Origin: Ktedonobacterales bacterium
GTDB lineage: Bacteria; Chloroflexota; Ktedonobacteria; Ktedonobacterales; Ktedonobacteraceae
NCBI GenBank assembly: GCA_027451525.1
Contig: DAIDJF010000007.1
Span: 48,664-112,663 of the forward strand
Length of the DNA: 64,000 bases
Reading direction: 5' to 3'
Position numbers and translations under genes: made by a program. Positions 1 through 64,000 of this stretch are shown piece by piece (within the stretch, counting starts at the first letter, position 1; each line of letters begins with the position of its first letter). The notes under the pieces were generated by a model. The model had not been told where the DNA came from, did not search any database, and saw only the letters and a list, made by a program, of their open reading frames with translations.

Positions 1-267
1 CGCAAAAAACCTGATCCCGAACTCTATCTGACCGCGATGCAGGGACTCGGCGTAGAAGCCCAGCAATCTATTGCCCTGGAAGATTCGCCCAATGGTGTGC
101 GCGCCGCCCAACGCGCAGGCATCTTCTGTGTTGCGATTCCTAATATTATTACCGGTCAGTTACCACTCGATCACGCTGATTTGCGCCTCACCTCAATGGA
201 TGAGATGCCACTAGAAAAGTTGATTGACTACGTGGAACAGCAACGTACGTTACAAAAAAAGGCATGA
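1..267 (+). CDS. HAD-superfamily hydrolase, C-terminal part (5' end outside window)
   Basis: The frame is open from base 1 and ends at a TGA at 265-267, so only the last 88 residues are present. It shows the HAD motif III lysine in RKKPDPELYL and the motif IV acidic pair in LEDSPNGVRAAQRAG, followed by the usual strand 'CVAIPN'. These are the late motifs of the beta-phosphoglucomutase/phosphoglycolate phosphatase type of Asp-nucleophile phosphatase. The nucleophile DxDGT motif and the cap lie off the left edge, so the substrate cannot be judged. No hairpin follows the stop, and the next gene converges from the right with a 23-base gap. Confidence 0.85.
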   Translation, partial: RKKPDPELYLTAMQGLGVEAQQSIALEDSPNGVRAAQRAGIFCVAIPNIITGQLPLDHADLRLTSMDEMPLEKLIDYVEQQRTLQKKA

Positions 268-290
268 CACCACGACAATACTTTCGATGG

Positions 291-1055
291 TTATTCGCCA
301 CGCGCTGCCCGTACGGCGGTAGGCGTTGTTCCCCCTCGTAGCAACCAGGCCAGCAAGACAGCGAATAGCACGCCGATCAGCGGACCGACGATATAAATCC
401 AGGCATAAGTCAGGTCGCCACTGACCAGCATGGGACCTAACGAACGAGCCGTATTCATCGAGGCTCCGCTGATCGGGGCAGCAAACAGGCCATCCAGCAC
501 AATCGTTGCTCCAACCGCCAGAGCCGCGTTATGTCCAACCAGTTTCTCATTGGTCGCGGTCGCGAGAATCACTGTCAAGAGGATGAATGTTAATACGATT
601 TCCATTACGACAGCCGATAAGATACCATGTTCCGGCAATGTTGCGCCAACATGTCCAGCCAACCCAAAAAGAGAACGCAGCAATAAGGCCGCCAGTATGG
701 CACCGAGCATTTGTATCAACCAATAGCCTGGAACGCGCCGCCAGGGGAAATCGCGCCGCAGCGCAAAAGCTAGCGTTACTCCTGGGTTAAAATGCGCCCC
801 CGAAATGTTACCCACCGAGTAAATCATCGCCATCACTAACAGGCCGGGCGCGACAACACGTGCGGTCAAACTCACTTCGCCATGACTGACGGCAGCGATC
901 ACATCTCCTCCAGCGGCAACAAGTGTCAGGAAAAATGTGCCAACGAGTTCAGCGAGGAGGCGGCGCAACGCTCTGTAGCGACGTACATGTATATCTTCTT
1001 TTTCAGCATCTTTGTCTGGACGAGACTGCTCTGTCTCATTGCTATTGACGCTCAT
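291..1055 (-). CDS. MIP/aquaporin-family channel with altered NPA motifs
   Basis: A membrane channel of the major intrinsic protein family, expected to pass water or small neutral solutes. An N-terminal charged tail of about 30 residues is followed by six hydrophobic segments and the two half-helix loops. The first loop reads SGAHFNPGVT, so NPA is NPG; the second reads SGASMNTARSLGP, so NPA is NTA. The context on both sides (SGAHxN, ARSLGP) is otherwise canonical. The start at 1055 (ATG AGC GTC) has AAGGAAG seven bases upstream and is preferred over a GTG six codons earlier at 1073. Length of 254 residues is normal. Divergent from the GNAT gene to the right. The family call is firm; the solute is unknown. 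Confidence 0.88.
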   Translation of the reverse strand: MSVNSNETEQSRPDKDAEKEDIHVRRYRALRRLLAELVGTFFLTLVAAGGDVIAAVSHGEVSLTARVVAPGLLVMAMIYSVGNISGAHFNPGVTLAFALRRDFPWRRVPGYWLIQMLGAILAALLLRSLFGLAGHVGATLPEHGILSAVVMEIVLTFILLTVILATATNEKLVGHNAALAVGATIVLDGLFAAPISGASMNTARSLGPMLVSGDLTYAWIYIVGPLIGVLFAVLLAWLLRGGTTPTAVRAARGE

Positions 1056-1313
1056 TGCGCACTTCCTTTTCACTTTATATGCCCGATTATTGCAATCATC
1101 ATATCATATCAACTCAGAAGCACACTCACAAGCTGCTCACAAACTTGCTTTTCCACCATAAAAAATATGCAGCATTGCAATTGGAAAACATTTTTGTGAT
1201 ACAATTTTAGGAGATTTTTATTTTTGCTTGCATCGTGCATAGTTTGTGACAAAACATGTGTGGTGTGGGCAGACTGACGGGACCATATTCAACGGGGAAA
1301 GGTGATCTCAACA

Positions 1314-1838
1314 ATGGCAATTGAAGTACGTATTTTAACTGAGGCCGACTCTGAAGCCTTCTGGAATATTCGTTTACGCGCATTACGTGATAACCCTGAA
1401 TCTTTTGGCTCCTCCTATGAAGACATTCTTGAGCGCGGTATCGCCAGCACGAGCAGTACGCATAGCTTGCGCAAGACAGGTGCCAGCAGCGATGATGCGA
1501 CATTTGGCGCGTTCGATGGCAAAACACTCGTTGGTATCGCAGCCTTTGCACGCGAAAAAGATACCAAAAAGCGTCATAAAGGGCAGATATGGGGCATGTA
1601 CGTGCCCAATGAATTGCGCGGCAAGGGTATTGGCAAAGCACTCTTACAAGCTGCAATTGACCACGCTAAAGCGCTACCACAGTTGGAGCAGATTAACCTG
1701 AGTGTCGTCTTAGTGAGCAAAGAGGCACGCTTGCTCTTCGTCTCGCAGGGTTTTGAAACATACGGGCTAGAACGCCGTGCGCTTAAACTGCATGAACAGT
1801 ATTTTGATCAAGAGCTGATGGTTCTGCGCCTTGCCTGA
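1314..1838 (+). CDS. GNAT-family N-acetyltransferase
   Basis: A single-domain acetyl-CoA-dependent acetyltransferase of about 174 residues. Motif A, which binds the acetyl-CoA pyrophosphate, is seen as GMYVPNELRGKGIGKALL, with the R-G-K-G-I-G signature, and the C-terminal strand-helix 'EARLLFVSQGFETYGLE' is the usual GNAT motif B. The ATG at 1314 is preferred over a GTG at 1302 because AAAGGTG lies about nine bases before it. The N-terminal 'RALRDNPESFGSSYEDE'-like stretch resembles a common environmental GNAT subgroup without assigned substrate. It stands alone and ends just before a strong hairpin shared with the convergent kinase gene. Confidence 0.88.
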   Translation: MAIEVRILTEADSEAFWNIRLRALRDNPESFGSSYEDILERGIASTSSTHSLRKTGASSDDATFGAFDGKTLVGIAAFAREKDTKKRHKGQIWGMYVPNELRGKGIGKALLQAAIDHAKALPQLEQINLSVVLVSKEARLLFVSQGFETYGLERRALKLHEQYFDQELMVLRLA

Positions 1839-1849
1839 TCTATCTGTGC

Positions 1850-1880
1850 CCATAGGAACGTCGTTCAAACGTTCCTATGG
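1850..1880. terminator. bidirectional hairpin between convergent genes
   Basis: Twelve-base perfect arms (CCATAGGAACGT at 1850-1861, ACGTTCCTATGG at 1869-1880) with a 7-base loop lie between the stop of the GNAT gene (1838) and the stop of the convergent kinase gene (1889). There is no long T-run on either side, so termination is inferred from position and stem strength. Confidence 0.6.
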
Positions 1881-1888
1881 ACGTAGCT

Positions 1889-4800
1889 CTAATTTTCTAC
1901 TGGTAAGTAAATAGTAAAGAGAGAGCCGTTCCCTTCTTCACTAGACACAACAATTTTCCCACCATGGAGTTGAATAATCTGTTGCGCATTTGCCAGCCCA
2001 ACACCTGTTCCCCGATATGTGCCCACAACATTGCTAGCACGTTTAAATCGCTCAAAAATATAGGGCAAATCAACTGCAGGAATACCGATTCCGTAGTCGC
2101 GCACCTGCAAGACGGCCCATCGCTCTGCCTCTTGCCGGCCCACGACAGGCTTCTCTTCATACTCCAGCGTAATATCCACATAATCTACGTTAGGTGAATA
2201 TTTAATGGCATTGGTAAGGAGATTGGTAAGGACGCGCTCGATGCGAGCCACATCAAGCCTGACGAGTAGAGGCTGAGAGGGTGTTGAGAGGCGTAGCGTA
2301 TGCCGTTGTGTCGTTTGTTGAAACTCTGCCACACATTGACGAAGTAAACTCACCAGATCAGTTTCCTGGCGTATCAATTCAAGCCTTTGTCCCAATTGTA
2401 AATGGGTGATATCTAACAACTCATTGACCTGCATAGTCATTTTTACCACAGTCGCGTTAATGCGTTCCAGGCCAAAGGCAATCTGCCGCTCCATATCAGG
2501 CGTTTTACGTTGAAGACTGCGCTGCAACAGTTGCGCATAGCCCTTTATTGTGCCGAGAGGATTTTTGAGGTCATGCGAGACAACCGACAATAACTGGTCG
2601 CGAGCCACTACCGCCTCACGAGACTGCTGATAGAGCCGCACATTTGTAATGGCGATGGAGGTCATTTGCGCCATTTGCACAATTATTGCCTCATCCTCTA
2701 CGGTGAACTCGCCCTCATATTTGTCAGAGAGTACCAACATACCGAAAGGAAAGGAGTCGCTACCGCGCAACGCCACACCCAACAAGCCATGTAAGAGAGG
2801 ATGCAGTTCACGCTCCTCGTACAAATTCCCCCACAGTGGATGCGCCCGCACTTCCATATCAGTTAAGCGCAAGGGCGTATCGCGTTGAGATAATACCTCG
2901 TACAATGATGGCTCACTAACACCTGTGAAATCCTCTTCCTCGCGCCATCTGGCGTATTTTTGCGAGAACGACATCATCTGGATGGCACGTTCACTATCTG
3001 ATTGCGCAGAAAGCAGCGCTACCGCCGTATGCGCTCCAATTAGTTCACGCGCTTTTGCAATCACCATACTCAGTATCTCTTCAGCTGGGCGCAACGAATT
3101 GACCACCAGCGACACATTTGCCAGTTGCTGTAGATGATGTGCATGGGCCTCCATTTGCTTTGTAAGAGCCTGGCGCATCCGTACTCGCTCCAGACGCGAG
3201 CTTACCCGTGCCAACAGTTCTCGTGCAGAGAACGGCTTGACCAAATAATCATCTGCACCGGCCTGTAATCCCTCCACCGCAGCCTCTTCGCCAGCGCGTG
3301 CCGAGAGCAGCATAATCGGAATAGTATGTGTCCCGGCGTGCTCGCGTATAGAACGCGCAAACTGCAAGCCATCCATGCCGGGCATCATAACATCACTGAT
3401 AATCAGATCTGGCTTGTGCTCAAGCAGCATCTGCCATGCCTGATACCCATTTGTGGCAATCTCGACGTGATAATGTGGACGTAAGAGACGTGTTAAATAG
3501 TCGCGCATGTCCGCGTTATCATCGACGAGTAGAATATGGGGAATCTCTATCCCAGATGCAGGTGCGGGAGGACGCTCCTGCTCACCAGATAAGGCTGACT
3601 CAGATAAGGCTGACAAAGAGTCAGAGTTCTTTGGCGCAAGCCAGCTTGTAGCTTCCTCGACATAGACAAATGCATTCGCCAGAACATTTTCGTCGGTTTG
3701 CGACTCATCCTCGCGAATTTGCTCCGCCGGTAGATGCGCCATGCCAAACGGCAACCTCACGTGAAAAGTTGTGCCAACACCGGACGCACTAGCGACATCG
3801 ATTGTGCCACCATGTAGATGCACAAGCTCTCGCACTAACGAGAGACCAATGCCCGATCCCTCAAACGAGCGTCCCTGAACTCCATAGACGCGATGAAAAC
3901 GCTCGAAGATATGCACAAGCTCACTCGTCGCGATTCCGACACCCGTATCGCTCACTGTTAATACTGCCTGCTTATTCTCGCTATGGAGTGTTACAGTAAT
4001 CTCGCCGCTAAGGGTAAACTTAAAAGCATTTGAGAGCAGGTTTAAGACTATTTTTTCCCACATATCGCGTGCCACATACACCGGTTCCGCTAAAGGAGCG
4101 CACTCCACCCGGAAATTCAGACCTGCACGTTCCATCAGTTCATGAAAAGAGCTTGCTAGTTCGCGCGTAAAACGCGCAAGGTCAGTCGGCTGGTATACGG
4201 CATCTACACGTCCCGCCTCAATACGCGAAAAATCGAGCAGCGTGTTAACAAGCTTGAGTAAACGCCTGCCATTGCGATAGACAATCTCAAGTAAAGCCTG
4301 CTGCTCATCACTAAAATAAGGATCCCGTGCCGAGAGCGCATTTTCAATAGGAGCGAGTAGCAATGTCAATGGTGTGCGAAACTCATGGCTGATATTGCTA
4401 AAAAACGTTGTCTTGGCACGATCTAGCTCCGCCAGAGCTTCAGCCCGTGCGCGTTCTTCCTCATAAGCACGCACATTCGCAATATTCGCGGCAGCCTGTC
4501 CCGCAAGCAACGTTAGAAAGCCTTGATATTCATTATCAAGTAGACAATGTGGGCTTACGCCGACAACCAATATGCCATACAAACTCTCTTGACCCGATTT
4601 TGCAACAGGCAGCAAGAGGACAGTTTGCACAGGCGTACCTAAAGGGGATAAGACCTGAATATGAGAAAAAGCTGTAGAGAGGTTATCAATCCGTTTTATT
4701 TTGCCCGAACGCGCAACATAGAGCAAAGGGTCTTGCTCCATTTGCTCTTGTATCTCATCCTCGAGAAGCTGCACCGTTTCTGGATAGATTACTTGTTCAG

Positions 4801-5503
4801 TATTAATACCCGTCGCACCTGCAAAACGGGCACACGTACCAGCATTATCTAATAAATAGAGCAGAGTGAATGGTAGATCAGCCTTATTCGTGACCAACGC
4901 TTCAATGATAATGCGAGATGCTTCCTCAGCACTCTTCGCCTCCGTATTGCGGACTGCCATTTCACGGAGTGTACGTAGACGCCGCTGGCTCAAGACTTGG
5001 GGAGTTGTCTCCGTTACCGCAGTAAATACACCCGCGACACCATTTTCATCGCGAATAGGGCTATACGAATACGTAAAGTAACACTCTTCCACATAGCCAT
5101 TGCGCTCCAGCAGCAAGAGTTGATTATCAGACCATGTAGCCTCGCCCGTGGTGATCACTTTTGTCAACATGGGGCCAATAACATTCCAGATTTCGGGCCA
5201 ACATTCGTGCCCACGCTGCCCCATCGCATTTGGATGCTTGATGGCACCCAACATTGGGCGATAGGCATCATTATAGAGCATCACAAGTTCTGGCCCCCAC
5301 CAGATTAGCATAGGGAAACGTGATGCAAGGCAGATACTCAACGTTGTACATAAGCTTTGAGGCCAGTTTTCTACCGGGCCAAGTGGAGTTTCGGCCCAAT
5401 TAATTTGACGCATCAATGCCCCCATCTCGCCCCCACTGGCAAAAATACTATATACGGTTGTCATTCTCTCCGAGGATGTCAGCGGTGTCGATGTGTGATC
5501 CAT
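1889..5503 (-). CDS. Hybrid sensor histidine kinase with two kinase modules (PAS-GAF-HisKA-HATPase-REC-GAF-HisKA-HATPase)
   Basis: A very large signalling protein of about 1204 residues without membrane segments. In order: a PAS-like sensor (about 30-165), a GAF-like domain (about 175-350), a first HisKA with phospho-acceptor His in NISHEFRTPL (about 373), its HATPase domain with DTGVGI and GSGIGLSL boxes (to about 590), a receiver domain (about 655-770) with phosphorylatable Asp in ISDVMMPGMDG, a second GAF (about 800-950), a second HisKA with VVSHDLKNPLG (about 985) and a second HATPase with RDYGIGIP and GTGVGL (to the end). Two complete kinase cores flank one internal receiver, so an internal relay is possible. 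ATG at 5503 is chosen over the TTG directly before it. No response regulator is adjacent; its partner is not visible. Confidence 0.92.
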   Translation of the reverse strand: MDHTSTPLTSSERMTTVYSIFASGGEMGALMRQINWAETPLGPVENWPQSLCTTLSICLASRFPMLIWWGPELVMLYNDAYRPMLGAIKHPNAMGQRGHECWPEIWNVIGPMLTKVITTGEATWSDNQLLLLERNGYVEECYFTYSYSPIRDENGVAGVFTAVTETTPQVLSQRRLRTLREMAVRNTEAKSAEEASRIIIEALVTNKADLPFTLLYLLDNAGTCARFAGATGINTEQVIYPETVQLLEDEIQEQMEQDPLLYVARSGKIKRIDNLSTAFSHIQVLSPLGTPVQTVLLLPVAKSGQESLYGILVVGVSPHCLLDNEYQGFLTLLAGQAAANIANVRAYEEERARAEALAELDRAKTTFFSNISHEFRTPLTLLLAPIENALSARDPYFSDEQQALLEIVYRNGRRLLKLVNTLLDFSRIEAGRVDAVYQPTDLARFTRELASSFHELMERAGLNFRVECAPLAEPVYVARDMWEKIVLNLLSNAFKFTLSGEITVTLHSENKQAVLTVSDTGVGIATSELVHIFERFHRVYGVQGRSFEGSGIGLSLVRELVHLHGGTIDVASASGVGTTFHVRLPFGMAHLPAEQIREDESQTDENVLANAFVYVEEATSWLAPKNSDSLSALSESALSGEQERPPAPASGIEIPHILLVDDNADMRDYLTRLLRPHYHVEIATNGYQAWQMLLEHKPDLIISDVMMPGMDGLQFARSIREHAGTHTIPIMLLSARAGEEAAVEGLQAGADDYLVKPFSARELLARVSSRLERVRMRQALTKQMEAHAHHLQQLANVSLVVNSLRPAEEILSMVIAKARELIGAHTAVALLSAQSDSERAIQMMSFSQKYARWREEEDFTGVSEPSLYEVLSQRDTPLRLTDMEVRAHPLWGNLYEERELHPLLHGLLGVALRGSDSFPFGMLVLSDKYEGEFTVEDEAIIVQMAQMTSIAITNVRLYQQSREAVVARDQLLSVVSHDLKNPLGTIKGYAQLLQRSLQRKTPDMERQIAFGLERINATVVKMTMQVNELLDITHLQLGQRLELIRQETDLVSLLRQCVAEFQQTTQRHTLRLSTPSQPLLVRLDVARIERVLTNLLTNAIKYSPNVDYVDITLEYEEKPVVGRQEAERWAVLQVRDYGIGIPAVDLPYIFERFKRASNVVGTYRGTGVGLANAQQIIQLHGGKIVVSSEEGNGSLFTIYLPVEN

Positions 5504-5717
5504 CAAATCTATCTTTCTTGCTGAGTTCTCTATTTTTAGGATGATTATATCTTATGCCATCTTTTAGTACAAGCTCAACGTACCAGACCTCACAACGAAA
5601 CGTTTTACCGATACATTGCGTGAATAGCATGAATGCACAAGCCAGGATTCCTGTGCGCGAGAGTAACAAGGCATATGAGCGATTACCCGATCTGTGACAG
5701 TGGAGGAGAACACAAGC

Positions 5718-6695
5718 ATGGGCAGCGCAACTGCTCCTACATCCACAACATCAATGTTTGACAATCAATTTTCTATCGAAGACCTGCTCGTCTTTGATAA
5801 AGAGGCGTTGCACCATCTTATCTCTGAGCAACAATTTGGTATAACACTTGAGATGTTTGCAGCTAGCTTGCATGGGACCTCTCCCGCGCTTCGAAATCAC
5901 GTGCAGGACGCGCTTGCCCCAGAACAACGTGAGCTGTTTGCCTGTTATTTAAAAGCACCTTGTTCCAATGAACACATTCGTACTGCGCGCAAAAATGTTT
6001 TAGATGGGCTGTTTTGGGAATTGACCTACTGGAAGACCCCAGAACTCTACGAGGCCCTTACCGAAGGTGAGAAGCTCCATCCAGGGATCTTTCAACGCCT
6101 ATCTCGTGATCTACGCGCAAAAACAGTCCTTGACGCAGGCGCAGGCAGCGGACGTGCCTCTTTCGCTGCCTTAAAAGCTGGGGCAACCTTGGTCTATGCA
6201 GTTGAGCCTTCACCAGGTTTGCTGCGCATTCTCAGGCGCAAAATTCAGCAACAAGGGGTTGAAGGGCGTATTGTTCCCCGCACTGGTCGCTTTGATGCCC
6301 TTCCCTTACCAGATCAAAGCGTTGATGTGACCCTTTCCTGTTCTGCCTTTACCGCTCTCCCTGGGCAAGGGGGTGAAACAGGTCTGGCAGAACTGCGGCG
6401 CGTTACTCGCTCTGGTGGGAAAATTGTTTTGATTTGGCCGCGCTCTGAGGATCGCGAGTGGCTATGCGCACAAGGTTTTCAGTATGTCACGCTGCCCGTA
6501 CAAGAAGATTTTGCAGTACATTTTCAATCGCTCCATAGCGCATTACAGTGCGCGCGCTGTTTCTATGCACACAATTACGCTGTGCTTCACTATCTCTTAA
6601 CCAAACGAAGACCAACACTACCATTTTCCGTTATCGGCATTCATCCACCCTGTGAATATTGCTGGCTTCCAGTAAAACATGCACATGGCTGTTAG
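5718..6695 (+). CDS. Class I SAM-dependent methyltransferase
   Basis: About 325 residues. A non-enzymatic-looking N-terminal helical part (1-130) precedes a Rossmann methyltransferase domain: motif I is VLDAGAGSGRASFAAL, the acidic residue ending strand 2 is in YAVEPSPG, and 'LPLPDQSVDVTLSCSAF' is the motif around strand 4. This is the type-11 methyltransferase fold that binds S-adenosylmethionine; the substrate is not evident. The ATG at 5718 is preferred to a GTG at 5694 because GGAGGAG lies at 5702-5708, nine bases upstream. Divergent from the hybrid kinase, with about 210 bases between them. The C-terminal 60 residues are cysteine- and histidine-rich (CARCFYAHNY, HPPCEYCW) and may bind a metal, which is inference. 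Confidence 0.85.
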   Translation: MGSATAPTSTTSMFDNQFSIEDLLVFDKEALHHLISEQQFGITLEMFAASLHGTSPALRNHVQDALAPEQRELFACYLKAPCSNEHIRTARKNVLDGLFWELTYWKTPELYEALTEGEKLHPGIFQRLSRDLRAKTVLDAGAGSGRASFAALKAGATLVYAVEPSPGLLRILRRKIQQQGVEGRIVPRTGRFDALPLPDQSVDVTLSCSAFTALPGQGGETGLAELRRVTRSGGKIVLIWPRSEDREWLCAQGFQYVTLPVQEDFAVHFQSLHSALQCARCFYAHNYAVLHYLLTKRRPTLPFSVIGIHPPCEYCWLPVKHAHGC

Positions 6696-6750
6696 CCGAA
6701 AACTGTAAAAGAGAACATCATCGCAAGAGCAAAGGAGATTTTTAACAGCT

Positions 6751-7698
6751 ATGACGACTTCAGAAACAACAACATCCACACCCACGAGCTGGATGGAGAC
6801 TCCACCACAAAACCCACCATTGAAACGTATTGCAGCAGAGGTTGTCACAACAATACCCTGGCTTGACACACTAGCTCGTCCCCTCCGCCACTGGCTTACA
6901 AACCTGTATGGGCAACCCGGCAAAAGCAGCTACCGGATAAAAGATTTTCTTAATGGTGTCTGGTTTGGGCATCCCCTCCACCCCGTATTTGTTACTATCC
7001 CTCTTGGTGCATGGACAGCCACGTTGATGCTCGACATGGCCTGGTTAAAGGATATGGACGAGACAACCGCACGTAATGCTGATCTTACCCTCTGGCTCGG
7101 ACTTGCTGGCGCAGGTCTCTCCGCCATGACAGGAGCAACAAACTGGATTGATACCGATGGCATGGAACAACGCACTGGCATGCTACACGGATTACTTAAC
7201 GCAGGTATCACTGTAAGCAACCTGACTTCTGCCTTCCTTCGCATGACAGGCCAACGCCGCGCTGCAATCACGCTTGCCACACTCGGCTATGCAGTCTCGC
7301 TCTACTCGGCCTATCTGGGCGGCGAACTCTCCTATTCAAATGCCATCGGCGTAAATCATGTCGCATGGCAGGGCGGCTCAGACGATTTTGTGGCCGTGAT
7401 GAATGAACAAGATCTCAAACCAGGGAAACTCACGCGCGTCGATGTCAATGGCATTCCCGCTGTTCTCTATAAAGAAGGCCGTGCCATCTATGCCATCGCC
7501 GCTACCTGTTCACATCTAGGCGGACCGCTTGACGAAGGGCAAGTCACTGATGGCGTCGTCTACTGTCCCTGGCATAATTCTGGTTTTCGTCTGTGTGATG
7601 GGAGCGTAGCCAACAGCCCGGCAGTATATCCACAACCGACATTTGCAGTACGAACGCGCAACAGTAGAATTGAATTGCGTCGTCTCGAACACGCATAA
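6751..7698 (+). CDS. DUF2231 membrane domain fused to a Rieske [2Fe-2S] domain
   Basis: A 315-residue membrane-anchored ferredoxin-like protein. The first two thirds match the DUF2231 pattern: FGHPLHPVFVTIPLGAW at about 70 and three to four hydrophobic helices up to residue 205. The C-terminal 100 residues are a Rieske domain with cluster ligands in CSHLGGPL and CPWHNSGF (C-x-H ... C-x2-H). The protein should hold a low- to mid-potential [2Fe-2S] centre at the membrane and may pass electrons between a quinone or haem donor and an unknown acceptor. The ribosome site AAAGGAG lies 13 bases before the ATG, a little far. No redox partner gene is adjacent; the ECF sigma factor follows after about 315 bases. 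Confidence 0.88.
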   Translation: MTTSETTTSTPTSWMETPPQNPPLKRIAAEVVTTIPWLDTLARPLRHWLTNLYGQPGKSSYRIKDFLNGVWFGHPLHPVFVTIPLGAWTATLMLDMAWLKDMDETTARNADLTLWLGLAGAGLSAMTGATNWIDTDGMEQRTGMLHGLLNAGITVSNLTSAFLRMTGQRRAAITLATLGYAVSLYSAYLGGELSYSNAIGVNHVAWQGGSDDFVAVMNEQDLKPGKLTRVDVNGIPAVLYKEGRAIYAIAATCSHLGGPLDEGQVTDGVVYCPWHNSGFRLCDGSVANSPAVYPQPTFAVRTRNSRIELRRLEHA

Positions 7699-8015
7699 AT
7701 TACGCAACTATTCTATAAATGGCTTATTAAAGAGCTAAGATTTTCTGCACCTCTTACGCATTTAGCACATATTGCATCTTAATCACGTGTAATATGTGCT
7801 AATAAATACCCCCTTTAGCAAGGATAAGAAGCAGTTTGGTTTAAAATACCTGAATATAAGAAATATCTTAAATTTTCTTACCCTTCTTTAATTTTTGATT
7901 ACAGATACAAATAGCGGAGCTTTTTTCGTAAAAAATCTATTGAATTTCTTCACAGCACACGCTACTCTTTTAATGTGGAAAAATTAAAATTAAGCAAGCA
8001 TTTTAGAAGAGATAG
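7699..8015. other. Intergenic region with a 12-bp inverted repeat
   Basis: An AT-rich gap of 317 bases between the Rieske gene and the sigma factor gene. The only structure I see is the inverted repeat at 7762-7802 listed separately. It presumably also holds the promoter of the sigma gene, but I could not assign -35/-10 boxes with confidence. Confidence 0.5.
7762..7802. repeat. 12-bp perfect inverted repeat, 17-base loop
   Basis: TTAGCACATATT (7762-7773) and AATATGTGCTAA (7791-7802) are perfect reverse complements. It sits 64 bases after the Rieske stop and about 210 before the sigma factor start. It could end the upstream transcript or be an operator dyad; there is no T-run. Confidence 0.5.
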
Positions 8016-8651
8016 ATGGAGGCCATTGTGCAAATACAAGAGTTTAGCAAACGCTCAACCGCTGATTTATCTGATGCTATTTTGGCACAGCAGGCACTTC
8101 AAGGTGATCAAGATGCCTATGAAATCCTCGTTCGTCGCTACAGCACCCCCCTATTCAACTTTATCTGTCGTTTTTTGGGAGATTATGATCAATCCTGTGA
8201 TGTCTTACAGCAAGTATTCTTGCGTTTCTATACTTCTCTTCCGCATCTAAGTACAGGAGAGCCTTTTAAGCCCTGGCTGTTTCAAGTTGCCCGTAACTGC
8301 TGTGTAGATGAACTGCGTCGCCGTAAACGCTATGCTATTCACTTTTCGCAGCTTGAAACAGAAAATAACGATGGTGAGATCACTTTTCTCGGCGATATGC
8401 CTGATCCAGGTCCACTCCCAGAAGAGATCATGGAACATCACGACTTACAACAATACCTGCAGCGTGCAATACAAGCCTTACCGCCAAAGTTTCGGGCCGT
8501 TGTCTTGTTACGCTACGTCGCGCAATTAAGTTTCTCTGAAATTGGGCGCACGTTAAGTATGCCAGAAGCTACCGCTAAAACGTATTTTCACCGTGCAAAG
8601 GTGTTACTACGTAAAACATTAAATACAAAAGTACAAAGCGTTTTAGTATAA
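8016..8651 (+). CDS. ECF-type RNA polymerase sigma factor (sigma-70 family)
   Basis: A 211-residue extracytoplasmic-function sigma factor. Region 2 spans about residues 20-90 (AYEILVRRYSTPLFNF, then VLQQVFLRFYTSLP and WLFQVARNCCVDELRRRKR), and region 4 spans 140-200 with a helix-turn-helix in LSFSEIGRTLSMPEATAKTY. A short acidic linker separates them. It redirects RNA polymerase to a small promoter set. A GTG at 8028 with GGAGG five bases before it is an equally good start. No anti-sigma gene follows; the next gene is a HAD phosphatase. The control signal is therefore not visible here. Confidence 0.93.
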   Translation: MEAIVQIQEFSKRSTADLSDAILAQQALQGDQDAYEILVRRYSTPLFNFICRFLGDYDQSCDVLQQVFLRFYTSLPHLSTGEPFKPWLFQVARNCCVDELRRRKRYAIHFSQLETENNDGEITFLGDMPDPGPLPEEIMEHHDLQQYLQRAIQALPPKFRAVVLLRYVAQLSFSEIGRTLSMPEATAKTYFHRAKVLLRKTLNTKVQSVLV

Positions 8652-8752
8652 ATTCCAGGTAACCCTTCATGTGAAGATCAAGGTACTTTTAGCAATTTCG
8701 TAGTAACTCATCTTGTATATTGTCCACAATTACCGTTTTAAAAGAGTTTTAT

Positions 8753-9445
8753 ATGCAGACACAAGTACATGGCGTTCTGTTTGATATTGATGGTACACTA
8801 CTCGATAGCAACGATGCGCAGGCCCAGGCATGGATAGATGCCATGGATCAGCATGGCTATCAAGTCCCCTTTGAAAGGGTGCGCTCCTTAATTGGTAAAG
8901 GAGGCGATAGGGTCTTACTAGAAACCATTGGTGTAGAAAAAGAGAGCGAACTGGGCAAACAGCTTAGCCAGCAGCGTAAGCAAATCTTCCTCAATCGCTA
9001 TCTTCCCGCCGTACAAGCACTGCCAGAGGCTCAGGCATTATTACAGCGTCTACATGATGCAGGTTTACAACTCGTTGTCGCCACCTCAGCTGAACCCGAC
9101 GAACTTGAAGCTCTGCTGCACGCGGTTGGTCCACATGCAGATAAACTCTTTGCGCAACACATCACTTCACGCGATGTGAAAGAATCGAAGCCATCATCCG
9201 ATACGGTACAACGCGCACTCCAGCAATGCGGGTGTGCCCCACACGAAGCAATCATGATTGGCGATACACCTTATGATGTACAAGCGGCTACGCAAGCACA
9301 TGTGCCAGTTATTGCCTTCCGTAGCGGGGGCTGGTCAGATAAAGATCTCCATAACGCGATTGCGATCTATGATGGTCCCGCTGATCTACTCGCCCACTAT
9401 GCGCAGTCACCGCTCAGTCGCGGCGTCTCTGCAAAAATGCTTTAG
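8753..9445 (+). CDS. HAD-superfamily phosphatase (phosphoglycolate phosphatase/beta-phosphoglucomutase type)
   Basis: A complete 230-residue haloacid-dehalogenase-like hydrolase. Motif I with the nucleophile Asp is VLFDIDGTLLDSN; a helical cap follows (residues 15-80); motif II is LVVATSAEPDE (Thr/Ser); motif III lysine is in KESKPSSDT; motif IV is IMIGDTPYDVQAA. The helical C1 cap and length fit phosphate-monoester hydrolases acting on small sugars or glycolate phosphate, but substrate is not fixed by sequence. The ATG at 8753 is used; a TTG 33 bases upstream would add residues before the core strand and is less likely. A strong hairpin follows. Confidence 0.88.
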   Translation: MQTQVHGVLFDIDGTLLDSNDAQAQAWIDAMDQHGYQVPFERVRSLIGKGGDRVLLETIGVEKESELGKQLSQQRKQIFLNRYLPAVQALPEAQALLQRLHDAGLQLVVATSAEPDELEALLHAVGPHADKLFAQHITSRDVKESKPSSDTVQRALQQCGCAPHEAIMIGDTPYDVQAATQAHVPVIAFRSGGWSDKDLHNAIAIYDGPADLLAHYAQSPLSRGVSAKML

Positions 9446-9448
9446 TCT

Positions 9449-9490
9449 ACAAAAACAGGTCTTTCATACTTGTGAAAGACCTGTTTTTGT
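9449..9490. terminator. Bidirectional rho-independent terminator
   Basis: Seventeen-base perfect arms (9449-9465 and 9474-9490) with an 8-base loop; the left arm begins ACAAAAACAGG, so the stem is flanked by A5 on the left and T5 on the right. It separates the convergent HAD and YtxH-like genes and can serve both. Confidence 0.88.
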
Positions 9491-9504
9491 GTGTAAGCGA
9501 CTAC

Positions 9505-10155
9505 TTAAAAGCCAAAGCGTTCGCGATAGGTTTGCCATTGGGCAAATAGCTGATTGCGCATTTCCGCGCCTGGTTTGGGCGTATAGAGCAATGCCAGGAT
9601 TACACCTGCAACCAGCCCAATACGGAAGAGTCTGCGTGCCCGTTGCCTCCTGCGCTGATAATGCTCATAATTCTCTTGTAGTGTTTCTCTCATATCTTTC
9701 ATATTCTCGCTTGCCTGGCTCAATCCCTTCCCTGCTTGCACACTACTCTTGCTCAAGACATCCATTGTTTTCGCGCGCGTCTTGCCCATGCTCTCCTGCA
9801 CAGTATCCTGAACGTCTCCGAGCTTTTTCTGCGCTTGCATCAAGCCTTTGCTCATCTGGCGTGATTGCTTGCTCAGAACATCCTGCGCCTTGCCCAAGCC
9901 ACCCTGCAACGCGACCTGTGCCTGGGTCAAACCAGCCTGGGCAGAACTCCCCTGGCGGTGTACATTGCCCAGTATATTGCTCGCATCTTCTCCATGCTTT
10001 GTACCAATATGCAACCACTCCTGCACAGCATCGAGTATTTCTTGTGTTCTGCCCGGTCCAGTTTGTAGTGCGTCCTGTGCGTTCACTGCGGCCATCTCCA
10101 CATTGCCTTTTGCCTTATCAACAGTTGCCTGTAGGCGATCTTTCAAATTTGCCAT
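9505..10155 (-). CDS. YtxH-like protein with long amphipathic helical repeats
   Basis: A 216-residue protein. Residues 1-150 are a chain of amphipathic helices with recurring A/Q/G-rich units (for example LTQAQVALQGGLGKAQDVL and LMQAQKKLGDVQDTV), giving apolipoprotein- or LEA-like character. A basic patch (QRRRQRARRLF) precedes one membrane helix and the YtxH signature GLVAGVILALLYTPKPGAEMR near the C-terminus. Such proteins are often linked to general stress or envelope functions, but the role is not established. ATG at 10155 has GGAGAG just upstream and is preferred over an in-frame start at 10191. It shares its terminator with the convergent HAD gene. Confidence 0.75.
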   Translation of the reverse strand: MANLKDRLQATVDKAKGNVEMAAVNAQDALQTGPGRTQEILDAVQEWLHIGTKHGEDASNILGNVHRQGSSAQAGLTQAQVALQGGLGKAQDVLSKQSRQMSKGLMQAQKKLGDVQDTVQESMGKTRAKTMDVLSKSSVQAGKGLSQASENMKDMRETLQENYEHYQRRRQRARRLFRIGLVAGVILALLYTPKPGAEMRNQLFAQWQTYRERFGF

Positions 10156-10358
10156 GGTCTCTCCATTCCCTTTCCCTGCGCATGAGCGCATCTAACGTTC
10201 CATAATCGATCCAGAGTATGGCTCTACTTCCTTTTCACGTACAGCACGTAGCACTCGGCACTCAGGTTTCACTATCTCAGCTTCTTTCTTCGATCACCAT
10301 TTGTGATATGCTGTTTTCAGAATGATATTCTCTATTCTAGAGAGGAACCCGTAAAAAG

Positions 10359-11363
10359 ATGCAAATCAAACGTTTAGGCCGCACAGGTCTGAAAGTATCT
10401 GAAATCTGCCTGGGAACGATGACCTTTGGCAATCAGTGCGATGAAGCCACCTCACGCGCAATCATGGACAAAGCTTTTGATGCTGGGGTCTTCTTTTTCG
10501 ATACCGCCGACGCATACCCGCTCGGTCACACACCCGATATGGTAGGCCGCACAGAAGAATTTGTAGGCCGCTGGCTGAAAGGAAGACGCGAACAGATTGT
10601 GCTGGCAACCAAATGCCGCATGCCAGTAGGGTCCACGCCCAACAGCCAGGGTGCGTCACGCAAACATATTATGCAATCCATTGAGGCCAGTCTGCGCCGC
10701 CTCGATACTGACTACATTGACCTCTATCAGATCCATGCTCCTGATCCCGAGACCCCGCTCGACGAGACCATGAGTGCTCTCGACGATCTGGTGCATAGCG
10801 GCAAAGTACGCTACATCGGCTGCTCGAACTATCCTGCCTGGGAACTCTGCAAGGCACTCTGGATCAGCGACAAACGCGGTCTTGCGCGCTTTGATTGCGT
10901 ACAGCCACGCTACAATCTGCTCTTCCGTCATATTGAGGTCGAACTCTTTCCGCTCGTAGAAGATCAGGGCATCGGCGTTATCAGCTATAATCCGCTCGCG
11001 GGTGGCCTGCTGACAGGTCGCTACCAGCCAGGGCAGGCTCCCATGGAAGGCACGCGCTTCACGCTGCACAATGCGGGCAAGACCTATCAGGCCCGTTACT
11101 GGCATGATGCACAAATGCAAGCGGTCGATCAATTAAAGAAAGCGTGTAGCGAGCGCAATCTCTCCGTCGCACAGGTTGCTCTGGCCTGGGTTCTCACACA
11201 CAAGCCCATCACGTCGGCAATATTGGGTGCGAGTAAGCCAGAACAGCTTGACCAGACCCTACCAGCGATTAACCTGACACTCGATGATGATATCAAGAGT
11301 CTCTGCGACGATGTCTGGTATCAATTGCCGCGCGAGCGCAATCCCCAGGTTGCCTATCGCTAA
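10359..11363 (+). CDS. Aldo/keto reductase
   Basis: A 334-residue TIM-barrel NADPH-dependent oxidoreductase of the AKR superfamily, closest in feel to the YajO/Kv-beta-like group. The opening strand RLGRTGLKVSEICLGTMTFG, the catalytic Asp/Tyr in DTADAYPLG, the Lys in LATKCRM and the His in LYQIHAPD are all present, and the cofactor-binding end 'ITSAILGASKPEQL' matches. It reduces aldehydes or ketones or oxidises sugars; the substrate is open. The ATG follows AGAGAGGAACCCG. It is single and followed by the xylanase gene after 74 bases. Confidence 0.9.
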   Translation: MQIKRLGRTGLKVSEICLGTMTFGNQCDEATSRAIMDKAFDAGVFFFDTADAYPLGHTPDMVGRTEEFVGRWLKGRREQIVLATKCRMPVGSTPNSQGASRKHIMQSIEASLRRLDTDYIDLYQIHAPDPETPLDETMSALDDLVHSGKVRYIGCSNYPAWELCKALWISDKRGLARFDCVQPRYNLLFRHIEVELFPLVEDQGIGVISYNPLAGGLLTGRYQPGQAPMEGTRFTLHNAGKTYQARYWHDAQMQAVDQLKKACSERNLSVAQVALAWVLTHKPITSAILGASKPEQLDQTLPAINLTLDDDIKSLCDDVWYQLPRERNPQVAYR

Positions 11364-11437
11364 AAAGCACTACGCTACGCTATATCTTGCGTATGGGTGT
11401 CTTCCTGCACCCATACGTTCTCTCGAAAGGAGTGTGA

Positions 11438-12523
11438 ATGAAACGCACAGTGTGCTTATGCCTATCGTTGGTCCTCTTTTTGGCGGCATGCGGTGGTACT
11501 ACAGGACCAAACGCAACGCGTACGGAGAGCCGTACTGTATCCACCCCACCTGCTGGCATCACACCACTGCGCGATCTTGCACAAAAGCGCGCCATCTTCA
11601 TCGGGGCAGCAGTCGATTACGACGCACTACAAAATGAACCACAGTATGCCTACGTGTTAGGCAGCGAGTTCAATATCTTGACACCCGAAAATATGATGAA
11701 GTTCGATGCAACCGAACCAGAGCCAAATGTATTTAATTTCGTTCCCGCTGACGCTATTGTCAAATTTGCACAACAGCATCATATGCGCGTGCGCGGCCAC
11801 ACACTCGTCTGGTACAACGCGCTCCCCACGTGGATCACCAATGGTACGTTTTCACGCGACCAGTTGATAGCCATCCTCAAGCAACATATTATGACCGAGG
11901 TCTCACATTATCGTTCATCTGTCAATATCTGGGATGTCGTGAACGAGGCAGTAGCCGACGATGGCACATTACGCCAATCCATCTGGGAGCGCGTCATTGG
12001 CCCCAATTACATCGATATGGCTTTTAGCTGGGCACATGAGGCCAATCCACAAGCACATCTCTTCTATAACGACTATGCAGGTGAGGGACTAGGCACAAAA
12101 TCAGACGCAATCTACAATCTTGTCAAGGGCATGCGCCAGCGCGGCGTCCCTATCTACGGGGTTGGGCTGCAAATGCATGTTAGCACACAATATTATCCCT
12201 CTACGCAAGATGTCATCACTAACATGCAACGCTTAGCTGCACTTGGCTTGAAAGTACAGATCACCGAGATGGATGTGAAAACACAGGATGACCCCAACCC
12301 ACCAGCACAACGCTTACAAGATGAAGCACAGATTTATCACGCCGAGATGAGCGCGTGTCTGGCCGTTACAGCCTGTGAAGCATTTGTCATGTGGGGTTTT
12401 ACTGACGCACATTCCTGGATCCCCATCTTTACCAATCACGCTGACGCACCGCTACCTTTCGACACAAATTATCAGCCTAAACCAGCTTTCTTCGCGCTTG
12501 AACAGGCGTTAAAAGAACAATAA
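11438..12523 (+). CDS. Glycoside hydrolase family 10 endo-1,4-beta-xylanase, predicted lipoprotein
   Basis: A 361-residue secreted xylanase. The N-terminus MKRTVCLCLSLVLFLAACGG is a lipoprotein signal with lipobox LAAC (Cys19), so the enzyme should be tethered on the outer face of the membrane. The GH10 barrel shows the strand-3 motif RGHTLVWYNALPTW, the acid/base Glu in IWDVVNEAVADDG and the nucleophile Glu in VQITEMDVK. 'FVMWGFTDAHSWI' is the conserved C-terminal barrel element. It cleaves internal beta-1,4 bonds of xylan. No carbohydrate-binding module is attached and no other xylan genes are close. ATG follows GAAAGGAGTGTG. Confidence 0.92.
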   Translation: MKRTVCLCLSLVLFLAACGGTTGPNATRTESRTVSTPPAGITPLRDLAQKRAIFIGAAVDYDALQNEPQYAYVLGSEFNILTPENMMKFDATEPEPNVFNFVPADAIVKFAQQHHMRVRGHTLVWYNALPTWITNGTFSRDQLIAILKQHIMTEVSHYRSSVNIWDVVNEAVADDGTLRQSIWERVIGPNYIDMAFSWAHEANPQAHLFYNDYAGEGLGTKSDAIYNLVKGMRQRGVPIYGVGLQMHVSTQYYPSTQDVITNMQRLAALGLKVQITEMDVKTQDDPNPPAQRLQDEAQIYHAEMSACLAVTACEAFVMWGFTDAHSWIPIFTNHADAPLPFDTNYQPKPAFFALEQALKEQ

Positions 12524-12575
12524 CCTTCTTTTCACGGAGACAGTATACAGATACACAAAGAACAGGAGTATATCA

Positions 12576-13484
12576 ATGGAGATGTTACGCACACCTGACG
12601 AGCGTTTCGCCAATCTGCCAGATTATCCTTTTACACCACACTATATCGAGGTAGATGGCATTCGCATCCACTATCTCGATGAAGGACCGCGTGCAGCCGC
12701 GCCCGTGTTGATGCTGCACGGAGAGCCTTCCTGGTCCTACCTCTATCGCAAGATGATTCCCATCATTGCCGCCGCTGGACATCGCGTCATCGTTCCCGAC
12801 CTCGTCGGCTTCGGACGCTCCGATAAACCGACGCGGCGCACTGATTATACCTATCAGCGGCATGTCGATTGGATGAGCGGCCTGCTCACAACGCTGGACT
12901 TGCAACAGATCACGCTCGTTTGCCAGGATTGGGGTGGTCTGATCGGCCTGCGCCTCGCCGCTGAACACGAGGAACGCTTTGCGCGCATTGTCGCCGCTAA
13001 CACCTTTCTGCCGACGGGCGATATCGCGCCCGGTCCAGCTTTCCTGCGCTGGCAACGCTTTTCGCAAGAGGTTCCCGTCTTTATCGCCAGTAGCAGCGTC
13101 AAAAGTGGCTGTGTCACAGAACTTTCACCCGCCGTCCTTGCAGCGTACGACGCGCCTTTCCCCGATAATCGCTTTCTTGAAGGGGCACGCCAGTTTCCCA
13201 TGCTCGTTCCCACCACACCCGATGATCCCGCCTCCGAGCCAAATCGCAAGGCGTGGGGCGTGCTGCAACGCTGGACAAAACCCTTCTTGACCGTCTTTGG
13301 CGACTCCGATCCCATCACCAGAGGCAGTGATCGCTTCTTACAGGCGGCAATTCCGGGCGCACAAGGGCAACCGCATACCACACTAAACGGCGCGGGACAC
13401 TTTTTGCAAGAGGATAAAGGACCAGAATTTGCCCACATCATCGTTGATTTTCTACAGCGCACACAGTCAGCAGTAGAGCAATAA
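12576..13484 (+). CDS. Haloalkane dehalogenase, HLD-I (DhlA-like)
   Basis: A 302-residue alpha/beta hydrolase that would cut carbon-halogen bonds of haloalkanes. The oxyanion-hole motif HGEPSWSYLYRK is the HLD-I form; the nucleophile elbow is VCQDWGGLIG, with the nucleophile Asp followed by a halide-binding Trp; the acid is in VFGDSDPIT; the catalytic His is in GAGHFLQED. All catalytic positions of the DhlA type are present. Length is normal and no signal peptide is seen, so it is cytoplasmic. ATG follows ACAGGAGTATATCA. A second dehalogenase of a different subfamily lies at 27.4 kb. Substrate range cannot be read from sequence; some members act on other electrophiles. Confidence 0.85.
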   Translation: MEMLRTPDERFANLPDYPFTPHYIEVDGIRIHYLDEGPRAAAPVLMLHGEPSWSYLYRKMIPIIAAAGHRVIVPDLVGFGRSDKPTRRTDYTYQRHVDWMSGLLTTLDLQQITLVCQDWGGLIGLRLAAEHEERFARIVAANTFLPTGDIAPGPAFLRWQRFSQEVPVFIASSSVKSGCVTELSPAVLAAYDAPFPDNRFLEGARQFPMLVPTTPDDPASEPNRKAWGVLQRWTKPFLTVFGDSDPITRGSDRFLQAAIPGAQGQPHTTLNGAGHFLQEDKGPEFAHIIVDFLQRTQSAVEQ

Positions 13485-13523
13485 AAAAACGAGTACCGAT
13501 CACGTGCTCCGCTGCATCAGAGC

Positions 13524-13599
13524 ATAAGTATCCGCCACAGTGATGACGATGAAGCGTTTCTTCTGCAATTAGTTGTGACGGATACTTATTTGATAAGTA
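13524..13599. repeat. Mutually exclusive inverted repeats (attenuator-like)
   Basis: Segment A at 13524-13539 and segment B at 13574-13589 are reverse complements with one mismatch over 16 bases. The end of B (TACTTAT, 13583-13589) also pairs perfectly with ATAAGTA at 13593-13599. A:B and B:A' cannot form together. It lies 40 bases after the dehalogenase stop and 200 before the mannosyltransferase start. Confidence 0.45.
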
Positions 13600-13797
13600 C
13601 TCATACATTGAGTATAACAGCCAATCTTTGTTGATGTCAAGTGCGCATGCACGCTTACAAAGAGAGGGATGAATACCCCTGATACATCCTTCCCCAATTA
13701 AACTCTTCCCACAATGTGGCTATTCCGTTATTACAGCTCGCATACGCACGTTCTATGGCTGTATAGCAGAATACTTATTACGCTTTGGGAGCAGATA

Positions 13798-15057
13798 ATG
13801 GATATGACACATCTCTCTGAAGCATCCACTACCGCGCCATCTGAAACACGCGCATCTACGCGGGCAGAGGATATTCAGGCAAAAACAATAGAAAAACGTT
13901 CTTTTTTACGCACCTGGCTGACAGCTTTTTACGAGGTCTTTCCGACTTATCTCGCCGTTCATATGGCAGCACTGGTTATCAGTTGTCTGGCATTTCTGTT
14001 TACGATTCGCGATTTTTACTGGCAAGCTCAACCATTCTATATGCTCTGGCAACAATGGTATCGCTGGGATACCGGCTTATTTATGAAGATTGCAGAACAC
14101 GGCTACACTACTATTTCTCATACCGCATTTTTTCCACTCTATCCATTGCTAGAACGTTATGTCAGCTATCTGCTACCCCATCACCATACATTGATTGCAG
14201 GTCTGATTATCTCCAACGTGGCGGGGCTAATTCTTCTGATGGTACTGTATCAACTGGTATATGAAGACTTTGGGCGTGAGCAGGCTTCTCGTACTGTCCT
14301 CTATCTCTCGCTCTTCCCAACCGCGTTCTACTTCATATCAGGTTATAATGAATCGCTTTTCGTTTGCCTCTCTCTACTCTGCTTCTATAACATCCGGCAT
14401 GGCAACTGGTGGCTGGCGAGCATTATCGGCTTCTTTGCCGCTCTGACCCGTTCCGTGGGTCTTCTGCTTGTTATTCCGTTCTGTTATGAATATCTCCGTC
14501 AACGCGAGTTTAATATTCGTCGTATCCGCCTTAATGTGGTCGGAGTCGCGCTCATACCAATAGCTCTCGGTCTCTATGCCCTCTACTGCTATCACAAATT
14601 CCATGACTTCCTGGCTTTCTCGCATGTGCAGGCAAGCGTCTGGAACCGCCATCTGCATGGCCCCTGGACAGGCATTGTGCGCTCCATTCACTCAATTTTT
14701 ACGAGCAATGGCTTTCTAAGCTTCCAGTCGATGCGCAATCTGACCGATCTCTTGCCTGACCTCTTTGTGCTGGCTCTGCTCATTCTCTGCTTTGTTGGCC
14801 CCTGGCGGTTACCCAGAAAACTCTGGGTCTATGGCATCTATGCTGTCGCGCTCTACCTGTTCGTCATGATTTTCCCAATGGAAGGCTTTTATCCGCTGCA
14901 ATCAAGCGGGCGTTTCATGATCGAGGTCTTTCCCGCATTCATCATTCTGGCCGCCCTTGGTCGCTATAGAATGATCAACATGAACTATCTAATGATTGCC
15001 GGAGCGGGTTTCTTTTTCCTGCTTACACAATTTCTCACCAACCACTGGGTTCCCTAA
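13798..15057 (+). CDS. PIG-V-like mannosyltransferase, integral membrane
   Basis: A polytopic protein of about 419 residues with some nine to eleven hydrophobic segments after a 45-residue polar tail. It has the look of the GPI mannosyltransferase 2 (PIG-V) family found in Chloroflexota: W-R-W-D-T-G-L-F-M-K-I near residue 100 (the 'W.RWD...' loop motif), H-T-A-F-F-P-L-Y-P-L-L, and S-L-F-P-T-A-F-Y-F. These enzymes use polyprenyl-phosphate mannose to add sugars on the outer face. The ATG at 13798 with GGGAGCAG before it is preferred to one at 13714. A strong terminator follows. Confidence 0.8.
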   Translation: MDMTHLSEASTTAPSETRASTRAEDIQAKTIEKRSFLRTWLTAFYEVFPTYLAVHMAALVISCLAFLFTIRDFYWQAQPFYMLWQQWYRWDTGLFMKIAEHGYTTISHTAFFPLYPLLERYVSYLLPHHHTLIAGLIISNVAGLILLMVLYQLVYEDFGREQASRTVLYLSLFPTAFYFISGYNESLFVCLSLLCFYNIRHGNWWLASIIGFFAALTRSVGLLLVIPFCYEYLRQREFNIRRIRLNVVGVALIPIALGLYALYCYHKFHDFLAFSHVQASVWNRHLHGPWTGIVRSIHSIFTSNGFLSFQSMRNLTDLLPDLFVLALLILCFVGPWRLPRKLWVYGIYAVALYLFVMIFPMEGFYPLQSSGRFMIEVFPAFIILAALGRYRMINMNYLMIAGAGFFFLLTQFLTNHWVP

Positions 15058-15080
15058 ACTGCATAAGCGCGTTGCTTTTT

Positions 15081-15125
15081 ACACGAATAGATGTTTCTAT
15101 GCCGGAACATCTATTCGTGTTTTGC
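15081..15125 (+). terminator. Rho-independent terminator after mannosyltransferase gene
   Basis: ACACGAATAGATGTT (15081-15095) pairs perfectly with AACATCTATTCGTGT (15106-15120), with a 10-base loop, followed by TTTT. It separates the mannosyltransferase from the men operon. Confidence 0.88.
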
Positions 15126-15234
15126 TATCCCCTTCCCTAAAGGACTACAATAGGAGAGAACAGTGTTATAAAGGTAGAGAAAAAAATGTTTTGTGCCACG
15201 CGCTCTCCAGCACAGTGGTCTCAGGATAGATAGA

Positions 15235-16698
15235 ATGAATAGTGCAACACGTGACATCATCCGACGCTTGCAAAGTACCGAGCAACAGCAGGTTATTCCA
15301 GCAGCCCTTGAAGTGGCAGCCCAGCGGGCACGTCATTTACAACGTCCCATTCTTGCTAGCGTCACCCTACCCATTGCGCCCTTCGATGCCGTCCATGCCT
15401 TCTCCGCTTCCCGCTTGACAGGATTGGGAGAATGCTTTATGTGGGAACAGGCAACCTCTCGGCTTGCTCTGGTTGGCGCGGGTATCGCCCATACCGTAGA
15501 GATACATGAACAAAATCGCTTTCCTGTTGCCGCTGACGCATGGCGCGAACTACTCGCAGATGCGGCCATCGTCACAGAGGTTCCAACGTTCAACAATCCG
15601 CTCCTCTTTGGTGGTTTCTCTTTTGACCCATCTCGTCCACGCACATCGCTCTGGTCAGCCTTCCCATCTGGATTGCTTATTCTTCCCTTACTCCTGCTAC
15701 GCCAACAGGGATTGACCGCAACGCTCACACTCAATCGCATGATTACGCCTGATGATGAGCCAGCACTGTGCGCAGCCGAAATGATCGAATACGCTACCCA
15801 ACTCCTGGAAGCAATCGATGATACATTTCTAGCAACTCCAGAAGAGGTTGCCTACAAGATGACCCTGCAAGACTCCTTGCCAGCGTCTAGTTGGATGAAG
15901 CTGATTGAGCGTACCACGCGCCATATTCGCAACGGCGAGTATGAAAAAGTTGTGTTCGCCCGTAGCGTCCAGGTGATGCCGGATGAGGAGATTGGAGCAT
16001 TCAATATCAGTGCCACCCTTCTGCGTCTGCGCGCCAGTTATCCCAATGCCTATGTGTTCGCCTTGCAGCGCGGAGGACGCTTCTTCTTGGGAGCAACCCC
16101 TGAACGTCTGGTAAAAGTGCAGCAGGGACAACTACATACAGTGGCACTTGCTGGCACTGCTCGACGTGGCAATACAGCACAAGAAGATATGCATATTGGT
16201 GAGGAATTGCTGCTCAGTACAAAAAATATGCAGGAACACGCGATTGTCGTTGAGCGCATTCGCGAGTCACTGGCGGATCACTGCACGGAGATTGACACGT
16301 CTGCCACCCCGCGCCTGCTTCGACTGAAAAACGTGCAGCACCTGGAGACGCCCATCGTGGCGACCATGCGCCCCGGTCATACGATGCTTGATGTCATGGC
16401 ACAATTACATCCGACGCCAGCCGTTGGTGGTTTCCCGCGCGAAAAGGCTCTGATGCTCATTCGCAAAACAGAGCGGCTTGATCGCGGCTGGTACGCAGGT
16501 CCACTCGGCTGGATTGGCGCAGACGGCGATGGCGAATTTGTGGTTGCCTTGCGCTCCGGCTTGATCGAACGCGAACGTGCCACGCTCTTCGCAGGTTGTG
16601 GCATCGTTGCCGACTCCGACCCACAAAGCGAATATATCGAGACGTGTTTGAAACTGCAAGCCATGTTGCGTGGTCTGGGTGCGCCAGCCAGCATCTAG
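15235..16698 (+). CDS. menF: Isochorismate synthase MenF
   Basis: About 487 residues; converts chorismate to isochorismate, the first committed step of menaquinone synthesis. The C-terminal chorismate-binding domain is clear: MKLIERTTRHIRNGEYEKVVFARS, FFLGATPERLVKV, VALAGTARRG, PTPAVGGFPREKA and GWYAGPLGWIG, with the Mg-binding Glu in the 'SEYIETCLKL' end. The Lys general base region is present. Start at 15235 (ATG AAT AGT) follows AGGATAGATAG; a GTG at 15193 is possible but less likely. It leads the men operon, and its context distinguishes it from siderophore-type EntC or anthranilate synthase. Confidence 0.93.
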   Translation: MNSATRDIIRRLQSTEQQQVIPAALEVAAQRARHLQRPILASVTLPIAPFDAVHAFSASRLTGLGECFMWEQATSRLALVGAGIAHTVEIHEQNRFPVAADAWRELLADAAIVTEVPTFNNPLLFGGFSFDPSRPRTSLWSAFPSGLLILPLLLLRQQGLTATLTLNRMITPDDEPALCAAEMIEYATQLLEAIDDTFLATPEEVAYKMTLQDSLPASSWMKLIERTTRHIRNGEYEKVVFARSVQVMPDEEIGAFNISATLLRLRASYPNAYVFALQRGGRFFLGATPERLVKVQQGQLHTVALAGTARRGNTAQEDMHIGEELLLSTKNMQEHAIVVERIRESLADHCTEIDTSATPRLLRLKNVQHLETPIVATMRPGHTMLDVMAQLHPTPAVGGFPREKALMLIRKTERLDRGWYAGPLGWIGADGDGEFVVALRSGLIERERATLFAGCGIVADSDPQSEYIETCLKLQAMLRGLGAPASI

Positions 16699-16733
16699 CA
16701 TCGGTATTACGCGCATTTTAGAAAAAGCGTGTT

Positions 16734-18548
16734 ATGAATGTGGATAGTATTATGAATACAGTAGCAAATCCAACGTATGCCTACGTAGGTGCATTTATTG
16801 ACGAAATCGAGCGTGCTGGGGTACAACATGTCGTTGTCTGCCCCGGTTCGCGCTCCACACCGCTCGCATTGTGCGTCGCTGACCATCCACGCATTCAGAT
16901 GTGGATGCACATTGACGAACGTTCCGCCGCATTTTTCGCGCTCGGACTGGCAAAACGCTTGCAGCAGCCCGTCGCGCTTGTCTGCACCTCTGGCACAGCG
17001 GCTGCAAATTTTTTGCCCGCCATCGTCGAGGCCAAACTGACCCATATTCCATTATTGGTTCTCACGGCTGACCGTCCGCACGAATTGCGCGAGAACGGCG
17101 CACCGCAGAGTATTGATCAGAATCGTCTGTACGGTACGCATGTCAAATGGTTTGCCGAGGCCCCACTGCCCGAAGCTACCAATGCCGCCATGCGTTTTAT
17201 CCGCACGCTAGCTGATCGCGCTACTGCTTTGACGCAAGCCGTGCCTGCTGGTCCTGTGCATCTCAATTTTCCATTCCGTGAGCCGCTCACGCCTGACCAG
17301 CTAGCAGATCAACCACTACCGCCGTCATCTGAACGCGATAGCACTGCATGGGATGGACGCCCAGATCATCAAGCCTATATCCACGTTCAAGACACACCGC
17401 TGGCACTCCCAACATCTGTAGAGATTACGGAGCTTGCCAATCGCCTGCGATCCGTACAGCGCGGCCTGCTTATTGTCGGCCCTTATCTGGATACAGCATT
17501 GCGTTCCCCGCTTGTTCAACTAGCCGAACGTCTGGGCTATCCTATTCTGGCTGATCCACTTTCGCAGGTACGCCATGGACAAAGCCACGTTCTCAGCAGC
17601 TATGACGCCTTTTTACGCATCGAGCCATTTATCCAACAAACACAACCAGAACTCATCGTGCGCTTTGGTGCCATGCCCGTCTCGAAACCCGTTCTGCTCT
17701 ATCTCAAACGCTATGCCGATTGCCCACAGATTGTTGTTGATGAACACGGCACATGGGAAGAACCAACGCAACTTGCCAGCGAGATGCTGCACACGAATCC
17801 CGTCGCCCTCTGTGAAGCGTTGCTCTCCACGCTACCCGTCCATGAAACGCGCACATCCACGTGGCTGGCGCGTTGGCAACAAGCCGAACAGGTCACACGG
17901 CAGGCACTACAAGACGTGATGCAGCAGCAAGCAGCTATGTTCGAGGGACGGGTATTCAGCGAACTTGCCGCCCTTCTGCCAGAAAATACCACGCTCTATG
18001 TTGGCAACAGTATGCCCGTGCGTGATCTAGACACTTTCTTCTGGCAACCAGTACATCCAATCTATATATTGGGCAATAGAGGAGCAAACGGCATTGATGG
18101 TGTCATCTCCAGTGCGCTGGGAGCCAGTGCCGCCACGCGGCATAAGACGCCAACGGTGCTGGTTATTGGCGATCTCTCGTTTCTACACGATCTCAACGGC
18201 CTGCTTGCCGCTCACTTACACCATCTGGACTTGACAATCGTGCTAATTAATAACGATGGTGGCGGCATCTTCTCATTTTTGCCTCAGGCATCACATCCTG
18301 AACATTTCGAGCAGGTCTTTGGCACACCAACAGGCTTAAACCTGCAACCTGCGGTAGAAATGTATGGCGGCCACTTCCATCAGAGCGCGAACTGGGAACA
18401 GTTTCGCAAAGCGGTAACACACGGTGTGACAGCAGGTGGTCTGCATGTCGTCGAGGTGACAACGGAGCGCGCGCGCAACGTGCAACAGCATCGCCAACTC
18501 TGGCAGGTCGTTGAACGGACCTTGCGTCAGGCTGGGGTCGTACAATGA
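16734..18548 (+). CDS. menD: SEPHCHC synthase MenD (thiamine-diphosphate enzyme)
   Basis: A 604-residue ThDP enzyme that joins 2-oxoglutarate-derived succinyl semialdehyde to isochorismate. N-terminal signatures VVVCPGSRSTPLAL and WMHIDERSAAFFALGLAK (catalytic Glu) are canonical for MenD, as are GNRGANGIDGVISSALG and the ThDP/Mg motif VLVIGDLSFLHDLNGLL. Length is close to the family average. ATG at 16734 is used; an ATG six codons on (16752) has a slightly better upstream GTGGATAG. It overlaps the next gene by four bases (ATGA), so translation is likely coupled. Confidence 0.96.
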   Translation: MNVDSIMNTVANPTYAYVGAFIDEIERAGVQHVVVCPGSRSTPLALCVADHPRIQMWMHIDERSAAFFALGLAKRLQQPVALVCTSGTAAANFLPAIVEAKLTHIPLLVLTADRPHELRENGAPQSIDQNRLYGTHVKWFAEAPLPEATNAAMRFIRTLADRATALTQAVPAGPVHLNFPFREPLTPDQLADQPLPPSSERDSTAWDGRPDHQAYIHVQDTPLALPTSVEITELANRLRSVQRGLLIVGPYLDTALRSPLVQLAERLGYPILADPLSQVRHGQSHVLSSYDAFLRIEPFIQQTQPELIVRFGAMPVSKPVLLYLKRYADCPQIVVDEHGTWEEPTQLASEMLHTNPVALCEALLSTLPVHETRTSTWLARWQQAEQVTRQALQDVMQQQAAMFEGRVFSELAALLPENTTLYVGNSMPVRDLDTFFWQPVHPIYILGNRGANGIDGVISSALGASAATRHKTPTVLVIGDLSFLHDLNGLLAAHLHHLDLTIVLINNDGGGIFSFLPQASHPEHFEQVFGTPTGLNLQPAVEMYGGHFHQSANWEQFRKAVTHGVTAGGLHVVEVTTERARNVQQHRQLWQVVERTLRQAGVVQ

Positions 18549-19405
18549 ATGGGCCAACGACGATAGAGGTAAACGGCATACGTCTCGGCGTCGCATTACA
18601 AGAGGGACAGCAACAGCGAGCGGAGATGCCGACACTTGTATTACTGCATGGCTTTACAGGAAGCGCGACTGGCTGGCATCAGCATATAGACTACTTCGCA
18701 CGGCATGGTGTGCACGTCGCTGCATTAGATATGCTCGGTCACGGGAACTCAGACGCTCCCACAGATGCGCAACGCTACAGCATTGAGCATTGTCGCGCCG
18801 ATATCCTGGCAGCAATGCAAACGCTCAATATCGCTCCCGCCAGCACTATTCTGCTTGGCTATTCGATGGGTGGACGTATCGCTTTGTATAGCGCGCTCTC
18901 CGGCTATTTCCGTGCTCTTATCCTGGAAAGCGCATCGCCCGGCATAGAGGACCATTTTGAACGTTTGCAGCGTCGTAATAGTGATGAAGCACTTGCGCAA
19001 CGCATCGAACGTGAGGGTATCGCCGCCTTTGTCGATTACTGGGAGAATATTCCGTTATTCGCCAGTCAGCAACGTCTACCTGTTTCGCTGCAACAGGCAT
19101 TGCACGCGCAACGTCTGCGCAATCGCGTTGAAGGATTGGCCGGCAGTTTACGCGGCGTTGGCACAGGAGTGCAACCGTCGCTGTGGGACGCGCTAGCCAC
19201 GCTCACGCTTCCGACCTTGCTGCTAGCAGGCAGGCTTGACCAGAAATTTACGGCTATTGCCCAACGTATGCAGCAACTGTTGCCAGATGCGCACTTGCGG
19301 CTTGTCGAGAACGCGGGTCATACGATACACTTAGAGCAACCCGCTATTTTTCAGCAACACGTGCTGACTTTTTGTGAGCAATTGATACAAAATCCGCACG
19401 CATAG
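18545..19405 (+). CDS. menH: 2-succinyl-6-hydroxy-2,4-cyclohexadiene-1-carboxylate synthase MenH
   Basis: A 286-residue alpha/beta hydrolase that eliminates pyruvate from SEPHCHC to give SHCHC. The oxyanion strand LVLLHGFTGSATGWHQH, nucleophile elbow LLGYSMGGRIAL (Ser), the acid region LLAGRLDQKF and the catalytic His in ENAGHTIHLEQP are all in place, and the arginine after the elbow (GGRIAL) is typical of MenH rather than general esterases. Four-base overlap with menD upstream; menB starts 37 bases downstream after AAGAGGAGAT. Confidence 0.92.
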   Translation: MNGPTTIEVNGIRLGVALQEGQQQRAEMPTLVLLHGFTGSATGWHQHIDYFARHGVHVAALDMLGHGNSDAPTDAQRYSIEHCRADILAAMQTLNIAPASTILLGYSMGGRIALYSALSGYFRALILESASPGIEDHFERLQRRNSDEALAQRIEREGIAAFVDYWENIPLFASQQRLPVSLQQALHAQRLRNRVEGLAGSLRGVGTGVQPSLWDALATLTLPTLLLAGRLDQKFTAIAQRMQQLLPDAHLRLVENAGHTIHLEQPAIFQQHVLTFCEQLIQNPHA

Positions 19406-19441
19406 CAACTCATTACATCTATTAAGAGGAGATACAGCGTT

Positions 19442-20263
19442 ATGTCATCAGTAGAGTGGAAAAAGGTTCGAGATTATACGGACATCATTTTTGAAAAAGG
19501 CGACGGCATTGGCAAAATTACGATTAATCGCCCAGAGGTGCGCAATGCCTTCCGTCCAGAGACGCTGGACGAACTGATTGATGCCTTCAACCGCTGCCGC
19601 GACGATCAGGAGATTGGCGTCGTCATTTTCACTGGCGCGGGCACAAAAGCTTTTTGCTCGGGCGGCGATCAGCGCGTGCGCGGCGAAGGCGGTTATGTTG
19701 GTGGCGACGGCGTGCCACGTCTGAACGCCCTGGACCTGCAACGCACGATCAAATATCTGCCCAAACCCGTTATCGCGATGGTCGCGGGCTATGCGATTGG
19801 TGGCGGACACGTCCTGCACCTGCTCTGCGACCTGACCATTGCCGCCGACAATGCGCGTTTTGGACAGACTGGGCCGCGTGTTGGTAGCTTCGATGCTGGC
19901 TGGGGCGCAACCTATATGGCGCGTGTCGTGGGACACAAAAAAGCGCGCGAAATCTGGTATCTCTGCCGCCAGTATGACGCGCAGGAAGCCCTGGATATGG
20001 GACTGGTCAATACAGTAGTGCCCCTTGACCAACTGGAAGAAGAGACGATCAAGTGGGCACAAGAGATTCTGGAGAAAAGTCCGATTGCGATCCGTTTCTT
20101 GAAAGCCGCCTTCAATGCCGATACCGATGGTCTGGCTGGTATTCAGCAGTTGGCAGGTGACGCAACCATGCTTTACTATATGACCGAAGAGGGCAAAGAG
20201 GGCAAAAATGCCTTCCTTGAGAAGCGCAAACCCGATTTCTCACGCTTCCCACGCCTACCTTAA
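19442..20263 (+). CDS. menB: 1,4-dihydroxy-2-naphthoyl-CoA synthase MenB
   Basis: A 273-residue crotonase-fold enzyme that closes the second ring of the naphthoquinone from o-succinylbenzoyl-CoA. Canonical MenB patches: [23 protein letters not shown] followed by the glycine-rich [28 protein letters not shown], and [14 protein letters not shown]. Tyr/Asp positions in these loops fit the active enzyme. It lies ten bases before menC. The family is very conserved and confusion with other crotonases is unlikely. Confidence 0.97.
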
Positions 20264-20272
20264 AAGAGAAAC

Positions 20273-21421
20273 ATGGCAAAAACAACAATTTCGGCGATAC
20301 ACTGCTATCCCTATCGCCTCCCTTTCGCCAATAGCTTCACAACCGCACACGGAGCCATGCGCGTGCGTGAGGGCGCGATTGTGGAGGTTGAGACAAGCGC
20401 GGGTATCAGTGGCATCGGTGAGATTGCGCCCCTTCCAGAATTTGGCGGGGGCACACTTGCCGATGCACTCTCATTTATACCCGCAATAACAGACCAACTT
20501 ATCCATCGCCCGTTACCAGATATCCGCAAATGTCTCGCAGACGGAGACATATATAGCAAGCCTTCTTTGGCTATAAGAAGGAGCTTAACCGCGCTCACAT
20601 TTGGTTTTGAGACTGCCCTACTAGATGCGCAAGGGAAACACGAGCTATGTTCTGTCAGCACACTGCTTGTAGGGACCGATGGACCGCGTCCGCGTACACA
20701 TATTCCCGTTAATGCTGTTGTGGGTATTCCGTCTATCGCGATGGCTGTAGAGGCCGCACAACAGGCGGAGAGGCGCGGTTTCGGCTGTGTCAAGCTGAAA
20801 GTGGGCAACATGGCACACGCCACGCAAGAGGTTGAGCGCATCAAAGCTGTACGGCTGGCACTCGCGCCCGCTACAAGTTTGCGCTTGGATGCAAACGAGG
20901 CGTGGACATTACACGAGGCGACAGACATTCTCGAGCAGTGTGCTGATTGCGCTATTGAATATATCGAACAACCGCTAAAAGCCGCTGATCTGACTGGCAT
21001 GCGCCTGCTACGAGAACGTACGCAAATACCACTGGCTGCTGACGAGGCAATCCATGATCTGGCAAGCCTCAAGCGTGTTATCGCGGAGAAAGCAGCGGAT
21101 GTTGTGATTATCAAGCCACAACTTGCGGGAGGACTCCACACCATTCAGCGTATGCTCAATACAGCGGAACAGCATGGTTTGCAGTGCGTCTTCACAACAA
21201 CGATTGAAGCGGGCATCAGTCTTGCCGCGACAGTCCATCTGGCGGCAACCGCGCCCGCGGTGACACGAGCTTGTGGTCTCGCAACCAGTGTACTACAGGT
21301 CGATGATCTTTTGCAAACTGAAATTGGCATTCACAACGGACAGATCAGCGTTCCCACTAGCGCGGGTCTGGGCGTAGAGTTAGATAGAGTCGCATTAGAG
21401 AAATATAGATATACACCATGA
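20273..21421 (+). CDS. menC: o-succinylbenzoate synthase MenC (enolase superfamily)
   Basis: A 382-residue enolase-superfamily enzyme that dehydrates SHCHC to o-succinylbenzoate. The catalytic lysine pair is in CVKLKVG (KxK); metal ligands are in RLDANEAW (Asp), YIEQPL (Glu) and LAADEAIHD (Asp); the opposite lysine is in VVIIKPQLAGG. This is the same fold as dipeptide epimerases, so the name depends on the men context, which is strong. Its last four bases overlap the start of menE (ATGA). The middle contains an unusual low-similarity insertion at about residues 88-105 (YSKPSLAIRRSLT), within normal variation. Confidence 0.92.
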   Translation: MAKTTISAIHCYPYRLPFANSFTTAHGAMRVREGAIVEVETSAGISGIGEIAPLPEFGGGTLADALSFIPAITDQLIHRPLPDIRKCLADGDIYSKPSLAIRRSLTALTFGFETALLDAQGKHELCSVSTLLVGTDGPRPRTHIPVNAVVGIPSIAMAVEAAQQAERRGFGCVKLKVGNMAHATQEVERIKAVRLALAPATSLRLDANEAWTLHEATDILEQCADCAIEYIEQPLKAADLTGMRLLRERTQIPLAADEAIHDLASLKRVIAEKAADVVIIKPQLAGGLHTIQRMLNTAEQHGLQCVFTTTIEAGISLAATVHLAATAPAVTRACGLATSVLQVDDLLQTEIGIHNGQISVPTSAGLGVELDRVALEKYRYTP

Positions 21422-22956
21422 ACCCAACATACCTTCCCGATTGGCTCACACGTTGCGCGCAGAACCATCCTGACCAACTCGCGCTCAAAGATCAGCACAC
21501 AAGCTGGAGCTTTGCCGAACTGGATCACCGCGTGACACGTCTCGCTCGTCAGCTTGCCAGCATAGGCGTTAAGGCTGATGAACGCATTGCATTACTAGCA
21601 GCAAATGGCCTATCCTATGTCACATGTGTCCACGCGCTTACGCGACTGGGAGCTATTCTCGTGCCGCTCAACACGCGCCTGACATGCGATGAACTATGCT
21701 GGCAACTGCGCGACGTGCGCGCTATGCTGTTACTGCATGATGATACCTGGGCAACACGTGCCCACGAGGTCAAGCAGGAGTTACCTGAAATCCACTGTGC
21801 GGCGTTGGAAGAACAGGCATACGAAGATGAGCTTATCGTCGCCCAACAGCCAGAAGCCCCCATTGAGTTGCGCACGCTGATTGATCTGGATGCAACACAG
21901 GCAATCATGTATACATCAGGCACGACAGGCCATCCAAAGGGTGCACTCATCACCTACGGTATGCAGTGGTGGAATGCCATCGGTTCGGCTTTAAACCTGG
22001 GACATAGCGGTGATGATTGCTGGCTGGCTTGCATGCCCTTTTTCCACATCGGCGGTCTTTCAATCCTCATGCGCAGCGTCATTTACGGCATTAGCGTGAT
22101 TATCCACCAAAAATTCGATGCACACGAGGTCAATCGCGCAATTCGTGAAGAGCGCGTGACGATTATCTCCGTCGTCGCGATCATGCTACAGCGCATGTTA
22201 AACGTACTTGATGCTGAAACGGGCAACAATGCGCATGGCACACACTATCCCGCGACATTGCGCTGTGTACTGCTCGGCGGCGGTCCCGCTCCTCAACCGC
22301 TTTTAGAAGACTGCGCGGCACGTGCTATCCCCGTTGTGCAGACCTATGGCCTGACCGAAGCCTGTTCGCAGGCTGTCACGCTTGCCCCAGAGGATGCCCT
22401 ACGCAAGCTCGGCTCAGCAGGTCGCCCACTCGCTCCCGTGCAACTGCGTATCATACACGATGGACAGGAAGTGCCAGCGGGTGAGAGCGGCGAAATTTTC
22501 CTGAAAGGACCGACCATCACCCCTGGCTATGCTGATCGGCCAGAAGCAACCGCAAAGGCATTGCGCGATGGTTGGCTGGCAACAGGCGACCTCGGCTATC
22601 TGGACAGCGATGGCTATCTCTACGTGCTTGACCGCCGCTCTGACCTGATTATCTCTGGTGGAGAGAACGTCTATCCTGCCGAAATCGAGGCCATTCTGCT
22701 CTCTCACCCGGCGGTTGCCGAGGCGGGCGTGTGTGGTCAAAGCGACGCGCAGTGGGGGCAGGTTCCTATCGCCTTTGTATGTCTACACGCCCAGCACACA
22801 GTCACAAGCGCGGCATTAATGGAGTATGCCACACAACGGCTGGCACGCTATAAGCAGCCACGCAACATTTATATCGTCACACAACTGCCACGCAACTCAT
22901 CGGGCAAACTGCTCAGGCGCGAACTGCCAAAGCTGCTCGCGGAGGCTCAACGCTAA
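21418..22956 (+). CDS. menE: o-succinylbenzoate-CoA ligase MenE
   Basis: A 512-residue adenylate-forming ligase activating o-succinylbenzoate with CoA. P-loop-like motif AIMYTSGTTGHPKGALIT, VQTYGLTEACSQAVTL (A5), GWLATGDLGYLDSDGYLYV (A7), DRRSDLIISGGENVYPAEIE (A8) and the catalytic lysine near the end in PRNSSGKLLRREL are all there. It ends the six-gene men operon (F-D-H-B-C-E). menA, the thioesterase and the final methyltransferase are not in this window. Converges on the next gene with seven bases between stops. Confidence 0.94.
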   Translation: MNPTYLPDWLTRCAQNHPDQLALKDQHTSWSFAELDHRVTRLARQLASIGVKADERIALLAANGLSYVTCVHALTRLGAILVPLNTRLTCDELCWQLRDVRAMLLLHDDTWATRAHEVKQELPEIHCAALEEQAYEDELIVAQQPEAPIELRTLIDLDATQAIMYTSGTTGHPKGALITYGMQWWNAIGSALNLGHSGDDCWLACMPFFHIGGLSILMRSVIYGISVIIHQKFDAHEVNRAIREERVTIISVVAIMLQRMLNVLDAETGNNAHGTHYPATLRCVLLGGGPAPQPLLEDCAARAIPVVQTYGLTEACSQAVTLAPEDALRKLGSAGRPLAPVQLRIIHDGQEVPAGESGEIFLKGPTITPGYADRPEATAKALRDGWLATGDLGYLDSDGYLYVLDRRSDLIISGGENVYPAEIEAILLSHPAVAEAGVCGQSDAQWGQVPIAFVCLHAQHTVTSAALMEYATQRLARYKQPRNIYIVTQLPRNSSGKLLRRELPKLLAEAQR

Positions 22957-22963
22957 CAGAGCA

Positions 22964-23695
22964 TCATATGCCATAAAAGGCATAGAACAGCTCGATAGGA
23001 GCTTCAACAATCAGCATCTGATAGGGGAAACATTGCTCTTGCTGTTCAATTATGCGCAACTGGCTCACCCGCTTTAAGAAGAGGTCAGCCAGTTGCTGAT
23101 TTATTCGCTCATCACGACGCAAGAACTGACCCCACAATCCACGCCCAATCAGACTGAGTCTACTGGCGCGTGCTGACTCCCCGTACTCCTTCGGAAAGAG
23201 GCGCGTGTATGCCTCGCGGTTATAAAGCCAGGACGAACCGATAACTTTCTGTGCATCGGGATGAAAGCGTTTGATATGTGCGTACATGGAGCGCAGGTCA
23301 GCAATACGTGCATCTTTGCGCAGATGGCTTAATGGGCCATAGCCGGAAAAATCCAGATTGGAAAAATGCATGTGAATAACCTGCTGCTCAGAGGCATATT
23401 CATAGGAGAAGCAGCCCCAGCGCGGCGTATTATATGAGGGAATGGTATCGGCAGCATAGCGTTCAAGATAGTATTGATATGTCCAATGTACATCTTCTTC
23501 AGTCTGTTTCAAGCCCTGCACGTATGCCTGCCAGACAGGATGCACAGGATCGAGACTCCAATCCAGGCCAAAGATGCGATAGAGTGCGGTATTCCGTAAG
23601 ATAGCTTCCGCGTATAGCTGCGATGAAATCTCGCTTGTTTTGCGCGCAAAGGCTATCTGGATAGCAAAAAATTCCTCTGGATATGGGTGTTGCAT
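22964..23695 (-). CDS. Conserved protein of unknown function
   Basis: A 243-residue soluble protein I cannot name. It is rich in aromatic residues and arginine, has no signal peptide or membrane helix, and carries patches that look conserved: IFGLDWSLDP, SYEYASEQQVIHMHFSNLD, SSWLYNREAYTRLFP and GRGLWGQFLRRD. The mixture of H, W and R-rich loops suggests an enzyme-like fold, but no known catalytic motif is visible. ATG at 23695 follows AAGGAGTGATAC on the reverse strand, a strong ribosome site. Convergent with menE and divergent from the oxidoreductase at 23825. Confidence 0.7.
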   Translation of the reverse strand: MQHPYPEEFFAIQIAFARKTSEISSQLYAEAILRNTALYRIFGLDWSLDPVHPVWQAYVQGLKQTEEDVHWTYQYYLERYAADTIPSYNTPRWGCFSYEYASEQQVIHMHFSNLDFSGYGPLSHLRKDARIADLRSMYAHIKRFHPDAQKVIGSSWLYNREAYTRLFPKEYGESARASRLSLIGRGLWGQFLRRDERINQQLADLFLKRVSQLRIIEQQEQCFPYQMLIVEAPIELFYAFYGI

Positions 23696-23824
23696 GTATC
23701 ACTCCTTCCAATGATAGCACAGTGCTCGCGCGCAACTTTTTTGCCATTGGTTTGGCGTGCTATACTGCTTATACAAGCGTGACCTACTATAGATCACTCA
23801 TCAAACGAGATAGAGGTAAAGCTG

Positions 23825-24835
23825 ATGAAGGCAATTGTTTTACATCGCGTCGGTGAGCCAGAAGACCTACACCTGGAAAATGTCGCGGACCCCACACCCG
23901 CGCCAGGTGAAGTTGTCGTGCGTCTGCGCGCGGCGGCACTCAATCACCGCGACCTGTATATTTGTCGCGGACAATACGCTGGTCTGCGTTTTCCTATTAT
24001 ACCCGGTTCTGACGGTGTTGGCGAGATTGCCGCGCTTGGTAATGGCGTCGAGAATCTCAAAGTCGGCGATCAGGTTATCATCAACCCAAGCATCAACTGG
24101 GGCAATAACCCGCGTGTGCAGGGGCCAGATTTCCGTATTCTCGGCTTGCCAGATAATGGCACGCTGGCGCAATTGGTCAAAGTGCCCGCGCAAAACGTGC
24201 TACCACGTCCGGCAGGTCTCTCAGATGAAGAGGTTGCAGCGATTCCACTGGCTGGTCTCACAGCCTATCGCGCAGTTGTAACACGGGGAGAACTACAGGC
24301 GGGAGAGACGGTCTTGGTTCTAGGTATCGGCGGCGGCGTTGCCACATTTGCCCTCATGATCGCCAAACAGCTAGGAGCACGTGTGCTGGTGACTTCCGGT
24401 AGCGAAGAGAAAATCGCGCGTGCCCGTGCGCTCGGTGCAGAAGAGGGTTTCAACTACAAGACCACCAACTGGGTGAAGGCTGTACAGGCAGCAACAGGCG
24501 GCCAGGGACCAGACCTGATTATCGACGGCACGGGCGGTCAAACGTTTGATCTGGCCCTTGATGCCGCGCGTCCCGGCGGGCGTATCGTCAATTATGGTGC
24601 GACAACGGGCGTTGTACCAGAGGTTGCTGTGCGCCGTATCTTCTGGAAACAGCTAGATGTACGTGGCTCAACCATGGGCTCGCCCGCCGATTTTCGTGCC
24701 ATGCTCTCCCTCTTCGGCGAAGGTAAACTGCGCCCGATGGTTGATCGCGTCTTCCCACTTGCAGAAACAGGGGCCGCGCTCAAACATATGGACCACGCAG
24801 CGCAATTCGGCAAAATTGTCCTCAAAATAGAGTAG
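23825..24835 (+). CDS. MDR-family quinone oxidoreductase/zinc-independent alcohol dehydrogenase-like
   Basis: A 336-residue medium-chain dehydrogenase/reductase. GroES-like N-terminal domain (LNHRDLYICRGQY, then IIPGSDGVGEI) and a Rossmann domain with VLVLGIGGGVATFALMIAKQLGARV. The usual catalytic zinc ligands are not evident (the Cys position reads NHRDLYICRG and the His-Glu pair is SDGVGE), so the protein resembles the YogA/quinone reductase branch that uses NADPH on unsaturated carbonyls. Ends KIVLKIE as in that family. Spacing to the divergent unknown gene is about 130 bases. It is followed by the nested inverted-repeat element. Confidence 0.88.
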   Translation: MKAIVLHRVGEPEDLHLENVADPTPAPGEVVVRLRAAALNHRDLYICRGQYAGLRFPIIPGSDGVGEIAALGNGVENLKVGDQVIINPSINWGNNPRVQGPDFRILGLPDNGTLAQLVKVPAQNVLPRPAGLSDEEVAAIPLAGLTAYRAVVTRGELQAGETVLVLGIGGGVATFALMIAKQLGARVLVTSGSEEKIARARALGAEEGFNYKTTNWVKAVQAATGGQGPDLIIDGTGGQTFDLALDAARPGGRIVNYGATTGVVPEVAVRRIFWKQLDVRGSTMGSPADFRAMLSLFGEGKLRPMVDRVFPLAETGAALKHMDHAAQFGKIVLKIE

Positions 24836-25308
24836 AGACCGCTTCATCACGTTTAACATTTAATGCATGGGCGTGATAATCGTATTCAACAAAATAATGT
24901 AAATATGGTGTAGGGGCGTGATGAATCACGCCCTTGTCCTGCGTCACACGGCCCCCCAGGCGGATTGGCGCACGGGCAGGGCGTGATTGAATCACGCCCC
25001 CACACCACCATGTGATATGTTCGCTTTCATTTTTAAACGCCGTAATCGTTCTATACACATATCTAAGATATTTCATATACATAAATATAATTTATCACAT
25101 CATACAAATTCTCATTTCTTATTGAATACGATTATCACGTACAATACAATAATTTGCCGCTTTTCGGGGATAAAATATTATCATCTCCTTCGTTCAATCA
25201 CCATGTAGTGAAACGGATTGGCTGAGTCAGGCGTTCTAAAGAAAAGAGGCTAACGGCAATTGCGTCGCAACGCTGTATACGCAATAACCAAGAAGGATGT
25301 ACCAACCA
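24836..25308. other. Intergenic region occupied mostly by a nested inverted-repeat element
   Basis: A 470-base AT-rich gap without a credible gene. Most of it is the 268-base element at 24872-25139. The rest (25140-25308) is plain leader sequence for the next gene, ending in AGAAGG at 25291-25296. Confidence 0.6.
24872..25139. mobile_element. Candidate MITE: nested inverted-repeat element
   Basis: Outer perfect 18-base inverted repeats (CGTGATAATCGTATTCAA at 24872-24889 and its complement at 25122-25139). Inside, a second dyad of 16/17 matches begins TGGTGTAGGGGCGTGAT (24906-24922) and ends at 24991-25007, and each of its arms contains its own small palindrome around GGCGTGATxGAATCACGCC. No coding capacity. 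The GTAGGGGCG...CGCCCC ends recall dispersed palindromic repeats in cyanobacteria and Chloroflexota. Calling it mobile is inference. Confidence 0.5.
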
Positions 25309-26103
25309 ATGTCAAGCAATCCATTTGAAGTTCTCTCATCTTACACATCACATGATGCAATTCGCATCGTACCACTATACAGTCAAGTAGGGGCAAAAAC
25401 GACTACAGCAGGCGCATCGCCACAACTCGTCTACAACAACGGCCCGCTCCTGAACAATGTGCAGGTTTTCACCATCTTTTGGGGTAGCGCATGGCAACAG
25501 GCTCCCATGAGCGACATGCTCCAGAAGATCAACGCCTTCTTTGACTACATCCTGACCAGCCCACTCATGGATCAACTCGCAGAATACAGCACGCCCCAGC
25601 AGACTATCGGGCAGGGTAGCCATATTGGAACAACAACGCTGACAACTGACCCCGGCACAACGGTGGCCGATAGTGCCATCCAACAAATGTTACAAGATGC
25701 TATCGCCAATAACAGTGCCTTTCCTCAACCGACAGCCAATACCCTTTATTTCGTCTATCTCCCGTCAGGAACCGCAGTCACGCAGGGAGGCTCAAGTTCA
25801 TGCCAGTCCTTCTGCGGTTACCATGATGCCATCAGTGGACAAGGACAAAATCAACAGATTTTCTACGCCGTTATGCCTTATCCCGACTGCAGTGGTTGCG
25901 TGAGCAATCTCGCACCTTTCGACGCGCTGACCGCAACCAGCTCACACGAACTGTGTGAAGCCGTGACAGACCCCATTCCTGGACAGGGCTGGTACGACCA
26001 GAGCAATGGCGAGATTGGCGATATCTGCGCGTGGCAAATGAAACAGGTAGGTAACTACACCGTACAAAAAGAATGGTCGAATAACGCCAATTCGTGCATT
26101 TAG
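25309..26103 (+). CDS. Unknown protein with conserved HELxEAVTDP motif, possible metal-dependent hydrolase
   Basis: About 264 residues, no clear signal peptide. Beginning around residue 40 the text VQVFTIFWGSAW, then TLYFVYLPSG, and a cysteine-containing loop (SSSCQSFCGYHD, YPDCSGCVSN) lead to the block ATSSHELCEAVTDP and, 18 residues on, NGEIGDICAW. I recall similar H-E-x-x-E-A-x-T-D-P proteins as secreted or surface proteins of unknown role in actinobacteria and fungi; HExxE plus a downstream Glu-Asp could bind metal, but it is not a classical HExxH peptidase. ATG at 25309 sits 12 bases after AGAAGG; an ATG at 25297 abuts that site and is less likely. A perfect terminator follows. Confidence 0.65.
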   Translation: MSSNPFEVLSSYTSHDAIRIVPLYSQVGAKTTTAGASPQLVYNNGPLLNNVQVFTIFWGSAWQQAPMSDMLQKINAFFDYILTSPLMDQLAEYSTPQQTIGQGSHIGTTTLTTDPGTTVADSAIQQMLQDAIANNSAFPQPTANTLYFVYLPSGTAVTQGGSSSCQSFCGYHDAISGQGQNQQIFYAVMPYPDCSGCVSNLAPFDALTATSSHELCEAVTDPIPGQGWYDQSNGEIGDICAWQMKQVGNYTVQKEWSNNANSCI

Positions 26104-26111
26104 TCAGCAGA

Positions 26112-26149
26112 ATAGCTGTAAAACTGAGAAAACTCAGTTTTACAGCTAT
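26112..26149. terminator. Bidirectional terminator hairpin
   Basis: ATAGCTGTAAAACTGAG (26112-26128) pairs perfectly with CTCAGTTTTACAGCTAT (26133-26149) around an AAAA loop, in the 50-base gap between two convergent stop codons (26103 and 26156). Confidence 0.82.
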
Positions 26150-26155
26150 CTCATC

Positions 26156-27352
26156 CTATCCTTCTAATGCCTGTTTACCGAGCATGGTAATTGTTGCATC
26201 GTCCATGGGCGGGTTGGAGAGTCCTGCACGCACATCGCGGTAGTAACGCTGCATCGGCGATTGCAGTGAGAGAGCCGCAGCACCGACAAGACGCATCGCC
26301 AGATCAACAACCTCAACTGCGTGGTTCGTGACCAGATATTTGACGGCGGCACAATCGCTGGCGGAAACACTCGTGGGACTGCTGGAGAATTGCGCTGAGA
26401 GACCATAGAGCAGTGCCCGACTCTCTGTCAACAGCAGTTCCATCTTTGCTGCCTTCTCTTGAATATGCGGCACGCTAGAGATTGGCTTATCCAGCGAATT
26501 CGGACGCCGCTGACGCGCAAAGCGAATCGCCTCATTGCGCGCACCTTCCGCGATACCATGATAGACAGCAGTGGTCACCATCTGCCACGCGGCAACCTGA
26601 TTCTGTACAGCGGGATTGGTCGGAATTTGGGCATCGACATGGTAGTTGGCAGGTACATGTACATCCTCAAGCACAAGATCATTGCTGCCAGAGCCACGCA
26701 TCGCGACCGTGTTCCATGTAAACTCGACATGCACACCCGGCATATCGCGCGTTACCAGGATTGTGCCACGCTCGCCCTTCAATGGTGGTAGATTTGCCTC
26801 TGCGCCTGCCTCGTCTTCAAGCGTGCAATTGACCAGAAAATGCGTGAGAACGGGACTGCCGGTAGTATATGTCTTGCGCCCACTGATAATCCACGAGCCA
26901 TCGCGTTGCCGTCGCGCTATAGTGGCGAAGCGGCCCCCACGACTAGGGCTGCCCGTTGCAGGCTCAGAGGCGGCAGTGTTGATGATCGCGCCATCTTGCA
27001 CAACAGCCTGACAAATCTGCGCAAACAGCTCGTTTGATCCGGTGACATTCACCCCCAGACGGACGATATTCGCGAGATGCATACTCATCACTAGCGCGGT
27101 CGCACCATCCCCTTGCGCCAGACGTTGTTGCGCCAAGACGGCTTCAAGCAGGTCTGCTCCCAAGCCACCAAAGTCGCGCGGCACGGGCAAACGCAGATAG
27201 CCTGCCTGCTGCAAATCTTTATAATTTTCATAGGGGAAACTGCCCTCCCACTCATGCGCGGCGGCACGTTGGGCAAAAGTATCGGCAAGTTCACCTGCCA
27301 TTGTTACCAGTTGTTTCTGACGATCAGTTAACGGATACGCTGGAAAAGTCAT
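26156..27352 (-). CDS. Acyl-CoA dehydrogenase-like flavoenzyme (type-2/DszC-like C-terminus)
   Basis: A 398-residue FAD enzyme of the acyl-CoA dehydrogenase fold. N-terminal helical domain, then the flavin-contacting middle with INTAASEPATGSPSRGG and WIISGRKTYTTGSP, then a helical C-terminal domain ending RYYRDVRAGLSNPPMDDATI. The classical C-terminal catalytic Glu in a 'YEGTxE' loop is replaced by NPPMDD, as in the branch related to DszC and HsaA oxygenases, so it may not be a simple beta-oxidation dehydrogenase. It is the last gene of a leftward group after the dehalogenase (60-base gap) and the kinase-like gene. Confidence 0.87.
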   Translation of the reverse strand: MTFPAYPLTDRQKQLVTMAGELADTFAQRAAAHEWEGSFPYENYKDLQQAGYLRLPVPRDFGGLGADLLEAVLAQQRLAQGDGATALVMSMHLANIVRLGVNVTGSNELFAQICQAVVQDGAIINTAASEPATGSPSRGGRFATIARRQRDGSWIISGRKTYTTGSPVLTHFLVNCTLEDEAGAEANLPPLKGERGTILVTRDMPGVHVEFTWNTVAMRGSGSNDLVLEDVHVPANYHVDAQIPTNPAVQNQVAAWQMVTTAVYHGIAEGARNEAIRFARQRRPNSLDKPISSVPHIQEKAAKMELLLTESRALLYGLSAQFSSSPTSVSASDCAAVKYLVTNHAVEVVDLAMRLVGAAALSLQSPMQRYYRDVRAGLSNPPMDDATITMLGKQALEG

Positions 27353-27412
27353 GAAATGTTTGCTCCTGATTGCTGTGTTACTATTGCTCTGTTTATCTAT
27401 TCAAAATAACTA

Positions 27413-28300
27413 TTAGGACAGAGACGCTAAGAAAGCGGCAATTGCCTGTCCGATCTCATGTGGCGCGTCTTCCTGGATAAAGTGAATGCCACGCACCGTC
27501 ACCTCGCGCTGATTGGGCCAACTGCGACAAAATTCGCGTTGCGCTCCAGTCAGGATAGAACCGGGATCAGCATTGATAAACAGTTTGGGCAGCGGACTGG
27601 TCGCCAGCCACTGCGCGTAGTTCGCGACAAGTTGCACAACATCGGCAGGCTCCCCAGCGACGGGGATCTCACGAGGCCACGTGAGTGTGGGACGGCGCGA
27701 CTCTCCCGCTTCCTGATAGGGACGGCGATAGACCGCCATCTCTTCCGGCGTCAAACCGCGCAAAACGCTGGAAGGCAGGATGCGCTCCACAAAGACATTC
27801 TTTTGTAAGACGATCTCCTCACCCGCAAGAGAACGCAGTGCCTGAAATATCTTGCGCGCATTCTCAGGCCACTCTTCCCACGTGACAGGACGCACAATAG
27901 CCTCCATATAAACGATAGCGCGAATCTGCTCAGGATGACAATACGCGCGGTGAAACCCTAATGCCGATCCCCAATCATGCACAACCAGCACCACGTTCTC
28001 TGTCAAGTTCAACGCTTCAAACCAGGCATCAAGATAACGGATATGATCTGCCAGGCGATACGAACCATTGGGAGCTTTGCCAGACTCGCCCATACCGACC
28101 AGGTCGGGTGCAAGACAACGCCCCAATCCACTCAGATGAGGAATAATATTGCGCCAGAGATAGGAAGAAGTGGGATTGCCATGCAAAAAGACGATGGGCG
28201 CGCCTGTGCCCTCATCGACATAAGCCATTTCTGTATCCAGCACGCGCACACGTTTCCGTTGATAGGGGTCATGCGCTGAAATATCTGTTTGCAATGACAT
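27413..28300 (-). CDS. Haloalkane dehalogenase, HLD-II (DhaA/LinB-like)
   Basis: A 295-residue alpha/beta hydrolase. The oxyanion-hole motif [17 protein letters not shown] supplies the halide-binding Asn; the nucleophile elbow is [15 protein letters not shown] (Asp then Trp); the HLD-II-type acid Glu is in [11 protein letters not shown]; the catalytic His is in [10 protein letters not shown]. All five catalytic-pentad positions of DhaA-type enzymes are present. Length is normal. It sits between a phosphotransferase-like kinase gene and an acyl-CoA dehydrogenase-like gene on the same strand, which hints at a role in breakdown of a particular halogenated or otherwise substituted compound. Confidence 0.9.
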
Positions 28301-28338
28301 GTGATCTGCTCACTTTCTTTCAAAACGAACAAAAACAG

Positions 28339-28361
28339 GCAGGCGGGGATAACCAGCCTGC
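28339..28361 (-). terminator. Possible weak terminator between kinase-like and dehalogenase genes
   Basis: On the reverse strand GCAGGC and GCCTGC (28356-28361 and 28339-28344) form a short stem with an 11-base loop, followed within three bases by GTTTTTG. It lies in the 93-base gap after the kinase-like gene and may only partly stop transcription. Confidence 0.4.
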
Positions 28362-28393
28362 TCAATCACTTCACGTCTTACACGTTTGTGCCG

Positions 28394-29461
28394 CTACAAG
28401 CGTCCGCGCTCGGCAAGCTCAGCGGCATACATGATAATGCTGCGCACACGGCTACCAAACGAGGCAAAACGTTCATCGTGCGTCTGCCCACGTTTCCAGC
28501 GCGCATAAATCTGCTGAATAATCACCACCAGACGGAAGTAGGCAAAGACCATATAGAAGTGCATCGAAGAGATATCGCGTCCGCTCTTCTGTGCATACAG
28601 GTCAATAAACTGTTCACGATGAATAAATCCAGGAAAGGTCGTGACAGTCGGTAGCACATTCTGCAAATATTCCGGGTCATTCTGATTGACCCAATAACTC
28701 AGCGTGATTGCCAGATCAACCAATGGGTCGCCAATCGTTGCCATTTCCCAGTCGAGGACCGCCGTTGGTCTGGTAAGGTCTTCATAACTGAGCAGCATAT
28801 TATTGAGTTTGAAGTCATTATGGATAAGCGTCGGGGCGGGACTCTGCGGCACATGCTCGCTCAGCCAGCGGGTCAGCGGCTCAACCTGCGGAATATCATC
28901 GGTTTGCGAGCGATGGTAGCGTTCAATCCACGCCTTAACTTGACGCTGGAGAAAGCCTTCTGGATAGCCAAATGCGCCCAGGCCAGCAGCTTGCCAGTCT
29001 ACCGCGTGTATCTGCGCCAGCGTCTCGGCAACCATTGTAGATAAAGCACGACACAACTGCTCATTTGGAGTTATATCTGCCGGAAACTCGGTATTGAGCA
29101 CTATTCCCTTGCGCCGCTCCATGATGTAAAAGGGCACGCCCAGCACGCTTAGATCATTGCAAAATACGTAGGGCTTGGGAGCCAGCGGGAAGACGGGATT
29201 GACCTTTTGCAATAAACCAGCCTCGCGCTCCATATCATGGGCCTTTGGTGGCACTGGACCAAAGGGCGGGCGGCGCAACACGCCCTCCCACGAGCCAACT
29301 CGCACTAGATAGGTGAGATTTGAGGCTCCTGAAGGGAACTGGCGCACGTCTAAAGATTCTGGCCCCAAGCCAGCAATATGCTTACGCATATAGCGTTCAA
29401 CAGCGGATAGATCAAGCTCTTCACCTGAACGTACAACCATCGTATCATCATTGGCACGCAT
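28394..29461 (-). CDS. Aminoglycoside phosphotransferase-fold kinase (ACAD10/11-type APH domain)
   Basis: A 355-residue kinase of the APH/choline-kinase fold. Nucleotide-binding strands include SNLTYLVRVGSWEGVLRRPP; the catalytic loop is LIHNDFKLNNMLL (HxDxxxxN) and the metal-binding Asp is in AVLDWEMATIGDPLVDLA. This form, close to the APH domain fused to acyl-CoA dehydrogenase in animal ACAD10/ACAD11, is common beside free acyl-CoA dehydrogenase genes, as here. It may phosphorylate a hydroxyacyl intermediate rather than an antibiotic. ATG is preceded by TTAGGAGCAAAAC. It heads the leftward group kinase, dehalogenase, dehydrogenase. Confidence 0.87.
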   Translation of the reverse strand: MRANDDTMVVRSGEELDLSAVERYMRKHIAGLGPESLDVRQFPSGASNLTYLVRVGSWEGVLRRPPFGPVPPKAHDMEREAGLLQKVNPVFPLAPKPYVFCNDLSVLGVPFYIMERRKGIVLNTEFPADITPNEQLCRALSTMVAETLAQIHAVDWQAAGLGAFGYPEGFLQRQVKAWIERYHRSQTDDIPQVEPLTRWLSEHVPQSPAPTLIHNDFKLNNMLLSYEDLTRPTAVLDWEMATIGDPLVDLAITLSYWVNQNDPEYLQNVLPTVTTFPGFIHREQFIDLYAQKSGRDISSMHFYMVFAYFRLVVIIQQIYARWKRGQTHDERFASFGSRVRSIIMYAAELAERGRL

Positions 29462-29575
29462 GTTTTGCTCCTAAATTGCAGTGTTATAAAGAGGGAGTAA
29501 CAATCTTGCTAAGAACAATATGCTTCTATATCGCTCTGCTTGTCAATGGTTGGCAGGCTAAGAGGAGTAACTCAC

Positions 29576-29755
29576 TTATCCCTGACCAGTGGCAAGACCA
29601 TAGAAAAGCAAGATAGCCACCACTATCAGCACGAGACACGACAGCACGAGCCAGCTATTGGTTAGCCAGCCCAAGCGATCTCGCCCCATGATTTTGCGAC
29701 TATTGCCAATCACCAACAGATAGATGATTAAAACAGGGGCTAAAATTCCAGAATT
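29576..29755 (-). pseudogene. C-terminal relic of an Nramp-family metal transporter
   Basis: A frame of 59 codons ending in TAA (29576-29578) encodes LAPVLIIYLLVIGNSRKIMG, then a polar stretch, then one strongly hydrophobic helix and FYGLATGQG. The 'APVLI...NSRKIMG' block is the end of an Nramp (Mn/Fe divalent-cation) transporter, covering only its last two membrane helices. There is no start codon context of its own; the frame begins inside the end of the truncated glycosyltransferase gene, in a different frame. Together they look like the fused ends of two genes after a deletion. Confidence 0.65.
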
Positions 29756-30138
29756 GAGGCCGCAACACGCAGAGGAATCCCCGCCAGATAGCAGAGATAG
29801 GCTGCGGGCAACGGACTTTGGCGAAACGAGGTGAAGATCAGCGCACCATCAAAGTGCCGCTCCTTGAGCAGGGCGATCATATGCTGCTCACGCGCACTAT
29901 CGAGCGGCAATTGCTGCCAGGGGTCCATCCAGGGAGCTTGATAGACAATCACCTCATCCAGATCGGGATTAAGTTGACCCACCTGCGCTCCAACAGGACT
30001 AGCCAGAAGCGTTAAATGGGCCTCTGGCAATGCATGACGTACAGCATGAAAAGCAGGCGTCGTGACCAACACATCGCCCAAATTATCCAGCCGCACAAGT
30101 AGAACGTTGCGCACCTGTTGCCAGCGCGAATCTTTCAT
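29740..30138 (-). pseudogene. Truncated glycosyltransferase family 9 (heptosyltransferase-like) gene
   Basis: Only 132 residues: the N-terminal Rossmann half of a GT9 enzyme. VLLVRLDNLGDVLVTTPAFHAVRHALP is the signature opening, followed by LTLLASPVGA and DGALIFTSFRQSPLPAAYL. The family normally has 330-360 residues with a donor-binding C-terminal half, which is missing: the frame stops (RVAASILEF) where the Nramp relic begins. The start overlaps the hldE stop by four bases (ATGA), so it was the fourth gene of the heptose operon. As it stands it should not transfer sugar. Confidence 0.78.
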
Positions 30139-31700
30139 ACCAACTGTTTCCCCTCAGGTGAATTATCGCCATGAGTAGTATTTCCGGCGACACGAGCTAT
30201 GCGGTCAATTATTGCACTTGTACTCATACTTCCAACTAACGGCAGAATCACGATACGGCCACCACATGCATACACCATTTCTGCTTCAGGTAAGGACTCT
30301 TTCGCATAATCACCGCCTTTGACGTGAACATCTGGACGCAACACACGAATAAGTTCCGCTGGCGTCTCTTCGTCGAACAGAATGACATGATCGACCATAT
30401 CCAGGGCCGCAACCAGAGCTAAACGGTCACGTGCACTCGTCAATGGGCGTCCTGGGCCTTTGAGCGCGCGCGTACTGCTATCGCTATTGATACCCACGAC
30501 GAGCACATCGCCGAGGGCCTTTGCCTGCCGCAAAAATTGAATATGGCCTGCGTGCAGAATATCAAATACACCATTGGTGAAAACGATACGCCGCCCCTCA
30601 GAGCGTTCGTGCTCAAGAACCTGGACAAGACGCGCCAGTGCCAGACGACTCTGCTCATCATCAGACGACGGATAGGTGCGTTGCTGCCCATACACGCGCA
30701 CGCTCACGCGCTGCAATAGTTCTTGCTGCTGCACCACCGCAGTCCAGCGTCTGCTGACCGCGATACTTGCAGCATCGAGCGCAATTTGTACCGCTTCCGG
30801 CATAGCGGCACCCGCCGCAAGTGAGAGAGCCAACGCCGCTGCAAATGTGTCGCCTGCCCCAATATCATACGCCCGTACAACAGGATGGGCGGGCATATGT
30901 ATCATTTGTCCCTGGCGTCCAGCCAGTAAGACTCCATGCTCGGCCAATGTAATTGCCACATATTGCGTTTCCAGATGCTCCAGCATAGTATAGGCCATGT
31001 AGCGCATCGTTTCCCACCCAGCAGCCGTCTGCAAAGTAATCTCCTCGCGCAGAGCGGCATCAGCCAACAACAGGCGTGCCTCGTGATAGTTGGGCGTCAC
31101 CACACTCGCTTTGAATTGCCAAAAGCGTTGCAACGCCTTTGAGTCAATGAGCAAAGGCTTGGGCGAACGCTCATGTAACTCATATAAGCGCGCAATCAGC
31201 GCGTCCGACATAACACCATAGCAATAGTCAGAGATCACCACAACATCACAGAGAGGATAGACCGTCTCCAAGGAATGTAGAAGATGCTGCTGAGTCTCCG
31301 CGTTTAGCATCTCAATAGCATTACCCTCATCAAAACGCACGACATACTGCCCATCAGCGAGAATACGTACCTTATGCTGTGTCTGAATGCGTTCATCTTG
31401 GACAAGCCAGCAATCATTTATACCACGTTCGCGCAGGACAGTGCGTAACAGTCCACCCACATGATCTGTACCAACTACGCTTAAAAACATCACATCGGCT
31501 TCAAGTGCGCGTATATTGGCGGCAGTATTGGCAGCACCACCAGGGACGCGATGTTCCGTGGTCTTATGTACAACAGCAATCGGCCCTTCGCTGCATAAAC
31601 GGGTGGCTGTCCCTTCCATATAGGTGTCTAGCATTGCGTCGCCAATTACCAGGGCACGTAACTGGCGAAAATGCTGGACAAACTCAATAGCGGTAGCCAT
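30135..31700 (-). CDS. hldE: Bifunctional heptose-7-phosphate kinase/heptose-1-phosphate adenylyltransferase HldE
   Basis: About 521 residues. N-terminal PfkB/ribokinase-type kinase: VIGDAMLDTYMEG, PGGAANTAANIRAL, and the C-terminal kinase signature VRAYDIGAGDTFAAAL. C-terminal nucleotidyltransferase: VFTNGVFDILHAGHIQFL (HxGH) and later GGDYAKESLPEAEMV, with ISTSS-like ending GSMSTSAII. It phosphorylates D-glycero-D-manno-heptose-7-phosphate at C1 and later adenylates heptose-1-phosphate. The ATG at 31700 has GGAGGAG seven bases upstream and overlaps gmhB by 17 bases; the frame stays open to 31898 but that part is gmhB sequence in another frame. Gene order gmhA-gmhB-hldE supports the call. 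Confidence 0.93.
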   Translation of the reverse strand: MATAIEFVQHFRQLRALVIGDAMLDTYMEGTATRLCSEGPIAVVHKTTEHRVPGGAANTAANIRALEADVMFLSVVGTDHVGGLLRTVLRERGINDCWLVQDERIQTQHKVRILADGQYVVRFDEGNAIEMLNAETQQHLLHSLETVYPLCDVVVISDYCYGVMSDALIARLYELHERSPKPLLIDSKALQRFWQFKASVVTPNYHEARLLLADAALREEITLQTAAGWETMRYMAYTMLEHLETQYVAITLAEHGVLLAGRQGQMIHMPAHPVVRAYDIGAGDTFAAALALSLAAGAAMPEAVQIALDAASIAVSRRWTAVVQQQELLQRVSVRVYGQQRTYPSSDDEQSRLALARLVQVLEHERSEGRRIVFTNGVFDILHAGHIQFLRQAKALGDVLVVGINSDSSTRALKGPGRPLTSARDRLALVAALDMVDHVILFDEETPAELIRVLRPDVHVKGGDYAKESLPEAEMVYACGGRIVILPLVGSMSTSAIIDRIARVAGNTTHGDNSPEGKQLV

Positions 31701-32451
31701 GAGCGGCTCCTCCACGAGTTGCAAGAGCGGGGGCAATACGGGATGTGCGACCTCCATATTGGCCCGATGGTGGACAATAGATACTATATTGCCTGGTTGA
31801 TGAGGGAGGGCGTTTCTCCTGGCTCTGCCGCTGAAGGATATAATTGACGCCACGCCTGTTCGCATTACGCTGGGCAGACGAAGAACCCGACGTACCATGC
31901 CTTTGAATAATCATACGCAATGCTTGACTTGTGCTAGAAGCAATGTATGTCGGCTGGCGTAGAGCACTATTTGATGGCTGCTCCGTACCAAGATCAACCA
32001 GGATGGTGCGACAACCAGCGCGATTGCCCGCTTCAACATCATCCAGAATATCACCGATAAGCCAGGATTGTCTTACATCAATCTGGTGCTCACGAGCAGC
32101 ACGCAAAATCATGCCTGTACCGGGCTTGCGACATTCGCACACGCGCGTAAACTCTGGAACCACACCTTCGGGATGGTGTGGACAGTGATAAATGCCATCT
32201 ACACGCACGCCGCGAGCGATCAGTTCTTCCGCTAAGTACTTGTGCATCCGCTGCAAATCAGCTTCAGTAAAGTAGCCACGCGCAATGCCCGCCTGATTCG
32301 TCACAACGATCAATAGAAATCCCATACGCTGTAAACGTACCAGTTCAGGGCCAATATCTTCATATAACCGTAGTTGTTCGGGACGAGATGGATAATGTGA
32401 TGGGTAGACCAAAGTCCCATCACGGTCTAAAAAAAGAGCCGCACGACTCAT
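31684..32451 (-). CDS. gmhB: D-glycero-beta-D-manno-heptose 1,7-bisphosphate 7-phosphatase GmhB, with C-terminal extension
   Basis: A HAD phosphatase that removes the C7 phosphate of heptose bisphosphate. Motif I is ALFLDRDGTLVYP, motif II LIVVTNQAGIARG, and the Zn-binding cysteine/histidine loop typical of GmhB is HCPHHPEG ... VCECRKP; motif IV is WLIGDILDDVEAG. The core ends near residue 175. The remaining 80 residues are Ser/Arg/Gln-rich, low in hydrophobics and unlike the family, so the protein is longer (255) than the usual 180-190. Ends 17 bases inside hldE; starts three bases after gmhA. Confidence 0.9.
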   Translation of the reverse strand: MSRAALFLDRDGTLVYPSHYPSRPEQLRLYEDIGPELVRLQRMGFLLIVVTNQAGIARGYFTEADLQRMHKYLAEELIARGVRVDGIYHCPHHPEGVVPEFTRVCECRKPGTGMILRAAREHQIDVRQSWLIGDILDDVEAGNRAGCRTILVDLGTEQPSNSALRQPTYIASSTSQALRMIIQRHGTSGSSSAQRNANRRGVNYILQRQSQEKRPPSSTRQYSIYCPPSGQYGGRTSRIAPALATRGGAAHGYRY

Positions 32452-32454
32452 ACA

Positions 32455-33120
32455 CTATACCTCACCTTCAAGCGTGCAAAGTTGCCGCTCGGTAATATCG
32501 CACAACATGTGGGTCACGACCATATGCAACTCCTGCACGACCGCTCTATCAGCAACAGGCATACGTATCGTGACATCTGCCAAACTTTCCAGACGACTTG
32601 CACACTCACCAGTGATTGCGACAATTGACATCAGACGTTGCCGTCCCGCCTCTGCCGCCCGCAGTACATTTTCAGACTCTCCGCTGGTACTGAAAATGAT
32701 GAGTAAATCGCCCGGTTGCCCAAGAGCAGGTATTTGACAGGCAAATACCTGCTCATACCCATAATCATTGGCAATCGCGGTAATAATTGAGGTATCGGTG
32801 GTCAACGCTATCACGGCATAAGCTGCACGCTCCCGTTTGAAACGCCCCACCAGTTCTGCGGCAAAATGTTGGGCCTCTGCCGCGCTTCCCCCATTTCCGG
32901 CTACCAGGGCTTTACGCCCACTTGACAATGCCTCCACCAACATAATCGCCACATCCACTAACTGAGTTGTCTGCCCAGTCAATCTCCCCAACGCATTCTC
33001 TAACATCTTACGTCGACTATTCATCATACCCACCAGTGAATTATGACACTCTACACGTCGCGTAGCTGTTTTCAAAGATGGGACACAGAGCATTGTTGTC
33101 TCATGATCTGCTATTTTCAT
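32455..33120 (-). CDS. gmhA: Phosphoheptose isomerase GmhA (SIS domain)
   Basis: A 221-residue SIS-domain isomerase converting sedoheptulose-7-phosphate to D-glycero-D-manno-heptose-7-phosphate. Signature segments: LVAGNGGSAAEAQHFAAELVGRF (metal and phosphate site), ALTTDTSIITAIANDYGYEQVF, IFSTSGESENVLRAAEAG, and QELHMVVTHMLCDITE with the metal-binding Glu/His. It is the first gene of the leftward heptose operon. The first 30 residues are extra relative to the common form; a shorter start at the MMNSRRK methionines is possible. Confidence 0.92.
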   Translation of the reverse strand: MKIADHETTMLCVPSLKTATRRVECHNSLVGMMNSRRKMLENALGRLTGQTTQLVDVAIMLVEALSSGRKALVAGNGGSAAEAQHFAAELVGRFKRERAAYAVIALTTDTSIITAIANDYGYEQVFACQIPALGQPGDLLIIFSTSGESENVLRAAEAGRQRLMSIVAITGECASRLESLADVTIRMPVADRAVVQELHMVVTHMLCDITERQLCTLEGEV

Positions 33121-33659
33121 GCCGTGTATACCCTACCTGCTTCCAAAACTTTGTGTTTTTCCTTATATACATATTTTCTTTATTGTAGAGCCACCACACA
33201 CATTCCTGACATTGATAATAGTAAAGCAGGCTCGTCCATTTTCACAAGTCAGCAGTAAACTACTAAGCTTCTTTTTAACAACTGCTAATCTTAACTAATT
33301 TTTATTTTCTATTATTTAAATAACACTCCCGAAATTGATCACGCATATAAGACATATGCGCACGGGATATTGCGCTAGCAAGAGGTGCGGCATGGCACTC
33401 TTTTACGCTTGTATTGCTATGCAAAACAGGGAAGAGGTTGCAAAATAGCAGAGAAAACGTATATTTTTCCTGTGTTTATCGCGTTTTCTCAAGATGAGGC
33501 AACAGACATCTCAATGGATATAAGAAAACAGAGGTATTACACTGGTAGAGTATTTATTGAGGAGATGACAGACTATACACAAGCATTATGCATCGCAAAG
33601 CACAACAGCATATAGCCCATTTGCTCTACCAGTGACACACACGAGTACTACCTACCAGT
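33121..33659. other. Intergenic region, no convincing gene
   Basis: A 539-base AT-rich gap between gmhA and the Y-family polymerase homologue, both leftward. An open frame at 33385-33615 on the plus strand has no ribosome site, no recognisable motif and untypical codon use. The gmhA promoter should lie here. I see no strong hairpin or repeat. Confidence 0.5.
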
Positions 33660-35099
33660 TTATCCCAGTTTGCGGGTAGGACGCCCACGTGAACGAGCGG
33701 GAGGTGGATAATAGGCAGGAGTTGTCGCAATAATATCCCCAATGCGCAATTGCACTTGCAGGTAACGATTGGCAGGACGATGGTAGTGCGCAAAGAGCAT
33801 CAGGCTATGGTGTGCAAGGATATCTGCCTCGTCGGTATGACGTGAGAGCAACATCTGTCCACCCAGCGTTTCTTCGGCTGTTGTCACCGCTGCCTCCTCG
33901 CCATCGTCACTGATGACAAGCTTGCGCGTTTCTCGCCGTAAGACATTAGGCCAGAGGATCAACGCGATAGCCTGCCCTTTAAGACGTTGCTCGATCAAGC
34001 GTTCGCTTAAGTAGTTCGCAAGGCGGCGAATCGCGGCGCAGGTTTCATCGGCATCAGCGGCTTGATGGAAGCGAATGCGGGCATTCTGGCTCAAGGGCGG
34101 CGCGTCTGGCACAACTAGACTACTATCCTCTCCACTAGCAACCTGATAGACCCATCCGCCGAGACGCCCAAGACGACGAATCAAGCCCTCTTCGCTCAAT
34201 GTTGCCACTTGCGCGAAAGAGGTAATGCCGAAATCGCGCAGATGGGCGACTAACTCCGCCAGAGCGACCGCGTCTATCTGCTCACTCTTGCCTTCGACCT
34301 CTGGCGCACGCATAACGCCATTACTATTCTGCTCGTGCAGTTCTCCCAATTCTGGTAGTGCGCCCGGTGTGCCACCACCCGCCGCCCGCAGTTGCAGCAA
34401 CAGAGAGAGTGGGAGCGTTTGCACAAACGACGCCTCACGTCCGGGAGGGATGTATAACACACCTTGCCGCCCGTCTTTTCGACTCATCAAGGCCGCCAGT
34501 TCCGCGATAGCTTTGCCGTTCGCAATGCCGATCATCGCTGTTAAGCCCATCTCGGCAATTTCCGCGCACAAGCGTTCGCCCAAAGCCACAGGTGTATCAA
34601 ACGTCAATTCACAGCCGCGCAGATCAATAAACGTGTCTGCGATTGGTACAGACTCGATGATACGCGAGTATGCACGATATCGCTCTTTAAGATTCTGAAT
34701 AATCGGTTGATAGCGATCATGCGCGGCGGGCAGAAAGCGCGTGCGTGGGGCAAGACGATGCACCCGCCGTAACGGCATGCCCGGACTGACGCCAAGCCGC
34801 ATAGCCGCGGGAGATGCATCAATCACCCGTCCCGGTTCATTCGGGCGTCCCGTGCCTGTTCCAACCACGAAGGCTTGCCCCCGTAGCGATGCATCATACA
34901 TCTCTTCTAAGGTGCAATAAAAATGGCGAATGCGTACGTGCATCACGCCTTGTCGCAAACGCGCGCGCTCCGCTGCACGGACTATCTCTTGCGCCTTTGC
35001 CATATCGACACCCGCAGTATCGGCAGCGTATGCCAATCCCGCCGTATCAGCTTCTGTTTGTGGTGATTGTGCCAATGAGTAAACATTAAAATGCTGCAT
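33660..35099 (-). CDS. Y-family DNA polymerase homologue lacking catalytic acidic residues (ImuB-like)
   Basis: A 479-residue protein of the Y-polymerase family. The palm motif that reads HxDxDxFFASVE in active polymerases is HVRIRHFYCTLEE here (about 54-66), so the metal-binding Asp is Arg56. The second motif, normally S-x-D-E-A-Y-L-D, reads PIADTFID (152-159): the Asp is Ala154 and Glu is Asp155. Fold landmarks are kept: ASPAAMRLGVSPGMPLRRV, MIGIANGKAIAELA, a fingers/thumb HhH segment LRDFGITSFAQVATL with IRRLGRLGGWVY, and a little-finger domain. This is the pattern of ImuB, an inactive scaffold of the ImuA-ImuB-DnaE2 mutasome; no imuA or dnaE2 is adjacent and no clear clamp-binding motif is seen. 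Confidence 0.8.
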   Translation of the reverse strand: MQHFNVYSLAQSPQTEADTAGLAYAADTAGVDMAKAQEIVRAAERARLRQGVMHVRIRHFYCTLEEMYDASLRGQAFVVGTGTGRPNEPGRVIDASPAAMRLGVSPGMPLRRVHRLAPRTRFLPAAHDRYQPIIQNLKERYRAYSRIIESVPIADTFIDLRGCELTFDTPVALGERLCAEIAEMGLTAMIGIANGKAIAELAALMSRKDGRQGVLYIPPGREASFVQTLPLSLLLQLRAAGGGTPGALPELGELHEQNSNGVMRAPEVEGKSEQIDAVALAELVAHLRDFGITSFAQVATLSEEGLIRRLGRLGGWVYQVASGEDSSLVVPDAPPLSQNARIRFHQAADADETCAAIRRLANYLSERLIEQRLKGQAIALILWPNVLRRETRKLVISDDGEEAAVTTAEETLGGQMLLSRHTDEADILAHHSLMLFAHYHRPANRYLQVQLRIGDIIATTPAYYPPPARSRGRPTRKLG

Positions 35100-35483
35100 A
35101 TTCGCCTTCTAGCATATCTTCTAACTCTGCCTTATTTTATGAAAAAGGAACCTTCTTTTCTGCGCATTAGTAGTCTTGTAATACGTGTACAGACGGGTAT
35201 CTACCATCACAGATAACGTTTTTTTAATGAATTTTTATTCTCTCTTGCGCGAGAACAATACGTCCACCATACTAGTAAATTTAGATTGCAAAAAAATCAT
35301 TCTTCTCTAAAACGAACGTAAATTGGGACATTTTTGCTACTATATTTTCCTCTTCTGCCCCCTTCCTGTCAAGATACCTCTGCCTTTTCTTCAAAATTAT
35401 GACACAGCAGTACAATAGAATGAGGGTAGCTTTCACGTACGCTCAACCCAGGCATATCTATCATGGCTTATAGGAGTGTTGCT
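35100..35483. other. Divergent intergenic region
   Basis: About 384 AT-rich bases between the divergent polymerase homologue and the unknown gene at 35484; it must carry promoters for both. I looked for LexA-like dyads next to the polymerase gene and found only imperfect GAAC...GTCC-type matches that I do not trust. AGGAG lies seven bases before the ATG at 35484. Confidence 0.45.
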
Positions 35484-36293
35484 ATGAAAAGCTCACATAT
35501 CGACCACAACCAGCGACAGGAACAATCAATGCAAAGGAGCAACCATCTCGCTTTGCCATCCTCAACAGACTCATATGCATGGATCACCCTTGTCACGACG
35601 CATCTACACAACTATTATCATCCGCACATGCATGACGAGGATATACAAATGCTTGATTTCAGCTTACATCACATTTTCTCGCACGTCGCGTGGCTATATC
35701 TAACAGGTTTACCCGCTCTTACCCACGAGACTACACTGCCTTTTCGCGATCAGTTGGAGCACACCTTTCTTTGTTGGCAGCACATACGTACGCTGCTACA
35801 TGCACTTGAACGCTTGAAAGTTATCGCGCATCTCCTCAACGTGACCGCCATGAGTATTATGCATACATTGAATAATGAGGCTCCGCCAGAAGAGATGCAG
35901 GGGGCACCATCTTCCCCGTTCATTACATTTACGCAAGAAGAGGAGGAGTGGGCTGTTGCTTTTCGGGAACTCGCTGAGCATCTACATTCCTGGCAACACT
36001 CCTATACAGCGTGCAACGCTTTCAGCACACAATTCTCCACACAGGCTCTCTCTCTGCCTACGCTAGAGATGATTGATAAATCTTTTGACACTATCTTATT
36101 TCACAGCAACACGCTCTTTGGTGATATTTTACCCGATCTTCGCGCAACAAGTATTGACGACGATGAAGCTCTCTCTACCTGCCTATTTGACCTTTTACAA
36201 CAGAATGATGCCCTCTTAATCGCCATAGATAGCATCATCGAACCACTTACAACGTTACTCCAATACCATGCAATTACGACGGTATTGCGTTGA
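35484..36293 (+). CDS. Unknown helical protein
   Basis: About 269 residues, soluble, mostly predicted alpha-helix, rich in His, Leu and Thr (for example HLHNYYHPHMHDEDIQMLD and SLHHIFSHVAWLYL). I do not recognise a family and see no catalytic motif, signal peptide or membrane segment. ATG at 35484 with AGGAG seven bases upstream is preferred over 35463. The next gene, 130 bases downstream on the same strand, is a degenerate GGDEF-MshEN protein, so a signalling role is possible, but that is only proximity. Confidence 0.6.
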   Translation: MKSSHIDHNQRQEQSMQRSNHLALPSSTDSYAWITLVTTHLHNYYHPHMHDEDIQMLDFSLHHIFSHVAWLYLTGLPALTHETTLPFRDQLEHTFLCWQHIRTLLHALERLKVIAHLLNVTAMSIMHTLNNEAPPEEMQGAPSSPFITFTQEEEEWAVAFRELAEHLHSWQHSYTACNAFSTQFSTQALSLPTLEMIDKSFDTILFHSNTLFGDILPDLRATSIDDDEALSTCLFDLLQQNDALLIAIDSIIEPLTTLLQYHAITTVLR

Positions 36294-36425
36294 TCTTAAC
36301 CGTAAAACGCTACTCTTAACAAATATACAACCTGTTTCGCGCCTTTTTCTCAGCCTTCACTCAGTAAAATATATAGACAAAGGGATTTGTAAAATAATTA
36401 TTCCTGGGATTGAAGGAGCGATACA

Positions 36426-37271
36426 ATGTACGCCGAAGCGAATTCTCGTTGTGCAATTATGCAAAAGTTACGGGCAGAAGAAATACCAACAAATATAAAA
36501 GTGGAAACTGTCTCATCTTTAGAGCAGATTCTTGAGCAGATGACACATATCTGTGGGCAACAACTTGCTGTCGTTACTATTACGCTACAATTTGAACAAA
36601 AGGGCAAAACGCTACCACGTTATAGTCAGGAAATAGATCGCAGCATTCAGTATTTTCAGGAATTTTTACGCCCGTTAGTGCGCGCAACAGATATTGTGGC
36701 ACAGGTCAAACATACCTTTTATTTCTTCTTGTTGGGTGCTACCCTTCAAGGCGCAACGATTGTACAATCCCGTCTCTGGAACGCGCTCCTTTGGCGTACC
36801 CACGATATGGAAGAATTAGAGATTGTGCGTCCACAGCAGATGACGCTTGGCTATAGTGCCTATCCCGACCCGTCAACACACATCACAGAATGTTTGAAAG
36901 ACGCAATGCAGGTACAGAAACACTTCGCCCTCATAAAGGGAAAAAGTGCCCATTTTTCGCCAACCCATGCTCATACTGAAACATCAAATGAGAGTGAACT
37001 TTCACGGCAGGCACAACAATTTGGTATTCCCTACCTCTCGCTCTTACCGCGCACACGGCCCGCGAGTATCCAGCGCATTATTCACCCTAAACTCGCGCAG
37101 GAATTGCAATGCTACCCATTGGGACGCGAAAAGGATGTTCTCACTGTCGCTATCGCTAATCCACGAAATCGCGACATCATTGATCGTCTGGCACGCGAAA
37201 CGGGCCTACATATCTTTCCCGTACTCGCACCTGCCCAAGAGCTACAAACCGCCCTTGAACAACTTATCTAA
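36426..37271 (+). CDS. Degenerate GGDEF domain fused to MshEN (GspE N-terminal) domain
   Basis: A 281-residue protein. Residues 20-165 resemble a GGDEF domain: LAVVTITLQFEQ, then LRPLVRATDIVAQVKHTFYFFLLGATLQGA, where the GG(D/E)EF loop is replaced by VKHTF, and LGYSAYPDPSTHITECLKDAM, the usual C-terminal end. Diguanylate cyclase activity is therefore not expected. Residues 200-281 match the MshEN/T2SSE_N domain, with YPLGREKDVLTVAIANPRN and LARETGLHIFPVLAP; some MshEN domains bind cyclic di-GMP. No ATPase domain follows. AAGGAG lies seven bases before the ATG. A stand-alone receptor or adaptor for a nucleotide signal is a reasonable guess, not shown. Confidence 0.65.
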   Translation: MYAEANSRCAIMQKLRAEEIPTNIKVETVSSLEQILEQMTHICGQQLAVVTITLQFEQKGKTLPRYSQEIDRSIQYFQEFLRPLVRATDIVAQVKHTFYFFLLGATLQGATIVQSRLWNALLWRTHDMEELEIVRPQQMTLGYSAYPDPSTHITECLKDAMQVQKHFALIKGKSAHFSPTHAHTETSNESELSRQAQQFGIPYLSLLPRTRPASIQRIIHPKLAQELQCYPLGREKDVLTVAIANPRNRDIIDRLARETGLHIFPVLAPAQELQTALEQLI

Positions 37272-37352
37272 TTGCCATTATTTCTCGCGATTGCTATAAT
37301 GTTCTGGAATTCGCTGTATGCCTATTCAAAAACAGAGAGGAATCGCAAATTC

Positions 37353-38276
37353 ATGAAGATATTAGTTACCGGTGGTGCTGGGTTTATCGGCTCGCATATT
37401 GTAGACCAATGTATCGAGGCAGGGCACGAGGTTGCTATCATAGATAACCTCTGGGATGAAGGTGGTGGTAAGCGCACCAATGTGAACGCGCAGGCCCACT
37501 TTTATCGTGCCGATATCACCGATGAAGAGGCCATGCGCCGTATCTTTGACGAATTCAAGCCAGAAATCGTCAGCCATCAGGCAGCACAGCACAGTGTTGC
37601 CGTCTCGACCAAGAAACCCAAACTGGATGCACAGGTCAACGTTCTTGGCCTGCTTAACATCCTTGAAAACTGCACGCGCGTCGGGGTACGCAAAATTGTT
37701 TTTGCCTCATCTGGCGCAACCTATGGAACACCAGCCCGTCTTCCCATTGATGAAGAGGTCATCCAGCGACCAGAGTCGCCCTACGGCATTACCAAAATGG
37801 TTACAGAACACTACCTGCGCTACTGGCACGACGCCAACGGCCTGACCTACACAGCCCTGCGCTATGGGAACGTCTATGGCCCACGCCAGGACCCCAACGG
37901 CGAAGCCGGCGTCATTGCTATCTTCGCCAAACGTTTCCTCGCTCATGAGCCTGTCCGCATCGACTGGGACGGAGAGCAACGTAAAGACTACGTGTTCGTG
38001 AAGGATGTAGCACGCGCAAACCTGCTCGCCCTTGAGCATGGTAACAACGATATCTTTTGTATTGGCACTGGCCGTCCCGTCTCCGTCAACGAGATTTACA
38101 ACGAGTTAGCCAAAATCACGGGCTATCAGCCAGAAATCACGCGCGCCCCCAAACGCCCTGGTGATATCTATCTGGCCTACTTCAATAGTGTGAAGGCTGA
38201 GCATCACCTGGGTTGGAAACCAGCTGTCAACTTTGAAGATGGCGCGCGCGCCACAGTGGATTTCTTCCGCGCCTGA
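37353..38276 (+). CDS. NAD-dependent sugar-nucleotide epimerase (UDP-glucose 4-epimerase type)
   Basis: A 307-residue extended short-chain dehydrogenase. N-terminal NAD-binding motif LVTGGAGFIGSHIVD, active-site Ser/Tyr/Lys in FASSGATYG and SPYGITKMVTEHY, substrate loop ALRYGNVYGPRQDPNGEAGVIAIF, and the C-terminal PKRPGDIYLAYFNSVKAEHHLGW. This form is frequent among GalE-like enzymes in Chloroflexota and deep bacteria; donor could be UDP-Glc, UDP-GlcNAc or another nucleotide sugar. Starts at ATG 37353, with AGAGAGG 12 bases upstream; the frame is open further left but overlaps the previous gene. It may serve wall or exopolysaccharide synthesis. Confidence 0.92.
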   Translation: MKILVTGGAGFIGSHIVDQCIEAGHEVAIIDNLWDEGGGKRTNVNAQAHFYRADITDEEAMRRIFDEFKPEIVSHQAAQHSVAVSTKKPKLDAQVNVLGLLNILENCTRVGVRKIVFASSGATYGTPARLPIDEEVIQRPESPYGITKMVTEHYLRYWHDANGLTYTALRYGNVYGPRQDPNGEAGVIAIFAKRFLAHEPVRIDWDGEQRKDYVFVKDVARANLLALEHGNNDIFCIGTGRPVSVNEIYNELAKITGYQPEITRAPKRPGDIYLAYFNSVKAEHHLGWKPAVNFEDGARATVDFFRA

Positions 38277-38350
38277 TTAGCCAGAGGGTATCAACCACCC
38301 GCTGAGACTATAGAGGCTGGGCATGTGATGCCCTACAGTGTCACATGCCA

Positions 38351-39142
38351 CTAGGCACCGAAGTGCAGAATGACCAGTAATAGCAATATAAAAGTCTCCG
38401 TTACTTCGGCAATGCTCCCATAACTATCACCGGTCAAGCCATTTAACTCGTGCGTAATCCAGAAAGCCAGCCCAAAGGTCAGCCCTGTGACTAGCAGCAA
38501 AGCTGCAAAGCCAATCACTTGTGCTACCGCCACGACAACAAAAAGGGCGATGCAGGCTGCAATAAACAAATGGGGCAACGTTACTGCCTGACGAAATAAA
38601 TTGCCCAACCCGCTACTGCGCGCGCTAGGAAAGCGTTGTAGGGCCAGCGTCATACACCAACGCGACGCTGGCAAAGCAATCAGTAGCGCACTCGGCAAAG
38701 CATGCACGGGCGGGCTGGCAAGACAGACGAATTTGAGCAAGAGCAGACTAACCCCACCCAGCACGCCAAAACTGCCTACGCGACTGTCGCGCATAATCTC
38801 CAGTTTACGGTCGCGTGTGCGTCCGCCGAAGAGACCATCGCAAGTATCCATCAGGCCATCCAGATGCAGACCACCAGTCAGCAAAATCAGCGCGATTACC
38901 AATAAAGCCGCCAACACCAGCGGTGGAATAAAACGCGCCATAAGGGCGAGGCATCCCCACAACAGCAGGCCTAGCAGGACACCAACTAAGGGGAAATACG
39001 CCGCTCCGACAATCATGCGTTCGCCAAGCTCTTCCGGTTTGAACAATTGCGTCGTGCCAGGAACAGGTATAGTGGTCAGAAAACGAAGCGCGGCAACAAA
39101 TTCGCGCCATTGTTCGAGTAGCATTGCGATCCTTTCACTCAT
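38351..39142 (-). CDS. cobS: Adenosylcobinamide-GDP ribazoletransferase CobS
   Basis: A 263-residue integral membrane enzyme that joins alpha-ribazole (phosphate) to adenosylcobinamide-GDP, the last lower-ligand step of cobalamin synthesis. Family hallmarks: FLTTIPVPG near the start, GGLHLDGLMDTCDGLFGG and the catalytic-region MRDSRVGSFGVLGG, then six or so hydrophobic helices and ending GDSYGSIAEVTETFILL. It lies 18 bases downstream of cobC on the same strand. cobO is 5 kb to the right on the other strand, beyond the accessory island. Confidence 0.95.
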   Translation of the reverse strand: MSERIAMLLEQWREFVAALRFLTTIPVPGTTQLFKPEELGERMIVGAAYFPLVGVLLGLLLWGCLALMARFIPPLVLAALLVIALILLTGGLHLDGLMDTCDGLFGGRTRDRKLEIMRDSRVGSFGVLGGVSLLLLKFVCLASPPVHALPSALLIALPASRWCMTLALQRFPSARSSGLGNLFRQAVTLPHLFIAACIALFVVVAVAQVIGFAALLLVTGLTFGLAFWITHELNGLTGDSYGSIAEVTETFILLLLVILHFGA

Positions 39143-39160
39143 TTCTCTCTATTTGTATTC

Positions 39161-39844
39161 TCATCTATTGAGCGATGATGGGCGCGTGTGGACAGGACGT
39201 TGAGCATTCAGAGAGAGCAGAATGCCCTCTGGAAAGAGCGTATCGCGCTGCTGTGTCCCTGGTTCAGATGGCAGGATTTCGAGCAAGCTCAACGAACCAG
39301 TATCCAGGCGCAACTGCCAGTAATGCGTAAGCGGAATATGGAGCATACCACACAGTAAGATGCGCAACGGGCCACTATGACTGACCAGCACGATATCGCC
39401 TTTTTTCGCTCTACTCTCCAGCAAATCTTGTAGAGCCGTCTGAACACGCCGAGCGAGAGCATCCAAGGTCTCACCCTCTGGTGGAGCATGTTGCTCCGGG
39501 TCACTAAAAAAGCCTAGCTGCGTGGGATAACGCGCCACAATCTCATCGTAGGTAAGGCCCTCCCACGCGCCAAAAGCGATCTCACGCCATGCCCCTGAAC
39601 GCTGGATAGGGACAGGGCGTGCCTGCTGTCCCGCGATAATCTGTGCCGTTTCGTGCGTGCGACGTAGATCGCTACTATATACAACGGAGATCGGCTTCTT
39701 ACGCAATTGATAGGCCAACCATCTGGCCTGTGCGCGTCCTGTGGGCGACAGGGGAATATCGCTATGCCCACAGAAACGGTGCGTGCTGTTCCACTCGGTC
39801 TCTCCGTGCCGCACAAGCCAGAGCCGTTGGGTGGTGTTTGCCAT
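39161..39844 (-). CDS. cobC: Alpha-ribazole phosphatase CobC (histidine phosphatase family)
   Basis: A 227-residue histidine phosphatase. The phosphohistidine motif is LWLVRHGETEWN, with VVYSSDLRRTHETAQII and the acid WREIAFGAWEGLTYDEI, and the second His in DIVLVSHSGPLRIL. By itself this could be any phosphoglycerate-mutase-like phosphatase; its place next to cobS supports removal of phosphate from alpha-ribazole-5'-phosphate. The first of two leftward genes. No cobalamin riboswitch was recognised in the 110 bases upstream. Confidence 0.85.
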   Translation of the reverse strand: MANTTQRLWLVRHGETEWNSTHRFCGHSDIPLSPTGRAQARWLAYQLRKKPISVVYSSDLRRTHETAQIIAGQQARPVPIQRSGAWREIAFGAWEGLTYDEIVARYPTQLGFFSDPEQHAPPEGETLDALARRVQTALQDLLESRAKKGDIVLVSHSGPLRILLCGMLHIPLTHYWQLRLDTGSLSLLEILPSEPGTQQRDTLFPEGILLSLNAQRPVHTRPSSLNR

Positions 39845-40070
39845 AACGTCCTTTCACTCTATACAAGGTATCGCTTCACATTCCCTTGCGCACACCCACA
39901 TAATACCAGCAGTAGTCTGTTTTTATCCTTGACTGTTTATAGGCCAAGAGCATACCATGAGCATTCTGACACTCTCCTGCACAAAATGCAAGAGATTCTT
40001 CTTTCTACCAGCCCACTTGCGCCCCGGGCCTTGCGGCACGAAACGTAGAGGCGGTCTGTCCAGAAGCGTT

Positions 40071-40739
40071 TTACACCGCGAGGGTGCCAGTTCCCGCATG
40101 CCCTGCGGTACTGCCTACTGCCTTCACACGCGCTGCTTGGGGTAGCACCACGCGCGCCTCCTGCCCTGGCTGTTCGTCTGCGCTCTGTTGCACCTGACAG
40201 GCAGAAGGTGGAAGTGCCACATCCTCCCCTGGGTGCAATTGTGTTGCCAGTGCCGCCTGTTCGCTCTGTGTGATCTCGGTACGCAAGCCCACCTCTGCAC
40301 GGGTGATATCGTCTGGCGTGGCGGTCTGGTAGGTACGGGCATCCTACCCCCTATAAAGGCACGATTGACCACGAAGAGGTTTGCACCGCAACACGGCCCG
40401 TTGATGGCGCGTGCTCCAATGTTGCCTGCTGATCCACTGGTGACCGCTTGGCTGCTCCTGTCGCCTGCCCAAAGAGCGGATAGGAGGCCGCTGGAACAAC
40501 CACCTCTTCCAGTAGGACCACTTGGACCCCGTTGGGACTACCTGACTGGTGGAGGAAGCGTTGTAGAACGTGAGGATGCCCTGTGCTTGCTGTGCCTGCT
40601 GTCTGACCATGCCCGTTGTGGGCACGCGCTGTTGTTGCTGCATGCTCACGGTCGTGGGATAGTCATAGTGCTCCCTTCCTTGACAGGATAAGGCTACCTG
40701 TGACCTAATGGCTACAGGAGCTGTGTACAACGGTTCCAA
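40071..40739 (-). pseudogene. Decayed gene with several frameshifts, baseplate-J-like
   Basis: Reading the reverse strand, one protein can be followed only by changing frame several times: first GILTFYNASSTSQVV, then VVVPAASYPLFGQATGAA, then SAGNIGARAINGPCCGANLF and NRAFIGG, then DARTYQTATPDDITRAEVG through EITQSEQAALATQL to the stop at 40071-40073. The succession 'FYNA ... AGNIxAxxINGPCC ... F.GG.DARTYQT...DI' is one I recall from baseplate-J/gp47-like proteins in Ktedonobacteria. At least three frameshifts are needed, so it is not functional. The opposite-strand open frame at 40188-40691 is only its mirror. Confidence 0.65.
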
Positions 40740-40744
40740 AAGAG

Positions 40745-40785
40745 AGGGACATCATCTGGCTACAATCGGAGTGATGTCCCTTTTT
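40745..40785 (+). terminator. Hairpin followed by T5
   Basis: AGGGACATCA (40745-40754) pairs with TGATGTCCCT (40772-40781), followed by TTTTT in the plus direction. No intact plus-strand gene precedes it, so it may be a leftover from a lost gene or protect the island from read-through. Confidence 0.6.
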
Positions 40786-40944
40786 CGCGTCTACAAAGAC
40801 GGATTGTAATCAAAGAATACCTTCATTAACCTTATTTTGTCAAGCCCTATCGTATTCTATCAAGAGAAATAACTTATTGACCGATGAACGCTGAAGAAGT
40901 ATAATCTTGTAAAATTAGAATTTGATAAAACGGATGGTGTTACT

Positions 40945-41151
40945 TTGGCTGACGAGTTGCTGACAATTGACCAAGTAGCCTCTGAGCTACAACTTCATCC
41001 AGATACGATACGGCGATATATCCGCGAGAAGAAGCTGAAAGCGATACGGATAGCGCCGACCGCACTTCGCGTCCGGCGGTCTGATCTGGATCAGTTTATT
41101 GCTAAACGGGAAACAGGTACGGAAGAGGAGTCAACAGACGAGGAACCATAG
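40945..41151 (+). CDS. Excisionase-type helix-turn-helix DNA-binding protein
   Basis: A 68-residue protein starting at TTG with GGATGG upstream. LLTIDQVASELQLHPDTIRRYIREKKLKAIRI is the winged HTH of the MerR/excisionase ('helix-turn-helix 17') family, followed by the wing RVRRSDLDQFIA and an acidic tail. Such small proteins regulate or excise mobile elements, or act as simple repressors. It begins the plus-strand part of the accessory island, about 190 bases before the AbiTii gene, and could control the defence genes; that is inference. Confidence 0.82.
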   Translation: MADELLTIDQVASELQLHPDTIRRYIREKKLKAIRIAPTALRVRRSDLDQFIAKRETGTEEESTDEEP

Positions 41152-41337
41152 TATCGTTGGTTCTCGTGTTCCCGATTAGCAATAGTGGCTGTTGTATTGC
41201 CACAGATAAACTAGATGCGTGGATGGAACGGGGAACAATGATCAACGGATAATGGGTTGGGTAATACAGAAAGTTGGACACTTATAGGTCCATTTCAAAG
41301 GAAGATGGATGGATGCTCAATACTATTGGAGGGTTTG

Positions 41338-42353
41338 ATGGCAACTACGACGAAACCTGAAATTAGCGAGCTACTGCATCGTATCAATGAGGGCGCGACG
41401 GACAGTAGCACACCTTTAGAAGAGGTAATGCGCCTTTGCCTACGCCTGGGTTGGCTACTCGGTAACAAGGAGTTAAGCGATTGGGCAAAAGCCGAAGCAG
41501 GTGGATATACACCCAAAGTTAGCTTGCCAGATTACCGAATTTTTGAGACCCAAGTACAAGGTACTTTTTGGGGTCGTTTGGCAGTAGCATTAAAAATGCC
41601 TCCATTCCTCAGTTTGTTATAGACGATTCACACCGAGACTCGTTATTTAAGGTTTATATAAAACAGTCGGTTGGTGAATTGGAACAGCTTGCACGTGGGC
41701 GGGCGGATACTAATCGTGTAACTATTCCTTGGTCGGGGGATACAATCCTATACTACCAGCAGAAAGAAATCTATCAGGGCTATGCATTAAGTGATGCTTG
41801 GCAAGTGATAACGACAACCGCCATTCTTGGCATTCTGGAGGACATACGAACCAGGGTACTCGAGTTTGTAATAACAATTGAAAAGGAGTTAGATATCGAT
41901 ATTATGGACTACGATAACAATAAAAAGCCTTTGGAGACACCTGCCCAGGAGAAAGTCGGCCAGAGATTTAACATGACTATCAACGGTGGTAGCAATTTTG
42001 CTTTTGGCAACAGCGGCACCCCCAATCAGCAAACCATTCAGGTCCAGCCTGGTGATTTGCAGAGTCTCAAAGAGAAGCTCGCTCAACTCGGCGTACCGGA
42101 TGTGTTTCTCAACGACCTCGATACGGCACTGGCTAAAGACGCCGATTCTGAAGAGCAGCCAGGTCTATACGTCAATAGCTGGTTCGGACGGCTAATGAGC
42201 AAGGTAGGTACCGGAGCAGTGCAGCTTGCCGGAACTGCGGCGACAACGGTGGTTATGGCAGAGGTGAGGAGATTCTTGGGGTTACCCCCGTTTGAGCATA
42301 ACCCTACGCCCCGACATCAGATGGACCCAGAACCAACAGCATACGCACAGTAA
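41338..42353 (+). pseudogene. AbiTii-family abortive-infection gene, broken by a one-base frameshift
   Basis: Starts at ATG 41338 with TTGGAGGG five bases before it. Residues up to about 87 (LLHRINEGATDSSTPLEEVM, LCLRLGWLLGNKELSDWAKAE, LPDYRIFETQVQGTFWG) are the AbiTii N-terminal domain. At an A5 run (41592-41596) the frame must shift by -1; with one more A the text reads ALKNASIPQF and continues in the second frame through VYIKQSVGELEQLARG to the end at 42353, including a central Gly/Asn-rich MTINGGSNFAFGN segment and a C-terminal membrane-like helix VQLAGTAATTVVMAEV. The unshifted product stops at 41622. AbiTii proteins are phage-defence proteins by homology; mechanism is not settled. Confidence 0.75.
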
Positions 42354-42481
42354 GCAGAAACAACAAAGGAGCGACAAAGAGTTTCTTCTCTAGGCTTTCT
42401 GTTGTCTATGATAACACTAACTGGTCTGATCTATAATAAAGGGTAAGTACCATGATAAAATTACATGCGAGGTAGACACTC

Positions 42482-43750
42482 ATGCCAGTAAAGATATTTT
42501 TCTGCTATGCACATGAAGACAAAAAAATGCTGGTTCAACTACAAAAACATCTGAAACCATTGGAAAGGCATGGTTATATTGAGACATGGTACGACCAAGA
42601 TATTAGTGCAGGTAACGAGTGGGAACCAGAAATAGTTAAACGCCTGCGTGAGGCCCAGATCATTCTCCTTCTTATCAGCGCGGACTTCATTAACTCTGAA
42701 TACTGTTACGACAAAGAGATGAAATGGGCGTTGGAGCGGCATCGACGAGGTGAGGCGCGTGTTATTCCTATTATACTGCGCGATGTAGTCTGGAAGTACG
42801 GACTGTTTAGCATACTTCAAGCACTACCTTCTGAAGCCAAACCGGTATATAAATGGACTCGTAGAGATGAGGCGTATGTAGACATAACAGAAGGTATCGC
42901 CAGAGTTATTGAGGAACTGTCTCTCGCTTCGCTACTAAAATCCGCTGTACAAAGCCCTCAAGTGCCATCATCTCAGCATAAGCGTGCTTTGCTCATATTA
43001 ACAGGTAATGCCGTATTACCAGACATTCGCTTATTGCTTCACTACCGACCGCAGTTAGTCTGTATTGTGACGCCGCACGGTTGGCTGTATCAGAGGACAT
43101 ATATTGATATCGTACAAGCAATACCTTCGTGTGAGATTAAGATAGAGCCTTCAGTCAACCCTCATGACATCGATGAATGTCTGCAAGCCTGTCTCAATAG
43201 TTATCGTCCCTATGCTCACGAAGAATTCGAATGGATAATGACATTTGCTTCGGCAAATAAAGTGATGGCACTAGCAGGGTATGAGTTCGCAAAACAGAAC
43301 AAGATACGTTTCTGGCATATAAATCCAGAAGAGGAACATATAATCACGCAGGGAACGCATATGGCAGTCGATATACGAAAATTCTTCCGTCCAACTGTTT
43401 CCGAATATCTGGATGATTATGGCTATACCATTGGCAATTTTAAATCAGCAGAAAAAGCATATCGGGCAAATGAAGAAAAATGGAGCGGCATTGTAAGTGA
43501 GATAATACATTCATCCGACGCTCTGATCTGGCTTTCCTTGTTCACGGATAAAAGCAAAAACGAGCCCATAGTAATTCCTGCAACACTGAGTGTAACGTCC
43601 CTACTCTCATCTCTCGTCACAACGGAGGCGTTGAAAATAATCCTGGAGCACGATGATGGTACGGTAACTTGTTGCTTTCCATCCGCTGATTGCGCTCGTT
43701 TTTTCGGCTCAGGAGAGTGGTTAATGCTACAGGCTTTTTGTTACCAGTGA
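42482..43750 (+). CDS. TIR domain fused to Card1-like CARF domain
   Basis: A 422-residue protein. Residues 1-140 are a bacterial TIR domain: VKIFFCYAHEDKKML, ETWYDQDISAGNEWEPEI (BB loop), IILLLISADFINSEYCYDKEM with the predicted catalytic Glu79, and RVIPIILRDVVW. Such TIR domains cleave NAD. Residues 167-315 resemble the CARF domain of Card1/DUF1887 proteins: ALLILTGNAVLPDIRLLL, then WIMTFASANKVMALAGYEFA, in the place of the ligand-binding N-x-T-G-G-T-K-x-M loop, IRFWHINPEEEHI, and the following SEYLDDYGYTIGN. The end (SGEWLMLQAF) corresponds to the entry of the Card1 nuclease domain, then a stop. GAGGT precedes the ATG. Likely a cyclic-nucleotide-gated NADase; that is inference, and the GGTK loop is altered. 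Confidence 0.78.
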   Translation: MPVKIFFCYAHEDKKMLVQLQKHLKPLERHGYIETWYDQDISAGNEWEPEIVKRLREAQIILLLISADFINSEYCYDKEMKWALERHRRGEARVIPIILRDVVWKYGLFSILQALPSEAKPVYKWTRRDEAYVDITEGIARVIEELSLASLLKSAVQSPQVPSSQHKRALLILTGNAVLPDIRLLLHYRPQLVCIVTPHGWLYQRTYIDIVQAIPSCEIKIEPSVNPHDIDECLQACLNSYRPYAHEEFEWIMTFASANKVMALAGYEFAKQNKIRFWHINPEEEHIITQGTHMAVDIRKFFRPTVSEYLDDYGYTIGNFKSAEKAYRANEEKWSGIVSEIIHSSDALIWLSLFTDKSKNEPIVIPATLSVTSLLSSLVTTEALKIILEHDDGTVTCCFPSADCARFFGSGEWLMLQAFCYQ

Positions 43751-43892
43751 CGTGAGTGTCCCGACCCCTCCACAATCATTTTATGAGCATGCGCAATTAC
43801 GAAATGTAGCCGTAGCTACCTGGGAAGATTTACCGAACATTAGATATATTATACAGCGGACATTACGCACTCCCACATATATACGAGCATAA
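43725..43892 (+). pseudogene. Out-of-frame relic of a Card1-type nuclease C-terminus
   Basis: In the +1 frame relative to the TIR-CARF gene, overlapping its last eight codons, 55 codons are open to a TAA at 43890-43892. They encode RLFVTSDVSVPTPPQSFYEH, then AQLRNVAVATWEDLPNIRYI and an Arg-rich end. 'A-x-L-R-N-V-A-V ... E-D-L-P' is like the final strand-helix of PD-(D/E)XK nuclease domains in Card1-like proteins. The nuclease core with its Asp/Glu/Lys residues is absent, so an internal deletion of the third domain is the simplest reading. Confidence 0.45.
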
Positions 43893-43993
43893 TGCATTTT
43901 TTAGATAGGGGTTTGTTCGCTGCAAGTTATAACCTCTTACCTATTAGATGGGAAGATGGACACCGAGCACCCACAACGCTCGTAAGGGCTTGA

Positions 43994-44098
43994 AGTATCA
44001 TTTACTTAGATGGTAATTTGATCGGGTGTGCCTTGCAAAGAAACGGTGCATTCATCCCCCCGCATGAATGACGTGGGCTTTCCCGCGCCCGCTTAGTA
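43994..44098 (+). mobile_element. 3' end of an IS200/IS605-type element (tnpB tail and right end)
   Basis: After a stop at 43991-43993 the frame reads SIIYLDGNLIGCALQRNG then AFIPPHE and TGA (44069-44071). 'L-x-x-V/D-G-x-L-I-G ... Q-R-N-G-A-F-I-P-P-H-E' is the typical C-terminus of TnpB/OrfB, where the gene end overlaps the element's right-end hairpin; here CCCCCCGCATGAATGACGTGGG with GCTTTC following. Only the tail remains; the rest of tnpB and tnpA are absent. It marks the right border of the accessory island. Confidence 0.6.
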
Positions 44099-44113
44099 AC
44101 AGGAAACATATGC

Positions 44114-44755
44114 ATGAGTGAAGAGAGCGAAGAGATACAGCAGCTTCCCGATGAAGAGGAGATAGAAGAACTCACAGAAGAGGGACGTGCGCGCAGGAGA
44201 CAGGAATTAGCAGAAGCGCGCGCAAAACGTAATAAAAGCAAGGGGCTGGTAATCGTCAATACGGGCGATGGCAAAGGCAAAACGACAGCAGCATTGGGTA
44301 TCCTCATGCGCGCATGGGGTCAGCAGATGCGCGTTGTTATGCTGCAATTTCTTAAAGCACAGACAGGCAATTGGGGCGAAATTCGCGCGGCACAGCGCAT
44401 GGGCGTCGAGATCATTCCGCTGGGACAGGGCTTTACCTGGACAAGCGAAAACCTCGCCCAGGACCGCGCTTTAGCGCAAAGTTGTTGGCAACAGTGTCGT
44501 GAACGCATTGAGAGCGGAAATTACGATGTCGTCATCATGGATGAGCTTACCTATGCCCTCAATTATCGCTGGCTCGATATCGAAGAGGTACTGGACGTAC
44601 TGCGCAAACGCGACCCGATGCAGCATATCATCATCACGGGACGTGACGCGCCAGAGGCGTTGATCGAATTTGCCGACCTCGTGACCGAGATGCGCGAGAT
44701 CAAACATCCGTACAAAGCACAAGGTATTCTAGCCCAGAAGGGCATTGAGTTTTAA
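44114..44755 (+). CDS. cobO: Cob(I)yrinic acid a,c-diamide adenosyltransferase CobO/BtuR
   Basis: A 213-residue ATP-dependent corrinoid adenosyltransferase. After a charged N-terminal extension of about 42 residues (EE-, RR- and AEAR-rich) comes the P-loop [15 protein letters not shown], then VVMLQFLKA, the [17 protein letters not shown] strand-loop and [21 protein letters not shown]. This is the CobO/CobP type rather than PduO. It transfers adenosyl from ATP to the cobalt. It overlaps the frame of the next gene by ten bases before that gene's true start. Together with cobS and cobC it belongs to a cobalamin locus split by the island. Confidence 0.95.
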
Positions 44756-44774
44756 TCAGAGGAGCAACGAACCC

Positions 44775-45809
44775 ATGGCGAACGAAGAAACCATCACTAT
44801 TTTGGTCACTGCGCATTTTCTGCCCGCGTGGTTAGAACGTCTGCAACGTATCTCTCCCAACCTCAACGTTATCTTACGTCCAACTGATTGGGACGAGAAG
44901 ATTCCCGATGAACTCTGGCACGATGTGGAAATTCTTTACACCTTTCCCTCGTTCATGCACTTTCCCACACGCCAGCAGGCTCCCCGCCTGCGCTGGATAC
45001 AACTCTATTCGGCAGGAGCCGACCGCTTGATGCAGCACGAACTCTACCAGACGGATGTGCAGGTCACGACTGCCAGCGGCGTACACGCGACCGCAATTGG
45101 CGAATATGTGCTGATGACGATGCTCGCCTGGTTTCATCGCCTGCCCACGCTCTTTTCATGGCAACACGAACGGCTCTGGCCCAGAGGTGTTCAGCGTTCG
45201 TCGCAATTTCAGCCCGAAGAACTACGCGACAAAACCATTGGCATTGTTGGCTATGGCAGCATCGGACGCGAAGTAGCACGTCTGGCAACGGCTTTCGGCA
45301 TGCGCGTGCTGGCAATGCAACGCGGGAACGATCACCGCGATCCTGGCTTTATCTTTCCGGGCGTGGGCGACCACGAGGGAACACTCCCCGAACGATATTA
45401 TTCACCGCAACAGTTGCACGAGATGCTTGCCGAATGCGATGTCGTCGTCGCGGGTGTCCCACTGACCACAGAGACGCGCGGACTCTTTGATGATGCCGCT
45501 TTTCGTGCCATGAAATCGACGGCATTCTTTGTCAATATCGCACGTGGTGACGTAGCGGATGAAGACGCGCTTATTCGCGCCTTAGAAGAGCAGCGCATTG
45601 CTGGGGCGGCACTCGATGTCTTTCATCAGGAGCCATTGCCCGCAAGCAGTCCGCTCTGGAGCATGCCCAACGTGCTGATCAGTCCGCATATTACGGGCGT
45701 CAATGGACAGTATGACGAAAGGGCAGCAACCATCTTCATCGAAAATGTCCGCCAGTATGTGCAGAAGCAACCGCTATACAATCTCGTCGATAAAGGACGG
45801 GGATATTAA
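44775..45809 (+). CDS. D-2-hydroxyacid dehydrogenase
   Basis: A 344-residue NAD-dependent dehydrogenase. Rossmann motif TIGIVGYGSIGREVARLATAFG, catalytic Arg region FFVNIARGDVADEDALI, Glu in ALDVFHQEPLPASSPLW and His in LISPHITGVNG. N-terminal substrate domain begins ITILVTAHFLPAWLERL. Substrate may be glyoxylate, hydroxypyruvate or another 2-oxo acid; the family often cannot be split by sequence. ATG at 44775 follows GAGGAGCAACGAACCC. It follows cobO by 19 bases and may be cotranscribed, but there is no cobalamin logic for that. Eighteen bases to azlC. Confidence 0.88.
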   Translation: MANEETITILVTAHFLPAWLERLQRISPNLNVILRPTDWDEKIPDELWHDVEILYTFPSFMHFPTRQQAPRLRWIQLYSAGADRLMQHELYQTDVQVTTASGVHATAIGEYVLMTMLAWFHRLPTLFSWQHERLWPRGVQRSSQFQPEELRDKTIGIVGYGSIGREVARLATAFGMRVLAMQRGNDHRDPGFIFPGVGDHEGTLPERYYSPQQLHEMLAECDVVVAGVPLTTETRGLFDDAAFRAMKSTAFFVNIARGDVADEDALIRALEEQRIAGAALDVFHQEPLPASSPLWSMPNVLISPHITGVNGQYDERAATIFIENVRQYVQKQPLYNLVDKGRGY

Positions 45810-45826
45810 CACGCTATTTTAGGAAC

Positions 45827-46522
45827 ATGAAAACATCACTTTCTGAATTCTTATACGGGGTCAGGGACGAGATACCAATGCTGTTGGGCGCGCTCCCTTT
45901 CGGTATGATCTATGGCGTGGCAGCGATCAGCGCGGGCATTCCGGCGAGCATAGCACAAGCGATGTCGAGCATTGTCTTTGCGGGTTCGGCACAATTCGTG
46001 ATGGTTCAGCTTATCGCCTCTGGTACGCCCGCGCTTGTCGTTATTCTGACAGGCTTTATCGTCAATATTCGCCACATGCTTTACAGTGCATCCATATCGC
46101 CCCACACCCGCATGCTACACCCACTGTGGAAGTGGCTGCTGGCATATCTTTTAACAGATGAGGCTTACGGGGTAAGCATCTTGCACTACCAGAAACCAGG
46201 AGACGACAAACAGAAACGCTGGTATTTTCTAGGTGGTGGGCTGGCATTGTGGACCACATGGCAACTCAGTACGGCTGCGGGTATTTTCCTGGGAGGGCAT
46301 ATCCCTGCCAATTGGTCACTGGACTTTGCATCGACACTCACGTTTATCGCTCTCGTCGTACCCGCGCTCAAGGATCGTATAAGTACATCTGCGGCACTGA
46401 CTGCCGCGCTGACCGCTCTGCTTGTCATTGCTTTGCCACTGAAACTAGGAATAGCACTCGCGGCACTAGTTGGCATAGCAGTCGGCCTCACTCTAGAGGT
46501 AAAGAAAAACACAGCGATATAG
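45827..46522 (+). CDS. azlC: AzlC-family branched-chain amino-acid exporter, large subunit
   Basis: A 231-residue membrane protein with about seven hydrophobic segments. The family opening PMLLGALPFGMIYGVAAISAGIP, FAGSAQFVMVQLIASGTPA, and RHMLYSASISPHTR are characteristic of AzlC/YgaZ, the large part of a two-component exporter of branched-chain amino acids or analogues. The small partner azlD follows after 13 bases. Start at 45827 lacks a strong ribosome site (TTAGGAAC). Probably cotranscribed with the upstream dehydrogenase. Confidence 0.92.
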   Translation: MKTSLSEFLYGVRDEIPMLLGALPFGMIYGVAAISAGIPASIAQAMSSIVFAGSAQFVMVQLIASGTPALVVILTGFIVNIRHMLYSASISPHTRMLHPLWKWLLAYLLTDEAYGVSILHYQKPGDDKQKRWYFLGGGLALWTTWQLSTAAGIFLGGHIPANWSLDFASTLTFIALVVPALKDRISTSAALTAALTALLVIALPLKLGIALAALVGIAVGLTLEVKKNTAI

Positions 46523-46535
46523 CAAGGAGACGCAT

Positions 46536-46868
46536 ATGTCACAGGGATGGCTTTGGGCAATCATCATCATTGTCGGACTACTGACCTTTAGTCTTCGCCT
46601 GTCCTTCATCGTGTTCATGGGCAAGATGCAGATCGCCCCCATAGCGCAACGATCTTTGCGTTTCGTGCCAATTGCTGTGCTTTCAGCACTGATCGCGCCC
46701 GCGCTCTTCTTCCCTAACGGCTCACTAGAGCTATCATTGAGCAATGCCCGTCTCATAGCAGGACTTCTTGCGATCCTGGTCGCCTGGCGCACAAAAAACG
46801 TCCTGCTAACCATAGTGAGCGGTATGGCGTGCTTGCTTATCTTACAAGTCTTTGTGTTACCTCATTAG
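46536..46868 (+). CDS. azlD: AzlD-domain small subunit of branched-chain amino-acid exporter
   Basis: A 110-residue protein with four hydrophobic helices: WLWAIIIIVGLLTFSLRLSF, FVPIAVLSALIAPALFF, ARLIAGLLAILVAW and the final SGMACLLILQVFVLP. The R-x-x-F...F-V-P-x-A-V-L-x-A pattern is AzlD/YgaH. Preceded by CAAGGAGACGCAT. Works with AzlC as an exporter. It converges on the beta-propeller lipoprotein gene. Confidence 0.9.
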   Translation: MSQGWLWAIIIIVGLLTFSLRLSFIVFMGKMQIAPIAQRSLRFVPIAVLSALIAPALFFPNGSLELSLSNARLIAGLLAILVAWRTKNVLLTIVSGMACLLILQVFVLPH

Positions 46869-46935
46869 CTATACTGGTTTCTCCTGCCCAAGTGAGCCGA
46901 AGCTCTTCTCGTGTGAATTGGGGTCTCCAGGTTTC

Positions 46936-48132
46936 TTAGTTCGTCCAGACTGGATGACTTGCCGCGTCAACGCCGCCAGTCGTCACTTGGACAGGGTTGC
47001 CCTGCAGACTATATTTGCCCGTCTTGGCGTCATAGCTCACATTCGCAATCCAGAGATCGAAGGTATTGTTGACATCAGTATAATAAGCAATCTGCTTCCC
47101 ATCAGGAGACCAGACAGGCTCAGAGAGATAGGTACTGGTTAGTAGATGAGAAGAAGCTGTCGCATAGGCATGCAATGCCAGCTGCTCCGTCGCGGGATCA
47201 TTGGGCGTTTGTGTAATTGTCGCAGGTGGAACAGGCATCACATCCAGTTCCATCTGGTTGCTCGCGTTGTCCGTCTTGATAAAAGCCAGGGCATTGCCAT
47301 CAGGCGAGAACGCAGGGTCAGTCACGATACTGCTGGTTGGAGTAATCGCAATAGAGGGATCATAGCCACCGCCCGGCGAACCAGGATAATATACGCCAGG
47401 ATTATTGCTAATGGCATTAGGGTCTTCCATATACAACTGAACCACCTGCTGTGTCTGGCTCGTTGTGTCATAGGTATAGTGCGTATAGATGATCTGGTTG
47501 GGGTGTTTGGGGCGATAGCTCGCATTTTGATCACCACCATCACCAAAGGTTGCATAGGCCACGGCAGTTGGCGTTCCTGTGGGCTGGGCAAATGGAACCG
47601 CAAACACCTGCAAATCAAGCAAAGGAGCGTCTTGACCAGTCTGCTGATACCAGTTCTCTTTTTGCAGATCGCTTAAAAAGAGTAGCGTTGCGCTATCCTG
47701 CGACCAGGCAGGCTGCACATACCAGGCATACGTATTGTGAATAAAGCCACTATTATTATAGAAATGCCCATTACCACTGCGTAGGACACGGACCTTTCCA
47801 CCAGTAGCAGGGATAACACAGAGATCAGAGTAATTTTGGTATTTTTTGACAAAGGCTACCCATTTCCCATTAGGGGAGACGGCAGGGTCCATCACGTTAC
47901 CCGTCTTGACCAACGCTTGTGTGGTCCCATCTGCGCCATTGAGAACGTAGAGATTGCCATTGACGGTCAGATAGAATTTACCATTAAAGGTCCCCTCGTG
48001 TACTGTCACTGACTGGCCGTTAACATTGGTCGCAAACGGTTGCGCGTTTGAGCCAAAGCAACTCTGAACACCGAGGGCAACAAAGATAAGCCCAAGCAGC
48101 GTCCTCCAGGAGAACAGGCGACGTTTGCGCAT
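46936..48132 (-). CDS. Secreted TolB-like beta-propeller (PD40/WD40) protein
   Basis: A 398-residue protein with an N-terminal export signal: basic MRKRRLFSWR, a hydrophobic run and GVQSC, a weak lipobox. The rest is made of PD40-type propeller blades recognised by repeated A-x-S-P-(N/D)-G-K-x-(V/I)-A-(F/Y) units: DPAVSPNGKWVAFVK, DPAFSPDGNALAFIK, EPVWSPDGKQIAYYT and others. Such proteins bind partners or ligands at the outer membrane face and are often annotated TolB- or LpqB-like; no enzymatic motif. Located 18 bases after the LCP gene on the same strand, so a joint role at the wall is possible. Confidence 0.85.
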   Translation of the reverse strand: MRKRRLFSWRTLLGLIFVALGVQSCFGSNAQPFATNVNGQSVTVHEGTFNGKFYLTVNGNLYVLNGADGTTQALVKTGNVMDPAVSPNGKWVAFVKKYQNYSDLCVIPATGGKVRVLRSGNGHFYNNSGFIHNTYAWYVQPAWSQDSATLLFLSDLQKENWYQQTGQDAPLLDLQVFAVPFAQPTGTPTAVAYATFGDGGDQNASYRPKHPNQIIYTHYTYDTTSQTQQVVQLYMEDPNAISNNPGVYYPGSPGGGYDPSIAITPTSSIVTDPAFSPDGNALAFIKTDNASNQMELDVMPVPPATITQTPNDPATEQLALHAYATASSHLLTSTYLSEPVWSPDGKQIAYYTDVNNTFDLWIANVSYDAKTGKYSLQGNPVQVTTGGVDAASHPVWTN

Positions 48133-48150
48133 TTTGATATTCCCCTCCCC

Positions 48151-49674
48151 TTAAATGTGAAGCCCGTCCGGCGATTCAAAAACGACCAGGAACATCAGAT
48201 CAAGCAAACTGTGCCACCCAAAGAGGTTACCAGGGTCGTCTAGCATACTCACCGCAGCATTCCCTCCCATGTTCTCCATGGCGTTACTATGCTTGCCACT
48301 GGTCCCCGCTATAGTAGTCAAAGGTGAAGAAGGATTTGAGGAAGAAACCGCAAGGTTCTTCCAGGACGTTTCACGCAAGATCACACCAGGATTGCCTGCA
48401 ATATTGCACTTCACCTGGAAGCTCTGCTGAAACAGTTTCTGAAGAGCGGGAGTAATCTCTGAACAATTAGGGAAGACCACCGATGCACCCGCGTCAGTAC
48501 CTGCATTAGCGGGAGCCGTTCCTGGCAGCGAATAAGGTGGCCCCAGGATCAGCCGCTGAATAGTTTTGGTATCCAGGCCCTTTGCAAAGTTCATCAGCTT
48601 CAAGACATCACTGAGTTGCATGTCTGTCTTGACAGACCCTTGCAATTCATGAACAATCGTCGTCAGCTTGCCAAAAATATTCGGGTTGTTCAGTTTGCTC
48701 TTGAGCGAAAGCAAGACCTGCTGCTGGCGAGCCGAGCGGCCAAAATCGCCGACCAGATCTGCATGGCGAGAACGAACGTACTCTAAGGCCTGTTGTCCAT
48801 TCAGATATTGAGGACCAGGAGCAAGGTAGAGCCGTTCCAGCGCGTACGGGTCGGTTTTGTTGTTGATATCGTTAGGGTAGTTATCATCGACGATAGCATG
48901 CGTCACATTGACATCGACTCCCCCCACGGTATTGATCACATTGATAAAACCATTGAGTCCGACCCAGGCATAGTAATTGAGAGGAATGCCAAAATCCTGC
49001 TCGATCGTGCGGCAACTGAGCGTCACGCCACCGAGACTGTAGGCTTCATCTAGTTTATGCATGCCATAGCCGGGCACATTAAGAAAGAAATCGCGTGGAA
49101 TGGAGAGCATACCCACTGTTTTGGCCGTCGAATCGATAGTCACCACGATATCGGTCTGAGCAAGAGGCTGGCCTTGAAATTTCTGATCAGTATCACTACC
49201 CAGCAAGAGCAGATTAATGCGACCCTGGGAAGCTTTACTCGTCGTTCCGCCAGCGCAAGATGCTTGCTGGCCTATGATCTGGCTCAAAGGATTAGATAAC
49301 GTCAAATAATAGTAGGCTCCCACGCCTCCAAATATGAGCAGAAAGACACCAAGCACAATCAGAACAATACGCATGCGCATTGAACGTCTGCGTTGCCGCA
49401 CAGGTTTTTGAGGTGACCACGGTGCGGGTGCTTTATGCGCTACCTTTCCTTGCGGACCTGGTAAAGGTTTTTGTTGCGGTGAAATACGTGACTGTATTGG
49501 TGCTTCAGAGGCTTGTGCCCGTCTCTGTTCAGCGACAAAGCGACCATACCGTGCTCCACCGCCTCTGAAGCGCGATGACGATAGCTCTGGTCGCTTCCTC
49601 TGGTACTGCTTATCCGGGTCAATCGGGCGATTCTCTGGCATAGCTCCTTCTTCTTTCTCGTCGTGAAGTGGCAT
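48151..49674 (-). CDS. LytR-CpsA-Psr (LCP) family cell-wall glycopolymer transferase
   Basis: A 507-residue membrane protein: polar cytoplasmic N-terminus of about 100 residues, one membrane helix (MRIVLIVLGVFLLIFGGVGAYY), then the LCP domain: INLLLLGSDTD, VGMLSIPRDFFLNVPGYG, MHKLDEAYSLGG, VGLNGFINVINTVGGVDVNV, and LNGQQALEYVRSRHADL..DFGRSARQQQVL with the catalytic Arg-Arg. LCP enzymes attach teichoic-acid-like or other polymers to peptidoglycan from undecaprenyl-pyrophosphate lipids, which fits a thick-walled monoderm. ATG at 49674 is used; 49641, directly after AAGGAG, is an alternative. C-terminal 100 residues are not conserved. Confidence 0.92.
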   Translation of the reverse strand: MPLHDEKEEGAMPENRPIDPDKQYQRKRPELSSSRFRGGGARYGRFVAEQRRAQASEAPIQSRISPQQKPLPGPQGKVAHKAPAPWSPQKPVRQRRRSMRMRIVLIVLGVFLLIFGGVGAYYYLTLSNPLSQIIGQQASCAGGTTSKASQGRINLLLLGSDTDQKFQGQPLAQTDIVVTIDSTAKTVGMLSIPRDFFLNVPGYGMHKLDEAYSLGGVTLSCRTIEQDFGIPLNYYAWVGLNGFINVINTVGGVDVNVTHAIVDDNYPNDINNKTDPYALERLYLAPGPQYLNGQQALEYVRSRHADLVGDFGRSARQQQVLLSLKSKLNNPNIFGKLTTIVHELQGSVKTDMQLSDVLKLMNFAKGLDTKTIQRLILGPPYSLPGTAPANAGTDAGASVVFPNCSEITPALQKLFQQSFQVKCNIAGNPGVILRETSWKNLAVSSSNPSSPLTTIAGTSGKHSNAMENMGGNAAVSMLDDPGNLFGWHSLLDLMFLVVFESPDGLHI

Positions 49675-50027
49675 CAGGCTTACTTGCCGAATATGCGCGC
49701 TTTTGAGGGCTACATACGAGAAGGCTGGCGTTCGTCGTCGTTTTCAGCCCTCCCTTGTCTCTACAACGAACAAACACCTGAGAAGTTGCAAATTCATCAC
49801 CTGCTTGATGTCAAGCGTTATCCATGAACATTACCACTTTTGACATACCCCATAAGCAGACCGACCATAATCACAAAAAACAATTATCTATGGAACCAGA
49901 CGGCAAAAGAGGATGTTCTTGCTACGCCCTACGCCCTGAAAGAAACCCGGCTCCTCGACGCTAAGAAGGACGGCAGGAGCCGAGATTTGAGACAAGCAAA
50001 ACGCAGCACATGCAGACAAAATTTATC
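49675..50027. other. Intergenic region with terminator-like hairpin
   Basis: About 353 bases between the formate dehydrogenase operon end and the LCP gene, both leftward. It contains the hairpin at 49948-49982 and the LCP promoter region. The small open frames here have no support. Confidence 0.5.
49948..49982 (-). terminator. Likely terminator of the formate dehydrogenase operon
   Basis: CGGCTCCT (49948-49955) pairs with AGGAGCCG (49975-49982); on the reverse strand the stem is followed by GGTTTCTTTC. It lies 46 bases past the nrfD-like stop. The loop is 19 bases, so the structure is moderate. Confidence 0.5.
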
Positions 50028-51107
50028 TCATCCACGCGACTCAACGTTGTTGTAATAGTGCGTTGCACGCGGGTCATCAGCGGAGGCACGCCCAGCAGCA
50101 ACCCAGGCATAACGCATTATCAGGCCACCGAGCAGAACCAGGAGCGACGTGCCAATGTTCATCGAGCGCGTTGGCTTGCGCCCACTAAGACGCCAAACCA
50201 GACGTAACAGCAACGGTAATAGCAAGCCACCGCCCACTGTGCCAACGCTAAAAGCAACACCCGTCTTGCCCTTAAACAGTGGCTCGGCAAGCGGTCCGAG
50301 TGTTGGTCTAATTGAAGCAATCAGGCTAAGCTCGGTAAGCATCGTCGCAAATTCCGCACTTTCCAGGCGATCCAGCGTATCAGAATCGGCCTTGCTGGCC
50401 GCCTCGACCAGTGAAAGGCTGGCAAGGCCGGTTGACAGACCAGAGGTAAGGAAGAGTGGTCCCAGGATATGGCGCGCGCGTCCCCATAACGGGACTGCGG
50501 TTGATGAGAGCAAGACACCCGTGTACGAGGCCACAAACATGCCAATAAAACTGGTGATGCTTGCCAATACTCTGATTGGCATTGCTCTTAGCATACGCGC
50601 CAGCCAGGGCAGCCAATTGAGCAAGCCATCCTGGGCCATCTGATAGATCACGAGCAGGCCAGAGAAAATGCCAAAGAACGTAATGCCCCACGAACCTAAC
50701 GACATTGCCGAACGCAGTTTGAGGACACGCAACATGTGCAGGAAACGCTCAGGCCGCCCCAGGTCTTTAATCAACAGAATGGGACTGAGCAGCATACAGA
50801 CGAGCGAGATATAGCGTCCCGCCCGCACAAGCGTTTTATCGCGCTCTGACCCTAACAGATGAACAAGGGTGGTCACGAGAGAAGTGCCACCCGCCAAGCC
50901 ACCGAGGAAGAGGTACAGCACGACCTCCCAGCTCCAATGCGCCTTTTTAATCAGCGGCAAATCGTAGTATGTCGCAGGCTCTTTCGTCCACTGGGCCTTT
51001 GCTTGCTCTCGCAAATCGCTCTGTGTTGGCTTGGCTTCTTGTGAGCGCGTCAAGGTCACAGTTGAACTACGCTTGCTGCTATTAGTAGCAGAATGCCCGT
51101 TATGCAT
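50028..51107 (-). CDS. NrfD/PsrC-like membrane subunit of formate dehydrogenase
   Basis: A 359-residue integral membrane protein with about eight or nine helices, of the NrfD polysulfide-reductase type. After a 45-residue polar tail comes WSWEVVLYLFLGGLAGGTSLVTTLVHLLG, the signature first helices, then RYISLVCMLLSPILLIKDLGRPERFLHMLRV and SVTSFIGMF-like helices with YTGVLLSSTAVPLW. In this complex it should bind menaquinone and connect to the FeS subunit. It replaces the di-haem cytochrome b subunit of enteric FDH-N. Third gene of the operon, 23 bases after the ferredoxin gene. Confidence 0.88.
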   Translation of the reverse strand: MHNGHSATNSSKRSSTVTLTRSQEAKPTQSDLREQAKAQWTKEPATYYDLPLIKKAHWSWEVVLYLFLGGLAGGTSLVTTLVHLLGSERDKTLVRAGRYISLVCMLLSPILLIKDLGRPERFLHMLRVLKLRSAMSLGSWGITFFGIFSGLLVIYQMAQDGLLNWLPWLARMLRAMPIRVLASITSFIGMFVASYTGVLLSSTAVPLWGRARHILGPLFLTSGLSTGLASLSLVEAASKADSDTLDRLESAEFATMLTELSLIASIRPTLGPLAEPLFKGKTGVAFSVGTVGGGLLLPLLLRLVWRLSGRKPTRSMNIGTSLLVLLGGLIMRYAWVAAGRASADDPRATHYYNNVESRG

Positions 51108-51130
51108 TATTCACTCCTATAGCAAAAATG

Positions 51131-51904
51131 TCATGGCCTACGCCAGAGCGAGAACGCCGTCATAAGCGTCAGGACTGTCGCGGCAAGGAAGCTAGCGACA
51201 AAACCCGGTACGAGATTATCCCCCGGCAAGTGGGGTTTCTCTGGCAAGTTGTAGACAGAAGGACGGTCCATCAGCAAGAAAAACGCATTGAGTTGGCCCA
51301 CGTTCGTTTCTCTATCTACACCGTAGAGATAGGCCCGTGTCTCGCCTCGCGCATGCAGGTCACCAACACGCTGGCGGGCCTTGGCACGCAACTCGTCCAG
51401 GTCGCCAAAGGTAATCGAGTCGGTTGGACAGGCTTTGGCGCACGCCGGTTCCAGACCATCCTTCTGACGGTCATAGCAAAGCGTACATTTGAAGGCACGC
51501 CCATCATCTTTTCTCAGCGCGACCACGCCAAAAGGACAGGAGGGAACACAATAGCCACAGCCATTGCAGACATCTGGTTGCAGGTAGACATCGCCAAATT
51601 CGTTGCGTATGAGCGCACCCGTCGGGCAGGCTTCCATACAGCCAGGGCGTTCACAGTGCTTACAGACATCGCTCATCATTAGCCAGTTGGTTGTCTTACC
51701 AGACCCATCCGAGGGCGGTTGGGCATGCTCGACAAACGCAACGTGCCGCCATGTGGTTGCCGAGAGCATCTTTGTGTTATCGTAGCTATTGCCCGTCCAG
51801 TTATAGCCATCGGCGGGTAGCTGGTTCCACTGCTTACAGGCCACCTCGCACGCTTTGCAGCCGATACACAGCGTGGTATCCGTGAAGAAGCCCATTTGAG
51901 CCAT
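51131..51904 (-). CDS. fdhB: Formate dehydrogenase iron-sulfur (beta) subunit
   Basis: A 257-residue four-cluster ferredoxin. Cysteine motifs: CIGCKACEVACKQWNQLP, VCKHCERPGCMEACPTG, VCNGCGYCVPSCPFGV and CTLCYDRQKDGLEPACAKACP, enough for four [4Fe-4S] clusters. A C-terminal membrane anchor (FVASFLAATVLTLMTAF) ends in SLWRRP. It carries electrons from the molybdenum subunit to the NrfD-like quinone-binding subunit. No Tat signal. Placed 14 bases after fdhA. The arrangement matches the beta subunit of membrane formate dehydrogenases such as FdnH. Confidence 0.93.
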   Translation of the reverse strand: MAQMGFFTDTTLCIGCKACEVACKQWNQLPADGYNWTGNSYDNTKMLSATTWRHVAFVEHAQPPSDGSGKTTNWLMMSDVCKHCERPGCMEACPTGALIRNEFGDVYLQPDVCNGCGYCVPSCPFGVVALRKDDGRAFKCTLCYDRQKDGLEPACAKACPTDSITFGDLDELRAKARQRVGDLHARGETRAYLYGVDRETNVGQLNAFFLLMDRPSVYNLPEKPHLPGDNLVPGFVASFLAATVLTLMTAFSLWRRP

Positions 51905-51918
51905 AGGTTACTCCTCTC

Positions 51919-54900
51919 TTACATGCCCTTGTCCGGCGAGAGATAGCTGCCTGCGGATGGCAACGTTGCTGTATGTTTACGTCTGCCAGGTCGCATATTG
52001 CAGGTAAATGATTTGGCCTCGTGCATCGACACATTACGATCTGCGACAATCATGCTGAGATCATTGACGATATCGCCCTGCACAAGCCCCTGGTAGCCCC
52101 ATTGATAGGGCAAACCAATTTGATGTACTGTACGCCCATTAATCGTCAAGGGGCGTATACGATCTGTGACTAAGGCTTTGGCCTCGATTTCAGCACGCGC
52201 CGTATAGATGGTGATCCAATCACCATTTTTTACGCCGTGTTGCGCAGCTAAATCAAGGCTGATCTCAGCGAAAAGTTCTGGTTGCAGCTCACTTAGCCAG
52301 GAAACCCAACGCGACATCGCTCCACTCACGTGATGCTCCGTGATGCGATACGTCGTGATGGCATAGGGATAGCGCGGATTTTCGCTATTTTGCAGATGAT
52401 TATCCGGGCGATCCCAGCGTTTGAGCACCGGATTATTGGGGCGATGCTTGTAAAGCAGGTTCGCAGTAGGCGACTCTACGGGTTCGTAGTGTGTTGGCAG
52501 GGGTCCATCGGTCAGGCCACGCGGCACAAAGAGCCACGCGCACCCATCGGTCATCATCGTAAATGGATTCGCACCAGAATGCGCTTCCATGCCCTTGCCC
52601 ATTGGCTGCGCGGGCGTAGCAGGCGACTTCGTTTCCTGGAAATCTGGCACATCATAGCCAACCCAACGTCCCTGTGTGCCATTGCCGTTATCATGCGTTG
52701 CATCCCACCAGATGTATTTCTTGCGCTCCGACCAGGGCTTGCCCTCTGGATCAGCCGAGGCGCGATTATAGAGGATGTGGCGATTAGAGGGCCAAGTGTA
52801 GCCCCAATCCAGGCTCACATAGTCATCGGCTTTTCTGTTGCGCGCAAGATTGACGCCTTCTTTGGGCATAATGCCGCTGAAAATCCAACAGCCACAAGCC
52901 GTACTGCCATCGTCCTTGAGCGCGGTATAATCCTTGACGACTTTATAGTCAGCAACGGTATAGCCGTTGATCTCCTTGACGATATCCTCAACAACAGGTT
53001 CCTGCCATGGCCCTTCACGGCGATAATTCCAGGTCAGGTCCAGAATTGGCTTATCGCGTTCCTTCGTGCTGTTCTTATAGAAAGCACGTACACGCTGATA
53101 GAGTTCCGTCAAGAACCAGTTTTCTGAGCGCGCATCATCGGGCGGTTCGACAGCTTTATCACGATATTGAATCAGGCGTTGTGTGTTGGTAAAACTGCCC
53201 TCTTTCTCAACATGGGCGGCGGCAGGCAAGAAAAACACTTCCGTGCCAATCTGCGTCGGGTCAACGCCCTCGCGCTTCCAGAAGGCCGCGCTCTCTGTCT
53301 CATAGAGGTCACGCACCACCAGCCACTCTAGCTTTTCCAGGCCCTCGCGATGCAGGCGCGCATTGGGACTGCCCGCCGCGGGATTCTGACCCATCAGGAA
53401 GAAGCCCTTGACGTTGCCATCCTTCATCGCTATCGCTGTCGGCAGATGCGAATGGTCGGCAGTAATCTTCGGCAGGTAATTAAAGGCGAAATCATTCTCC
53501 TTTGTTGCCGCATCACCGTACCACGCCTTGAGCATACTCACGATATAATTTTTGTTGTAGTACCACCAGCCGGAATCTTGTTCGCTATGTTCCAGGTAGG
53601 TCTTAAAATCAAACTCGCCCCGTAATGCACTGGGAACGAGCAGATAGCCAGGAAAGATGTCATAGAGGGTGGCAATATCGGTTGAGCCTTGAATATTGGC
53701 ATGCCCACGCAAGGCTAGAATGCCGCCGCCGGGCCGCCCCATATTGCCGAGCAAGGCCTGCAAGATCGAGCCAGCGCGAATCATCTGCACGCCAACGGTA
53801 TGCTGAGTCCAGCCAACCGCATAGACCAGCGCAGTCGTGCGCTCACGCCCAGAATTTTTCGTCAAGGCATCAGCAATTTTGTAAAACTGTGCTTGCGGGA
53901 TGCCACAAACCTGCTCGACTACCTCTGGCGTGTAGCGCGCAAAATGGCGTTTAACGATTTGAAAAACACACCTGGGGTCCTGCATCGTCTCATCGCGTGC
54001 CATCTGTGTTGGATACAAATGCGGCAAGAGGCCACGTCCCTCTTCCCCTGTCGGCATCACCTGTTGCTCATCATGCATATCCTCACTACCCTGACCAGAA
54101 ACACCTCCATTCTTGAGCTTATACTGCCAGCTTTCCGTATTGTAAGCACCCTTATCGCTCATCCAACCAGAGAAAAGTCCTTCCAGGTCTTCCGCATCCT
54201 GATACGCGTCGTTAATGATTGCTGTTGCGTTTGTATATGCTTTTACATATTCCTTAAAGTAGAGTTCTTTTTCCATGATATAGTGAATTAAGCCACCCAA
54301 AAACGCAATGTCTGAACCGGTGCGAATTGGCGCATAGAGGTCCGCTATCTGCGAGGTACGCGAGAAACGCGGATCAACATGGATAATTGTCGCGCCGCGC
54401 TCTTTGGCAGCCGTGACAAAACGAAAGCCGACAGGATGACATTCCGCCATATTGCTCCCTTGGATGAGGATGCAATCGCTATTCTGTAAATCCTGCAAGA
54501 AGGTAGAGGCGCTACCGCGCCCAAAACTGGAGCCGAGACCCGGCACCGATGCACTGTGTCATATACGGGCCTGGTTCTCAATGCTCACCATACCCCATGA
54601 ATGGAAGAGTTTGGTGATGAGATAGTTCTCCTCATTGTCCAGGGTTGCGCCGCCAAGCGAGGCCATCGCGGTTGTCTGGTTAATGGGTTTACCATCCTCG
54701 TTGGTTTCACGGAAGGTCGCTTCGCGCGTCTCATAAATGCGTTGCGCAAGGCGATCAAGCATCCAATCGAGTGGTTTATCTTCCCATTCGGTGCTATACG
54801 GTGCGCGATACTTCACCTTCGTCCAGCGATTGGGATTGACGACCAGTTCAAAGCTCGCCGCTCCTTTCGGGCAGAGGCAACCGCCGCTAATTGGGCTTTC

Positions 54901-55143
54901 CGGGTCGCCCTCAATATCAATCACTTTGTCATCTTTAACATAGACACGCTGTGCGCAGCCGACCGCGCAATAGGGGCAGACGCTATGAAACATCTTTGCC
55001 CCATGCAGACGCGACTCAAGCCGCTTACTATGCTCACTTAGTGGGTTGGGAACCGCACCCACATGGCTCCGTAGGGTCTCACCAATCGCCTGCGGAGAAA
55101 TCCGTTGGGCCAGGCGACCAAACAGGGAAGCAAAAACCGCCAT
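51919..55143 (-). CDS. fdhA: Formate dehydrogenase catalytic subunit, selenocysteine-containing (UGA read-through)
   Basis: Read through an in-frame TGA at 54559-54561, this is a 1074-residue molybdopterin (bis-MGD) enzyme oxidising formate to CO2. The N-terminal [4Fe-4S] site is VCPYCAVGCAQRV ... CLCPKGAASFELV. The UGA stands in ENQARI-U-H-SASVPGLGSSFGRG, exactly where formate dehydrogenases carry Sec beside the catalytic His. Later blocks: ILIQGSNMAECHPVGFRF, ALRGHANIQGSTD, and the C-terminal cofactor domain with YRITEHHVSGAMSRW. Without read-through it splits into two partial frames (54559-55143 and 51919-54546). No Tat motif is seen at the N-terminus, so the active site may face the cytoplasm. 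Operon fdhA-fdhB-nrfD-like. Confidence 0.93.
54529..54561 (-). promoter_or_regulatory. SECIS element with UGA selenocysteine codon
   Basis: On the reverse strand TGA (54561-54559) is followed by 11 bases and then GGTGCCG-GGTCT-CGGCTCC (54547-54529), a seven-pair stem with one T-T mismatch and a GGTCT loop. E. coli fdhF has the same 11-base spacing and an AGGUCU loop, which SelB recognises. This is strong support for Sec insertion rather than a nonsense mutation. Confidence 0.85.
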
Positions 55144-55410
55144 ACACTCACTCCTTCATGTGACGCTGTGCTGACAATAGGTGTAATAAAGCAACCATTA
55201 TGATAGGCACGCAAATTGCTGAAAAAAGGTTACTCGGCTGATGTCGGGATGCAAGAGGAAATTTCAAATAGCGAAATGATGGCATTGAATGGGTAAATAT
55301 CTCCATGTATACTCAACAAGAGGTATGCCTTCTACAAAAACCAGTGTATCGCGTCTGTGGGTATCGATTTAGCACCTGATGATGTCGTCAGGAGTGAACA
55401 AGGAGGTACT

Positions 55411-56376
55411 ATGCAGCTTGATAAAGAGACCTTGCTGCACCTGTATGAGACGATGGTGACAATTCGCCTGTTTGAGAACCGGGTCAAGGATGAGTTTGCG
55501 AAGGGGCGCGTTCCGGGCTTTGTGCATCTCTACGCGGGCGAGGAGGCAGTAGCGACCGGAGTATGCAGCAATCTGCGGAATGATGACAAGATTACCAGCA
55601 CGCACCGGGGACATGGGCATTGCATCGCGAAAGGTTGCGATGTCAACGGCATGATGGCGGAAATTTTCGGCAAGGCGACAGGCTTGTGCAAAGGCAAAGG
55701 TGGCAGCATGCATATTGCCGACGTTGAAAAAGGCATGCTGGGAGCCAATGGCATTGTCGGCGGTGGCCCTCCATTGGCCTGTGGAGCAGCACTGACCGCG
55801 AAGGTTCTGGGAACCGATCAGGTCTGTATCTGTTTCTTTGGCGATGGCGCGGCAGAGCAGGGCACATTCCACGAATCGATGAACCTAGCGGCAATCTGGA
55901 AATTACCCGTTATTTTTGTGGCAGAGAACAACGGCTTTGCCGAATCCACCCCTGCTTCTTACCACTGCGCGATTGAAAATATCAGTGATCGCGCGGCTGG
56001 CTATGGTGTGCCAGGCGTTACTGTTGATGGCATGGACGTGTTCGCGGTCTACGAAGCGGCCCACGAGGCAATCAATCGTGCCCGACGCGGACAGGGGCCG
56101 AGCCTGATTGAATGCAAAACCTATCGCTACAACGGGCATTTTGAGGGCGACCAGCAATTGTACAAAACAGATGAGCTTCAGCACAACATGATGGAGCATG
56201 ACGCCATTGCAGGTTTCCGCAAAAGCGTGACTGAGCAGGGCTTGCTGACGCATGCAGAGCTTGACGCCATCGATGCCAAAGTCAATAAGCAGATCGAAGA
56301 TGCCGTTGCTTTTGCTGACGAGAGTCCCTATCCCGACCTGTCCGAGGTCGCAACCGACGTGTATGTCATGGCATAA
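55411..56376 (+). CDS. acoA: Acetoin dehydrogenase E1 alpha subunit (ThDP)
   Basis: A 321-residue alpha subunit of an alpha2beta2 E1. Signatures FENRVKDEFAKGRVPGFVHLYAGEEAVATGVC, HRGHGHCIAKG, GGSMHI and the ThDP/Mg motif CICFFGDGAAEQGTFHESMNLAAIW with VIFVAENN are complete. Start at ATG 55411 has AAGGAGGTACT before it, better than 55357. Pyruvate dehydrogenase E1 alpha is very similar; the call to acetoin dehydrogenase rests on the acoX gene and the unusual E2 in the same operon. First gene of acoA-acoB-acoC-acoX; divergent from the formate dehydrogenase operon. Confidence 0.87.
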   Translation: MQLDKETLLHLYETMVTIRLFENRVKDEFAKGRVPGFVHLYAGEEAVATGVCSNLRNDDKITSTHRGHGHCIAKGCDVNGMMAEIFGKATGLCKGKGGSMHIADVEKGMLGANGIVGGGPPLACGAALTAKVLGTDQVCICFFGDGAAEQGTFHESMNLAAIWKLPVIFVAENNGFAESTPASYHCAIENISDRAAGYGVPGVTVDGMDVFAVYEAAHEAINRARRGQGPSLIECKTYRYNGHFEGDQQLYKTDELQHNMMEHDAIAGFRKSVTEQGLLTHAELDAIDAKVNKQIEDAVAFADESPYPDLSEVATDVYVMA

Positions 56377-56390
56377 AGAAGGAGGCTAGC

Positions 56391-57422
56391 ATGGCAGTAC
56401 AGATGCAGACCCGAACAGTAACGGTTGCCGAGGCAATCAATGAAGCGATGCGCCTGGAGATGCGGCGCAATCCGCGTGTGATCCTGATGGGCGAGGATGT
56501 CGCGGGCGGCGCAACATTGCCACACCTGGAAGATGACGAGGCGTGGGGCGGTGTATTGGGTGTGACAAAAGGACTCGTGCAAGAATTTGGACGTGAACGC
56601 ATACGCGACACGCCCATCTCCGAGTCGGCCTTTATTGGCGCGGCAGTTGGAGCCGCCGCCACGGGCCTTGTACCCATCGCGGAACTGATGTTTTGCAGCT
56701 TTATCGGTAGCTGTATGGACTCGATGCTCAACCAGGGTTCCAAGATACGCTACATGTTTGGTGGCAAAGCTTCTATCCCCGTTGTCATCCGCACAATTAT
56801 TGGTGGTGGCTTCCGCGCAGCCGCACAACACTCGATGTCCCTCTACCCTGTCTTCGCGCACATTCCGGGCCTCAAAGTCGTCGCTCCCTCGAATCCCGCC
56901 GACGCGAAGGGATTGCTCACAGCCGCCATCCGTGATGGTAACCCTGTTATCGTCTGCGAGCATATCGCGATGTATCAGCTCAAAGGCGAGATGCCCGAAG
57001 GTGAATATGTCGTGCCGATTGGCAAAGCCGCAGTTACACGTTCCGGCAAAGACGTAACGCTCGTCGGACTGAGCATGACAGCCCGCTACGCACTCGATGC
57101 CGCCGAGGAACTCGCCAAAGATGGGATCGACGCCGAGGTGGTTGATCTGCGCAGCGTTTCGCCGCTTGACGAGGAGACAATCCTGCAATCGGTCGCGAAG
57201 ACTGGTCGTCTTGTGATTGCGGACGAGGCCAATCCGACCTGTGGCATTGCCTCGCATATCGCAGGCATCGTCGCCAGTAAAGGATTCTCTTCGTTACACG
57301 CCGCAGTCGAACTTGTGACACCCCCACATGCACCCGTTCCATTCAGTCCTGTACTTGAGGATGCCTATCTGCCAAGCCCCGAAAAGATCGTGGCGGCAGC
57401 ACGCAAGGCATGTGGACGCTAA
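56391..57422 (+). CDS. acoB: Acetoin dehydrogenase E1 beta subunit
   Basis: A 343-residue transketolase-like beta subunit. AINEAMRLEMRRNPRVILMGEDVAGGA, FGRERIRDTPISESAFIGAAVGAA, RTIIGGGFRAAAQHSMSLYPVFAHIPGLKVVAPSNPADAKGLL and a C-terminal transketolase domain with VVDLRSVSPLDEETIL are present. It completes the ThDP site with AcoA; together they oxidise acetoin and load the acetyl unit on the lipoyl group of E2. Fifteen bases after acoA, preceded by AGAAGGAGGCTAGC. Confidence 0.9.
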   Translation: MAVQMQTRTVTVAEAINEAMRLEMRRNPRVILMGEDVAGGATLPHLEDDEAWGGVLGVTKGLVQEFGRERIRDTPISESAFIGAAVGAAATGLVPIAELMFCSFIGSCMDSMLNQGSKIRYMFGGKASIPVVIRTIIGGGFRAAAQHSMSLYPVFAHIPGLKVVAPSNPADAKGLLTAAIRDGNPVIVCEHIAMYQLKGEMPEGEYVVPIGKAAVTRSGKDVTLVGLSMTARYALDAAEELAKDGIDAEVVDLRSVSPLDEETILQSVAKTGRLVIADEANPTCGIASHIAGIVASKGFSSLHAAVELVTPPHAPVPFSPVLEDAYLPSPEKIVAAARKACGR

Positions 57423-57516
57423 TAAACAAGCGCGTGGTGGGGTATGCCAGCAGAAAGGCATACCCCATTATGTCCGCTGAATAATCCACTAGCAGCGGTA
57501 GAGGGAGTATAGAACA

Positions 57517-58587
57517 ATGGATGTCATCATGCCAAAACTGGGTATGACTATGACCTCTGGCACGGTTGTCCGTTGGAATAAACACAATGGAGAGTTGGTA
57601 ACGGCAGGCGAGCCACTGTGCGAAGTAGAAACCGACAAGCTCAATAACGAGATCGAAGCGGCAGCGACGGGTATTTTGACAATCATCGCGCAAGAGGGCG
57701 ATGAATTAGGTGTGGGCGATATTTTAGGCCAGATCGCGGTCGTAGAGGGCAGCGAACAGGCAGTCGTGGTAAAAACACAAACAACTGGCGGCTCCGCGCT
57801 GGAAAAGATCTCTGCCAATGGCATTTCACTGGCTGTACAGCGCAGCGGGAGCGGCTATCCGCTGATCCTCATTCACGGTCTCGCGAGCAGCATGAGCCTG
57901 TGGGCAGGGCTAGATCAGAGCCAGTTCTCTGCTGTAGAGATTATCAGCTACGATCTGCGCGGTCATGGCGCATCTGAACGCCCAACAGGAGCGCACACGC
58001 TGGCAAAACATGTTGCGGACCTTAAAGGCTTGCTAAGCGCATTGGGCATTCAGCGCGCTGTCTTTGCGGGCCTCTCGCTTGGCGGTATGATTGCGATGGA
58101 ACTGGCAGCAAGCATGCCAGAAATGGTGGCGGCCCTTGCTCTGATCGATACTACCGCCAGTTTTCCACAGGAGACACGCAATCTCTTTTTCGAGCTTGCC
58201 AGCAGTGCCAGCTTTAACGGTATGGGAGCAATTGCTGATACATTGCTGCAGCTCAGCTTTACACAGCAATTTATGGATGCCAACCCTAAGATGACAACAA
58301 CCATTCGTAAGGGTATGCTTGCCAGCGATGCCGCCAGTATCGCCGCCGCCTGTCGTATGGTCGCGAAGATTGATCTACAAGCACGCCTTGCAGCCATTCA
58401 CTGCCCAACAGTTGTCATCGTTGGGGCACAAGATCAGCTCACCCCTCCCGCGCTCTCCGAACAATTAGCGACGGGTATCAGCGGCGCGGCATTGCATATA
58501 ATCGCGGACAGCGGGCACGCCGCACCAGTAGAGCAACCAGCAGCAGTCACGGCGATTCTAGCGGACCTGATAAAGGCTCGTGCATGA
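57517..58587 (+). CDS. acoC: Lipoyl-domain / alpha-beta hydrolase protein, AcoC-type E2
   Basis: A 356-residue protein. Residues 1-78 are a lipoyl domain with the modified Lys in CEVETDKLNNEIEAAA. After a linker, residues 105-356 are an alpha/beta hydrolase: LILIHGLASSMSLW, the elbow FAGLSLGGMIAMELAA (Ser), acid region IVGAQDQLTPP and His in IADSGHAAPVEQP. There is no E3-binding domain and no standard catalytic acyltransferase domain. This lipoyl-hydrolase form is what I recall as AcoC in some acetoin operons (Pseudomonas type), with the hydrolase-fold part acting as acetyltransferase. Overlaps acoX's open frame by eight bases. Confidence 0.85.
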   Translation: MDVIMPKLGMTMTSGTVVRWNKHNGELVTAGEPLCEVETDKLNNEIEAAATGILTIIAQEGDELGVGDILGQIAVVEGSEQAVVVKTQTTGGSALEKISANGISLAVQRSGSGYPLILIHGLASSMSLWAGLDQSQFSAVEIISYDLRGHGASERPTGAHTLAKHVADLKGLLSALGIQRAVFAGLSLGGMIAMELAASMPEMVAALALIDTTASFPQETRNLFFELASSASFNGMGAIADTLLQLSFTQQFMDANPKMTTTIRKGMLASDAASIAAACRMVAKIDLQARLAAIHCPTVVIVGAQDQLTPPALSEQLATGISGAALHIIADSGHAAPVEQPAAVTAILADLIKARA

Positions 58588-58600
58588 CAGGAAGAAAAAG

Positions 58601-59590
58601 ATGGTAACAGTCGGGATTATTGCCAACCCATCAAGCGGCAAAGATATCAGGCGTATCGTGGCACAAGGATGGGTGGTATCCAACCAGGAGAAGATCGCGA
58701 TTGTGCGAAGACTCTTGCGCGGTCTGGAGACGGCGGGCGTCGAGCGCGTGCTGTTCATGCGCGAATCGTATGGGATTGGCTACGGTGCGTTAGACGCGCT
58801 TGGTGACACCACGATCCAGGCCGAAGTGCTGGAGATGGAGATCACAGCACGCCAGGAGGACTCGACGCGAGCCGCCGAAATGATGGTGCAGCGCGGTGCC
58901 ACCTGCCTGATTACGCTCGGCGGCGATGGCACAAATCGGGCCGTCTTTAAGGGCTGTGGAAGTGCCATTCCACTCCTGCCCATCTCGACAGGAACCAATA
59001 ACGTCTTTCCAGAATTTCATGAAGGGACAACGGCAGGATTGGCGGCAGGTATGGTCGCAACAGGCCAGGTGCCACGTTCTGCCGCTTGCTGGCAAGCTAA
59101 AGTCTTGCGCCTCTATCGGCAGGAACAGCCCGTAGATTTGGCACTGGTCGATCTGGCAATCGCCAGCGACACGATGATTGGAGCCAGGGCGATCTGGGGT
59201 ATTGACCGTCTCCACCAGTTGTTCCTGACCTGCGCGCAACCCTGGTGCATCGGACTATCGGCCATTGGTGGGATGTTACGCCCACTTGATGCCCACAGTC
59301 CATCGGGTCTGCATCTCGTCTTTGGGGCTGGTGGCAAGAACGTCAAAGCGGCCATTGGACCAGGACTCTTTGCGACCGCTTCAGTACAGCACATGCAGGA
59401 ACTGACGTTGCAACAGCGCGTTCCCTTAACCTTTGAGCAACGGATGACATTGGCCTTTGATGGTGAACGCGACATGACCGCCAGCCCAAGCGATCAGCTT
59501 AGTGTCGAACTGAGCAGCGAAGGTCCCTGGATTCTTGATGTACGACGCACACTCGAAGAAGGCGTTAAGGCAAGCCAACAGGCAGATTAG
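58601..59590 (+). CDS. acoX: AcoX-like protein (NAD kinase-like fold)
   Basis: A 329-residue protein of the ATP-NAD/AcoX kinase family. VGIIANPSSGKDIRRIV at the start and CLITLGGDGTNRAVF at about 100 (GGDGT nucleotide-binding motif), then LPISTGTNNVFPEF, are signatures of the fold. AcoX genes accompany acetoin dehydrogenase genes in many bacteria, but the reaction is not established. ATG at 58601 with GGAAGAAAAAG upstream is preferred over 58580. Last gene of the aco operon; converges, with a four-base overlap, on a GNAT gene. Confidence 0.86.
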   Translation: MVTVGIIANPSSGKDIRRIVAQGWVVSNQEKIAIVRRLLRGLETAGVERVLFMRESYGIGYGALDALGDTTIQAEVLEMEITARQEDSTRAAEMMVQRGATCLITLGGDGTNRAVFKGCGSAIPLLPISTGTNNVFPEFHEGTTAGLAAGMVATGQVPRSAACWQAKVLRLYRQEQPVDLALVDLAIASDTMIGARAIWGIDRLHQLFLTCAQPWCIGLSAIGGMLRPLDAHSPSGLHLVFGAGGKNVKAAIGPGLFATASVQHMQELTLQQRVPLTFEQRMTLAFDGERDMTASPSDQLSVELSSEGPWILDVRRTLEEGVKASQQAD

Positions 59591-60438
59591 CCAAGCCCCA
59601 GACTCGTCTGCCCATAAATGGCGCGATGGCGCGCACGATCTAGCGGCTTGCCCCGCCGCATATGGCTCAGTCCGCGCTGAGGCTGAAAGCCATAGTGTGC
59701 CAGCAAACGCAAGGCTTCAGTATTATTCGCTGAGAGAAACACGCCCGGTGCCACATCAAAAGATAATGTAAGCGCGTATTGCAGCAAACCTTCTGCACTC
59801 GCTGCGTTTGTGGCAATCCAGGGACCAAGCGAGCGAGACTGCGCGATAAGATAGCCAGTGATCTGTCCGTTGTCATCATGCGCAACAAGCACGCGCTCTG
59901 GGCCATCATCGCGATATGAAGCCAGCACTGCACCCCGTTCCGCGCCAAAATGTGGTGCGTCAAAGGCAACCAAAGCGGGCCATTCCTCGGCGCGCAACGG
60001 GGCAACATTGTCTGTAAGTTGGAGCGGTTGCGAGAACTGGCGTGCCAGATGCATCACAACCGTCTGGTCATCCTCCACGAATTGAAAGTAGCGATAAATT
60101 GGCGCACCCAGCGGAGTCGCATCAAGCAAAGCGGTTGGGCATCTCTGCTCATCCAACCAGACCAGCAGTTGTTGCAAGATCAAATGCCCAATGCCCTGTC
60201 TTTGCATAGCCGGGTGAACGGACATGAGGCCGACATAGGCAAAAGGACCATAATTCAGCGCACCACCAAAACCAACAATTATGTTATTATGTTTCGCCAC
60301 GAACGACCCACCAGGTTGCAGGTTGAGATAGCGCACCAGCGACTCCTCGCGGCTATGCGTGATGTTGTACGCAGCCATAACCACCTGATCGGTCTCCTCA
60401 AGATCAACTTCTTGAAATGGATGAATGGTGATCTGCAT
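59587..60438 (-). CDS. Tandem-domain GNAT acetyltransferase
   Basis: About 283 residues with two GNAT-like halves. The first (about 1-140) has the pyrophosphate loop VGLMSVHPAMQRQGIGHLIL. The second half (150-283) shows weaker GNAT features, with RVLVAHDDNGQITGYLIA and FLSANNTEALRLLAHYGFQPQRGLSHMRRG, the conserved end of this double-GNAT group. Substrate unknown. The ATG at 60438 opens MQITIHPFQEVDLEETD; a frame is open back to 60495. It overlaps the stop of acoX by four bases on the other strand. Confidence 0.83.
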   Translation of the reverse strand: MQITIHPFQEVDLEETDQVVMAAYNITHSREESLVRYLNLQPGGSFVAKHNNIIVGFGGALNYGPFAYVGLMSVHPAMQRQGIGHLILQQLLVWLDEQRCPTALLDATPLGAPIYRYFQFVEDDQTVVMHLARQFSQPLQLTDNVAPLRAEEWPALVAFDAPHFGAERGAVLASYRDDGPERVLVAHDDNGQITGYLIAQSRSLGPWIATNAASAEGLLQYALTLSFDVAPGVFLSANNTEALRLLAHYGFQPQRGLSHMRRGKPLDRARHRAIYGQTSLGLG

Positions 60439-60599
60439 TGCCCGTTGCGACTCACTTTCTAAATAGGCGTTAATAGGTGTTACAATCCTGCCCAACGCCG
60501 CTCTTGCGGCTAGCTACGCTCAGGGCAGGAAAGAAGGTGTTTTCGTTACCTGTCCTTCTGTATCTTATCGCACAGGCAGTCTCCTTTTCCACCCCTGCC

Positions 60600-60640
60600 A
60601 AAAAAGTGTGTAAGGCCCAAGAGACTGAGTCTTACACACT
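60600..60640 (-). terminator. Rho-independent terminator of the RIO-kinase gene
   Basis: GTGTGTAAG (60607-60615) pairs with CTTACACAC (60632-60640); on the reverse strand the stem is followed by T7 (60606-60600). It lies five bases after the stop at 60645. Confidence 0.85.
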
Positions 60641-60644
60641 CTAC

Positions 60645-61658
60645 TTAAGCGTTCTCGCCCAGGTATCGCTGCCACATGGCATGGGCCAGTTCTTCAGCCC
60701 TGGCCTGGACACCATAATGGCTGAAATACTGGCAGACACGCTCGATATCACGCACAAGCAGCGGGTAGACATCCGGGTTATAGTGTGGGTCTACCCCTTG
60801 CGCGAAATCGATCAGCGTGATAATGCCTTGCCAGTAGAGCAGATTATAGGCCGAGAGGTCACCATGAATGCACTGTTGCGCGAGACATAACTCAATGTTC
60901 TCGATTATGTCATCGAACAGCGCTTGTGCCTCTGCGCGCTCCAGCGTCACCGTTTGCAAGGTGGGGGCAGGATCGCCGAGGTCGCCAATATATTCCATGA
61001 GAATCGAGTTACCAACCTGCGCCAATGGACGAGGCACACGCACGCCTCCTTCATACAATACTTGCTGCACAGCAAACTCATGCTCAATCCAATGCGCAAC
61101 CTGCGCGGCGCGTTTACGCTCATTGCTCGCCTTCTGCACACTACGCTGCTGACGCCCACGCACAATATTGCCATCCAGATCATACTGCGCGCGGTTAAAA
61201 CGATAGACAGCATCGTTTTTCAGACTGCGGAACATCCGTGGACGATAGATTTTCGCGGCAAGATACTCAAAACCTGTTGATGGATGGGCGGTACAACAGT
61301 AGACGGTCGCTTCTTTACCGCTCTTCACGACATGCACAACATCGGTAATCAGATCATCCTCATAAAACTGCACCAGCGACGAACGCACCCAGGGTCCATC
61401 GCGCAGAGAGGCAAGAAATGCTGGGTTAAACGGAGGTTTTGCGCTCTCCTCATCCTCGCGGTGCATGGTGAGCCAACGCTGTACATCCTCGCTCTGCTCA
61501 TAGCTGGTTTTGCGCGTCGGCTTAGGAGCACTGGCAATCGGTTTTTTTGTCACCTCCACATGCAAACGCTTTCTTTGGCGATTCACGCCCTTATAGATCA
61601 AAGCGTCTTCAAAATCCTGGTCCTCACGTAAAAAATCATCTTCTCGATAATCAGTCAT
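60645..61658 (-). CDS. RIO-family serine/threonine protein kinase
   Basis: About 337 residues. A 50-residue charged N-terminus precedes the RIO kinase domain: KSGKEATVYCC (nucleotide-binding loop), AAKIYRPRMF (ATP-contact Lys), a 30-residue basic insert (NIVRGRQQRSVQKASNERKR), NSILMEYIGD, the catalytic loop CIHGDLSAYNLLYW and the metal-binding Asp in ITLIDFAQGVDP. RIO kinases act on ribosome maturation in archaea and eukaryotes; the bacterial role is unknown. Start at ATG 61658 with AAGGATTC upstream. The frame is open to 61862 but that stretch has no protein-like composition. Confidence 0.9.
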   Translation of the reverse strand: MTDYREDDFLREDQDFEDALIYKGVNRQRKRLHVEVTKKPIASAPKPTRKTSYEQSEDVQRWLTMHREDEESAKPPFNPAFLASLRDGPWVRSSLVQFYEDDLITDVVHVVKSGKEATVYCCTAHPSTGFEYLAAKIYRPRMFRSLKNDAVYRFNRAQYDLDGNIVRGRQQRSVQKASNERKRAAQVAHWIEHEFAVQQVLYEGGVRVPRPLAQVGNSILMEYIGDLGDPAPTLQTVTLERAEAQALFDDIIENIELCLAQQCIHGDLSAYNLLYWQGIITLIDFAQGVDPHYNPDVYPLLVRDIERVCQYFSHYGVQARAEELAHAMWQRYLGENA

Positions 61659-62309
61659 CCTGAATCCTTCCCTGGCAACAGTTTGCAGAAAGAATAATGA
61701 AATGTGTATTGCAGCCAAAGAAGATGATAAAACGCAAAAGCACAGCGTTATTTCTCTATAAATGGTTGAGCAAACAGACCACAAGACACAAAAACTCCTG
61801 CAATTTTTCCTTGTAAGCACAATGGAATAATAGTGGTACATGCGTCTGTAACCTGATAGCACAGCTAGCTATCGGCTCTGGAGAAAGAATAGTGTCAACA
61901 GTCAGCTTTTCAACAAAAGCGACTGCCCTCTATTCCCGAAGAAAATGAGTTGAAGAGAATATGCGATAGTGGGCTACGCGGCGCATGTTACGCCTGGGCA
62001 ACTCTCAGCCCAGGAAGGATTGTATAAAGCATTGCCATTATATATGCCCTCCTTCCATGTTGTCGTATGGAGACAGTATTTGTATGCAGATAGCGTACCA
62101 TGTAGCAACGTTGGCGTCAAGGGAACTATACGCATTTTATTATGACAACACGATAGCCTATCTTTGCTAGTAAGGGTTGTAATGTACCGAAACTGACAAG
62201 CGGCGCGTATTAGTACCATATAGACAATAAAATGAAACCATTCCCTGTTCTGTAGAAATTAAGAACAGGGCCATTTTAGTGTCTTGATGACTTTATTTAT
62301 AGAAGGGAT
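61659..62309. other. Intergenic region with two hairpins, no gene seen
   Basis: A 650-base region with no convincing gene. CCTGGGC (61993-61999) pairs with GCCCAGG (62008-62014), and CCCTGTTCT (62243-62251) pairs with AGAACAGGG (62262-62270), 40 bases before the next start. Neither is followed by a clear T-run. The promoters of the divergent RIO-kinase and membrane-protein genes must lie here. Confidence 0.5.
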
Positions 62310-62852
62310 ATGACTCCAATGCTTAAGCATATTCTCCCGCTAATGCCCGTTGCCGCCATTATTTTGATTGGTATTTTACTTATTTTGCTCTTCCTGCGTC
62401 CACGTCCATTCACGCTCGAAAAGATTGCGCGTGAGGGAACCCCTGGTCAGGAGATACTGGGCATCCTATTTGGTCTGATTAGTGCTGATCTCCTGGCCTA
62501 TGTCCTCTGGCGTTCCACACTCCCGCGCAACACTTTTTACTTTATGGTAGGAAGCGTCAATCTGCTCTTCCTATTTTTTGTGGGCGTCAATGCGATGGGA
62601 GCATGGCGGAGTGGACGCGCGGCCCATTCCTCACAGCATCTTGATACGCCCGACGCGCAAAGCATTCAAGATGACGATTACATCAATAATCTCTTGCAGA
62701 ATAGCTCCAACGGGAGGGGTGATGTAACCGAAAGCGGCAACGATCATCGCGATGATGCTCAGCCCCATACCGATCATGATCCCCTGGCGAGCGATATACA
62801 TGACACGCCGTCCCAGGTGTACAGCCGTCACGACGCGCATAATATCGCTTGA
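62310..62852 (+). CDS. Small membrane protein of unknown function
   Basis: A 180-residue frame. Residues 1-105 have three hydrophobic segments: ILPLMPVAAIILIGILLILLFL, ILGILFGLISADLLAYVLW and FYFMVGSVNLLFLFFVGV. The last 75 residues are polar, rich in Asp, His, Ser and Asn, and are encoded on the strand opposite the 3' end of the P-type ATPase gene (222 bases of overlap). Their composition (repeated H and D) is as expected from the mirror of a hydrophobic membrane end, so the natural protein may have lost an earlier stop. ATG 62310 follows AGAAGGGAT closely; ATG 62319 has better spacing. Function unknown. Confidence 0.6.
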   Translation: MTPMLKHILPLMPVAAIILIGILLILLFLRPRPFTLEKIAREGTPGQEILGILFGLISADLLAYVLWRSTLPRNTFYFMVGSVNLLFLFFVGVNAMGAWRSGRAAHSSQHLDTPDAQSIQDDDYINNLLQNSSNGRGDVTESGNDHRDDAQPHTDHDPLASDIHDTPSQVYSRHDAHNIA

Positions 62853-64000
62853 GAGCAACACTGCGTCAGCCGCACTCGCCGCCGCCGTCAAGCCTTGCGC
62901 CCCTAAGGCCATGCCTACAGTCGCCGTTGCCAGAGCGGGCGCATCGTTGACGCCATCACCTACCATCAAAACACGATTATGCTGTTGTTCAAGCTCACGC
63001 ACCGAGCGCACCTTGTCTTCTGGCAAGCAACGGGCAATCACGCGGTCTACCTGCGCGATTTGCCCAATCTTCTGCGCCACGACCTCGCCATCGCCAGTCA
63101 GCAACACCGTTTGCTTAATGCCTTCACGCTTCAACGCGGGCGAGAGTTGCGCTAACTCTACCCGTGGCACATCCTCTAACACTAAAAGGCCTCTGACCTC
63201 ATGGTTCAAAGCAATGAAACTACAGATTTGCCCCTGTTCCGTACGCCGCTCGCGCTCTTCTAATAAATCCGCAGAGATCTCAACGCTCAGGTGGCGCATA
63301 AATGTGCGATTGCCCACAGCAACATGTGTTTCTCTCACCTGCGCACTATCGTTTACCTGTACCATACCATGTATACCCTTACCAAACACCTCCTCGAAAT
63401 CATGGGCAGGACTGAGCAATAACGCGCGCTCCTGTGCGGCTTCAACCACAGCACGTGCCAATATATGCGTTGAAAGCTGCTCAAGCGAGGCGATAGCCTG
63501 CAACAGCGTATTCTCAGTCTGCTGTCGTTCCTCTATAGAGGTGGGTGCATCGCGCAACAGAATTGCGGTGAGTTTAGGAATCCCCAACGTGAGTGTACCA
63601 GTCTTATCAAAAACGGCGACGTTCACCTCGCCTAGTTGCTCCATTGTTGCTCCACTTTTCGCAATGATGCCATGCCGCGCCGCCACATCAATCCCAGACA
63701 TAATCGCAATCGGCGTCGCCAAAATTAATGGGCAAGGCGTGGCAACCACGAGGACAGCCAGCGCATAGGTACTATCTTTTGATAGAAACCAGGCCAGAGC
63801 TGCCAACAGTACGGTAGCCGCCGTAAAAAACAGGCTATAGCGATCAGCCAGACGATGAATAGGAGCCTTCTGCTCTTGAGCTTCTTGCACCAAACGCACA
63901 ATCTGCGCATACTTGCTTTCAATACTGCGCTTGCTAGCACGCACTTCAAGCACACCATCCAGGTTTACGCTACCAGAGAGAATTACAGAACCAAGGACTT
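62631..64000 (-). CDS. Metal-transporting P1B-type ATPase, C-terminal part (5' end outside window)
   Basis: The frame is open to the right edge (about 456 codons). It contains the end of the actuator domain (ILSGSVNLDGVLEV), membrane helix 6 with the ion-site motif VVATPCPLILATP, the phosphorylation motif VAVFDKTGTLTLG, the nucleotide-binding domain, VMVGDGVNDAPALA and two final helices. TPCP in place of CPC suggests the less studied P1B-5 type group, for which nickel or iron have been suggested, rather than the usual Cu, Zn or Cd pumps. A histidine in place of the usual HP motif could not be placed. It ends 222 bases inside the convergent membrane-protein gene. A start at 63953 is not real. 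Confidence 0.88.
   Translation of the reverse strand, partial: VLGSVILSGSVNLDGVLEVRASKRSIESKYAQIVRLVQEAQEQKAPIHRLADRYSLFFTAATVLLAALAWFLSKDSTYALAVLVVATPCPLILATPIAIMSGIDVAARHGIIAKSGATMEQLGEVNVAVFDKTGTLTLGIPKLTAILLRDAPTSIEERQQTENTLLQAIASLEQLSTHILARAVVEAAQERALLLSPAHDFEEVFGKGIHGMVQVNDSAQVRETHVAVGNRTFMRHLSVEISADLLEERERRTEQGQICSFIALNHEVRGLLVLEDVPRVELAQLSPALKREGIKQTVLLTGDGEVVAQKIGQIAQVDRVIARCLPEDKVRSVRELEQQHNRVLMVGDGVNDAPALATATVGMALGAQGLTAAASAADAVLLSSDIMRVVTAVHLGRRVMYIARQGIMIGMGLSIIAMIVAAFGYITPPVGAILQEIIDVIVILNALRVGRIKML

Follow-up and report, generated by a model that had tools for sequence, protein, structure and literature searches.

The window, a 64,000-nucleotide stretch of a Ktedonobacterales genome (positions 48664-112663 of contig C7 in a 5.9-Mb draft of 199 contigs), carries a 422-aa open reading frame encoding a TIR domain, a CARF4 domain and the accessory module of a nuclease. 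The leftover C-terminal end of that nuclease follows in another frame, and a frame-broken AbiTii-domain gene and CobO lie upstream and downstream, respectively. The features of the locus are listed in window coordinates:

39845..44710 (4.87 kb), no strand assigned: segment with AbiTii, the TIR-CARF gene and most of CobO, missing at the matching site of a genome of the same genus (G021)
41257..42353, + strand: AbiTii-domain gene upstream of the TIR-CARF gene, split over two frames (PF18864; PADLOC AbiTii)
42482..43750, + strand: TIR-CARF ORF with TIR, CARF4 and the lost nuclease's accessory module (ORF call, Pfam, PADLOC)
42482..42931, + strand: TIR domain, residues 1-150 (PF13676, E 5.1e-17; phmmer to Cat1 9mud, E 4.7e-10)
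42980..43411, + strand: CARF domain of Can2/Card1 (CARF4) type, residues 167-310, with K260 kept and H279 as the Tyr-118 equivalent
43412..43729, + strand: accessory helix/beta-hairpin module, retained, on the N-terminal side of the PD-(D/E)XK core, residues 311-416
43729..43731, + strand: deletion junction, net loss of about 218 bp with a frame shift, D447 and E460-C461-K462 (P0002 numbering) gone
43731..43892, + strand: C-terminal remnant of the nuclease domain, 53 codons and a stop, orphaned in the +1 frame (40/53 residues identical to P0002)

The domain assignments rest on profile and fold comparisons, and we hold the anatomy of the gene with high confidence. Residues 5-101 match TIR_2 (PF13676, E 5.1e-17) and residues 177-415 match the PADLOC profile CARF4--CARF_PDDEXK (E 1.1e-10), bearing out the proposal of an earlier sequence-only reading that the sensor is a CARF domain of Card1 type. 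That reading would have been undone by a fold other than CARF for residues 160-330; the stretch is predicted as a CARF fold, with a favourable fold comparison, and the model is confident even without the nuclease core. It had, though, supposed the nuclease domain to be gone except for its first residues, when the whole accessory module (311-416) is present; Can2 has an extra motif of two strands flanked by four helices (PMC7969007). Within the N-terminal TIR, a phmmer alignment places D38, S72 and E79 over the Cat1 active-site residues D33, S68 and E74, so the catalytic Glu proposed from the sequence is E79, and all three are identical across five full-length relatives. In Cat1, which cleaves NAD when cA4 is present, these residues line the NADase site and their alanine mutants are defective in cells, the D33A defect being only partial in vitro (PMC12162218). 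Another active-site stretch, Cat1 S7-H8-N9-N10, is not kept and lies opposite C8-Y9-A10-H11. The TIR family and the aligned active-site residues suggest NADase chemistry for the window TIR. A ThsB-type TIR model (Thoeris) matches residues 4-149. The nearest TIRs in the class sit in open frames of many lengths, and the TIR of this family therefore looks like a mobile module.

Intact versions of the protein exist. A search with residues 155-422 against 5.8 billion proteins, which reaches only proteins sharing short exact words, yielded 670 candidates, seven of them at E <= 0.001: five proteins of 540-542 aa, a 359-aa fragment and the window protein itself. The CARF-nuclease part of one relative (P0005) recovered the same seven. 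The five are the TIR-CARF-nuclease homologues that the sequence-only reading had proposed looking for and, besides the fragment, the sole TIR-fused relatives found. Pfam recognised TIR in all four full-length relatives scanned (P0002, P0003, P0005, P0007) and Card1_endonuc above the cut-off of 26.4 bits in three of them, P0002 falling short at 25.4. The precomputed domain list of P0004 has TIR without Card1_endonuc; its D and E-C-K residues align nonetheless. P0006, the fragment, lacks its N-terminal part, starts inside CARF and keeps the nuclease (Card1_endonuc at 23.1 bits, just below cut-off). A wider profile search, which scored only the 7997 candidates sharing most words, gave 76 CARF4-nuclease proteins; the TIR-fused group again comprised only the seven, six carrying TIR and P0006 being the fragment. 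The CARF-nuclease part was found in 14 of 400 Chloroflexota genomes, the window's own included; at 14 loci outside that genome the open frames span 189-440 aa, some of them fragments, and are thus too short for a three-part build. Across 47 genomes of the class, a match over both TIR and CARF occurred in the window's own genome only. Among 428 pattern stretches from viral contigs no relative was confirmed, and among 82 from named genome contigs one matched, in the TIR part only.

Comparison with the intact P0002 locates what was lost. Residues 417-489 are absent from the window protein: the L416 codon CTA ends at 43729 and the R490 codon AGG starts at 43731, giving a net loss of 219-1 = 218 nt as computed from the protein comparison. 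The PD-(D/E)XK active site (D447 and E460-C461-K462), kept in 6/6 relatives, is deleted in the window copy. The remaining tail, which the sequence-only reading had correctly placed in the +1 frame, is RLFVTSDVSVPTPPQSFYEHAQLRNVAVATWEDLPNIRYIIQRTLRTPTYIRA with its stop ending at 43892. When the genome was searched with the CARF-nuclease portion of one intact relative, body and tail came back as two separate matches, at 60% and 65% identity. Together, the intact relatives, the missing core and the orphaned tail support the earlier idea of a three-part ancestor whose core was removed by internal deletion. Programmed frameshifting as a rescue of the tail was considered and dropped, since the rescued tail would still lack the core.

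The deletion is recent relative to the split from P0002, because the untranslated tail has been kept as well as the translated CARF: identity to P0002 is 131/150 in the TIR, 104/144 in the CARF, 72/106 in the accessory module and 40/53 (75%) in the out-of-frame tail. Relative-rate tests (24 comparisons) found the window branch to carry no significant surplus of changes, whichever domain was compared, the lowest p being 0.12. A deletion this recent is uninformative on selection for the truncated form; neither the tail identity nor the rate tests amount to such selection, and a working truncated enzyme and a fresh pseudogene are indistinguishable on this evidence.

The wider family places the TIR-fused proteins beside stand-alone Can2-like nucleases of Ktedonobacteraceae. 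In a tree that took in 67 of 84 rows they come together as a single clade (100/100) whose stem measures 0.86, grouped with four stand-alone Ktedonobacteraceae proteins (98/94). Two of these, G031 and G032, sit in type III loci and two, G026 and G035, do not. More generally, a Cas10 palm match lies within 10 kb of 8 of the 14 stand-alone loci, the six without being G026, G035, G339, G193, G295 and G123; G026 has no Cas10 match in its genome, and in G035 Cas10 is about 225 kb away. The nearest stand-alone relative in the tree is G032 (94/71), whose gene (L037:8918-10105) lies 4.5 kb from Cas10 in a type III-B locus and has Val in place of the pocket Tyr within that locus. Its open frame was returned as 860 aa and 398 aa in two genome searches and is 395 aa as read. 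In six Ktedonobacteraceae loci csx15 directly follows the Can2-like gene, and Csx15 binds cA4 (PMC13148439). The G035 and G026 loci (L036, L038) each have a Can2-like gene and csx15, with Cas10 not nearby and with a CARF gene that by eye resembles that of the G032 locus; in them, type III signalling modules stand separate from the effector complex. The G026 locus also has a 156-aa ORF with a TIR match (L038:4767-5237, E 1.1e-12) some 3 kb from its Can2-like nuclease and csx15, making TIR and CARF4 unfused neighbours in a genome with no Cas10 palm match.

We then compared the ligand pocket. Four cA4 contacts are common to Can1 and Can2: Ser19, Thr42, Lys99 and Tyr118 (PMC7969007). The window protein has Gly175, Thr197, Lys260 and His279 at these positions and so keeps two of the four. 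Its Gly at the Ser19 position is shared with most stand-alone rows, many of which are without Ser or Lys at the contact columns; its Thr at the Thr42 position is S, Q, V or A in its relatives. Counts were taken over 7 TIR-fused and 77 stand-alone rows, the latter partly redundant, with P0055 dropped. The contact Lys (K260, a phosphate contact) is present in 7/7 TIR-fused proteins and in 33/77 stand-alone rows, where Thr is commoner (41). The contact Tyr, kept in 75/77 stand-alone rows, is lost in 7/7 TIR-fused proteins (Leu in four, His, Asn and Gln in one each); counting the relatives of the window protein by themselves, Lys stands in 6/6 and Tyr in 0/6. Neighbouring positions shift as well: position 177 is R/Q in 76/77 stand-alone rows versus A/T/S in 6/6 TIR-fused proteins, position 198 is S/T in 77/77 versus P in 7/7, and position 282 is P in 6/7 TIR-fused proteins. 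Trp278 is kept in 7/7. The loop equivalent to GGTK, which the sequence-only reading had singled out as altered, is SATK in six relatives and SANK in the window copy alone; the alteration is real and common to the whole TIR-fused group, with only N259 special to the window. The loop is therefore a single element in a remodelling that runs through the clade. A missing Tyr is by itself no proof of a new ligand, because G032, one of the two stand-alone rows without it, sits inside a CRISPR locus; and since that nearest stand-alone relative lacks it in a type III-B setting, the Tyr loss may predate the fusion and may have happened within a CRISPR setting. The orphan VC1899, which has a changed pocket, did not respond to cA4 (PMC7969007), a precedent that cautions against assuming cA4 for the window protein.

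The sequence-only reading had found the source of the ligand puzzling, with no CRISPR gene in 64 kb, and had suggested checking the genome for a type III Cas10 or a CD-NTase. The first observation holds for the window: the gene is neither inside nor adjoining a type III locus, and CRISPR-like direct repeats were absent from the window at the settings used. The genome, in turn, has two Cas10 palm matches, both on another contig (C30), where Cas10, Csm3-like, Csx10-type Cas5, Csm2, Csx19 and double-CARF genes form a III-D locus (ten proteins scanned, one without a match). This Cas10 has a GGDD cyclase motif at residue 342. The double-CARF gene at the end of the operon (L035:248-1969, 573 aa) consists of two CARF halves of Csx14/NE0113 type and, judging gene order by eye, occupies the place held by the Can2-like gene and csx15 in the G028 operon. 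DNA beside the C30 operon shares the tetranucleotide profile of the window, at 0.89-0.92 with three window pieces, versus 0.49-0.77 for the same pieces against loci of other genomes of the family. On a further contig, C105, csx15 (L076:9622-9924) is truncated on its 5' side where the contig stops, and its usual Can2-like neighbour would fall outside the assembly. No PF09002 match to a second Can2-type nuclease was found in the genome, and a stand-alone Can2-like gene may be missing from the draft, because the C105 csx15 ends at the contig edge just where six Ktedonobacteraceae loci have that gene. Rfam gave no matches in the window, L035 or L076. CBASS was also considered as a ligand source; a genome search covering SMODS cyclases found none, leaving type III as the only cyclic-nucleotide source identified. 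From the III-D locus with its GGDD Cas10, the window-like DNA around it and csx15, the cell is likely to produce cyclic oligoadenylates; one reservation is that the draft MAG has an estimated contamination of 8.5% and C30 and C105 might for that reason be foreign. The puzzle is thus partly solved.

The surroundings of the gene bear on its history. PF18864 is split between two overlapping ORFs upstream, positions 1-63 in 41257-41622 and positions 70-181 in 41568-42353, so that the TIR-CARF gene has another broken defence gene, AbiTii, as its neighbour. At the corresponding position in G021, CobC is followed by 125 bp and then by the match to window 44711 onward (the CobO end and a dehydrogenase gene); short pieces of about 39966-40125 recur on two other G021 contigs. 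The segment 39845-44710 may have been gained in the window genome or lost in G021. In tetranucleotide likeness to the window, the pieces from 40001 and 41001 are the lowest of 61 (0.63 and 0.68); the piece from 42001, with the TIR-CARF gene, scores 0.77, and other pieces are equal or lower (46001-48001: 0.74-0.75).

We consider it about an even chance (roughly 0.5) that the window protein is a NADase gated by cyclic oligoadenylate from the cell's own type III complex, probably derived from a TIR-CARF-nuclease ancestor minus its nuclease core. Under this reading, an internal deletion took the core from the three-part ancestor; the type III complex, through Cas10, would make the cyclic oligoadenylate; the CARF domains, presumably dimeric as in Can2/Card1 and Cat1, would bind it as a pair; and the ligand-bound pair would switch on NAD cleavage by the TIR. 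For the intact relatives the prediction is that a single CARF dimer, once it has bound ligand, sets off NAD loss as well as DNA/RNA cutting; in the window copy NAD loss would be the only output left, if any. What has been observed is the set of domains, the relatives with all three parts, the loss of the core ahead of an orphaned tail, a CARF fold by prediction and a Cas10 with GGDD; from this we infer NADase activity, ligand and use of the truncated form. Several observations count against it: the window gene has no CRISPR gene in its vicinity, Cas10 lies within 10 kb of only two (G031, G032) of the four stand-alone proteins that join the TIR clade in the tree, two of four cA4 contacts and none of the Cat1 S7-H8-N9-N10 stretch are kept, VC1899 sets an unresponsive precedent, and AbiTii is frame-broken too. 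A bolder version, in which a remodelled CARF4 reads a signal beyond plain cA4 and fires both the TIR NADase and the Can2-type nuclease, with the window copy a pure NADase, strikes us as unlikely.

The truncated form may instead be a dying gene, given how recent the deletion is. A fresh pseudogene, in which a very recent break of the three-part effector left an inert or unstable 422-aa ORF, is a possibility we take seriously while doubting it. The untranslated tail is still as identical to P0002 as the CARF (40/53 and 104/144), so any decay would be too young to see; the adjoining AbiTii gene is broken as well; and no other member among the seven lacks the nuclease, P0006 being cut at the other end. 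The frame nevertheless remains open through TIR and CARF with the three aligned TIR residues intact, the rate tests show no significant excess on the window branch, and the CARF model is confident without the core. Draft errors could also be behind both the deletion and the AbiTii break, as this is a single copy on one of 199 contigs with two broken genes side by side; yet base-call errors do not look like a 218-bp loss that spares the tail, and the same contig has ORFs of 213-507 aa nearby, which makes such an artefact very improbable.

Other readings concern what the sensor senses. That the TIR-fused clade reads a nucleotide other than cA4, made by type III or another cyclase, is rather doubtful as a separate account, and it overlaps the preferred reading of a NADase gated by cyclic oligoadenylate, which leaves ring size open. 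The Tyr column (Y in 75/77 stand-alone rows, L4/H/N/Q in 7/7 TIR-fused), the shifts at 177, 198 and 282, the long stem branch (0.86) and the binding of cA3, cA4 and cA6 by Cdn1, of the Can2 family (PMC12825302), all speak for a changed ligand. It is countered by Lys260 and Trp278, kept in 7/7, by type III being the sole cyclic-nucleotide source identified when SMODS cyclases were sought, and by the Tyr-less G032 4.5 kb from a type III-B Cas10, which lowers its odds slightly. More improbable still is a sensor cast adrift, its CARF keeping only fold and dimer and its TIR triggered by a partner protein, NAD level or a phage product. The pocket remodelling, the location in a segment missing from the G021 site and the VC1899 precedent (PMC7969007) are consistent with it, but the CARF is conserved above the accessory module among the six relatives (mean identity over 15 pairs 72% vs 54%), which argues for a kept function.

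What gives the finding its weight is less the broken window copy than the rare relatives with all three parts and the remodelling of their sensor. CARF effectors are described as having one kind of output each (PMC9704534), with double-protein exceptions in CorA/Csm6-2 fusions (PMC11229360) and a Csx1-Crn2 fusion (PDB title). A protein pairing NAD loss with nucleic-acid cutting on one sensor would raise the question of whether binding of a single ligand is able to set off two weapons of different chemistry. Nature already offers a single-output counterpart for comparison in the window copy, which lacks the nuclease core, and because the whole clade has changed the Tyr but retained the contact Lys, the identity of the ligand is open to direct testing.

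Among known systems, TIR-SAVED proteins of CBASS and some type III loci likewise fuse a TIR to a cyclic-nucleotide sensor; the window sensor, however, is a CARF by profile and fold with no SAVED domain, and the SAVED_TIR model covers the TIR part alone (residues 3-101). VC1899, an orphan DUF1887 protein, retains the residues of its nuclease and carries Arg where the contact Lys would be (PMC7969007), whereas the window protein keeps the Lys, has lost the nuclease core and has gained a TIR. The likeness to Cat1 is an N-terminal TIR with a C-terminal CARF (PMC12162218), so the TIR-first order that the sequence-only reading had thought odd is not new, and D33, S68 and E74 are kept in the alignment. 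Cat1 differs in having 258 residues, its homologues size-filtered by the authors to 240-350, against 422 aa in the window protein and 540-542 aa in its intact relatives. The window CARF is of Can2 type with a nuclease-derived module; the family profile matches Cat1 on the TIR alone (residues 5-100), and the window sensor matches Can2. Cat1 is absent among the matches listed in the fold comparison (Foldseek, VIA-align), an absence that excludes nothing. Compared with Can2, Card1 and Cdn1, the CARF4-PD-(D/E)XK nucleases of type III systems, the TIR-fused clade has an extra N-terminal TIR and changes at the pocket Tyr and neighbouring positions, and the window copy also lacks the nuclease core and lies outside a CRISPR locus. 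A TIR is named in a figure legend on CRISPR-linked CARF/SAVED proteins (PMC10910872); the literature passages our search covered held no description of a TIR-CARF-nuclease protein, though the 2020 CARF classification paper may list one earlier. What is new here is the three-part build together with the remodelled pocket.
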